Below, piece by piece: positions 1-32,704 of a stretch of DNA of 32,704 nucleotides. Numbering within the stretch: position 1 is the first letter of the stretch; the number at the start of each line of letters is the position of its first letter. The notes under the pieces are model-generated. The model did not search any database. It worked only from the letters and a program-made list of their open reading frames with translations, and had not been told where the DNA came from. The position numbers and the translations under genes were made by a program. Source of the DNA: Actinomycetota bacterium (GTDB lineage: Bacteria > Actinomycetota > Nitriliruptoria > Nitriliruptorales > Nitriliruptoraceae); assembly GCA_019347575.1 (NCBI GenBank), contig JAHWKY010000041.1, forward strand, positions 1-32,704. The letters are read 5' to 3'.

Positions 1-1179
1 CTCGAGACCGCCCTCCACCACCTCGGCTGGGAGCTTCGCGGGCGACGCGTGGTGATCCAGGGCTTCGGCAAGGTGGGAGCGGTGATCGCGCGCGAGCTCG
101 TCGCCCGCGGGGCCAAGGTCGTCGCGGTCTCGGTTGTCGCCGGCGGGGTGATGAACGACGCCGGGCTCGACGTCGACGCTCTGCTCGCCTGGGTCTCCGA
201 GCACCACTTCCTCGAGGAGTACAGCCACATCTCCGCGAACGAGGTGTACCTCGGCTACCTCGCCGCCTTGACCGAGCGCATCCACCTCGCATCGGGGATC
301 TTCAACATCACCCCGCAGGTCAACCACCCCGTGCGCGTGGCCGAGCGCGTCGCCATGCTCGACCACCTCACGGAGGGACGGTTCGAGTTCGGGACGGGCC
401 GGGGCGCGGGCAGCCTCGAGGTCACCGGCTTCGGCATCGAGGACAACAAGATCACCAAGGAGATCTGGGACGAGGTGATCTGGGAGTTCCCGAAGATGTG
501 GGCGCAGGAGGACTACAGCTTCGACGGCAAGTGGTTCCAGCTGCCCGAGCGCAACGTGCTGCCCAAGCCGTTCACCAAGCCGCATCCGCCGATGTGGGTC
601 GCCGCGGGCAACCCGCCGACGTTCGAGAAGGCCGCACGTCACGGCCTCGGCGTCCTGGGGTTCAACATGAGTCCGATCCGGGACATGGAGCCGATGGTGA
701 AGGCCTACAAGGGGGCCATCGCGGAGGCGGAGCCGGTCGGGGCGTACATCAACGACAACGTCATGATCACCAACACCGCGCTGGTGCTCGAGGACGGGCA
801 GAAGGCGCGCAAGATCGCGACCGACATGGGATCGGGACGGCACCACTCGCTCGTCTACCGCTACCACGACACCTTCCCGACGCCCGAGTACGTACCCGCC
901 TGGCCCGCGACGCTGCCTGACCCGTCCGATAACGCTGTGATGACCCTCATCAACGAGGGCTACATGCTGTGCGGCAGCCCCGACGAGGTCACTGAGCAGA
1001 TGGAGGCCTACGTCGAGGTCGGCCCCGACCAGCTCGTGTTCGGCCTGCCGATCGACATGCCCATCGAAGCGGCGCTCGAGACCGTGCAGCTGTTCGGCGA
1101 GCAGGTCATCCCCAAGTTCGACAGCGACCCCGTCCACCGGTCCACCCGCAACCGTGAGGCCGCCGTCGGGGCCAGCTAG
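1..1179 (+). CDS. Luciferase-like flavin monooxygenase with a glutamate-dehydrogenase-like N-terminus (5' partial, chimeric)
   Basis: The frame is open from base 1, so the gene starts outside the window. Codons 13-63 read like the NAD-binding domain of Glu/Leu/Phe/Val dehydrogenases: GRRVVIQGFGKVG, then VVAVS, AGGVMNDAGLDVDALL. From about codon 64 the protein is a luciferase-like (LLM class) flavin oxidoreductase: SEHHFLEEYSH, HPVRVAERVAMLDHLTEGRF, GTGRG, KPHPPMWVAAGNP, and a C-terminus with GSPDEVTEQ. An LLM protein normally begins with its own beta strand and about 50 residues before EHHFLEEYSH; these are absent and replaced by the dehydrogenase piece. The acidic residue usually found after VVAVS (it contacts the NAD ribose) is Val. 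The LLM body looks intact to its stop. Function and substrate are unknown, and activity is doubtful without the first strand. It could be a real fusion or deletion, or an assembly join. Confidence 0.8.
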   Translation, partial: LETALHHLGWELRGRRVVIQGFGKVGAVIARELVARGAKVVAVSVVAGGVMNDAGLDVDALLAWVSEHHFLEEYSHISANEVYLGYLAALTERIHLASGIFNITPQVNHPVRVAERVAMLDHLTEGRFEFGTGRGAGSLEVTGFGIEDNKITKEIWDEVIWEFPKMWAQEDYSFDGKWFQLPERNVLPKPFTKPHPPMWVAAGNPPTFEKAARHGLGVLGFNMSPIRDMEPMVKAYKGAIAEAEPVGAYINDNVMITNTALVLEDGQKARKIATDMGSGRHHSLVYRYHDTFPTPEYVPAWPATLPDPSDNAVMTLINEGYMLCGSPDEVTEQMEAYVEVGPDQLVFGLPIDMPIEAALETVQLFGEQVIPKFDSDPVHRSTRNREAAVGAS

Positions 1180-1209
1180 CGTCCGCCTCCTCGACAGCCG
1201 AAGGCGGTC

Positions 1210-2055
1210 ATGAACCGACAGCAGCCCAAGGGCCCGGTCTCGGAGTTCAGCTGGCGTGGCTACACCCTGCGCTACGAGGAGCGGGGCGACGGTGCGCGGC
1301 CGTTCGTGCTGATGCACGGGCTGCTGCTGCCGTCGTGGATCAACGGCCAGATCGCCGACCGCCTCGCCGAGGCGGGGCACCGCGTGATCCTGTTCGACCT
1401 CCTCGGCCACGGCCGCTCCGACAAGCCCACCCACGCCACCGCCCACCGGCTCGAGTTCGCGGGCGAGCAGGTCGTGGCTTTGCTCGACCACCTCGAGCTC
1501 GAGGAGGCGGTCGTCGGTGGCGTGTCGCTCGGAGCCAACGTCACCCTCGAGGCTGCCGTCCGCGCCCCGCAGCGGGTCCGCGCCATGGTGTGCGAGATGC
1601 CGGTGCTCGAGCGCGGCACGATCGGCGTGCAGCTGCAACTCGCCCCGCTGCTGTTCCTGCTGCGCTACGGAGGCTGGCCGCTGCGAGCGCTCTTCAACGC
1701 CGTCGGCAAGCTGCCACGCACCCGCTCCGAGGTCCTCAACGCCGTGCTCGACACCGGCGGTGACACCCGCGAGATGGCCGCGGTCATGCACGGCTTCGCG
1801 GCGGGTCCGGTCTGTCCTCCGCTGGCGGACCGCAAGCGCCTCGATGCGCCGGCGCTCGTCATCGGGCACGGTGGCGACTGGATGCACCCGATGGACGACG
1901 CCGAGGCCCTGGCTGCCGAGCTGCCGAACGCGCGCCTGGTCCAGGCCCGCAGCTTCTTCGAACTGCGCACCCGCCCCGACCGCATCGTCGGCGAGATCGG
2001 CCGCTTCCTCGACGAGGTCTGGGCGCCCCGCCTCGTCGCCGCCGACGAGGCCTAG
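1210..2055 (+). CDS. Alpha/beta-fold hydrolase
   Basis: A 281-residue protein of the alpha/beta-hydrolase fold, probably a cytoplasmic esterase, lipase or acyl hydrolase. The oxyanion segment is VLMHGLLLPSW (H36-G37), the strand-4 motif is LFDLLGHGRSDKP (62-73), and the nucleophile elbow is GGVSLGA with S106. The acid is probably D223 or nearby in GHGGDWMHPMDD. No histidine follows in the place where the catalytic His is expected; the region reads ARSFFELRTRPDRIV, so either the family uses a variant triad or the His comes from elsewhere. The ATG lies 30 bp after the monooxygenase stop with a purine-rich GAAGG before it, so the two genes are probably one transcript. Substrate not predictable. 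Confidence 0.88.
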   Translation: MNRQQPKGPVSEFSWRGYTLRYEERGDGARPFVLMHGLLLPSWINGQIADRLAEAGHRVILFDLLGHGRSDKPTHATAHRLEFAGEQVVALLDHLELEEAVVGGVSLGANVTLEAAVRAPQRVRAMVCEMPVLERGTIGVQLQLAPLLFLLRYGGWPLRALFNAVGKLPRTRSEVLNAVLDTGGDTREMAAVMHGFAAGPVCPPLADRKRLDAPALVIGHGGDWMHPMDDAEALAAELPNARLVQARSFFELRTRPDRIVGEIGRFLDEVWAPRLVAADEA

Positions 2056-2105
2056 TTCGAGCGACGCCGCATCCGCGTCGTCGATCGAGCGGTCGCGGTC
2101 AACCC

Positions 2106-2131
2106 GCGGCCGAGAGCGCGGTCTCGGCCGC
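2106..2131. terminator. Bidirectional terminator hairpin between convergent genes
   Basis: A perfect 10-bp inverted repeat, GCGGCCGAGA and TCTCGGCCGC, with a 6-nt loop lies between the convergent stops of the hydrolase (2055) and the GNAT gene (2167). There is no T-tract, as is common in high-GC actinobacteria. Assignment rests on position and stem strength. Confidence 0.6.
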
Positions 2132-2166
2132 TGCGCGAGGCGGGGGCCCCGGGCCGCAAGCGAGGA

Positions 2167-3069
2167 CTACAGGTCCTTGCTCCAGCGTCGGTAGGTGCGG
2201 ACGACCCTCATGCCGACGTGCTCGTAGAGCGACAGCGCCCCGGTCCTCGAGTCGGTCGACAGCCCCGCTGTCACCAGGCCGCGGCGGTGGAACTCGGCGA
2301 ACGACGTCTGCAGCAGGGCACGACCGATCCCATGGTTGCGGTGTGACCGGTCCACGGCGAGCTGCTGGATCCAGCCGTCGCGGTCCCCGTCCACCAGCCC
2401 GACAGCCGCCCCGACGATCTCGTCGCCGTCAACCGCCAACCAGGTCAGCTCCGGATCGGTGTCGTCGCGGTCGAGCAGCGACGCCTGCCAGTCCTCGAAG
2501 CTCCACTCTCCCGGCTCGCGGTCGGGCCACTCGGAGAACGCCCGGTCGATGAGCTCGTACACCGCGCGCTCGTCGTCGGGGCGTCGGAGCGTCCGCAGGG
2601 TGATGCCATCGGGGAGCGGCGGGGCGTCGCGTGCCCGCTCGAGCTCGAGCTCGAGGAGCCAGGAGCTCCAGCGTGGCGTGTAGCCGCGGTCGCGGAGGAG
2701 CTCGATGGCCTCGAGGTTGGTGTCGGAGATAGTCTGGCCCACGCCGGCGCAGTCGAGCTCGCGCGCCCGCTCCTCGCTCCAAGCCGCGAGCGCCGCCCCG
2801 ACACCCCTCCGGCGGTGATCGGGGTGCACGTGGATCCACGCTCGCCCCGCGATGACGTCGCCGTACGCGATCGGGGTCGCGCGATCCTCGACGAGCACCG
2901 CGTCGCGTTCGAGGTCGAGGCTGGGCCGCTGCCAGTCGGCGCGGATGTCCTCGAGGCTGACGTCGATGACACCGTCGAGCACCTCCTCGGCGGCGGCCAC
3001 CAGGCGGTAGACCGCCTCGGCGTCGTCGGGGCGCGGGGCGCGTGCCGTGAGGTCGGGTGGGAAGCGCAT
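2167..3069 (-). CDS. Tandem GNAT-family N-acetyltransferase
   Basis: A 300-residue protein with two GNAT domains. The acetyl-CoA pyrophosphate-binding motif A appears twice: VHPDHRRRGVGAAL (81-94) and VDRSHRNHGIGRALL (239-253). The second domain ends with the usual ALSLYEHVGMRVVRTY. Each half starts with a typical R-P-D-D segment (residues 13-16 and 163-166). The ATG at 3069 is preferred over the longer open frame, whose first 79 residues are low-complexity Pro/Arg/Ser text unlike GNAT. Two-GNAT proteins of this length include mycothiol synthase (MshD), a plausible but unproven identity; a general amine or antibiotic acetyltransferase is the alternative. It is divergent from the LPxTG gene across about 230 bp in which I see no clear promoter. 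Confidence 0.85.
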   Translation of the reverse strand: MRFPPDLTARAPRPDDAEAVYRLVAAAEEVLDGVIDVSLEDIRADWQRPSLDLERDAVLVEDRATPIAYGDVIAGRAWIHVHPDHRRRGVGAALAAWSEERARELDCAGVGQTISDTNLEAIELLRDRGYTPRWSSWLLELELERARDAPPLPDGITLRTLRRPDDERAVYELIDRAFSEWPDREPGEWSFEDWQASLLDRDDTDPELTWLAVDGDEIVGAAVGLVDGDRDGWIQQLAVDRSHRNHGIGRALLQTSFAEFHRRGLVTAGLSTDSRTGALSLYEHVGMRVVRTYRRWSKDL

Positions 3070-3300
3070 CGGGAGCCCGTGTTGGGGGCCGGCGAGCCTA
3101 GCCAGCGGTCGCTCGGCGCCGGACGGGCACGTCCACACCGATGGCCCGCTGGGCCCCTCCGAAGGACGAGCGTGGTCGTTCGGGCCCGGCCCAACGGTCG
3201 AGGTCGACGGTCCGTAACGCGACGCTGCGCACCGTGATCGGCGTCCCGACACTGCGTTCGGATGGGTGTGCGCGACCGACCACGGACGAGGGAGATGATC

Positions 3301-4161
3301 GTGCACCGTCGACGACTGATGACCCTGCTCGCTGCTATCAGCGCCGCCTCACTGGCGATGGTTCCAGGAGGTGGTGGACCCGGTGGTGACCGGGACGGTG
3401 ACGCCGATCGCGATCCAGCGACCGCGTACACCGAGGACACCGACACCAACGACGGTGGCACACCAGACGATGTCGCCGACGACGGCGACGACCGCCATCC
3501 GTCGGGTCGCGACCGCTCGGTGGACCCCGATCCCGGCAACACCGGGAAGTCCGAGAGCGATCCGGACGGCGATGCCAACGGCGGCGTCGACAAGCCCGAC
3601 GGGGACTCGGATGGGGACCTCGCGGACGAGGACGGGAACAACGGCTGTGGCAACGACGACGACTTCGAGGACGACAACAACGGCAACTGCGGTGGTCCGG
3701 AGTCGGAGGGCGAAGCCGGTGTCAACGCGACGCAGGTCCAGCAACGCGAACGCGCCGAGCAGCAGAGCGAGGCGCGTCGCGGCCAGCGCGCACAGCTGCA
3801 GGCGCAGGCGGCCCTGCGGGCGCACGAGCGTCCCGACGCCCGGACCGTCGGCGCGGTCCGATCGGCGAGCGCGACGCAAAGCGGCGCCGTGCTCGAGACG
3901 GGTGACGTGGTGAGCACGGCGGGTGCTGACGGCGCGGCCGTCCTCGGCGCCGTTCTCGAGCGCCCCGCCGCATCCACGGCGACGTCCGCCGCCGCGCCGG
4001 CCGATGCCACGACCACCGAGGTCCTCGGTGTCGCGCTGGAGGCGCAGGAGGTCACCGAGACGACGTCGCTACCGCGGACCGGCCTCGAGCTGTTCGCCAC
4101 CGCCCTGATCGCGACCGGGCTCGTCGCCAGCGGCAGCGCCATGGTCCGTCGCCGTCGCTGA
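3301..4161 (+). CDS. Asp-rich LPxTG sortase-anchored surface protein
   Basis: A secreted, cell-wall-anchored protein of 286 residues from GTG 3301. The start is chosen because GGGAG lies 6 nt upstream; ATG 3295 sits directly on that site and is spaced too tightly. The signal peptide is MHRRRLMTLLAAISAASLA. Residues 30-135 are extremely Asp/Gly/Asn-rich with DGD and DSDGD runs, like calcium-binding or highly acidic spacers, with two Cys (116 and 130). A Gln/Arg/Ala-rich segment (about 140-175) may be helical. The C-terminus is a classic sorting signal: LPRTG (257-261), about 18 hydrophobic residues, then RRRR. No sortase gene is visible in the window. I know no specific function; a calcium-binding or surface-charge role is inference. 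Confidence 0.85.
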   Translation: MHRRRLMTLLAAISAASLAMVPGGGGPGGDRDGDADRDPATAYTEDTDTNDGGTPDDVADDGDDRHPSGRDRSVDPDPGNTGKSESDPDGDANGGVDKPDGDSDGDLADEDGNNGCGNDDDFEDDNNGNCGGPESEGEAGVNATQVQQRERAEQQSEARRGQRAQLQAQAALRAHERPDARTVGAVRSASATQSGAVLETGDVVSTAGADGAAVLGAVLERPAASTATSAAAPADATTTEVLGVALEAQEVTETTSLPRTGLELFATALIATGLVASGSAMVRRRR

Positions 4162-4175
4162 CCCCCCGCCCCGCT

Positions 4176-4284
4176 GAGCGTGTGCATCCAGCCCCGCCTA
4201 CCGGGTCCATCTGCACCCGCTCGTCCCCGCCTCCCCTGAGCGTGTGCATCCTGGCCCGCCTACCGGGTCCCGATGCACACGCTC
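4176..4284. repeat. Two tandem copies of a palindromic repeat
   Basis: Two copies of a roughly 47-nt unit are spaced 62 bp apart (4176-4222 and 4238-4284). Each begins GAGCGTGTGCATC and shares the middle CCCGCCTACCGGGTCC. In copy 2 the arms GAGCGTGTGCATC (4238-4250) and GATGCACACGCTC (4272-4284) form a perfect 13-bp stem with a 21-nt loop; copy 1 has a decayed right arm. The element fills the gap between convergent genes and ends 1 nt before the stop codon of the next gene. It may act as a terminator, but duplication with sequence conservation suggests a dispersed palindromic repeat family. Confidence 0.75.
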
Positions 4285-4285
4285 G

Positions 4286-5290
4286 TCACAGGCCGAGGGT
4301 GTCGGCGACGACGTCGCGGTGCTGGTCGGTGGTGCCCCAGGCGGCGGTGAGCGCCCAGATGCGCTTCATCCACAGGTGCAGATCGGACTCCCACGTGTAG
4401 CCGATCGCCCCGTGGACCTGCAGCGCCGCTCTGGCGGCCTGCTCGGCCGCGCGCCCCGCCCTCGCCTTCGCCATCGCGACGTGCGTGTGGACGACGGGCT
4501 CGTCGCTCGCCACCGACCAGGCGGCACGCTCGACCACGGGGCGGGCGAACGACACCGCGACGAGCGCGTCGGCGAGGAGGTGCTTGACGCCCTGGAACGA
4601 GCCGATCGGCACGCCGAACTGCTCCCGGGTCCGCGCGTGCTCGGCAGCCAGCTCGATGACGCGCTCACCCAGTCCGACCAGCGTGGCCGCGGCTCCGAGC
4701 GCGCCCCGCAGTGCCGCCGCGTGCAGCGGCCTCTGGCCTGCCGACTGCCCCTGCACCTCGAGGTCGTAGCCCGACCGCACCTCGTACAGGGGCCGCCCCG
4801 GATCGACGCTCTCGACCGCGACGACCTCCGCTGATCCGCCGAGTTGTGCGTGCGTCGCGTCGAGGCCCACCTGCACGATCAGATCGGCACCACCCGCGTG
4901 CGCGACGAACCGATCCGAGCTCAGGGCGATCGCGACCACGGCGTCGCCCATGGCGATCCGCGGCAGCCACTCAGTTCCCAACGGCGAGCCGGCGAGCACC
5001 GCTGGGGCGACCAAGGCGGTCTCGATCAGGGGACCGGGGAAGGCGACCCGTCCCGCCTCCTCGCACAGCACCATCGCCGACACCTCGTCGAGCCCGAGAC
5101 CGCCGGTGTCCTCGGGCATGAGCGTCCCGAGCATCCCGAGACCCGCGAGCCCGCGCCATAGCGACGCATCGAGGCCGGTCCCGGAGGCAGCCGCCTCGCG
5201 GACCCGAGCAGGCGTGCACTCCGCCCCGAGGTACTCCTGTACGGCGCCGCGGTACAGGCGTTGGTCCTCGGTGAACGCGAAGCGCATCAT
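4286..5290 (-). CDS. Acyl-CoA dehydrogenase, small subunit of a heteromeric (steroid-type) pair
   Basis: A 334-residue flavin acyl-CoA dehydrogenase that probably forms an alpha2beta2 enzyme with the product of the gene just upstream, introducing a double bond in a CoA thioester. The N-terminal MRFAFTEDQRLYRGAVQEYL, the segment LGMLGTLMPEDTGGLGL (51-67), the flavin/adenine motif RTREQFGVPIGSFQGVKH (220-237) and HGAIGYTWESDLHLWMKR (293-310) are family hallmarks. Length matches the shorter subunits (FadE28/32 type, about 315-340 residues) of actinobacterial steroid dehydrogenases. The mid-protein WCQGWSEP-type motif is absent here but present in the partner, as expected for a split active site. 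The start at 5290 makes an ATGA overlap with the upstream stop, indicating translational coupling. Substrate unproven. Confidence 0.88.
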   Translation of the reverse strand: MMRFAFTEDQRLYRGAVQEYLGAECTPARVREAAASGTGLDASLWRGLAGLGMLGTLMPEDTGGLGLDEVSAMVLCEEAGRVAFPGPLIETALVAPAVLAGSPLGTEWLPRIAMGDAVVAIALSSDRFVAHAGGADLIVQVGLDATHAQLGGSAEVVAVESVDPGRPLYEVRSGYDLEVQGQSAGQRPLHAAALRGALGAAATLVGLGERVIELAAEHARTREQFGVPIGSFQGVKHLLADALVAVSFARPVVERAAWSVASDEPVVHTHVAMAKARAGRAAEQAARAALQVHGAIGYTWESDLHLWMKRIWALTAAWGTTDQHRDVVADTLGL

Positions 5291-6447
5291 CGGCTCCGGG
5301 GCAGGTCGAGCACGCGCTCGGCCACGATGTTGCGCTGGATCTGGTTGGTCCCGGCGTAGATCGGTCCGGCGAGCGCGAACAGGAAGCCGTCGAGCCACGC
5401 CCCGCCGTCGGGCGCCTCGTCTCCGGCCAGCGCGGCGTCGGCGCCGAGCAGTCGCAGTGCGGTCTCGTGCAGGTGCAGGTCCATCTGCGACCAGAACAGC
5501 TTGTTGAGGCTCGCCTCGAACCCCACCGCCCCACCCTCGAGCACGTGCGACACGGTGCGGTACTGGTACAGCCGGTAGGCCTCCGCATCCATCCACGCGT
5601 CGAGCACCTCGTCCCGCGCCGAGGGGCGTCCCGGACCGGCGGACTCCACCCACCGCGCTACGAGCCGCTCGGCCGGGGCGAGGAAGCGCCCCGGCGAGCG
5701 CAGGCTCACACCGCGCTCGAACCCGGCGGTCGACATCGCGATGCGCCAGCCGTCGCCCGGGTGGCCGACCGTGCAGAGGTCCGCCGGGACGCGCACGTCG
5801 TCGAGGAACACCTCCGCGAATCCGGTCTCGCCGTCGAGCTGGGCGATGGGGCGCACGTCGACGCCGTCGGCGTCCAGGGGCACCAGGATGAACGACAGGC
5901 CACGGTGACGCTCGGAGCCGGGTTCGGACCGGAAGAGCCCGAACATCCACTCGGCGAAGGCCCCGCGTGACACCCAGATCTTCTGCCCGCTGAGGACCCA
6001 CTCCTCACCGTCTCGCCGCGCGGTCGACCGCAGCGACGCGAGGTCGCTGCCGGCCTGCGGCTCCGACCATCCCTGGCACCAGATCTCGTCCGCGCGCGCC
6101 ATCGGCGGCAGGAACCGAGCACGCTGCTCCTCGGTACCGTGCTCCATGAGGGTCGGCCCGAGGAGGAACAACCCGTTCTGGCCGACCCGCCCCGGCGCCC
6201 CGCTGCGCCAGTACTCCTCCTCGAACACCAGCCACTCGATGAGGTCGAGGCCGCGACCGCCGTACTCCTCCGGCCACGCCACGACCGCCCAACCGGCATC
6301 GTGCAGCTGCCGCTCCCACGCCCGGTGGGCCTTGAAGCCGTCGGCGGTGTCCATCGACGCCAGCGGTGGGTCCGGCATGTTCGCGGCGAGCCACGTGGCC
6401 GCCTCGGCACGTAGCCGTTGCTGCTCCGGGGTGAAGGTCAGGTCCAC
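5287..6447 (-). CDS. Acyl-CoA dehydrogenase, large subunit of a heteromeric (steroid-type) pair
   Basis: A 386-residue acyl-CoA dehydrogenase, first gene of a two-gene operon. It has the flavin-binding signature WCQGWSEPQAGSDLASL (123-139), GQKIWVS (154-160) and the C-terminal PIYAGTNQIQRNIVAERVL (362-380). The usual catalytic Glu of YEGT is Ala here (YAGT, 364-367), while E244 in AGFERG lies where isovaleryl-CoA dehydrogenase keeps its base. This pattern and length fit the large subunits of steroid FadE pairs such as FadE29. The start codon is GTG at 6447 with no strong Shine-Dalgarno. A 17-bp dyad (6481-6497), shared with two other catabolic operons, lies 33 nt upstream and probably controls this operon. 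Predicted role: dehydrogenation of a branched, side-chain or ring-derived acyl-CoA. Confidence 0.9.
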   Translation of the reverse strand: MDLTFTPEQQRLRAEAATWLAANMPDPPLASMDTADGFKAHRAWERQLHDAGWAVVAWPEEYGGRGLDLIEWLVFEEEYWRSGAPGRVGQNGLFLLGPTLMEHGTEEQRARFLPPMARADEIWCQGWSEPQAGSDLASLRSTARRDGEEWVLSGQKIWVSRGAFAEWMFGLFRSEPGSERHRGLSFILVPLDADGVDVRPIAQLDGETGFAEVFLDDVRVPADLCTVGHPGDGWRIAMSTAGFERGVSLRSPGRFLAPAERLVARWVESAGPGRPSARDEVLDAWMDAEAYRLYQYRTVSHVLEGGAVGFEASLNKLFWSQMDLHLHETALRLLGADAALAGDEAPDGGAWLDGFLFALAGPIYAGTNQIQRNIVAERVLDLPRSR

Positions 6448-6480
6448 GGCTCGGGACGCTAGCCGAGCGCGAGACCCGAA

Positions 6481-6497
6481 CCTGACGGGGCGTCAGG
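6481..6497. promoter_or_regulatory. Operator dyad upstream of the acyl-CoA dehydrogenase operon
   Basis: CCTGACGGGGCGTCAGG is an inverted repeat of CCTGACG around GGG. Read on the minus strand it is identical over 17 nt to the site at 26099-26115 and over 16 of 17 nt to the site at 16971-16987. It lies 33 nt before the GTG of the large dehydrogenase subunit. Symmetry and size suit a dimeric (TetR-type) repressor. Protein identity is not shown by the sequence. Confidence 0.75.
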
Positions 6498-6505
6498 TCC
6501 CGCTG

Positions 6506-6766
6506 GTGGCCAAGCGCCTCGTCCCCGATCCCCCCGCCATCGGGCTGGCCACCGGCTTCCGTTTCCCGGATGCGCTGATCGGCGGTGTGCACGTCGATCG
6601 CCATGGTGGCCCCATCCTCCTCCCACGACCGGACGAGCTGCCCGCGGTGGTGCAGACGTACCTCGGCGACGACCGCGTGCCGATCATCGCCGGCTACCTC
6701 TACGGCGGGGTGGCAGCGCTGGAGGAGTCCGTGCGTACCGCGGTCGACGCGATCATCCACTCCTGA
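6506..6766 (+). pseudogene. Orphan CWB2 (cell wall binding repeat 2) domain fragment
   Basis: An 86-codon open stretch encodes one recognisable CWB2 module: IGLATGFRFPDALIGG, GGPILLPRPDELP, then VPIIAGYLYGGVAALEESV. These match position by position the CWB2 repeats of the large surface protein in this window (YIATGLNFPDALAGS, APVLLVTTDTVPD, VKLLGGTAAISDAVA). It has no signal peptide, no ribosome site and only one module, whereas functional CWB2 proteins usually carry three with an export signal. Its 5' side abuts the dehydrogenase operator, and upstream in frame is only antisense of the dehydrogenase gene. It is most likely the 3' remnant of a deleted surface-protein gene. A functional mini-protein is possible but unlikely. 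Confidence 0.6.
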
Positions 6767-6833
6767 CCCCGTCGAGCGTCAGGGCGCGGGAGCCGGGTCC
6801 CCGACGCCGGGATGGTCGAGTGACGCCGTCAGG

Positions 6834-7496
6834 TCACTCGGCGGGCTCGTCGGGGACCAGGATCAGCGTGGGCATGGTCACGTGCGAGTCACCCTCGAGC
6901 CCCAGGTTGTGCTGGTTCCAGTTCGCCCCGTGCATCGCCACGCTGAGCACAACGCTGCCCACGTGGGCCTCATCGAAGTCGGCTGGGACGTCGTAGCTGA
7001 ACGGCAGGTCGTAGCCGTCCTGGTCGGGCGTCACGATCGCGGTGAGGTTCTGCACCGGGAACTGGTGCAGGAACGTGCCGCCGGAGTCGAACAGCATCAT
7101 CTGGACATCCGCCGCCGTCTGCCCGACGCCTCCGACGAGGCCGGTCCAGGACTCCGCACGGATGACACCCTCGATGTCGCGGTCCGCGTCGAGGTAGAGC
7201 GGCACCCCGTTCGCGGTCGTGTAGTCGACCCAGTCCGGACTGCCGAGCTGGTAGTTCACCTCGCGCAGCGGTACCCCGCCGATCGTCCCACAGCCATCCG
7301 CCCCGTCGGGGCCCGAGAAGGTGTTCAGGCGGCCCGGCTCGGCGGTTGACCCGCAACCATCCCGACGGAGGAAGAACTGCGTCTCGTCCTGCTCGAAGTG
7401 GAAGCCGTCAGGCACGTGCGTCGTCGCGATCAGAGTGGTGGCCAGGATCGCCGCGAGCAGGCCGATCACGACCGTGCGGCCGGGTCCGATGTGCAT
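6834..7496 (-). CDS. Secreted protein of unknown function
   Basis: A 220-residue protein with an N-terminal hydrophobic segment (IGPGRTVVIGLLAAILATTL) that reads as a signal peptide or signal anchor. The mature part is acidic and rich in beta-type sequence, with two Cys (48 and 69) that may form a disulfide and no His/Asp cluster that suggests catalysis. The start ATG at 7496 is supported by GGGAGAGGGAGA 5-16 nt upstream. Divergent from the 503-residue Rossmann-like gene across 93 bp, so the two may share a promoter region. A hairpin (GAGTGAC/GTCACTC, 6818-6839) overlaps the stop codon. I do not recognise the family; the product probably acts outside the membrane. Confidence 0.7.
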   Translation of the reverse strand: MHIGPGRTVVIGLLAAILATTLIATTHVPDGFHFEQDETQFFLRRDGCGSTAEPGRLNTFSGPDGADGCGTIGGVPLREVNYQLGSPDWVDYTTANGVPLYLDADRDIEGVIRAESWTGLVGGVGQTAADVQMMLFDSGGTFLHQFPVQNLTAIVTPDQDGYDLPFSYDVPADFDEAHVGSVVLSVAMHGANWNQHNLGLEGDSHVTMPTLILVPDEPAE

Positions 7497-7589
7497 GGTG
7501 TCTCCCTCTCCCGATGGGGTGGTCTTCGACGTCGACAGCCCCGATTCCTACCCGTAGCGTTGGTGTCATCGCCACCGACCGGAGATCTC

Positions 7590-9101
7590 GTGACCCACGC
7601 TGCAACCCCCCGTGGCGTGCAGTTTCCCGAGATGGACGGTGAGCGCAGCACCACGGCCACCGGGCGTGCCGTGTTCGCCGACGCCGCACGCCCCATCGAT
7701 GCCGGCCTCGCGGAGCGCATCGCCAACGCCCCGAAGTGGCACGCCACCTACCTCGCCTACGTGCGCGATCTGCTCGCCGCCGAGTGGGCCGACCCGCTCG
7801 GCGGCGCGGCGGTTCCCGGAGCAGGACTCGACTCGCTGTACGAGCGCATGGAGTTCGTCCGTGACGGCGACGCGATGCGGCTCGATCGTGTGGTCCGCAG
7901 CTCTGACGTTCCAGGCCTGCGCACGGTCACGGTCGAGGGGGAGGGTGGGCCGCGCCCCGACGGACTCCGCGTCTCCTACCGCGGCCGGGTGCTGTCGGAC
8001 GATGCTCTCCGCGCACAGCTACGGGACTGGGTGGACCGCGGCATCGTCGAGCCATCGTTCGCCGAAGCCATCGAGCTCGTCATCGCCACTCCCGACTGGC
8101 TCGACCTGACCGACCAGCGGTTCGTCCTGCTCGGAGCGGGCGCCGAGATGGGCCCGCTGGAGTCGCTGTGCGCCTGGGGCGCCGAGGTCGTCGTCGTGGA
8201 CCGGCCTCGTCCCCCCATCTGGGAGTCGATCCTGGCGGCGGTCCGGGCGGGCACGGGGCGTGCGCACGTGCCGGTGGCGGCAGATGCTCCGCAGGATGAC
8301 CTGGCGAGGGTCGCCGGGGTCGATCTGATCACCGCTGTGCCTGAGGTGGCGGCGTGGCTGCGCGAGTTCGAGGGGCCGGTCACCATCGGGAACTACGTCT
8401 ACGCCGACGGTGCAACGAACGTGCAGGTGTCGATGGCCGTCGACGCGCTGATCCTCGATCGCGGGGTTCGGGATCCCGACACCCGTCTGGCCGTGCTCGC
8501 CACCCCGACGGACGTGTTCGCCGTCCCGGAGGAGGTGGTCGCGGATGCGCAGCGACGCCACGGCGACGCATCCGGGGCGTGGCCGCGGGTGGCGCGGACG
8601 ATCTCACGCGACAACCTCTACGTACCCAACTACGAGGATGGCGTGGTCACGACCACGTCGGGGCGCCGGGCCGGCATCGCCGACGCCCTGGTGGCGCAGC
8701 AAGGGCCGAACTACGTCCTGGCGAAGCGCCTGCACCGCTGGCGGGCCCGGGCGATGCGGGCGGCGGGTCACCGCACCTCGATCAACGTCGCCCCGGCGAC
8801 CTCAACGCGGTCGGTGACGAAGAACCGCGTCCTGGCGGCGGCCTACCGCGGGGCGGATCGGTTCGGGGTGGAGGTGTTCGCGCCCGACACCAGCAACACG
8901 CTCATGGCTGCCCTGCTCGTGCACGACCTCCGCAACGACAAGTCCAGCGCCAGCCCCGAGGTGGCGCTCGACCACCCGCTCGATCTACTCGCCGAGGGAG
9001 CGGCGCACGCGGGGCTGTGGCGGATGCCGTACGCGCCCCGCACGGTGCTGCCGCTCGCGGTCGTCCGTGGCCTGCTCCGTCCCGAGCGAACTCCGAGCTG
9101 A
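7590..9101 (+). CDS. Conserved protein with a Rossmann-like segment, function unknown
   Basis: A 503-residue protein. GTG 7590 is chosen as the start because GGAG lies 5 nt upstream; ATG 7632 is the alternative. A central segment, FVLLGAGAEMGPLESLCAWG then AEVVVVDRPRPPIWE (178-212), has the Gly-rich turn and terminal acidic residue of a nucleotide-binding Rossmann unit. The N-terminal APKWHATYLAYVRDLL and the C-terminal Arg-rich SGRRAGIADALVAQQGPNYVLAKRLHRW are distinctive. I associate this pattern with an unnamed, widely conserved family (bacteria and photosynthetic eukaryotes) but from memory only. No signal peptide or membrane segments. An NAD(P)- or SAM-using enzyme is a reasonable guess, not a conclusion. 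Confidence 0.75.
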   Translation: MTHAATPRGVQFPEMDGERSTTATGRAVFADAARPIDAGLAERIANAPKWHATYLAYVRDLLAAEWADPLGGAAVPGAGLDSLYERMEFVRDGDAMRLDRVVRSSDVPGLRTVTVEGEGGPRPDGLRVSYRGRVLSDDALRAQLRDWVDRGIVEPSFAEAIELVIATPDWLDLTDQRFVLLGAGAEMGPLESLCAWGAEVVVVDRPRPPIWESILAAVRAGTGRAHVPVAADAPQDDLARVAGVDLITAVPEVAAWLREFEGPVTIGNYVYADGATNVQVSMAVDALILDRGVRDPDTRLAVLATPTDVFAVPEEVVADAQRRHGDASGAWPRVARTISRDNLYVPNYEDGVVTTTSGRRAGIADALVAQQGPNYVLAKRLHRWRARAMRAAGHRTSINVAPATSTRSVTKNRVLAAAYRGADRFGVEVFAPDTSNTLMAALLVHDLRNDKSSASPEVALDHPLDLLAEGAAHAGLWRMPYAPRTVLPLAVVRGLLRPERTPS

Positions 9102-9120
9102 GTTCCGGTCTGTCTCCAGG

Positions 9121-10314
9121 TCAGGCGGGCTGCTGCTCGGTTGCCCAGAGGGTGGACCGGTCACCGACGTAACTGGCGGCGCGGTGGAGACTCGCCGTCA
9201 ACGGCACCGCGATGATCGCGCCCACGACGCCCATGAGGAACCCTCCCAGCGTCAGGCCGACGAGGATGGCCAGAGGGTGCAGGTCGACGCTGCGGCCAAG
9301 CACGATCGGGGCGAGGACGTTGCCCTCGAGTTGCTGCACGACGACCATGATCGCGAGCACCACCAGGGCCATCGCGAGCCCCTCCGCGGCGAGTGCGACG
9401 AGCACGGCAGCCGCGCCAGCCGTGAACGCTCCGACGACGGGGACGAACGCGCCTAGGAAGACGATGAAGCCCAGCGCCGCCGCCAGTGGGATGCCGAGGA
9501 TCAGGAGGGCGACGGCCATGAGCACGCCTTCGAAGGTGGCGATCACCGCCTGACCGCGGATGTAGTCGCCGACCGTCTCCGAGACCCGTCCGCCGATCTC
9601 CGCGGCGTGGTCGCGGTACCTCGTCGGCACGAGTGACACGAGCCACCCACCGATGCGGTCACCGTCCCGGATGAGGAAGAACACCACGACGATCATCAGC
9701 GCCGTTTGGGCGAGCAACCGCAGAGCGGACTCGGCGGCGGCGATCGCCTGCGTACCGCTTCCGGCGTCGCCTTCCCCTTCGCCTCCGCCCGCGATGCCTT
9801 CGCGCAGTCCGTCCACCAGCGTCTGGAGGTCGAAGGCGGGCAGGCCGAAGGCGCCATCCGCGAGTCGCTGCCGCAACTGCTCGTAGCCGTCCTGTACCGC
9901 CGTGACCACATCGGGCAGCTCCGAGCTGACCCGCACCGCCACCAAGGCCACGGCTCCGATCGTGATGGCCAGTCCACCCGCGAACACGGCTGCGGAGGCC
10001 GCGTTGCGGCCCCACCCGCGGCTGCGGAGACGTCGTGACAGCGGGGCGAGTACGGCCGCGGGGAACGTCGCCAGCAGGAGCGGGACGACGACGATCCTGG
10101 CCTGCACGAGGCCGAACACCAAGAGGGCGGCCGTGAGGATGATCCCCACCAACGCCCAGGCGTAGGTGCCGACCCGAACGACCGGGTGTCGCCACGCGCG
10201 ATCCGATGCTGGCCCGGGACCGTTGGAGGCGCGGCGCCTGTCCTGCGGCTCCCGCTCCCGGTTCGGTGCGTCGGTCGTCGCCACGGTCGCGTCGCCCCCG
10301 AGATAGGTGGTCAC
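9121..10314 (-). CDS. AI-2E family transporter (PerM/UPF0118-type membrane protein)
   Basis: A 397-residue polytopic membrane protein. After a charged N-terminal tail of about 40 residues, hydrophobic pairs occur near 50-90 and 108-128; an extracytoplasmic-type amphipathic region containing RQRLADGAFGLP and a Gly/Glu linker follows; then TM segments LLAQTALMIVVVFFLI, GVLMAVALLILGIPLAAALG and a long hydrophobic C-terminal block. The signature LHPLAILVGLTLGGFLMGVV with IIAVPLTA near the C-terminus is typical of the family. Members export varied solutes (AI-2, indole, Na+/H+), so substrate cannot be named. Start GTG 10314 is uncertain. It follows the MBL-fold gene by 81 bp on the same strand and converges on the Rossmann-like gene with 19 bp between stops. 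Confidence 0.87.
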   Translation of the reverse strand: MTTYLGGDATVATTDAPNREREPQDRRRASNGPGPASDRAWRHPVVRVGTYAWALVGIILTAALLVFGLVQARIVVVPLLLATFPAAVLAPLSRRLRSRGWGRNAASAAVFAGGLAITIGAVALVAVRVSSELPDVVTAVQDGYEQLRQRLADGAFGLPAFDLQTLVDGLREGIAGGGEGEGDAGSGTQAIAAAESALRLLAQTALMIVVVFFLIRDGDRIGGWLVSLVPTRYRDHAAEIGGRVSETVGDYIRGQAVIATFEGVLMAVALLILGIPLAAALGFIVFLGAFVPVVGAFTAGAAAVLVALAAEGLAMALVVLAIMVVVQQLEGNVLAPIVLGRSVDLHPLAILVGLTLGGFLMGVVGAIIAVPLTASLHRAASYVGDRSTLWATEQQPA

Positions 10315-10395
10315 CTCACCGTACGGGCGTCCGTCGCGCTCTCACGGTCCGTTCGGCCGGGCTGCGTTCCGGCGTCGGCGTCCTCGATCGGCCCG

Positions 10396-11658
10396 TCAGA
10401 GGGCTTCTCCACCGACCGTGAAGCTCGTCGCGATGCGCTCGACGACGTCGTGCAGGTGCGTGGCTGCCCGGGGGATGCGTACGGACAACGACACGTGCCG
10501 CGTGCCGTCATCGGCGACGACCTGGTTGAGGCGCTCGTGGCCGCTGGGGATGAGTGCCTCCTCGAACACCCACTCGCCGTCGATGCGGGAGGCTGCCGAC
10601 GCCCCTGGGACCGTCACCGCGACGTGCCGCTCGACGCGGTCCAGGCTGGTCGCGGTGCGTTCCGTCCGATCGCGAACCGGCCCATCCGACGGTGCCGTGG
10701 CGATGACGATCGAGGCAGGGGTATCGTCGAGCCATCCCCGCGCCAGCGCCATCCTTAGCAGGTCGTTGTCCGGAGCAGGGCGCACGTCTGGCTGGCGGAT
10801 GAGCGGCACCGGCAGCTCGACCGACCACCCATCGTGCTCCCACCTCGACCACGGCCACGTGCCGCGCGCCAGCTCGAACACCGCCCGGTCGCACGCGGTC
10901 GCGACCACATCGGCCGGGTACGTGGCGTGCAAGGTCAGCTCCTCGAGCGTCGCACCCTCCTCGACGTACCGGCGTGCGAGCTCGGCGACCTCGGCGATCT
11001 CGTCGCGCTGACGCTCGACGAACCCGCGCCCGACCGGCTCGCCGTGCCCCGGCACGTGGATCGCCGCACCGAGTTCGAGCAACGCCCCCACCGTCTCTGG
11101 CCACGCCATGGGGTAGCCGTCCTCGTACATCGGCGGACCGATCTGTTCGATGAGGTCACCCGCGACGACGACCCCGGCGTCGGGGACGACCACGACGATG
11201 TCGTTGTCGGTGTGGGCGCGTCCGAGGTGGTGCAGCCGCAGACGCCGTTCGCCCACCTCGAGCGCGGCCTCGGAAGCGAAGAGCTGGTCCGGAGCCACGA
11301 TGCGCGTGTCGCGCAGCGGTTGGTGCAACGCCTGTGGTAGGACGGGTTCGAGGTCCCCGATGTCTCCGTCGACGCGTGCCAGGAGCAGGTCACCGCAGCG
11401 GTCGTGGGCCCACCGGGGCGCGGCGGCGAACGCTTCGTTGCCGAAGGTGTGGTCGAAGTGGTGGTGGGTGTTCACGACCGCGGCAACCCGGCTCGTCGGG
11501 AGCTCCGCGAGGTCGTCGATCAGCTCGCGGCCCTCCGTGCCCGACCCCCGCGTGTCTACCACGACCAGCGCCCCGCCGACGTCGATCGCGGTCACGTTCA
11601 CCGTGAACGGGTCGTAGGCACGGACCCAAACGCTCTCGCCGACCTCGCTCCAGCCCAC
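10396..11658 (-). CDS. MBL-fold metallo-hydrolase with an extra C-terminal domain
   Basis: A 420-residue protein. Residues 1 to about 265 are a metallo-beta-lactamase fold with a complete two-metal site: THHHFDH (H65, H67, D69, H70), H149 in GRAHTDND, D168 in VVAGDLIEQ and H205 in VPGHGEP. The open loop and lack of RNase or glyoxalase signatures make it a general hydrolase or lactonase-like enzyme. From about 275 a separate alpha/beta segment begins (WSVELPVPLIRQPD ... VTVPGASAASRIDGEW ... HDVVERIATSFTV); it resembles small Mog1/PsbP-like or LpqN-like folds, but this is a weak impression. GTG 11658 is selected because GGGGAGG lies 6 nt upstream; the frame is open for 13 more codons. It is divergent from the LuxR regulator by 88 bp. 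Confidence 0.88.
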   Translation of the reverse strand: MGWSEVGESVWVRAYDPFTVNVTAIDVGGALVVVDTRGSGTEGRELIDDLAELPTSRVAAVVNTHHHFDHTFGNEAFAAAPRWAHDRCGDLLLARVDGDIGDLEPVLPQALHQPLRDTRIVAPDQLFASEAALEVGERRLRLHHLGRAHTDNDIVVVVPDAGVVVAGDLIEQIGPPMYEDGYPMAWPETVGALLELGAAIHVPGHGEPVGRGFVERQRDEIAEVAELARRYVEEGATLEELTLHATYPADVVATACDRAVFELARGTWPWSRWEHDGWSVELPVPLIRQPDVRPAPDNDLLRMALARGWLDDTPASIVIATAPSDGPVRDRTERTATSLDRVERHVAVTVPGASAASRIDGEWVFEEALIPSGHERLNQVVADDGTRHVSLSVRIPRAATHLHDVVERIATSFTVGGEAL

Positions 11659-11746
11659 GCCGTGCCTCCCCACTCGCGCCCAGCCTGCCACACCCACATC
11701 GCGTCAACGGTGGCGTGGTGATCGGCGCCGTGGTACCCCGCGACCC

Positions 11747-14548
11747 GTGCAGAGCCGATGGAACGTCCCAGCGGCGTCGGACACCCTCGTGGGTCGCGAC
11801 GACGAGCTCCGCCAGCTCTCCGCGGCCGTCGCGCGACTCGCAGCGGGGCGCGGTGGTGTCGTGCTCGTCGAGGGACAGGCCGGGCTGGGCAAGAGCCGCG
11901 TGATCGACGCCGGCGTCGTGACCACGGCCCGGGAGGCCGGGGTCCGCCACCTCGTCGGACGGATCTTCGAGTTGACGGCGACGCGCCCGTTCGGTCTCGT
12001 CTCCGACCTCCTCTTGGACGTCGAGGAGCTCGATGTGGCCGGGCTGTCGGCGTCCGATCTGCCGGTGGACGCGGCCGCCGACGTGGCGTACCGGGTCGTG
12101 GATGCGGTCCGCTCGACCGTCGCCAAGCTGGCGGCGGACGCGGCGCTGGTGCTCGTCGCCGAGGACATCCACGACGCCGACGCCGGGAGCCTGCTTGCCC
12201 TCCACGACCTGGTCCACGTCACGGCCGAGGTCCCGTTGCTGCTCGTGCTGTCCCGTCGACTGCACCCCGCCAGCGACGAGGTGCTGGCCGTGGTCGAGAG
12301 GATCCGCGACGTCGGGGGCGTGGTACTTGCGCTCGAACCGCTCTCGGAACAGCACGTCGCGGACCTGCTCACCGCAACCCTCGGAGCAGCGCCGGGTCCT
12401 CGCCTGCTCGAGCTGACCGGTCGTGCCGCGGGCAACCCCCTCTTCGTGACCGAGCTCGTGGCCGGCCTGCTCGAGGAACAGGCGCTGCGGCAGACCGACG
12501 GCACCATCGAACTCGAAGAGCCGGTTCTACCGGCATCGCTCACCTCGACCATCCTCCGCCGGCTGCGCTCGCTCGACCCACGGTCGCGCGCGCTGCTGCG
12601 GGACGCGGCCGTGCTGGGTACGTCGTTCCGCATCGACGACCTCGCGCGATCGCGGGGCGACGACCCGGTCGCCGTCGCGGACGGGCTCGCTCCGGCGTTC
12701 TCCGCAGGGTTCCTCGTCGATGACGGCGATCGTGCCGCGTTCCGCCACGCGCTCGTTCGCGATGCCGTCTACGAGGACATCTCGTCGGCGGTCCGAGCCA
12801 CGCTGCACGTCCGTGCAGGGCGGTGGCTCGCGGAGAGGGGCGCCCCCGCGTCGGACGTCGCCTACCACCTTGCGATCGGGGCCACATCCGGCGACGACGA
12901 GGCGGTGTCGTGGCTGCGTCGCGCTGCGGAGGAGGCCGCGCCGGTGGACCCGCGGCTGGCGGTCGAGCGCCTCCAGCGCGCGCTCGAGCTGACCCCGGCG
13001 GATCGCCCCGCCGTCCACGAGCTGCGCGTGGCGTTGGCGCGGTGCCTCCTCTGGAGCGGGCGACTGGCGGAGGCGGGCGAGACCGCCGAGCACGTCCTGG
13101 CCCGACCGGCGATGTCGCCGCCCGAGGAGGCGGAGGCGCGCTTCGTACTGGCTCGGGTACTCGCGTACCGCGGCCGCATCCCCGCCTCGATCGAGCAGGT
13201 GCAGCTCGCGCTGCGGGAAGGGTTGGCCTCCGGCGCGCGACGCGCGCAGCTCCTCGCGGACCTCGCCCTGCGTCGCGGCCTCGATGGAGACCTGCCCGGA
13301 GCGGACGACGCGGCCCGGCGGGCGCTCGTCGCCGGCCAGGAGCTGGCCGACTCGCTCACGGTCCGCACCGCCCGCTGCGCCCTCGCCTGGAACGCTGCGT
13401 TGCGGGGAGAGGCCGCCGCGGCGTTGGCGTACGCCGAGCGTGCGGTGCGTTCGCCCGGCCACACCGACGCGGTCGAACCGGTCCAGGCCCGGCTGTACCT
13501 CGGCTTCGCACGGCTGCACGCCGGCGACCTCGCGGGTGCCCGGGTGGTCCTGGAGGACGTTCACGAGCAGGGAGCGCAGCTCGGTGCGGTGTGGGCGGCA
13601 GGCCTGGCTCACTCCCTGCTGGCGATCGTCGGCTGGCTGGCTGGAGACTGGGACGGCGCCGCATCGGCAGCGAGGGACGCTGTCGCGGCCGCCGAGGCGG
13701 GAGCGGCACGGACGTGGCTGCCGTTGGCCGCGGCGGGCGGGGCGCTCGTAGCCGCCAGCCGCGGCGAACGAGAAGTCGCCGCCCGGCTCCTCGCGGCCGG
13801 CGAGGAGGTGGTTGCGGTGGCGGGCGGGATCCACGTGGGCGCCGGTCTCCTCGGTCTGGCCCGTGCCCGGCTGACCTCCGACGGGTCGGTCGAGGGCCGC
13901 AGGTCCGCGCTCCAGGCCGATGTCGCGTACGGGGCCTACACGCACGTGCCGTTCCACCTCCTCGATGCGCCGATCGAGCAACTCGCCGCGATCGCCGGGC
14001 CGCGAGGGGTGGAGGTGCTCGAGGACCTGGCGAGCGAGGCGGCCGGGGCGGCGCTGGCGCGGTCTCGCGCCGGTGACGACACGGATGCGCTCGTGGCCGC
14101 GGCGACGACGTTGGGGTCGGCCGGGCTGGTCTTCCACCAAGCACGGGTCGGGGAGGACGCCGCCGTGGCGCTCGCGCGTGCCGGGCGCAGCGCAGAGGCG
14201 AGCGCGCTTGCCGACGAGACGCTGAGCTCCTACGCGGCTCTCGCCGCCGACGCCGAGCTCGATCGTTGCCGTGCCCGGTTCCGGGATGCGGGCCTGCGCC
14301 CCGGAGTTCGAGGTGCCCGACGCCGTCCGGCGACCGGCTGGGCCAGCCTGACCCCCGCGGAGATCCGCGTCGCCCGCCTCGTCGCCGAGGGTCTCACGAA
14401 CCCCGACATCGCGGACCGACTGTACGTGTCACGCCGCACGGTGGAGAGCCACGTCTCCAGCGTGCTCCGCAAGCTGTCCCTCTCGTCACGCGTGGAACTC
14501 GCCGTCCTCGTCGCCGATCGCGGTGCCGGAGGGCCCGGATCTCCGTGA
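11747..14548 (+). CDS. LAL-type LuxR regulator with AAA/NTPase domain
   Basis: A 933-residue transcription factor of the large ATP-binding LuxR (LAL, MalT-like) class. The N-terminal NTPase has Walker A GQAGLGKS (43-50) and Walker B LVLVAEDIHDAD (134-145). A long Ala/Leu/Arg-rich helical middle (about 370-840) looks like TPR-type repeats for ligand or partner sensing. The C-terminus (about 866-922) is a canonical LuxR/GerE helix-turn-helix: LTPAEIRVARLVAEGLTNPD, IADRLYVSRRTVESHVSSVL. Start is GTG 11747 without a clear Shine-Dalgarno; the first recognisable motif, LVGRDDE, is at 14-20, so the start cannot be far off. Divergent from the MBL-fold gene, which is the most likely target by position, though no operator is obvious between them. 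Confidence 0.9.
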   Translation: MQSRWNVPAASDTLVGRDDELRQLSAAVARLAAGRGGVVLVEGQAGLGKSRVIDAGVVTTAREAGVRHLVGRIFELTATRPFGLVSDLLLDVEELDVAGLSASDLPVDAAADVAYRVVDAVRSTVAKLAADAALVLVAEDIHDADAGSLLALHDLVHVTAEVPLLLVLSRRLHPASDEVLAVVERIRDVGGVVLALEPLSEQHVADLLTATLGAAPGPRLLELTGRAAGNPLFVTELVAGLLEEQALRQTDGTIELEEPVLPASLTSTILRRLRSLDPRSRALLRDAAVLGTSFRIDDLARSRGDDPVAVADGLAPAFSAGFLVDDGDRAAFRHALVRDAVYEDISSAVRATLHVRAGRWLAERGAPASDVAYHLAIGATSGDDEAVSWLRRAAEEAAPVDPRLAVERLQRALELTPADRPAVHELRVALARCLLWSGRLAEAGETAEHVLARPAMSPPEEAEARFVLARVLAYRGRIPASIEQVQLALREGLASGARRAQLLADLALRRGLDGDLPGADDAARRALVAGQELADSLTVRTARCALAWNAALRGEAAAALAYAERAVRSPGHTDAVEPVQARLYLGFARLHAGDLAGARVVLEDVHEQGAQLGAVWAAGLAHSLLAIVGWLAGDWDGAASAARDAVAAAEAGAARTWLPLAAAGGALVAASRGEREVAARLLAAGEEVVAVAGGIHVGAGLLGLARARLTSDGSVEGRRSALQADVAYGAYTHVPFHLLDAPIEQLAAIAGPRGVEVLEDLASEAAGAALARSRAGDDTDALVAAATTLGSAGLVFHQARVGEDAAVALARAGRSAEASALADETLSSYAALAADAELDRCRARFRDAGLRPGVRGARRRPATGWASLTPAEIRVARLVAEGLTNPDIADRLYVSRRTVESHVSSVLRKLSLSSRVELAVLVADRGAGGPGSP

Positions 14549-14614
14549 CCTCACGGATGTCTCCGGACCCGGCCTGGGTGAGCATGACCGCACACCGACC
14601 GCGAGGACGAGGCC

Positions 14615-15304
14615 ATGCCCGAGATCTACGAGACCCAGGTCCGCGAAGCTGAGCGCGAGTTCATCGAGAGCTGGGCGCGCGGTCCGCAGCAGCCGCGGTG
14701 GGACGCACTGCCACCGCAGCTGGGTGACGCCGCACCTGACGCGGGTCTTCGCGACCACACTGGTGCGCAGGTCGCGCTCTCGTCGTTCTGGCAGGACCGG
14801 CCTGCGCTGGTGATGTTCTGGCGGCACTTCGGCTGTGGCTGCGGGGTGGCGCGAGCGGCTCGGCTGCGCGACGAGATCGACGACCTCGTCGCCGCGGGTG
14901 CGAACGTGGTCATCGTCGGGCAGGGGGAACCGGAGCGCGCAGCCCGGTACCGCGACGAGCACGGGCTTGCGTGCCCGATCCTGTGTGATCCGGACCGCGA
15001 CCTCTACCGCGCCTACGGACTCCGCGAGGGTGTCGTGCCGCAGATCCTGTTCGACGCGCCCGAGGAGTTCTGGACCCACGACCGTGCCATCGGCGAGGAG
15101 TTCCAGCACCAACGGCGCGAGAGCGGGCGTCCGCTCGTCGACAGCCCGTGGCAGCTCCCGGGCGAGTTCGTGGTGGATACGTCCGGGACGATCCGCCTCG
15201 ACCACCGCTACCAGCACTGCGAGGACTTCCCGCCGCCGCTCGTGCTGATCGCCGCCATCAAGCAGGCGCGGCAGCGGCTGCTCGATGCCGTCGGCCCCTC
15301 GTGA
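14615..15304 (+). CDS. Peroxiredoxin-like AhpC/TSA-fold protein
   Basis: A 229-residue cytoplasmic protein with a thioredoxin-like fold. LSSFWQDRPALVMFWRHFGCGCG (56-77) is the beta strand and active-site helix of Prx-like (AhpC/TSA) proteins; here the Cys pair is C74-G-C76, a CxC rather than CxxC arrangement. The following VVIVGQGEPERAARYRDEHG and CPILCDPDRDLYRAYGL are the usual next strands, including the D-x-D-R-x-x-Y-x-A-Y-G motif. A later insert (DAPEEFWTHDRAIGEEFQ) and GEFVVDTSGTIRLDHRY complete the fold. Start ATG 14615 has a GAGG-type site before it. Located 66 bp after the LuxR regulator and possibly co-transcribed. Predicted redox function, with no known substrate. Confidence 0.85.
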   Translation: MPEIYETQVREAEREFIESWARGPQQPRWDALPPQLGDAAPDAGLRDHTGAQVALSSFWQDRPALVMFWRHFGCGCGVARAARLRDEIDDLVAAGANVVIVGQGEPERAARYRDEHGLACPILCDPDRDLYRAYGLREGVVPQILFDAPEEFWTHDRAIGEEFQHQRRESGRPLVDSPWQLPGEFVVDTSGTIRLDHRYQHCEDFPPPLVLIAAIKQARQRLLDAVGPS

Positions 15305-15386
15305 CGACGAGGACGCGCGGCGCTGGCGGAGCGTTCACCCGCCTCGTTGCTTCCCGACTTCTGGCTGTTGGTTCCTGTCTGTGCGC

Positions 15387-15899
15387 TCAGATCGGACGCG
15401 GACCGCTGACGCCGGCCCGTGTCCCCGGCTGGACGGGGCGGGACGGCGTCAGCCGCTGAGGTTCCCGTGCTGAGGTGACGGCTACGACGCCCGCCTCGAA
15501 ACCACGTGCCAGCGTCGCGACGCCCCGACGCATCCGCGCCGGAAGGAACCGCAGGTCGAGCGCCGTAGGGACGGAGTCGTAGCGGGCCTCGAACAGGCAG
15601 CCGCCGTCCCACGGGCTCGCGCTGAGGTGCAGGCGGGCGATCACCGACGTGCCCTTGTGCCCGTCGAGGTGCACGTTCAGACGTCGACGCCGCACGACCT
15701 CCCAGTTCACGGCGGGCCGGTCGCGACGACCCAGGACGCGCCCCGCCGCGGTGGCGCCGACCTCGTGCAGACGCACCCCGGCATCGGGATCGGCCTCCGC
15801 CACGGGCAGCCACGCGGGCCACCTCGTCGGATCGGTGATGTGGTCGAAGACCTCCTCCGGCCCGACCGCGAGCCACGTCCTCGCCTCGGCGTACCCCAT
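15387..15899 (-). CDS. SRPBCC-family protein (polyketide cyclase/dehydrase-like)
   Basis: A 170-residue protein with the START/SRPBCC ligand-binding fold. GPEEVFDHITDPTRWPAWLP (13-32) is the typical first helix pair; later GRVLGRRDRPAVNWEVV and CLFEARYDSVPTALDLRFLP follow the beta sheet, and MRRGVATLARGFEAGVV is the long C-terminal helix. The last 25 residues are Pro/Arg/Gly-rich and do not belong to the fold. The ATG is supported by AGGAGGAG 7 nt upstream. Two matching TetR-type dyads lie 25-61 nt before the start, and the TetR gene itself is next upstream on the same strand, so this gene is the probable regulated target. It may bind a hydrophobic ligand; no enzymatic role is evident. Confidence 0.83.
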   Translation of the reverse strand: MGYAEARTWLAVGPEEVFDHITDPTRWPAWLPVAEADPDAGVRLHEVGATAAGRVLGRRDRPAVNWEVVRRRRLNVHLDGHKGTSVIARLHLSASPWDGGCLFEARYDSVPTALDLRFLPARMRRGVATLARGFEAGVVAVTSAREPQRLTPSRPVQPGTRAGVSGPRPI

Positions 15900-15923
15900 C
15901 TCGGTCTCCTCCTAGGCCGATGA

Positions 15924-15960
15924 CTGACCGTCGGTCATACTTTGACTGACCGTCGGTCAG
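15924..15960. promoter_or_regulatory. Tandem operator dyads (TGACCGTCGGTCA x2)
   Basis: The 13-nt palindrome TGACCGTCGGTCA occurs at 15925-15937 and 15947-15959, each preceded by GAC, with centres 22 bp apart (two helical turns, same face). They lie between the TetR stop (16033) and the SRPBCC start (15899). A third, 11-of-13 match overlaps the TetR start codon. The arrangement fits cooperative binding by a TetR dimer pair. Confidence 0.8.
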
Positions 15961-16032
15961 TTGTCAAGGGACGGGTGGGCGGGATGCGTTGGGCCGGAGG
16001 GTCGGCGTGGTCGGGCCGGCGTGGCAGCGCGC

Positions 16033-16656
16033 TCAGACCCTGGCGAGCGCCTTGCGGATCAGCTCGCGCGAGTTGCGGACGAGGCCGTCGCGGTCGACCT
16101 CGCCGGGGGCAAGCAGGGCCGCCATGCAGCAGCCCTTGCAGCCGTGGTAGATGAAGCGGGCCGCGCCCGAGGTGTCGCCGACGTCGACCGCGCCGAGCTC
16201 GACCGCGGCTTGCAGGCCCGCGTCGAGCAGGGTGATCACCTGCTCGTCGTAGTCGGCGAGGTGGCTGGAAGCGTCCCGGAGCTCACCGGCCTCGTGCACC
16301 GCCAGGAAGCGCTCGCGATGGCCGATCCAGTAGTCGATGATCGCCGCGGTGAGCGAATCGATCAGTTCGGGGACGTCCTCGGCGGTCAGCTGTCCCTGCA
16401 GGTCGGTGAGCGCCTCGACCACGAGTGCGGTCATGCCCTGGCACAGCCGCTCGTAGAGCGCCGCGACGAGGTGGTCTTTCGTGGGGAAGTACAGGTAGAA
16501 GGTCCCCTTCGCGACGCCGGCCCGTTCGGTGATCTCGGCGACGGTCGTCGCGGCGACGCCCTTGTCCCGGAACAGCTGCTCGCCGGCGTCGAGCAGCAGC
16601 TCGCGCTTGCCCGTATCGGGGCGCGGAGCTTCGGCGGGGATGGCGGAGGCGCTCAT
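16033..16656 (-). CDS. TetR-family transcriptional regulator
   Basis: A 207-residue TetR/AcrR repressor. The N-terminal HTH (18-64) is canonical: REILL-like RELLLDAGEQLFRDKGVAAT, TVAEITERAGVAKGTFYLYF, PTKDHLVAAL. The remainder is an all-helical ligand and dimer domain, expected to bind a hydrophobic or acyl-CoA effector. It contains a Cys cluster HGCKGCC (H171, C173, C176, C177), unusual for the family. The dyad TGACCGCTGGTCA overlaps the ATG (16656), and two closely related dyads precede the next gene downstream, the SRPBCC gene, so autoregulation and control of that gene are likely. Whether it also binds the CTGACGCCCCGTCAG sites of the catabolic operons, which share its half-sites and spacing, is open. 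Confidence 0.92.
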   Translation of the reverse strand: MSASAIPAEAPRPDTGKRELLLDAGEQLFRDKGVAATTVAEITERAGVAKGTFYLYFPTKDHLVAALYERLCQGMTALVVEALTDLQGQLTAEDVPELIDSLTAAIIDYWIGHRERFLAVHEAGELRDASSHLADYDEQVITLLDAGLQAAVELGAVDVGDTSGAARFIYHGCKGCCMAALLAPGEVDRDGLVRNSRELIRKALARV

Positions 16657-16668
16657 GACCGCTGGTCA
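16656..16668. promoter_or_regulatory. Operator dyad overlapping the TetR start codon
   Basis: TGACCGCTGGTCA matches the TGACCGTCGGTCA pair upstream of the SRPBCC gene at 11 of 13 positions; only the two central bases differ. Its first base is the last base of the TetR start triplet, so binding would block initiation, which suggests negative autoregulation. Confidence 0.6.
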
Positions 16669-16743
16669 CTGTACCGCGGCACGCGGGGCTTCCGCAGAGG
16701 TGGGTGGCGTGTGGCGGTCACGCGGCGGCGATCGGGACGTCGG

Positions 16744-16783
16744 TGTGTAGCTCCGCTCGGTCATGACCGAGCCCAGCTACACA
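16744..16783. repeat. 40-nt near-perfect palindrome
   Basis: The core GCTCGGTCATGACCGAGC (16755-16772) is a perfect palindrome. It is flanked by CC mismatches and then by outer arms TGTGTAGCT and AGCTACACA, giving 36 of 40 self-complementary positions. It lies between the divergent TetR and DUF35 operons. It could be an operator, a cruciform or a dispersed repeat; nothing in its sequence decides. Confidence 0.8.
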
Positions 16784-16799
16784 TGAACCGTGGCGAGGT

Positions 16800-16817
16800 C
16801 TACTATCGGGGTAGTAG
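16800..16817 (+). promoter_or_regulatory. Dyad with embedded -10-like TACTAT
   Basis: CTACTATCGGGGTAGTAG has 6-bp arms (CTACTA and TAGTAG) and contains TACTAT (16801-16806), close to the actinobacterial -10 consensus. It is followed 8 nt later by AGGAGG and a 43-codon ORF. The combination suggests a regulated promoter with a short leader. No -35 box is evident. Confidence 0.35.
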
Positions 16818-16836
16818 CTAGCCCAGGAGGCGGGCG

Positions 16837-16968
16837 ATGGCGGGCGGCGAACGACACACGGAACGTCAGCGGGTGCGGAGCCACCTCGGTGGCGTTCTCT
16901 GCGCCAGCCTCTTCCGGACCCAACCGTTCGTGCCCGACACGCGTCGGTACCGGGAGGCCACCGGTTAG
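16837..16968 (+). CDS. Possible 43-residue small protein or leader peptide
   Basis: An ATG-to-TAG ORF of 43 codons with a perfect AGGAGG (16825-16830) 6 nt upstream and a promoter-like dyad before that. The product is basic, Arg-rich (9 of 43), with single Cys and no hydrophobic segment, beginning MAGGERHTERQRVRSHLGG. Its TAG stop is the first half of a second -10-like box (TAGTAT) that leads into the operator of the DUF35 operon 3 nt beyond. I recognise no family. It may be a real small protein, a leader peptide of the operon, or the remnant of a longer gene. The ribosome site is the main support; codon composition alone is not decisive. Confidence 0.3.
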   Translation: MAGGERHTERQRVRSHLGGVLCASLFRTQPFVPDTRRYREATG

Positions 16969-16987
16969 TATCTGACGCCCCGTCAGG
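16966..16987 (+). promoter_or_regulatory. Promoter -10 and operator of the DUF35-thiolase operon
   Basis: TAGTAT (16966-16971) is followed at once by CTGACGCCCCGTCAG (16972-16986). The dyad is the same as those at 6481-6497 and 26099-26115, apart from one outermost base. Position just after the -10 box would block RNA polymerase. The start codon follows at 16997. Confidence 0.7.
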
Positions 16988-16996
16988 AAGCGTGCC

Positions 16997-17473
16997 GTGT
17001 CGCAGGAGACCTCCCGTCCCGCCATCGAGGGCTGGTTCGCCACCGAGCCCGAGCCGCACCTGATCGGTGGCCGGTGCACCACCTGCGGCACCGTGGTCTT
17101 CCCCGACAACCGGCTGGCTTGCCCCAACCCCGCTTGCGCCGGCCACGAGTTCGAGCCGACACCGCTCGGCCGTCGCGGACGGGTCTGGTCGTTCGCGACC
17201 AACCACTACCCGCCGCCGGAGCCGTACATCACCCCGGACCCCTTCGTGCCCTACACGGTGGTCGCGGCTGAGCTGCTCGCCGAGAAGCTCGTCGTGCTCG
17301 GCCAGCTCGCCGATGGCTCCGATCCGTCCGAGCTGGCCGTGGGTGGCGAGGTCGAGCTGACCGTCGGGGCGCTGTATCAGCAGGAGGATGGCACCGTCCG
17401 GACGGTGTGGAAGTGGGCGCCCGTTGGGAGAGGCGCTTCGGGGGAAGCGGACGCAGCGGAGGTCGGGGCGTGA
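16997..17473 (+). CDS. Zn-ribbon/OB-fold DUF35 protein (ChsH2-like partner of a thiolase-fold enzyme)
   Basis: A 158-residue acyl-CoA-associated OB-fold protein. The N-terminal rubredoxin-like zinc ribbon has C27, C30, C42 and C47 (GRCTTCGTVVFPDNRLACPNPAC reads as two knuckles); the OB barrel follows with GRRGRVWSFATNHYPPPEPY and PFVPYTVVAAEL. DUF35 proteins pair with thiolase-superfamily proteins; the best-known case is the DUF35 domain of ChsH2, which works with the aldolase Ltp2 in steroid side-chain removal. The next gene here is such a thiolase-fold protein, overlapping by 4 nt (GTGA), so a complex is likely. Start is GTG 16997, 9 nt after the operator dyad. A free-standing DUF35 could equally serve a ketothiolase. 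Confidence 0.88.
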   Translation: MSQETSRPAIEGWFATEPEPHLIGGRCTTCGTVVFPDNRLACPNPACAGHEFEPTPLGRRGRVWSFATNHYPPPEPYITPDPFVPYTVVAAELLAEKLVVLGQLADGSDPSELAVGGEVELTVGALYQQEDGTVRTVWKWAPVGRGASGEADAAEVGA

Positions 17474-18666
17474 GCGAGCACGATGTCGCCGTGGCCGGGG
17501 TCGGCATGCACCCGTGGGGCAAGTGGGGGCGCAACTTCGTCGAGTACGGCCTCGTCGCCGCGCGCAAGGCACTGGTCGACGCGGGCGTGAGCCTCGACGA
17601 TGTCGACTACGTCGTCGGTGCCGAGACCGTGCGCAACGGCTACCCCGGTTACGTCGCGGGCTCGACCTTCAGCCAGGCACTCGGCTGGACCGGCGCCCCG
17701 ATCGCCACCGTCTACGCCGCGTGTGCGAGCGGGGCGCAGGCGATCGACGTCGCTCGCGCCCGCATCCTCAGCGGCCTCGCCGAGGTCGTGCTCGTCGTCG
17801 GAGCGGACACGACGCCCAAGGGCTTCCTCGCCCCGAATGCGGGCGACCGCCCCGACGATCCCGACTGGCAGCGCTTCCGCCTCCTGGGCGCGACCAACCC
17901 GACCTACTTCGCCTTCTACGCCCGACGCCGGATGGACCTCTACGGGGCGACTCCCGAGGACTTCGCCGCGGTCAAGGTCAAGAACGCCCGTCACGGCCTG
18001 CACAACGAGCACGCGCGCTACCGCAAGGAGGTCAGCGTCGAGGACGTGCTCGACTCGCCACTGGTAAGCGACCCGCTGCACCTGCTCGACATCTGCGCGA
18101 CCAGCGACGGCGGGGCGGCGGTCGTTCTCGCCTCGATGGAGTACGCGAGCCAGCGCCTCGGCCTCGACCGTCCCGCGCGGGTATCAGCGGTCAGCACGGT
18201 CACCCCCACGTACCCCGACGTCATCCCCGACCTGCCAACCATCGCGACCGACGCCGCCAACGTCGTCGCCCCGCCCGAGACGCCGTTCCGCGACGCCATC
18301 GCGAAGGCCGCCTACGAGGAGGCCGGGCTCGGCCCCGACGACATAGACGTCGCCGAGGTCTACGACCTGTCCACCGCACTCGAGCTGGAGTGGTACGAGA
18401 ACGTCGGCCTGTGCGAGCGGGGCGAAGCCGAACAGCTCGTGCGCAACGGCGACACGACCATCGGCGGGCGCATCCCCGTCAACCCCTCCGGCGGACTCGC
18501 CTGCTTCGGCGAGGCCGTGCCCGCGCAGGCGCTGGCCCAGGTGTGCGAGCTGACGTGGCAGCTGCGCGGCCAAGCGGGGGAGCGGCAGGTCGAGGACGCG
18601 AAGGTCGGGCTGACCATCAACCAGGGGCTGTTCGGTCACGGTAGCTCCGTGATCCTCACGCGCTGA
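17470..18666 (+). CDS. Thiolase-superfamily protein of the lipid-transfer/SCP-x type (possible aldolase)
   Basis: A 398-residue thiolase-fold enzyme, from the GTG that overlaps the DUF35 stop. The nucleophile region is VYAACASGAQ with C85. VYDLSTALELEW (297-308) replaces the usual NEAFA-type motif. The family stretch NPSGG (338-342) continues LACFGEAVPAQALAQ, so the His of the GHPLG motif, needed for Claisen thiolysis, is missing; the C-terminus has GHGSS rather than the Cys-Gly-Gly loop. Loss of these residues, with a DUF35 partner, fits the retro-aldolases (Ltp2 class) that release propionyl-CoA or similar units, or a thiolase with an altered mechanism. The frame is open 21 codons upstream, but the coupled start is preferred. 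It converges on HepT with 23 bp between stops. Confidence 0.87.
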   Translation: MSEHDVAVAGVGMHPWGKWGRNFVEYGLVAARKALVDAGVSLDDVDYVVGAETVRNGYPGYVAGSTFSQALGWTGAPIATVYAACASGAQAIDVARARILSGLAEVVLVVGADTTPKGFLAPNAGDRPDDPDWQRFRLLGATNPTYFAFYARRRMDLYGATPEDFAAVKVKNARHGLHNEHARYRKEVSVEDVLDSPLVSDPLHLLDICATSDGGAAVVLASMEYASQRLGLDRPARVSAVSTVTPTYPDVIPDLPTIATDAANVVAPPETPFRDAIAKAAYEEAGLGPDDIDVAEVYDLSTALELEWYENVGLCERGEAEQLVRNGDTTIGGRIPVNPSGGLACFGEAVPAQALAQVCELTWQLRGQAGERQVEDAKVGLTINQGLFGHGSSVILTR

Positions 18667-18689
18667 GCGCGGACACGACGGACCGACCG

Positions 18690-19133
18690 TCAGCGGCTCG
18701 CATCCTCGGCCAGGAAGGCCGCCACCTGCTCGACGTAGCTGCCGTACTGCTCGCGTGCCGCCGGCACGGCCGCAGCGACCTTCGTGAGGTCGATGCGTCC
18801 GTACTCGTGCGTGAGGATGTTGCGCAGGCCGACCGATGACCGCAGCGCCGATGCCAGCTCGGGTTCGATCGCCCCGAGGCGTGCGAGCAGCTCGAACGAA
18901 CCGCGGTAGTCCGAGGGGGCTCGCGGACCCCTCGCAGAGACGACGTGGGCGTTCACGCCTGCGGCGATGTCCACCAGCTGAGTGAGCACGCGCTCGACGA
19001 TGTGTCGGGTTCCACGCTCCCGCTCGAGCCTCTCGGCGCTGACGTCGCCGAGGTGGTCGAGATCCGTGAGCAGGTCGCTCAGGAGCTCGAGCTTGCGCTG
19101 CACGGTGCCGCGATCAAGTTGTCTGGGGGTCAT
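18690..19133 (-). CDS. hepT: HepT-like ribonuclease toxin
   Basis: A 147-residue HEPN-domain protein (DUF86/HepT). The catalytic motif R-x4-H-x-Y is present as RNILTHEY (R104, H109, Y111). In characterised systems HepT is an RNase toxin, silenced when its partner MntA transfers AMP units to the motif Tyr. The ATG at 19133 overlaps the MntA stop as ATGA, so translation is coupled; an upstream extension of 16 codons is dismissed because it would overlap the antitoxin. The helical protein is otherwise ordinary for the family in length. The pair sits immediately after the giant surface-protein gene on the same strand, which is an unusual neighbour. Confidence 0.9.
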   Translation of the reverse strand: MTPRQLDRGTVQRKLELLSDLLTDLDHLGDVSAERLERERGTRHIVERVLTQLVDIAAGVNAHVVSARGPRAPSDYRGSFELLARLGAIEPELASALRSSVGLRNILTHEYGRIDLTKVAAAVPAAREQYGSYVEQVAAFLAEDASR

Positions 19134-19564
19134 CGCTGCAAGGTTTCCAGCGCGAGCTGGCGCATCCAGGCCGTGTCCCACTCGAGCAGCAGCGCGGCGG
19201 TCCGAGCCTCGGCGTACGCCCCAGGTTCTGACTCGTACAGCGCCTCGGCCTCGACGAGCGCGCGGGTCCGTGCGACGGGGGCGGCACGCCCGGCGTCCAT
19301 CACGTCGATCCCCTCGTAGTCGGTGAGGTCGATCAGCGCGTTGACGACCGCGATCACATCGCCCTCAGTGTCGGGCTCGAACACGATCGCGACATCGAGG
19401 TCATTCGGTTCTCCGTCCGGCGAGGTGGCGCTGCCGAACACCGTCAGCACGCGGATGCCGTGCCGGGTGCACAGGTCGTCGAGCCGGCCGTCCTCGGTGG
19501 CCGACCGCAGCGTGGCGATCGCAGCGCGGGGCGTGGACACGGCCCGACTGTACCCAGCCCGCAC
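19130..19564 (-). CDS. mntA: MntA-like nucleotidyltransferase antitoxin
   Basis: A 144-residue minimal nucleotidyltransferase. The motif GSATSPDGEPNDLDV (44-58) gives G-S-x9-D-x-D, with D55 and D57 as metal ligands; a third Asp is likely in YEGIDVMD. It is expected to inactivate HepT by AMPylation. Two GTG starts are possible: 19564, with AGAGG 4 nt upstream, and 19540, with TACAGT 6 nt upstream, which would make a leaderless mRNA of the kind common in actinobacteria and start at STPRAAIATL. Only 23 bp separate the 19564 start from the stop of the giant surface gene, so the pair may also be read from that operon. Confidence 0.9.
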   Translation of the reverse strand: MRAGYSRAVSTPRAAIATLRSATEDGRLDDLCTRHGIRVLTVFGSATSPDGEPNDLDVAIVFEPDTEGDVIAVVNALIDLTDYEGIDVMDAGRAAPVARTRALVEAEALYESEPGAYAEARTAALLLEWDTAWMRQLALETLQR

Positions 19565-19587
19565 CCGACCTCTGGGCAGGATGCTCG

Positions 19588-22500
19588 TCAGCGGCGTGAG
19601 AGCCGGGCGAGTTCGTTGCGGATCGCGTCGGGGACGGTGTCGGTGGTGACGAGCAGCACCGGGGCGCCGAGGGCGGCCGCGGCGGCGGAGCCGGCGAGGG
19701 CGTCGGGGAAGTTGAGTCCGGTGGCGATGTAGACGGTGTCGACGGTGCCGGGGAAGGCGTCGGCGACGGTGGCGGCGGCGGTCTGGTAGCGGTCGGGGCC
19801 GGCGATGCGCTGGGGGACCACGCCGGTGATGGCGGCGATCCGGGACGCGACCGCGTCCGAGATCGCGGCGGTGCCGCCCAGCAGCTTGACCGTCCTCGGT
19901 TGCAGCCGGGCGAGCTGGGCGGCGGTGGCGTCGGGGACGGTGTCGGTGGTGACGAGCAGCACCGGGGCGCCGAGGGCGGCCGCGGCGGCGGAGCCGGCGA
20001 GGGCGTCGGGGAAGTTGAGTCCGGTGGCGATGTAGACGGTGTCGACGGTGCCGGGGAAGGCGTCGGCGACGGTGGCGGCGGCGGTCTGGTAGCGGTCGGG
20101 GCCGGCGATGCGCTGGGGGACCACGCCGGTGATGGCGGCGATCCGGGACGCGACCGCGTCCGAGATCGCGGCGGTGCCGCCCAGCAGCTTGACCGTCCTC
20201 GGTTGCAGCCGGGCGAGCTGGGCGGCGGTGGCGTCGGGGACGGTGTCGGTGGTGACGAGCAGCACCGGGGCGTCGAGGGCGGCTGCGGCGGCGGAGCCGG
20301 CGAGGGCGTCGGGGAAGTTGAGTCCGGTGGCGATGTAGACGGTGTCGACGGTGCCGGGGAAGGCGTCGGCGACGGTGGCGGCGGCGGTCTGGTAGCGGTC
20401 GGGGCCGGCGATGCGCTGTGGGCCGACCCCCGTGGCCGCAGACACCAGGGACGTCGCACCGTCCGAGATCGCCGCGGTTCCACCGAGGAGCTTGGCGTCG
20501 AACGGGGCAGCGATCGGTGTGACCGAGTTGGAGGCGACGGACGCGGCGCTATCGCCTTGACTGTTCGTGGCGATGACCGTGAACGTGTAGGCCGTGCCGC
20601 TCGTCAACCCCTCGACGGTCACCCTGGTGGGGGGCGGCGCCAGGCTGGTCTCGTCGGCGGTCACGGTGACCGAGCCGACATCGGCCGGCGAGGTGATGAT
20701 GCGGTAGCTCGTGATCGGCGCCCCGCCATCGTCAGCTGGAGAGTCCCAGCTGACCGTCGCCTCCTCGATGCCGGCGGTCGCGTCGACGTCCGTCGGCGGA
20801 TCCGGGACCCCGAGCGGGGTCACGGCGGGCGACGCCGCGGACGCGGCGCTGTCGCCGACGCTGTTGGTGGCGACGACCGTGAAGGTGTAGGCGGTGCCGT
20901 TGGCGAGGCCAGTTAAGAGCGTGCTGGTGGTCGCGCCGCTGACGATCCTGGTCTTGCCTCCCGGCGAGGCGGTCACCCTGTAGGTCAGGATCGGCGCCCC
21001 ACCGGTGTCGGCCGGTGCGCTCCAGCTCACCGTGGCCTGCTCGTCACCCGCCTCGGCAGTCACGTCGGTGGGCGGGTCGGGCACGCCGAGCGGTGTGACG
21101 GCGGTGGAGGGTGGGGACGGGGCGGAGTCGCCCTGGCTGTTGCTCGCCACGACCGTGAACGTGTACGCGGTGCCGTTGGTCAGTCCGGTGATGACCGCCT
21201 CGGTCGTGGCGCCGTCGACCGTGGCGGTGGCACCGCCGGGTGAGGCGGCCACGGTGTAGCTCGTGATCGGGGCGCCGCCGGTGTCGGCCGGTGCGCTCCA
21301 GCTCACCGTGGCCTGCTCGTCACCCGCCTCGGCAGTCACGTCGGTGGGCGGGTCGGGAGCCGTGAGCGGGAAGGCGAGGTCCCAGTCGCTCGCGGTGACC
21401 GTCCACACCGTCAACTGGATGTCGCCATCGGGCAGCGCGGTCCGGTCTCCGATGCAGGGATCTGGCGAGGCGGTGCCGGTGTCGTTGTCGCAGTCCCCGG
21501 CCTCGACGCCGTCCTTGAAGACGGTGATGGTGGTCTCGTCCTCGTGTTCGGGGATCTGTGAGGCATCGAGGCGGAAGACGATGACGAGCGGGTCCTCCGG
21601 AGTCGTCGCCGCCGGGGCCGTGATGGATACCCGCACCCCGGCGAGGACGAACCCGTCCGGATCCGCACCCACTGGCTCCTCGGTTATCGTGATCTGTCCC
21701 GGGTTCGGGCTCGTGATTGCCGTGGTCACGGGATGCTCCGGGGTCGCGCCTCCGCCGTCGGGATCGGTCGTGGCGTCGGTCCGGATCTCCCACCCTGCCT
21801 GGGTGGCGTCGGCCTCCTCGTCGGGTTCTTCGACGACTCCGCTGCTGCCCTCGACGAGGTCGTGCGGATCCTCGAGACCACCGAAGTCAGCGGTCCACGC
21901 ACCGCTGCCATCCGCAGTCACCTCGACGTACGTCAGGCCGAACGGGTTGTGGAGGTGGACGATCAACACTGCGCCCGGCGTCGCGACTCCCGCGATCGTG
22001 TCCGCGGCGGGATCGGCTGCGGTGACCGCGAGTTCGGTGACCGTCAGCGTCTTGGCCGTCACGCCGTCGGTGACGTCGATGACCTGACCGGGCTCGAGGT
22101 CGAGCCCCGGGAGGTCCCAGTGACCGGACGTGTCAGTGGGGATGTCGTCGATCGGAACGCCGGCGTCAACGGTCAGGCTGACCACGTCGTTGGGGGTCCA
22201 GTCGTCGCCCCACAGTTCATCCGTCAACGGCCGTGCGGAGATGGTCGGCGTGAGCACGTGCCAGTCGACCGCGGTCGCGTCCCGGCCGACGTCGGGCTCG
22301 CGAGCCTGACCCGACGTACCCATAAGAGCCGGGGAGGTCCCGGTGACCAGATCGGCCGTTGCCTGTTCGTCCTCCTCCGTACCCGGCACCGAGAAGTCGG
22401 CCGTCCACTCTCCGGCAACGTCTGTGACTACACGCCGGACCGCCTCGGACGAGTCGAAGACGCTGACCTCCACGAGGGCGCTGGGCTCGGCCGTTCCGGA

Positions 22501-25500
22501 TACGGTCTCCGTCGTCGCGTCGACATCGGTGACGGCCAGCCCGGTGACGGTGTGTTGTTTCACCGTCTCCCCTTGGGTGACCGTAACGACGTGGCCGACG
22601 GCCACATCGAACGCCACGTCGAACCAGAACTCGCCCCGGTCGTCGGTGGGAACATCAGTCGCGACGTGGAGCGTGCCGTTCTCCGCGTCGGCATCGCTGT
22701 CGATCGTGATATCGACCGTGGCGGCGGGGAGCCACTCGACGCCCCGGATGTTGTCGTTGACGGCTCGGACGTCGAAGCGGGGATCGGGGACGTTCCAGGC
22801 CACGTGTGTTTCGTCGCCATCCTCGTCGGGTTCGTTGACCTCGCCATCGCTCCCTGCGACGAGGTCCGCGGTGGTCTCCTCGCCCTCCTCGTCGCCCGGG
22901 TTCTTGAAGTCCGCGGTCCAGTTGCCGGCGGCGTCTGCGACCTCGTGTCGGAAGGCGCCGTCGAAGAACCCGTACGCGAAGACCTTGACATCGGCGAAGG
23001 GGGTAGCGGTGCCGGACAAGGTGTCGGTGCCGACGTCCATCGCGGTCACGGACAGCGCAGTTACCTCGTGGATCTTGGTCGTCGTGCCATCGTCGACGGT
23101 CACAACGTGGCCAGGTATCAGGTCGAAGCCTCCTTCGAGGTCGACCCATAGATGCCCGGACTCATCCAGCGGTAGGTCGAGTTGCGTGTAGCCGTCCCCA
23201 CCATCGTTGATCGTGATGTCCACGAAGCCATCCGGTTCGAAGTCGAACAACTCGAGGTTGTCGAACTGGGGTCGCGCGATGATCATCGGGTGGGGGACGC
23301 GCCAGGAGATCGAGGTGGTGTCGTGGTCCTCGTCGGGTTCGGCGGCGTTGCCGCTGCTGCCGGGTCCGAGGTCGGCGGTGCCGTGCTCGCCGTTGTCCTC
23401 CTCGGGCGGCGCGGCGAAGTCGACGGTCCAGTCCCCGAACTCATCGGCGACGGTGCGCCGCAACCCACCCTGCTCGCGCCACACGTCGATCTGTGTCCCA
23501 GCGGTGGCGGTGCCCGACACGGTGTCGAGGTCGGGGTCGACCTCGGTGACCGCCAGGTCGGTGACGGTGTGGGTCTTGGTGATCAGCCCGTCGCTGACGG
23601 TGATCTCGTGTCCCGGCGCCAGGTCGAGCCCAGCGAGGTCGTTGACGTGGAACTCGCGGTCGTCCTCGACCGGCACATCCAGCGCCTGGAACGCCGTGAC
23701 CGCCCCCGCGACGACGGTCACGTCCACGAAGCTGCCCGGCTCCCAGTCCCAACCGTCGATCGCTTCCCAGTCCGGGTGGGCGTTGACCACCGGGTCGGGG
23801 ACGCGCCAGAAGATCGAGGTGGTGTCGCCGTCGTCGTCGGGCTCGGCGGCGTTGCCGCTGCTGCCGGGTCCGAGGTCGACGGTGCCGTGCTCGCCGTTCG
23901 CCTCCTCGGGCGGCGCGGCGAAGTCGACGGTCCAGTCCCCGAACTCGTCGGCGACGGTGCGCCGGAACGCGCCCTGGTCGCTCCCCACCTCGATCTGTGC
24001 CCCGGCGGTGGCGGTGCCCGACACGGTGTCGAGGTCGGGGTCGACGTCGGTGACCGCCAGATCGGTCACGACGTGGATCTTGGTGGTCAGCCCGTCGCTG
24101 GCGGTGATTTGGTGTCCCGGTGCCAGGTCGAGCCCTTCGAGGTCGTTGACCTGGAACTCGCGGTCGTCCTCGACCGGCACATCCAGCGCCTGGAACACGG
24201 TGCCGACGTCGTTGTCGACGGTCACGTCCACCAAAGTGCCGGGCTCCCAGTCCCACCCGTCGATCGCTTCCCAGTCGGGATGCGCGTTGACGACCGGGTC
24301 GGGGACGCGCCAGTCCGCCTCGGTGGCGTCGCGGTCGGCGTCGGGCTCGCGGGCCACGCCGCCGCTGCCCGGCCCGAGGTCGGTGGTCTGCTGCCCGAAG
24401 TCGTCCTCGCCTGGGATCGAGAAGTCGACCGACCAGGCGCCGTTGCTCGCGGCCTGGGTCCGACGGAAAGCGCCTGAGAAGTCGAAGACGTGCACCTCGA
24501 CCACGGCTCCCGCCGGGGCGAAGCCCGAGACGGTGTCGGCGGCGACGTTCACGTCGGTCACGACCAGCCCGGTCACGATGTGGGTCTTGGACAGGTCGCC
24601 GTCGGTCACCGTGACGAGGTCCCCGGCCTGGACGTCGGCGGGCGCGGTGTCGACGTGGAAGTTGCCGAACTCGTCGGTGGGCACCGCCAGGTCCTCGAAG
24701 CGGGTGCCGTTCCCGGGGTCGAGGTCGTCGTCGACCGTCACCGCCACGGTGGAGTCCGGCGTCCACTCCTGTCCGCTGATGCGATCGGCGTGGGCGTTGG
24801 CGAAGAACCTCGGGTCGGGCACGCGCCAGCCCACGAGGGTGCTGTCGCCGTCGTCGTCGAACTCCGATGCCGCCCCCTCGCTGCCGGCGACGAGGTCGAC
24901 GGTGAGGTCGTCGCCGGCGTCGGTCTCGTCGCCGCCGGGCACGGAGAAGTCCGCGGTCCACGTCCCGTCGACCTCAGCGACCACGCGCCGGAACGTCCCG
25001 GGACCCTCCGGCATGTGCACGCCGACCTGTACCTCGGCGCCGGCCGCCGCCGTCCCCGACACCGTCTCGGCGTCCGGGTCGACCGCGGTCACGGTGAGCG
25101 CCGTGATCACGTGGGTCTTGATCGTGCCACCGTCGGTGACGGTCACCTCCATCCCCGGCACGAGGTCCACGCCGAACTCGCCGAGACCGATCCCCCAGTT
25201 CCCCTGAGCGCCCGTGGGCACGTCGAGCTGCTCGTGGACGACGACACCGTCGGACTCGACAGTCACGTTTACGGTCGAGTTCGGGGTCCAGTCCCACCCG
25301 TCCACGAAGTCGGGACCGGGATGGGCGTTGAAGCGCGGGTCGGGCACGTGCCAGTCGAGCTGGGTGGCGTCGCCGTCGTCGTCGGGCTCATCGGCCGAGC
25401 CGCTGCTGCCGGGGATGATGTCGAACCTGGTCTCCTCGCCCGGCTCGCCGCCGGCGACCGAGAAGTGAGCGGTCCACTCGCCGGTGACGCCATCGGCGAC

Positions 25501-25932
25501 CTCGTGTCGCCACGCTCCCGGATCTGCGTACGGGGACACGGTCACGTCCGCACCCGGCGTGGCGATGCCGGAGACGGTGTCGGCGACCGGATCGACACCG
25601 GTGATGGTCAGCCCGGTCACCTCGTGGGTCTTGGTGGTCGCGCCCTGGGTGACGGTGACGACGTGGCCGGTGTCGAGGTCGAGGAGGTCGCCGATGTAGT
25701 GGTCGAAGCGGCCGGTGCTATCGGTGGGTACCCCGGTTTCGTCCACCACGGAACCGTCGTCGACCGTGATGTCGACGCTCCCGTTCGGGGACCAGTCGAA
25801 GCCCGAGATGGAGTCGAACTCGACGCGTGCCTGCAGGACTGGCGTCGTCTGTGCGAACGCCGGCACGTTGGCAGGCACGATGGCCGTCGCTACGACCGTC
25901 GCCGACGTCATCACGAACGATGTCAGGCGCAC
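19588..25932 (-). CDS. Giant secreted cell-wall protein: 8 long repeats, 3 FN3, 3 CWB2
   Basis: About 2,114 residues from GTG 25932, chosen because a signal peptide begins there (MRLTSFVMTSATVVATAIVP, cut after PAFA, residue 27) and because a strong hairpin at 26019-26051 would otherwise be coding. No clear ribosome site supports any start. Order: eight ~168-residue repeats (nt 25845 to about 21790), each with a W-x-x-x-V-P-D-P opening, a DxTVDG-type beta strand, PG..VTVTDG..TKTH.VT.L.VT, D.DTVSGTA..GA.V, R.VAD..G.WTADF.VPG, and an acidic EPDDDGD turn; a ~140-residue linker domain (about 21790-21370) with a Cys pair; three fibronectin type III domains (about 21370-20505; NGTAYTFTV); three CWB2 modules (20500-19588; YIATGLNFPDALAG) that bind cell-wall polymers. 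Probably an S-layer-like or adhesive surface protein. No enzymatic motif seen. Confidence 0.88.
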   Translation of the reverse strand: MRLTSFVMTSATVVATAIVPANVPAFAQTTPVLQARVEFDSISGFDWSPNGSVDITVDDGSVVDETGVPTDSTGRFDHYIGDLLDLDTGHVVTVTQGATTKTHEVTGLTITGVDPVADTVSGIATPGADVTVSPYADPGAWRHEVADGVTGEWTAHFSVAGGEPGEETRFDIIPGSSGSADEPDDDGDATQLDWHVPDPRFNAHPGPDFVDGWDWTPNSTVNVTVESDGVVVHEQLDVPTGAQGNWGIGLGEFGVDLVPGMEVTVTDGGTIKTHVITALTVTAVDPDAETVSGTAAAGAEVQVGVHMPEGPGTFRRVVAEVDGTWTADFSVPGGDETDAGDDLTVDLVAGSEGAASEFDDDGDSTLVGWRVPDPRFFANAHADRISGQEWTPDSTVAVTVDDDLDPGNGTRFEDLAVPTDEFGNFHVDTAPADVQAGDLVTVTDGDLSKTHIVTGLVVTDVNVAADTVSGFAPAGAVVEVHVFDFSGAFRRTQAASNGAWSVDFSIPGEDDFGQQTTDLGPGSGGVAREPDADRDATEADWRVPDPVVNAHPDWEAIDGWDWEPGTLVDVTVDNDVGTVFQALDVPVEDDREFQVNDLEGLDLAPGHQITASDGLTTKIHVVTDLAVTDVDPDLDTVSGTATAGAQIEVGSDQGAFRRTVADEFGDWTVDFAAPPEEANGEHGTVDLGPGSSGNAAEPDDDGDTTSIFWRVPDPVVNAHPDWEAIDGWDWEPGSFVDVTVVAGAVTAFQALDVPVEDDREFHVNDLAGLDLAPGHEITVSDGLITKTHTVTDLAVTEVDPDLDTVSGTATAGTQIDVWREQGGLRRTVADEFGDWTVDFAAPPEEDNGEHGTADLGPGSSGNAAEPDEDHDTTSISWRVPHPMIIARPQFDNLELFDFEPDGFVDITINDGGDGYTQLDLPLDESGHLWVDLEGGFDLIPGHVVTVDDGTTTKIHEVTALSVTAMDVGTDTLSGTATPFADVKVFAYGFFDGAFRHEVADAAGNWTADFKNPGDEEGEETTADLVAGSDGEVNEPDEDGDETHVAWNVPDPRFDVRAVNDNIRGVEWLPAATVDITIDSDADAENGTLHVATDVPTDDRGEFWFDVAFDVAVGHVVTVTQGETVKQHTVTGLAVTDVDATTETVSGTAEPSALVEVSVFDSSEAVRRVVTDVAGEWTADFSVPGTEEDEQATADLVTGTSPALMGTSGQAREPDVGRDATAVDWHVLTPTISARPLTDELWGDDWTPNDVVSLTVDAGVPIDDIPTDTSGHWDLPGLDLEPGQVIDVTDGVTAKTLTVTELAVTAADPAADTIAGVATPGAVLIVHLHNPFGLTYVEVTADGSGAWTADFGGLEDPHDLVEGSSGVVEEPDEEADATQAGWEIRTDATTDPDGGGATPEHPVTTAITSPNPGQITITEEPVGADPDGFVLAGVRVSITAPAATTPEDPLVIVFRLDASQIPEHEDETTITVFKDGVEAGDCDNDTGTASPDPCIGDRTALPDGDIQLTVWTVTASDWDLAFPLTAPDPPTDVTAEAGDEQATVSWSAPADTGGAPITSYTVAASPGGATATVDGATTEAVITGLTNGTAYTFTVVASNSQGDSAPSPPSTAVTPLGVPDPPTDVTAEAGDEQATVSWSAPADTGGAPILTYRVTASPGGKTRIVSGATTSTLLTGLANGTAYTFTVVATNSVGDSAASAASPAVTPLGVPDPPTDVDATAGIEEATVSWDSPADDGGAPITSYRIITSPADVGSVTVTADETSLAPPPTRVTVEGLTSGTAYTFTVIATNSQGDSAASVASNSVTPIAAPFDAKLLGGTAAISDGATSLVSAATGVGPQRIAGPDRYQTAAATVADAFPGTVDTVYIATGLNFPDALAGSAAAAALDAPVLLVTTDTVPDATAAQLARLQPRTVKLLGGTAAISDAVASRIAAITGVVPQRIAGPDRYQTAAATVADAFPGTVDTVYIATGLNFPDALAGSAAAAALGAPVLLVTTDTVPDATAAQLARLQPRTVKLLGGTAAISDAVASRIAAITGVVPQRIAGPDRYQTAAATVADAFPGTVDTVYIATGLNFPDALAGSAAAAALGAPVLLVTTDTVPDAIRNELARLSRR
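19625..20420 (-). repeat. Near-identical 303-bp tandem repeats encoding CWB2 modules
   Basis: The 303-bp (101-codon) unit starts at 19625, 19928 and 20231. Units 1 and 2 agree almost base for base; unit 3 agrees to about 20420 apart from a few changes, including a Gly-to-Asp codon, and then diverges. Such DNA-level identity in one gene points to recent duplication or gene conversion, and it can cause assembly collapse. Confidence 0.85.
21790..25845 (-). repeat. Eight tandem ~505-bp coding repeats of an Ig-like surface domain
   Basis: Repeat boundaries, marked by the V-P-D-P codons, fall near 25345, 24830, 24310, 23805, 23300, 22795 and 22255. Repeats 4 and 5 are the closest pair (exact 504-bp period; both have NAHPDWEAIDGWDWEPG); the others keep only the framework, so the array is old with a more recent duplication inside. 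Each ends in an acidic EPD(D/E)DGD-like turn that could bind calcium. Confidence 0.8.
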
Positions 25933-26018
25933 CGCACGGCCCCCGCTCGTCGATGCAGCGGGAACCGTCGCTCGGGGCGGGGTCGGAGTCAACTGTTCGG
26001 ATCGATCGTGCGCCCAGG

Positions 26019-26051
26019 CAGTGTCCTGTGCGTCCTGCGCACAGGACACTG
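26019..26051. repeat. Perfect 14-bp-stem palindrome between divergent genes
   Basis: CAGTGTCCTGTGCG (26019-26032) pairs fully with CGCACAGGACACTG (26038-26051) around a 5-nt loop TCCTG. It lies about 87 nt upstream of the preferred start of the giant surface gene, so it would fold in that mRNA's 5' leader, and upstream of the thiolase promoter. Role unknown: leader structure, operator or dispersed palindrome. Confidence 0.85.
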
Positions 26052-26090
26052 TGGCGATCCCCGGGCCTGAGAGAGTGCACATCCCGGAGG

Positions 26091-26115
26091 TAGCATCACC
26101 TGACGCCCCGTCAGG
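26091..26115 (+). promoter_or_regulatory. Promoter -10 and operator of the thiolase gene
   Basis: TAGCAT (26091-26096) is followed 2 nt later by CCTGACGCCCCGTCAGG (26099-26115). A weak -35 (CTGAGA, 26067-26072) lies 18 bp upstream. The -10/operator arrangement copies that of the DUF35 operon at 16966-16987. The start codon is 23 nt downstream. Confidence 0.75.
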
Positions 26116-26138
26116 TTTCCCTCCAGGAGTGGTGCGCC

Positions 26139-27293
26139 ATGGCCGAAGCGTTCATCGTCGAGGCGAAGCGATCGCCGGTCGGTCGCAAGAAGGGCGGCCT
26201 GGCAGAGGTCCACCCGGCTGACCTCGGGGCGCACAGCATCGAGGCGGTGGTCGAGTCCACTGGCATCGACCCCGGCCTCGTCGAGGACGTCATCTTCGGC
26301 AACGTCGACTCCATCGGGTCCCAGGCCGGCGACATCGCCCGGACGTGCTGGCTGGCGGCGGGCTATCCCGAGCACGTGCCTGGCGTGACGATCGACCGGC
26401 AGTGCGGGTCGTCGCAGCAGGCGGTCCACTTCGCCGCGGCCCTCGTCAAGGCGGGACTCAACGACCTCGTGATCGCTGGCGGCGTGCAGAACATGAGCCA
26501 GATCCCCATCTCCGCGGCGATGATCGCGGGACGCCAGTTCGGCATCGAGCACCCGTTCCACGGCAGTGAGGGCTGGGACGCCCGCTACGGAGACCAGCCG
26601 GTCAGCCAGTTCCACGGCGCCGAGCTGATCGCCGAGAAGTGGGGGATCAGCCGCGAGGACATGGAGGCGTTCGCCTACGAGTCGCACCAGCGTGCGATCC
26701 GCGCCATCGACGAGGGCCGCTTCGATCGCGAGGTCGTCCCGCTGGCCGACGTCCGTCACGACGAGGGTCCGCGCCCCGACACCTCTCTCGAGAAGATGGC
26801 GTCGCTGCCGGCGCTCCAGGAGGGCGGCCGCCTCACGGCCGCGGTCGCGAGCCAGATCAGCGACGCCTCCGCCGCGCTGCTCATCGCCTCGGAGACAGCG
26901 ATCGAGGAGCACGGGCTTACGCCCCGCGCGCGCATCCACCACCTCAGCGTGGTCGGCGGCGATCCCATCATGATGCTCGCCGCCCCGATCCCCGCGACCG
27001 CGCAGGCGCTCGAGCGCACCGGCCTGACACCCGACGACATCGATCTCGTCGAGATCAACGAGGCGTTCGCGTCGGTGGTGCTCGCGTGGCAGCAGGAGAC
27101 CGGCTTCGACTTCGACAAGGTGAACGTCAACGGCGGCGCCATCGCGCTGGGCCACCCGCTCGGGGCGACTGGGGCGCGGCTCATGACCACGCTGCTGCAC
27201 GAGCTCGAGCGCACCGGCGGCCGCTACGGCCTGCAGACCATGTGCGAGGGCGGCGGCCAGGCCAACGTCACGGTCTTGGAGCGACTCACGTAG
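26139..27293 (+). CDS. Catabolic acetyl-CoA acetyltransferase (thiolase, FadA6/FadA5-like)
   Basis: A 384-residue degradative thiolase with all catalytic residues: nucleophile C89 in TIDRQCGSSQQA, the NEAFA motif, H339 in NVNGGAIALGHPLGATGARL (329-348), and C369 in TMCEGGGQAN. It would thiolytically cleave a 3-ketoacyl-CoA. The RQCGSSQQA form and length resemble the steroid thiolases FadA5/FadA6 of mycobacteria, which suits the neighbouring ipdB/ipdC-like genes, but general beta-oxidation remains possible. ATG 26139 has AGGAG 9 nt upstream. A -10 box and the dyad shared with the acyl-CoA dehydrogenase and DUF35 operons sit immediately before it. A hairpin terminator follows, so it is probably a single-gene transcript. 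Confidence 0.93.
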   Translation: MAEAFIVEAKRSPVGRKKGGLAEVHPADLGAHSIEAVVESTGIDPGLVEDVIFGNVDSIGSQAGDIARTCWLAAGYPEHVPGVTIDRQCGSSQQAVHFAAALVKAGLNDLVIAGGVQNMSQIPISAAMIAGRQFGIEHPFHGSEGWDARYGDQPVSQFHGAELIAEKWGISREDMEAFAYESHQRAIRAIDEGRFDREVVPLADVRHDEGPRPDTSLEKMASLPALQEGGRLTAAVASQISDASAALLIASETAIEEHGLTPRARIHHLSVVGGDPIMMLAAPIPATAQALERTGLTPDDIDLVEINEAFASVVLAWQQETGFDFDKVNVNGGAIALGHPLGATGARLMTTLLHELERTGGRYGLQTMCEGGGQANVTVLERLT

Positions 27294-27304
27294 CCGCGCG
27301 AAGA

Positions 27305-27343
27305 TCGAACCGCTGAACCTGTCCGACCGGTTCAACGGTTCGA
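27305..27343 (+). terminator. Terminator hairpin after the thiolase gene
   Basis: TCGAACCGCTGAACC and GGTTCAACGGTTCGA pair over 15 bp with a single mismatch and a 9-nt loop, starting 12 nt after the thiolase stop. No T-tract follows. Position and stem make a terminator the simplest reading. Confidence 0.65.
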
Positions 27344-27453
27344 CCTTCCGGCCACCGCGGGCGGGTTGACAGCGGAACGTGGTCGATCAACTACTCAAGG
27401 TGACTAGCCACCCGGCCGAGACCACTACCAGGGACCGGACGGAGGACAGGCAC

Positions 27454-27789
27454 GTGGCTCGTAGCCGACTGCTGGCGGTGCTCGCGACCGCGATGATCGG
27501 GTTCTCGGCCTCCGCTGCCCCCCTCGCCGCTCTCGAGGTCCCCGGGGTGAGCGATGACGTCTCCGCGCCCGTCGAGATCGCCGTGCAACGGGTCGAGGAG
27601 CAGCTCGCTCCCGTCGGGCCTGCCCTCGAGGGTGATGGGATCCTCACTGCCGGCGGGCTCGAGACGCCGCTCGACCAGCACCCGCTCGTTAACCTGGTCC
27701 GGGCGCTGGCCCTCGCGCTCGTGCTCGCGACCACGAGCCTGACGGGGCTCATCGGCCAGCGTCTGGGCCTCGCGCACCGGCCCCGCTGA
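27454..27789 (+). CDS. Small exported membrane-anchored protein, unknown function
   Basis: A 111-residue protein from GTG 27454, which has GGAGG 8 nt upstream; the open frame runs 25 codons further without signal-peptide character. MARSRLLAVLATAMIGFSAS is a signal peptide with a likely cut after AAPLAA. The exported part is short (about 50 residues, acidic, no Cys). Near the C-terminus NLVRALALALVLATTSLTGL is a transmembrane helix followed by a basic tail ending HRPR. This is the layout of a cell-surface protein held by a C-terminal anchor, like an LPxTG protein but with no LPxTG motif visible. I do not recognise the family. The M14 carboxypeptidase gene follows 106 bp later on the same strand. 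Confidence 0.7.
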   Translation: MARSRLLAVLATAMIGFSASAAPLAALEVPGVSDDVSAPVEIAVQRVEEQLAPVGPALEGDGILTAGGLETPLDQHPLVNLVRALALALVLATTSLTGLIGQRLGLAHRPR

Positions 27790-27895
27790 CCTCGAGACCT
27801 GCCTGTCCGGACGGGCCCGGAAACGAAGCAGGGAACGGGGCGGCGGACGTCGAAGCACACGGTGGAACCGGACCCCCCGATCGAGGATCTCCGCC

Positions 27896-30775
27896 GTGCG
27901 CACCCTCGTAAGCGCCCGCAGCGCCATCATCGTGCTCGTCCTCGGGCTCGCCGTCGCTCTGACCCCGCTCCTCGGCGGCACCCCCACCGCGTTCAGCGGC
28001 CCCGTCGCCGACAGCGACGAGGCCTACCTGCTCTGCGGCCGCATCTTCCCCGACCCCCAGGCCTACTGGGCCCCTGAGGTCGGCGAGGACACGCCCCATC
28101 CGGGCACGGGCACGTCGCCCTACGCCAAGGGCAACGCCCCGTGCGCTGCACGGACGTTCATCACCTTCGAGGAGGCGCTCCGCGGACTGACCTACATGGC
28201 GGACGCGAACGAGACGACGAAGGACTACGTCGACCTGATCGACCTGACCACCAGCGAGGACCCGCGCATCCGCGAGGTGCTCGACGAGGAACTGGGCGAC
28301 GGCTGGTCGGAGGGGATCCCCAACGAGCTGGGCGAGCGTGAGAAGGTGCCGATGTACCTCGTGAAGGTCACGGCCCCCGAGGGCGAGCAGCTCGTCGAGG
28401 GTGTGCCGATCGTCCCCGAGGCGGAGCGCGATCACTTCGTGTGGGCGCTGTCGATGCACGGCATCGAGCGGGCTGGTATCGAAGGAGGGCTACGCGCCGC
28501 CGAGGACCTGGCGACGTGGGCGAAGGAGGACCCGAACCGTCCCATCCTCGAGACCGCTGGCGAGACCATCACCACGAGGGACGGGCTGGAGGCGCGCAAC
28601 ATCCCGGTCGGTGAGGTGATGATGCGCTCCGTGTCCTACTTCGTGCTCATGAACCCCGACGGCTGGCGCCGCGGCGACCCCGAGGCGGCGAACACCTCGT
28701 TCATGCGTTACAACGGCAACGGCATGGACCTCAACCGCGACTGGCCCGAACTCGGCCACATGGAGCCCGGCTACAGCGCCTTCTCGGAGTCCGAGAGCCG
28801 CAGCGTCGGCAAGGTCCTGCAGAACCTGTCGGACAACTGGACCGGTGGCATCGACCTGCACGGCATGGTCGTCGCCAACGCGTTCAGCTACACCCTGATC
28901 GGCGGCAGCCAGCGGCCCTACGGCAAGAACGAACGGGTCATGCAGTTCGTCGAGCAGGCCTGGGCCGACGCTGAGGAACGCCTGGCGTGGTCGCCGCAGA
29001 TCAAGCCCAACTCCGCACCCGAGCAGTGCGTCGAGTTCGCCGGCGTTGCCCCGAACGGGGACACCCACCTGCCGCCCGAGGAGGAGTGCGACCAGCGCGC
29101 CTACGGCGTGCAGTACGGGACCATCTGGGACACCATCGAGTACACCGTCACCGGGGCGATGGGCAACTGGATCGACTCACCGGTCGGGCTCAACGCCGAC
29201 GGCATCGACAACGAGATGATGCTCAGCCACCTCGGCAACTGCGGCACCGGCACCTGCTTCCTGCCTGAGGCCGAGCAGCTCCACGTCGACGGGAACAAGT
29301 CGCTGATCTACGCGATGCTCAACTTCTCGATCCAGCCCCCTCCGGCCGAGTTCGAGGTCGGAGGTGATGTCGGTTACCTCGTGAACCCGCGTCGCCTGGT
29401 CGACCACGGCTACGAGGCGCCGACCGCTCCCGAGGGCGCCGTCGACGCGGACGATGTGTCCGGGACGGCGAACCACACCGGCAGCCAGACGGTGCTGCAC
29501 AGCTGGGAGGTGGACAACGCCTCCGGTGAGACGTTCATCGCTGGGATGTCGGGCAGCGTCCGGTGGAGCAACGTCGCGGCCGAGAGCGCCGGTGACGTCA
29601 ACTCAATCGACATCGAGTACTTCGACTCGGCTAGGGGTGAGTGGATCGATCGACCCACCTACCGGGGCGGCATCCTGTACCGCACGCCGGGGGCCCACAG
29701 CGACTGGAACTACCCCGAGGACGGCGAGTACCGCCTGGTCGTCAACGGCCAGGCCCGCACGCAGGTGTTCTGGGAGCTCGAGCTGTCCACCGAGCCGGTG
29801 TGGGACCAGCCCATCCAGGCGCCCTACGACGCCACCAACATGGACTTCTTCGCCGAGCTCGAGCCGTTCCTGGGCGCGAACACGACGCTGACGGCTTTGG
29901 ACGTGGACGAGGTGCTGTCGGGCGAGCGCTCGCTGTCGGACTTCGACACCGTCATCGCCATCGACGACGCGCTGTTGCCCGGCTACAACGGCAACCGCCC
30001 TGCGGCCATGGGCGTGGACGACCTGCCACCCACGCACTACGGCCCCGCTGACGCGGCCGCGATCGGGCAGCGGCTGAACGACTTCGCCACCGCCGGTGGC
30101 AACGTCGTGCTCACGGACGACGCCATCCGCGGCGCAGCCTGGATGGGCCTGGTCGAGGACGGCGATGTGCGGAGCCGCAACGTCTACGCCGGGCACGCCT
30201 CGTTCAACACCCCCGACGGCTACGAGGACCCGCTCGCGGCGGGCCTCGACCAGCCGGGTTCCGCCGAGGGCGTCAACGGCCGCCGCCAGACCGTCGAGCC
30301 GGTGCCACTGGGCTACCCGGTCGGTGGCAACCTGCCGGAGTGGAACCTCCGTGCGAGCGCCGTGACGGGGGTCGGTGGTCGGGTCGTGGCCTACGAGAGC
30401 GGCAACAGCGACCGCGCGGCGGTGGCCGAGATCCCGGTCGGCGAAGGTGTCGTGCGCACGTTCGGGTCGGCGCTGCCGTTCCCGACCACGCAGTACTACC
30501 ACCCGCTCGGCCTGGCCAGCTACAGCATCACCGACAACGGCTACACGCTGCTGAAGAACCTCCTCGCCTGGGAGAACGCGTCGCAGTCGGCGACCCCGGA
30601 CCTGACCGACGCGGACATCACGTGGGTCGAGTCGGACACGCCGAACCGCGTCTACGTCGACGGCACGAACTTCCGCGACGAGGGCCCGTGGCTGAACGCT
30701 GGCACCGGTGCTGGCGCTGCGACCGCGAGCGCGGTTCGTCTCACGGCGGTCCAGCGTGAGCTGCTGATCCGCTAA
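27896..30775 (+). CDS. Secreted M14-family zinc carboxypeptidase, multidomain
   Basis: A 959-residue exported peptidase. Residues 1-34 are a signal peptide (IIVLVLGLAVALTPLLGG core). The M14 domain has the zinc motif H188-x-x-E191 in SMHGIERAG, the substrate-binding NPDG (253-256) and MDLNRDW (277-283), and the third zinc ligand H322 in GIDLHGM. The general-base Glu is probably E415 (TIEYTVTG) or E440 (GIDNEMM). Several Cys (47, 83, 378, 398, 449, 454) suggest disulfides. After residue 520 comes a beta-rich domain (TANHTGSQTVLHSWEVDN, YRLVVNG), and from about 645 an alpha/beta segment resembling a glutamine-amidotransferase-like sensor fold (DFDTVIAIDDALLPG, ATAGGNVVLTDDAIR). Start GTG 27896 has GAGG 9-12 nt upstream. 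It cleaves C-terminal residues of peptides outside the cell; specificity not predictable. Confidence 0.9.
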   Translation: MRTLVSARSAIIVLVLGLAVALTPLLGGTPTAFSGPVADSDEAYLLCGRIFPDPQAYWAPEVGEDTPHPGTGTSPYAKGNAPCAARTFITFEEALRGLTYMADANETTKDYVDLIDLTTSEDPRIREVLDEELGDGWSEGIPNELGEREKVPMYLVKVTAPEGEQLVEGVPIVPEAERDHFVWALSMHGIERAGIEGGLRAAEDLATWAKEDPNRPILETAGETITTRDGLEARNIPVGEVMMRSVSYFVLMNPDGWRRGDPEAANTSFMRYNGNGMDLNRDWPELGHMEPGYSAFSESESRSVGKVLQNLSDNWTGGIDLHGMVVANAFSYTLIGGSQRPYGKNERVMQFVEQAWADAEERLAWSPQIKPNSAPEQCVEFAGVAPNGDTHLPPEEECDQRAYGVQYGTIWDTIEYTVTGAMGNWIDSPVGLNADGIDNEMMLSHLGNCGTGTCFLPEAEQLHVDGNKSLIYAMLNFSIQPPPAEFEVGGDVGYLVNPRRLVDHGYEAPTAPEGAVDADDVSGTANHTGSQTVLHSWEVDNASGETFIAGMSGSVRWSNVAAESAGDVNSIDIEYFDSARGEWIDRPTYRGGILYRTPGAHSDWNYPEDGEYRLVVNGQARTQVFWELELSTEPVWDQPIQAPYDATNMDFFAELEPFLGANTTLTALDVDEVLSGERSLSDFDTVIAIDDALLPGYNGNRPAAMGVDDLPPTHYGPADAAAIGQRLNDFATAGGNVVLTDDAIRGAAWMGLVEDGDVRSRNVYAGHASFNTPDGYEDPLAAGLDQPGSAEGVNGRRQTVEPVPLGYPVGGNLPEWNLRASAVTGVGGRVVAYESGNSDRAAVAEIPVGEGVVRTFGSALPFPTTQYYHPLGLASYSITDNGYTLLKNLLAWENASQSATPDLTDADITWVESDTPNRVYVDGTNFRDEGPWLNAGTGAGAATASAVRLTAVQRELLIR

Positions 30776-31881
30776 GCGGAACGGCTCCCACCCGCAACGC
30801 CGCCCTCGAGACGCTCGAGGGCGGCGTTCGCTTCGGCGACGACGCGCTCGATCAGCTCAGCCACGGTCGGCAGATCCTCTATGACCCCCACGACCTGACC
30901 GCTCGCCATGACCCCGCCCCGCAGGTCACCCTCGACCATCGCGGCCCGCAGCAGCATGGGCGTGTTAGCGGCCATGAGCACCTGGGCCCAGGTGAGGTCG
31001 CGGGTGCGCTTCATCGCGATGCCCTCTGCCAGCATCCCGCGCAGCGGGGTGCCGGTCATGCGACGGAACGCGAGCGCGTTGCGGATCGCGGTCGTCAGGG
31101 TCCGGACACGGCCGCCGCGTTCGAGTCCCGTCACCCGCTCGGTCGCGAGCACCCGATGGGGGACGCCGTCGACCTTGGTGGTCCGCACGGTGTCGAACAC
31201 CGAGTGGCCGAGGTAGAAGCGCTTGACCTCATCGGGCACGGTCGACTCCTGGGTCAGCAGGAACCGGGTCCCCATCGCGATGCCGCTGGCGCCGTACGCG
31301 AGCGCGGCCACGAGGCCACGTCCGTCGTAGAACCCCCCGGCTGCGACGACCGGGATGTCGACCGTGTCGACGACCTGTGGCAGCAGCAGCGACGTCGGGA
31401 CCGAGCCGGTGTGGCCGCCGCCCTCGCCACCCTGAACGAGCACCGCGTCGACGCCCATCGCCGCGACCTTCTCGGCGTGGCGCTGCGCCCCGACGCTCGG
31501 TATCACCACGACGCCGGCGTCCTTCAGGCGGGCGATGAGGTCGCCCTTCGGGGCGAGCGCGAACGAGGCGACCTTCACGCCCCGCTCGATCAGCACGTCG
31601 ATGCGCTCGCCGGCATCGGGCGCGTCGGCGCGGAGGTTGACGCCGAACGGGGCGTCGGTGCGCTCGCGTACCTCCGCGATCGCGTCGGCGAGCTCCGGGG
31701 TCGTCATCGTGGCTGCGGCGAGGATCCCCAACCCGCCGGCGTTGGCGGTGGCCGCGACGAGGCGGGGGCCGGCGACCCAGCCCATACCCGTCTGGACGAT
31801 GGGGTAGCGCACCCCGACGAGGTCGCAGAAGGCGGTGCGTAGCGCAGGATGCGGCGTCGGGTGTGCCGTGGGGTCCGTCAC
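30772..31881 (-). CDS. ipdC: Nitronate-monooxygenase-family flavoprotein, IpdC-like
   Basis: A 369-residue FMN protein of the nitronate monooxygenase/enoyl reductase family. YPIVQTGMGWVAGPRL (26-41) is the N-terminal FMN strand, QGGEGGGHTGSVPTSLLLPQ (150-169) carries the family His, and VVAAGGFYDGRGLVAALAYG with GIAMGTRFLLTQES (178-213) binds the FMN phosphate. Its GTG overlaps the stop of the CoA-transferase-like gene before it (GTGA). The order CoA-transferase-like, then NMO-like matches Rv3552-Rv3553 of the mycobacterial KstR2 regulon, where IpdC acts in opening steroid rings C and D. The synteny makes IpdC likely; a stand-alone nitroalkane oxidase is the alternative. The stop shares 4 nt with the M14 stop on the other strand. 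Confidence 0.85.
   Translation of the reverse strand: MTDPTAHPTPHPALRTAFCDLVGVRYPIVQTGMGWVAGPRLVAATANAGGLGILAAATMTTPELADAIAEVRERTDAPFGVNLRADAPDAGERIDVLIERGVKVASFALAPKGDLIARLKDAGVVVIPSVGAQRHAEKVAAMGVDAVLVQGGEGGGHTGSVPTSLLLPQVVDTVDIPVVAAGGFYDGRGLVAALAYGASGIAMGTRFLLTQESTVPDEVKRFYLGHSVFDTVRTTKVDGVPHRVLATERVTGLERGGRVRTLTTAIRNALAFRRMTGTPLRGMLAEGIAMKRTRDLTWAQVLMAANTPMLLRAAMVEGDLRGGVMASGQVVGVIEDLPTVAELIERVVAEANAALERLEGGVAGGSRSA
30796..30828. terminator. Perfect terminator hairpin inside the end of ipdC
   Basis: AACGCCGCCCTCGAG and CTCGAGGGCGGCGTT form a perfect 15-bp stem with a 3-nt loop, 21 nt after the M14 peptidase stop. It lies within the last codons of the opposing ipdC gene, where it encodes the NAALERLEGGVAG segment. 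It probably ends the peptidase transcript. Confidence 0.7.
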
Positions 31882-32633
31882 GGCTCGGGCACCTCACGGT
31901 GGCGCAGGTCATCGGGGTCGAGCCAGGTGATCAGTTCGAGCTCGTCCGAGGTCGGGGCGCGGGTCTCGTGGACGTCGTCGGCGACGGCGAGCTCGAAACC
32001 GGTCGCGTCCTGTACGTCCTCGACGGCGACACCGGGGTGGACCGCGACCAGACGCACCGTGGCGTCGGGGCCGCCGAGGTCGAGCACGCCCAGGTCGGTG
32101 ACGATGGTACGGATGTCGTGGAGACGCTCAACGACCGCCCCCGCTCGTCGCGCCCGGTCCGTGCCGATGCCGGAGACGAAGTCCACCTCCTCGACGAACA
32201 CGCGGGTCGAATGGCCGGCCACCCAGTAGCTGGTGGCGTGGTTGGCGCTGTTGCCCGGCGCCCCGCGTGCTCCGAGCAGCTGCACCTTGGGGCGGCTCCA
32301 GTCGCCGATCGCGGAGATGTTCTGGTTGCCGTACCGGTCGAGCTGGCTCGCGCCCATCATGACGTGGCGTGTCCCTGCCGCGACGACCTCGAACACCTGC
32401 CGGAACGGCAGCCAGCCCTCCACCGCAGCGTCGGCCTCGGCACCGAGCGGCACAGCCTCGGCGAGCAGGTACGCCTCGCCGTCGGTCAGCAGCAGGTCGG
32501 GCTCGAACGTCGTCTTGGCAAGCAGCGCCCCGAGCCGTGGCACGGTCCCCATCGGCGAGGCCACGATCTCGCCGTCGCCGCGGAACGCCTCGGCGCAGGC
32601 GATGACGCAGTGATCGGCACGGGTGGATGTCAT
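31878..32633 (-). CDS. ipdB: CoA-transferase-fold hydrolase, beta subunit, IpdB-like
   Basis: A 251-residue protein of the class I CoA-transferase superfamily. ADHCVIACAEAFRGDGEIVASPMG (6-29), DLLLTDGEAYLLAE (46-59), EGWLPFRQVFEVVAAG (72-87), VMMGASQLDRYGNQNISAIG (91-110), APGNSANHATSYWVAGH (125-141) and HPGV (199-202) match, as I recall them, the mycobacterial IpdB sequence in order and length (about 250). With IpdA it forms a heterodimer that hydrolytically opens the last steroid ring (COCHEA-CoA). IpdA would be immediately upstream and falls outside the window. ATG 32633 has GGAGG 2-6 nt upstream and a 22-codon ORF overlapping it by 4 nt. Other CoA-transferase beta subunits remain possible but fit less well. 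Confidence 0.85.
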   Translation of the reverse strand: MTSTRADHCVIACAEAFRGDGEIVASPMGTVPRLGALLAKTTFEPDLLLTDGEAYLLAEAVPLGAEADAAVEGWLPFRQVFEVVAAGTRHVMMGASQLDRYGNQNISAIGDWSRPKVQLLGARGAPGNSANHATSYWVAGHSTRVFVEEVDFVSGIGTDRARRAGAVVERLHDIRTIVTDLGVLDLGGPDATVRLVAVHPGVAVEDVQDATGFELAVADDVHETRAPTSDELELITWLDPDDLRHREVPEP

Positions 32634-32704
32634 GCCTCCCCCCTGGAGGGGGGAGGGGCCGGCGTTGCCGGCCTGGGGGGTGAGGCCTGATAGGTCATGC
32701 CTCC
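32629..32704. mobile_element. Small palindromic element with flanking direct repeats before ipdB
   Basis: The 11-nt sequence GTCATGCCTCC occurs at 32629-32639 and 32694-32704, 65 bp apart; on the minus strand each is GGAGGCATGAC, a ribosome site plus ATG. Between them are two hairpins: CCTCCCCCC/GGGGGGAGG (32636-32657, 4-nt loop) and GGCCGGC/GCCGGCC (7-bp stem, 3-nt loop). The layout fits insertion of a miniature element with target duplication. It also creates a 22-codon ORF (32630-32698, minus) whose stop overlaps the ipdB ATG. Confidence 0.55.
32630..32698 (-). CDS. Possible 22-residue ORF coupled to ipdB
   Basis: ATG 32698 with GGAGG before it opens a 22-codon Pro-rich ORF (MTYQASPPRPATPAPPP...) ending in TGA that overlaps the ipdB start as ATGA. 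It consists entirely of the inserted palindromic element, so it is probably accidental in origin, but its ribosome site copies that of ipdB and it may be translated. No function proposed. Confidence 0.25.
   Translation of the reverse strand: MTYQASPPRPATPAPPPSRGEA

Follow-up and report, generated by a model that had tools for sequence, protein, structure and literature searches.

According to a review (PMC12548453, citing Supply et al. 1997), MIRUs are apparently mobile units that insert at start codons and whose internal ORF is coupled to the target gene at -4. RNA unfolding and ribosome scanning are reviewed as coupling routes in the same article (PMC12548453). MIRUs are found at 41 loci in H37Rv, and at the rnc-fpg junction, which is occupied there, other species show a near-zero intergenic gap (PMC2734929); units of 53 and 77 bp are described (PMC4213456). 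Our survey of the open-access literature, with subscription papers outside its scope, found no MIRU-like elements outside mycobacteria.

The window analyzed here, which is 32,704 nt long and constitutes the entire contig C41, ends inside a repeat. We consider it very probable that this repeat belongs to a dispersed, locally tandem 65-bp family that inserts at RTGA start codons and preserves translational coupling through a mini-ORF. The features of the locus are the following.

32630..32698, minus strand: repeat unit of 65 bp, followed at the right edge by the 4-nt RTGA; top match of covariance model R1, 96.7 bits.
32698-32630, minus strand: mini-ORF of the repeat unit, 22 codons, MTYQASPPRPATPAPPPSRGEA (ORF translation); its stop TGA (32632-32630) overlaps the ipdB ATG at 32633-32631.
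32657..32673, minus strand: hairpin 1, GGCCGGC-AAC-GCCGGCC, with a 7-bp stem (from the sequence; 98.5% of cells paired in 59 units).
32635..32656, minus strand: hairpin 2, CCTCCCCCCT-CC-AGGGGGGAGG, whose 3' arm GGGGGGAGG is the ipdB Shine-Dalgarno sequence (96.8% of cells paired in 59 units).
32629..32639, minus strand: right copy of the 11-nt repeat, i.e. the end of the Shine-Dalgarno sequence plus ATGAC, where the mini-ORF stop and the ipdB start share ATGA at 32633-32630 (from the sequence).
32694..32704, minus strand: left copy of the 11-nt repeat, located where the contig ends, with ATGA at 32698-32695; probable junction with a further, unassembled unit.
31878..32633, minus strand: ipdB-like CoA-transferase beta-subunit gene, 251 aa, the start codon of which comes from the right edge of the unit.
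30772..31881, minus strand: nitronate-monooxygenase-like gene, next in the operon (PF03060, E 1.7e-82).

The two copies of the direct repeat (GTCATGCCTCC, or GGAGGCATGAC on the minus strand) are spaced by 65 nt and enclose both hairpins, and the folding energy of the element amounts to -44.1 kcal/mol (z = -3.6). On the minus strand the order is GGAGGCATGACC-TATCAGGCCTCACCCCCCA-GGCCGGCAACGCCGGCC-CCTCCCCCCTCCAGGGGGGAGGC-ATGACATCC, the final ATG opening the ipdB-like gene. An initial, sequence-only reading of this DNA had described an 11-nt direct repeat flanking two hairpins, together with a 22-codon ORF, all of which are present where it had placed them. The ipdB-like protein shares at most 65% identity with actinobacterial loci, its closest matches, and its PF01144 match (E 4e-4) falls short of the curated cut-off. 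At the following junction the GTG of the nitronate-monooxygenase-like gene overlaps the ipdB stop as GTGA, and this junction is devoid of the element.

The gene upstream of the unit lies beyond the contig end. No close orthologue of ipdA was found in the assembly, where the best CoA-transferase alpha protein is 37% identical to Streptomyces IpdA; ipdA is thus absent although the assembly is 98.8% complete. Contigs C9, C49, and C61 likewise break inside repeat arrays. Because contigs break in arrays and ipdA is missing, the repeat may cause gene loss in the present assembly.

When the 4.9-Mb genome was searched with the core CAACGCCGGCCCCTCCCCCCT, 63 matches were obtained with up to 3 mismatches, compared with 0 for the reversed control. 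The window repeat is therefore not a chance occurrence, and the alternative that the hairpin core would be single-copy fails. The 63 cores are distributed over 40 arrays of 1-3 units each, with a 65-bp period, and a covariance model of the units gave 64 matches in the genome, mostly at 60-97 bits. A comparable copy was absent from all 60 relatives searched, and the core pattern was not found in viral contigs. No family was reached in Rfam, the best scores being 19.1 and 18.2 bits for gathering scores of 40 and 37. The present genome was the sole representative of its genus among those searched, and no insertion/deletion polymorphism was observed.

All 40 arrays are in the sense orientation relative to the downstream gene. 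Their right edges coincide, in 36 of the 39 visible cases, with the start codon of an ORF that spans at least 92 codons and displays a third-position GC coding signature, and at 21 of the 31 visible left edges a coding-like upstream gene terminates with the TGA of the first RTGA. Since as many as 370 RTGA sites occur in the 32.7-kb window, the placement of the arrays at gene starts is not random. According to Pfam, the gene pairs at these sites comprise gatA-gatB, hisD-hisC, ctaA-ctaB, a livG-livF-like ABC pair, a Sua5 gene with a phosphatase gene, and two ArsA genes; nuoJ, moaE, and ipdB are other target genes. The earlier proposal that the site is a gene junction is borne out by the 21 of 31 left edges, but about one third of the arrays lie at start codons without an overlapping upstream gene. 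Because the latter arrays are often preceded, ahead of the first RTG, by what resembles a native ribosome site (e.g. GGAGGAGGC-ATGACC, where C9 ends), the target is, as judged from the array edges, the start codon and not solely a gene-gene overlap.

A few arrays are off-pattern: one is situated some 40 nt before gatC, another leads via a 13-codon ORF with a GTGA overlap into a luciferase-like gene, and a truncated unit is present on C11. No clearly neutral intergenic or antisense copy was encountered in the genome, and none of these off-pattern ones is a recognized antisense insertion. For this reason it is conceivable, though we lean against it, that the repeat is actively aimed at start sites, for example through RNA- or translation-linked integration, as opposed to inserting anywhere and surviving only there.

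Empty sites were sought in relatives, and they were found. The ipdA and ipdB genes share a 4-nt NTGA overlap in 77 of 80 related loci, and the same type of overlap is present between hisD and hisC in 26 of 29 relatives and between gatA and gatB in 18 of 28. The nuoJ gene of most genomes of the same family starts with ATGACCGG right at the apparent nuoI stop; in the present genome nuoI and nuoJ are separated by two units, and neither the nuoI-like stop nor the nuoJ start is altered. Similarly, the N-terminus of the window ipdB, MT-x-TRA, is the same as in relatives, which indicates that its own start is intact.

A second repeat family was observed in the course of this work, GTGCTCAAGTAGCCGAAGGCG(A/G)TAGCAC, which has complementary ends and is present in about 15 copies, arranged in tandem every 36 or 39 bp. 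It is located at G000 C64:28-133 (locus L113:28-133) and also on C6, C19, C22, C40, and C2. The copies at C64 are in frame within the 3' part of a nuoI-like gene (SAQVAEGDSTT repeats), in the manner of a palindromic element that has inserted into coding sequence.

We considered what is duplicated upon insertion. The sequence-only reading had proposed an insertion with target duplication, the 11-nt repeat representing the duplicated site. Insertion at a stop/start overlap agrees with our data, but the length of the duplication does not. The 6 nt preceding the first RTGA are GGAGGC at just 2 of the 31 visible left edges, whereas nearly every unit ends with GGAGG(C/G/T). This argues that the 11-nt repeat is a unit-unit junction and that GGAGGCA belongs to the unit. 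The duplicated target would then comprise about 4 nt, either RTGA or TGA(C). Thirteen arrays have GTG as the first RTG and ATG as the last one, versus 1 with the reverse arrangement (exact McNemar p = 0.002), which indicates that the element itself supplies the A of the new ATG and that TGA(C) is duplicated. Furthermore, since the 11-nt repeat is such a junction, the window unit is probably not the single insertion that had been supposed but the final unit in an array of at least two, running off the contig end.

At the right ends of five arrays (L119, L129, L130, L134, and L141), the downstream gene begins with 4-6 codons that match the unit head. In this way N-termini, e.g. those of hisC and ctaB, seem to have been extended or replaced by the repeat; the extra codons of hisC are missing in relatives. 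We rejected the possibility that these unit heads represent a long target duplication, as just 5 of 32 last units strongly match the gene start and the relatives lack the extra hisC codons. For the same reasons these matches more likely derive from an additional, truncated unit that has fused with the gene. With five arrays carrying a unit head at the 5' end of the gene, some insertions are not clean.

Both edges could be scored in 51 units. A 4-nt overlap exactly couples 41 of them (65 or 68 nt), 7 are in-frame fusions (63, 66, or 69 nt) and 3 are neither. The earlier suggestion that the upstream stop and the downstream start are both retained, with a coupled 22-codon ORF in between, thus appears to hold for the family, in 41 of 51 units. 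The reading frame of the constant part, which spans about 48 nt, differs among arrays (e.g. SPPRPATPAPPPSRGEA, TPQAGNAGPSPLKGEG, and HPPGRQRRPLPPRGGRQ), so that no single peptide is conserved. Among the units of non-standard length, 12 of 15 are coupled or fused, compared with 10 expected by chance. As this excess is not significant, we rejected length compensation as proof of selection on the frame; continued selection on it is unproven, and recent spread alone may account for the conserved frame.

Across 59 distinct units, 97.6% of the stem cells are paired, and in hairpin 1 two pairs show a change on both sides, in one unit each. Because the Shine-Dalgarno sequence GGGGGGAGG forms the 3' arm of hairpin 2, the latter should close the downstream start until a ribosome finishing the mini-ORF opens it. 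A strong and conserved hairpin that sequesters the Shine-Dalgarno sequence would also fit a regulatory element, an attenuator or RNA switch that selection maintains at about 40 genes for the tuning of translation, instead of a mobile repeat that is tolerated. This explanation is further favored by the two double-sided changes, which exceed most shuffles, and by an upstream C run that, by inspection, could pair with the Shine-Dalgarno sequence instead. Yet the targets are mixed housekeeping and catabolic genes without a common theme (nuoJ, gatB, hisC, ctaB, moaE, livF-like, and ipdB), the element is absent at the same sites in relatives, and the copy number varies from 1 to 3, with units that are locus-specific. 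We therefore consider a regulatory element unlikely.

Short, dispersed, hairpin-bearing units in tens of copies are also reminiscent of a REP/BIME-type palindrome family moved by a RAYT (Y1) transposase. In a covariance search of the other genomes of the class and of about 390 genomes of the phylum, just weak hairpin-like matches (27-33 bits) were obtained, and this weak likeness to GC-rich palindromes in distant genomes would point in the same direction. We rejected these matches as relatives of the family, since those inspected were generic C-run/G-run palindromes or lay in unrelated sequence. At loci L258 (G366), L257 (G323), and L260 (G250), distant genomes have multi-copy C-run/G-run palindromes of their own, which weakly resemble hairpin 2; at L258 several of them are found within about 700 bp. 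A scan for Y1_Tnp (PF01797) gave 0 matches in the genome, though five control genomes did give matches. REPs are usually located outside genes, in either orientation, whereas the present units lie at gene starts in one orientation. Mobilization by a RAYT is for these reasons very unlikely.

A third explanation dispenses with a mobile element: start regions would be duplicated locally by slippage and homogenized between loci. Units of the same array differ at 2.3 of the 27 compared sites, as against 8.8 between arrays, and none of 2000 permutations gave a value as low; units within an array being more alike than those of different arrays, the comparison clearly indicates that arrays grow by local duplication. 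This local growth and the unit head at the 5' end of five genes are what slippage with homogenization has in its favor, but it is hard to reconcile with a constant part of about 48 nt at 40 unrelated loci, with the many single-unit arrays, and with the lack of the repeat at the same junctions in relatives, and we regard it as most improbable. Finally, an assembly artefact at the contig end, which the ending of the window in a repeat, as for C9, C49, and C61, might have suggested, is refuted by the internal copies, most other arrays being internal to long contigs and bordered by unique sequence on either side.

The reading that we favor, a start-codon-inserting repeat that maintains coupling, can be formulated as follows. 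A presumably mobile unit would insert at the RTGA of a gene start, whether or not its TGA is also the stop of an upstream gene, and about 4 nt (TGA or TGAC) would be duplicated. The left edge of the insert retains the original stop and start site, and the right edge provides the downstream gene with a new Shine-Dalgarno sequence and usually an ATG. The 22-codon ORF of the unit begins at the old start site, and its end overlaps the new start as ATGA; one ribosome could thus translate the upstream gene, then the mini-ORF(s), and then the downstream gene. The hairpin holding the Shine-Dalgarno sequence would shut the downstream start, to be opened by the ribosome on the mini-ORF, and the effect of an insertion on expression would be near-neutral. 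Once inserted, a unit would be copied locally to give arrays of 2-3. The number of copies, their sites, orientation and frame, the empty sites of relatives, and the homogeneity of arrays are seen directly in the sequences, whereas mobility, gating by the hairpin, and the near-neutral effect on expression are inferred. With its Shine-Dalgarno sequence locked in a strong hairpin, the repeat predicts that downstream translation depends on translation of the mini-ORF. The approximately 40 sites, with their 1-3 units and several broken or fused frames, form a natural set for testing whether coupling makes insertions tolerable.

Compared with known systems, the family shares with short upstream ORFs that promote translation of the gene coupled to them (reviewed in PMC12548453; PMC6728339) a stop that overlaps the next start, but its mini-ORF is itself a repeated, apparently mobile unit. 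Like MITEs and the pneumococcal BOX/RUP-type repeats (PMC3049150), the units are small, non-autonomous, interspersed, and endowed with secondary structure, but they lack terminal inverted repeats and their site is the start codon itself. A search of the unit for inverted repeats of at least 9 nt found the internal hairpin only and no terminal ones, which weakens the label of MITE. REP/BIME sequences with RAYT are likewise short, dispersed, and hairpin-forming; the present family differs by the lack of a RAYT gene, its start-codon placement, its unidirectionality, and the presence of an ORF and a Shine-Dalgarno sequence. The likeness is most extensive with MIRUs: a short unit at tens of loci with local tandem arrays (here 63-64 units in 40 arrays), insertion at start codons/DTGA (here 36 of 39 right ends and 21 of 31 left ends), an internal ORF with a 4-nt overlap (here 41 of 51 units), empty junctions in relatives, and unit lengths that are 2 modulo 3 (53 and 77 for MIRUs, 65 here). 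The present family differs by its occurrence in another genome lineage, its 65-bp unit, and its double GC-rich hairpin with the Shine-Dalgarno sequence in a stem. By analogy of published features, not of sequence, it would work like a MIRU, so that self-coupling repeats inserting at start codons do not seem to be a peculiarity of mycobacteria.
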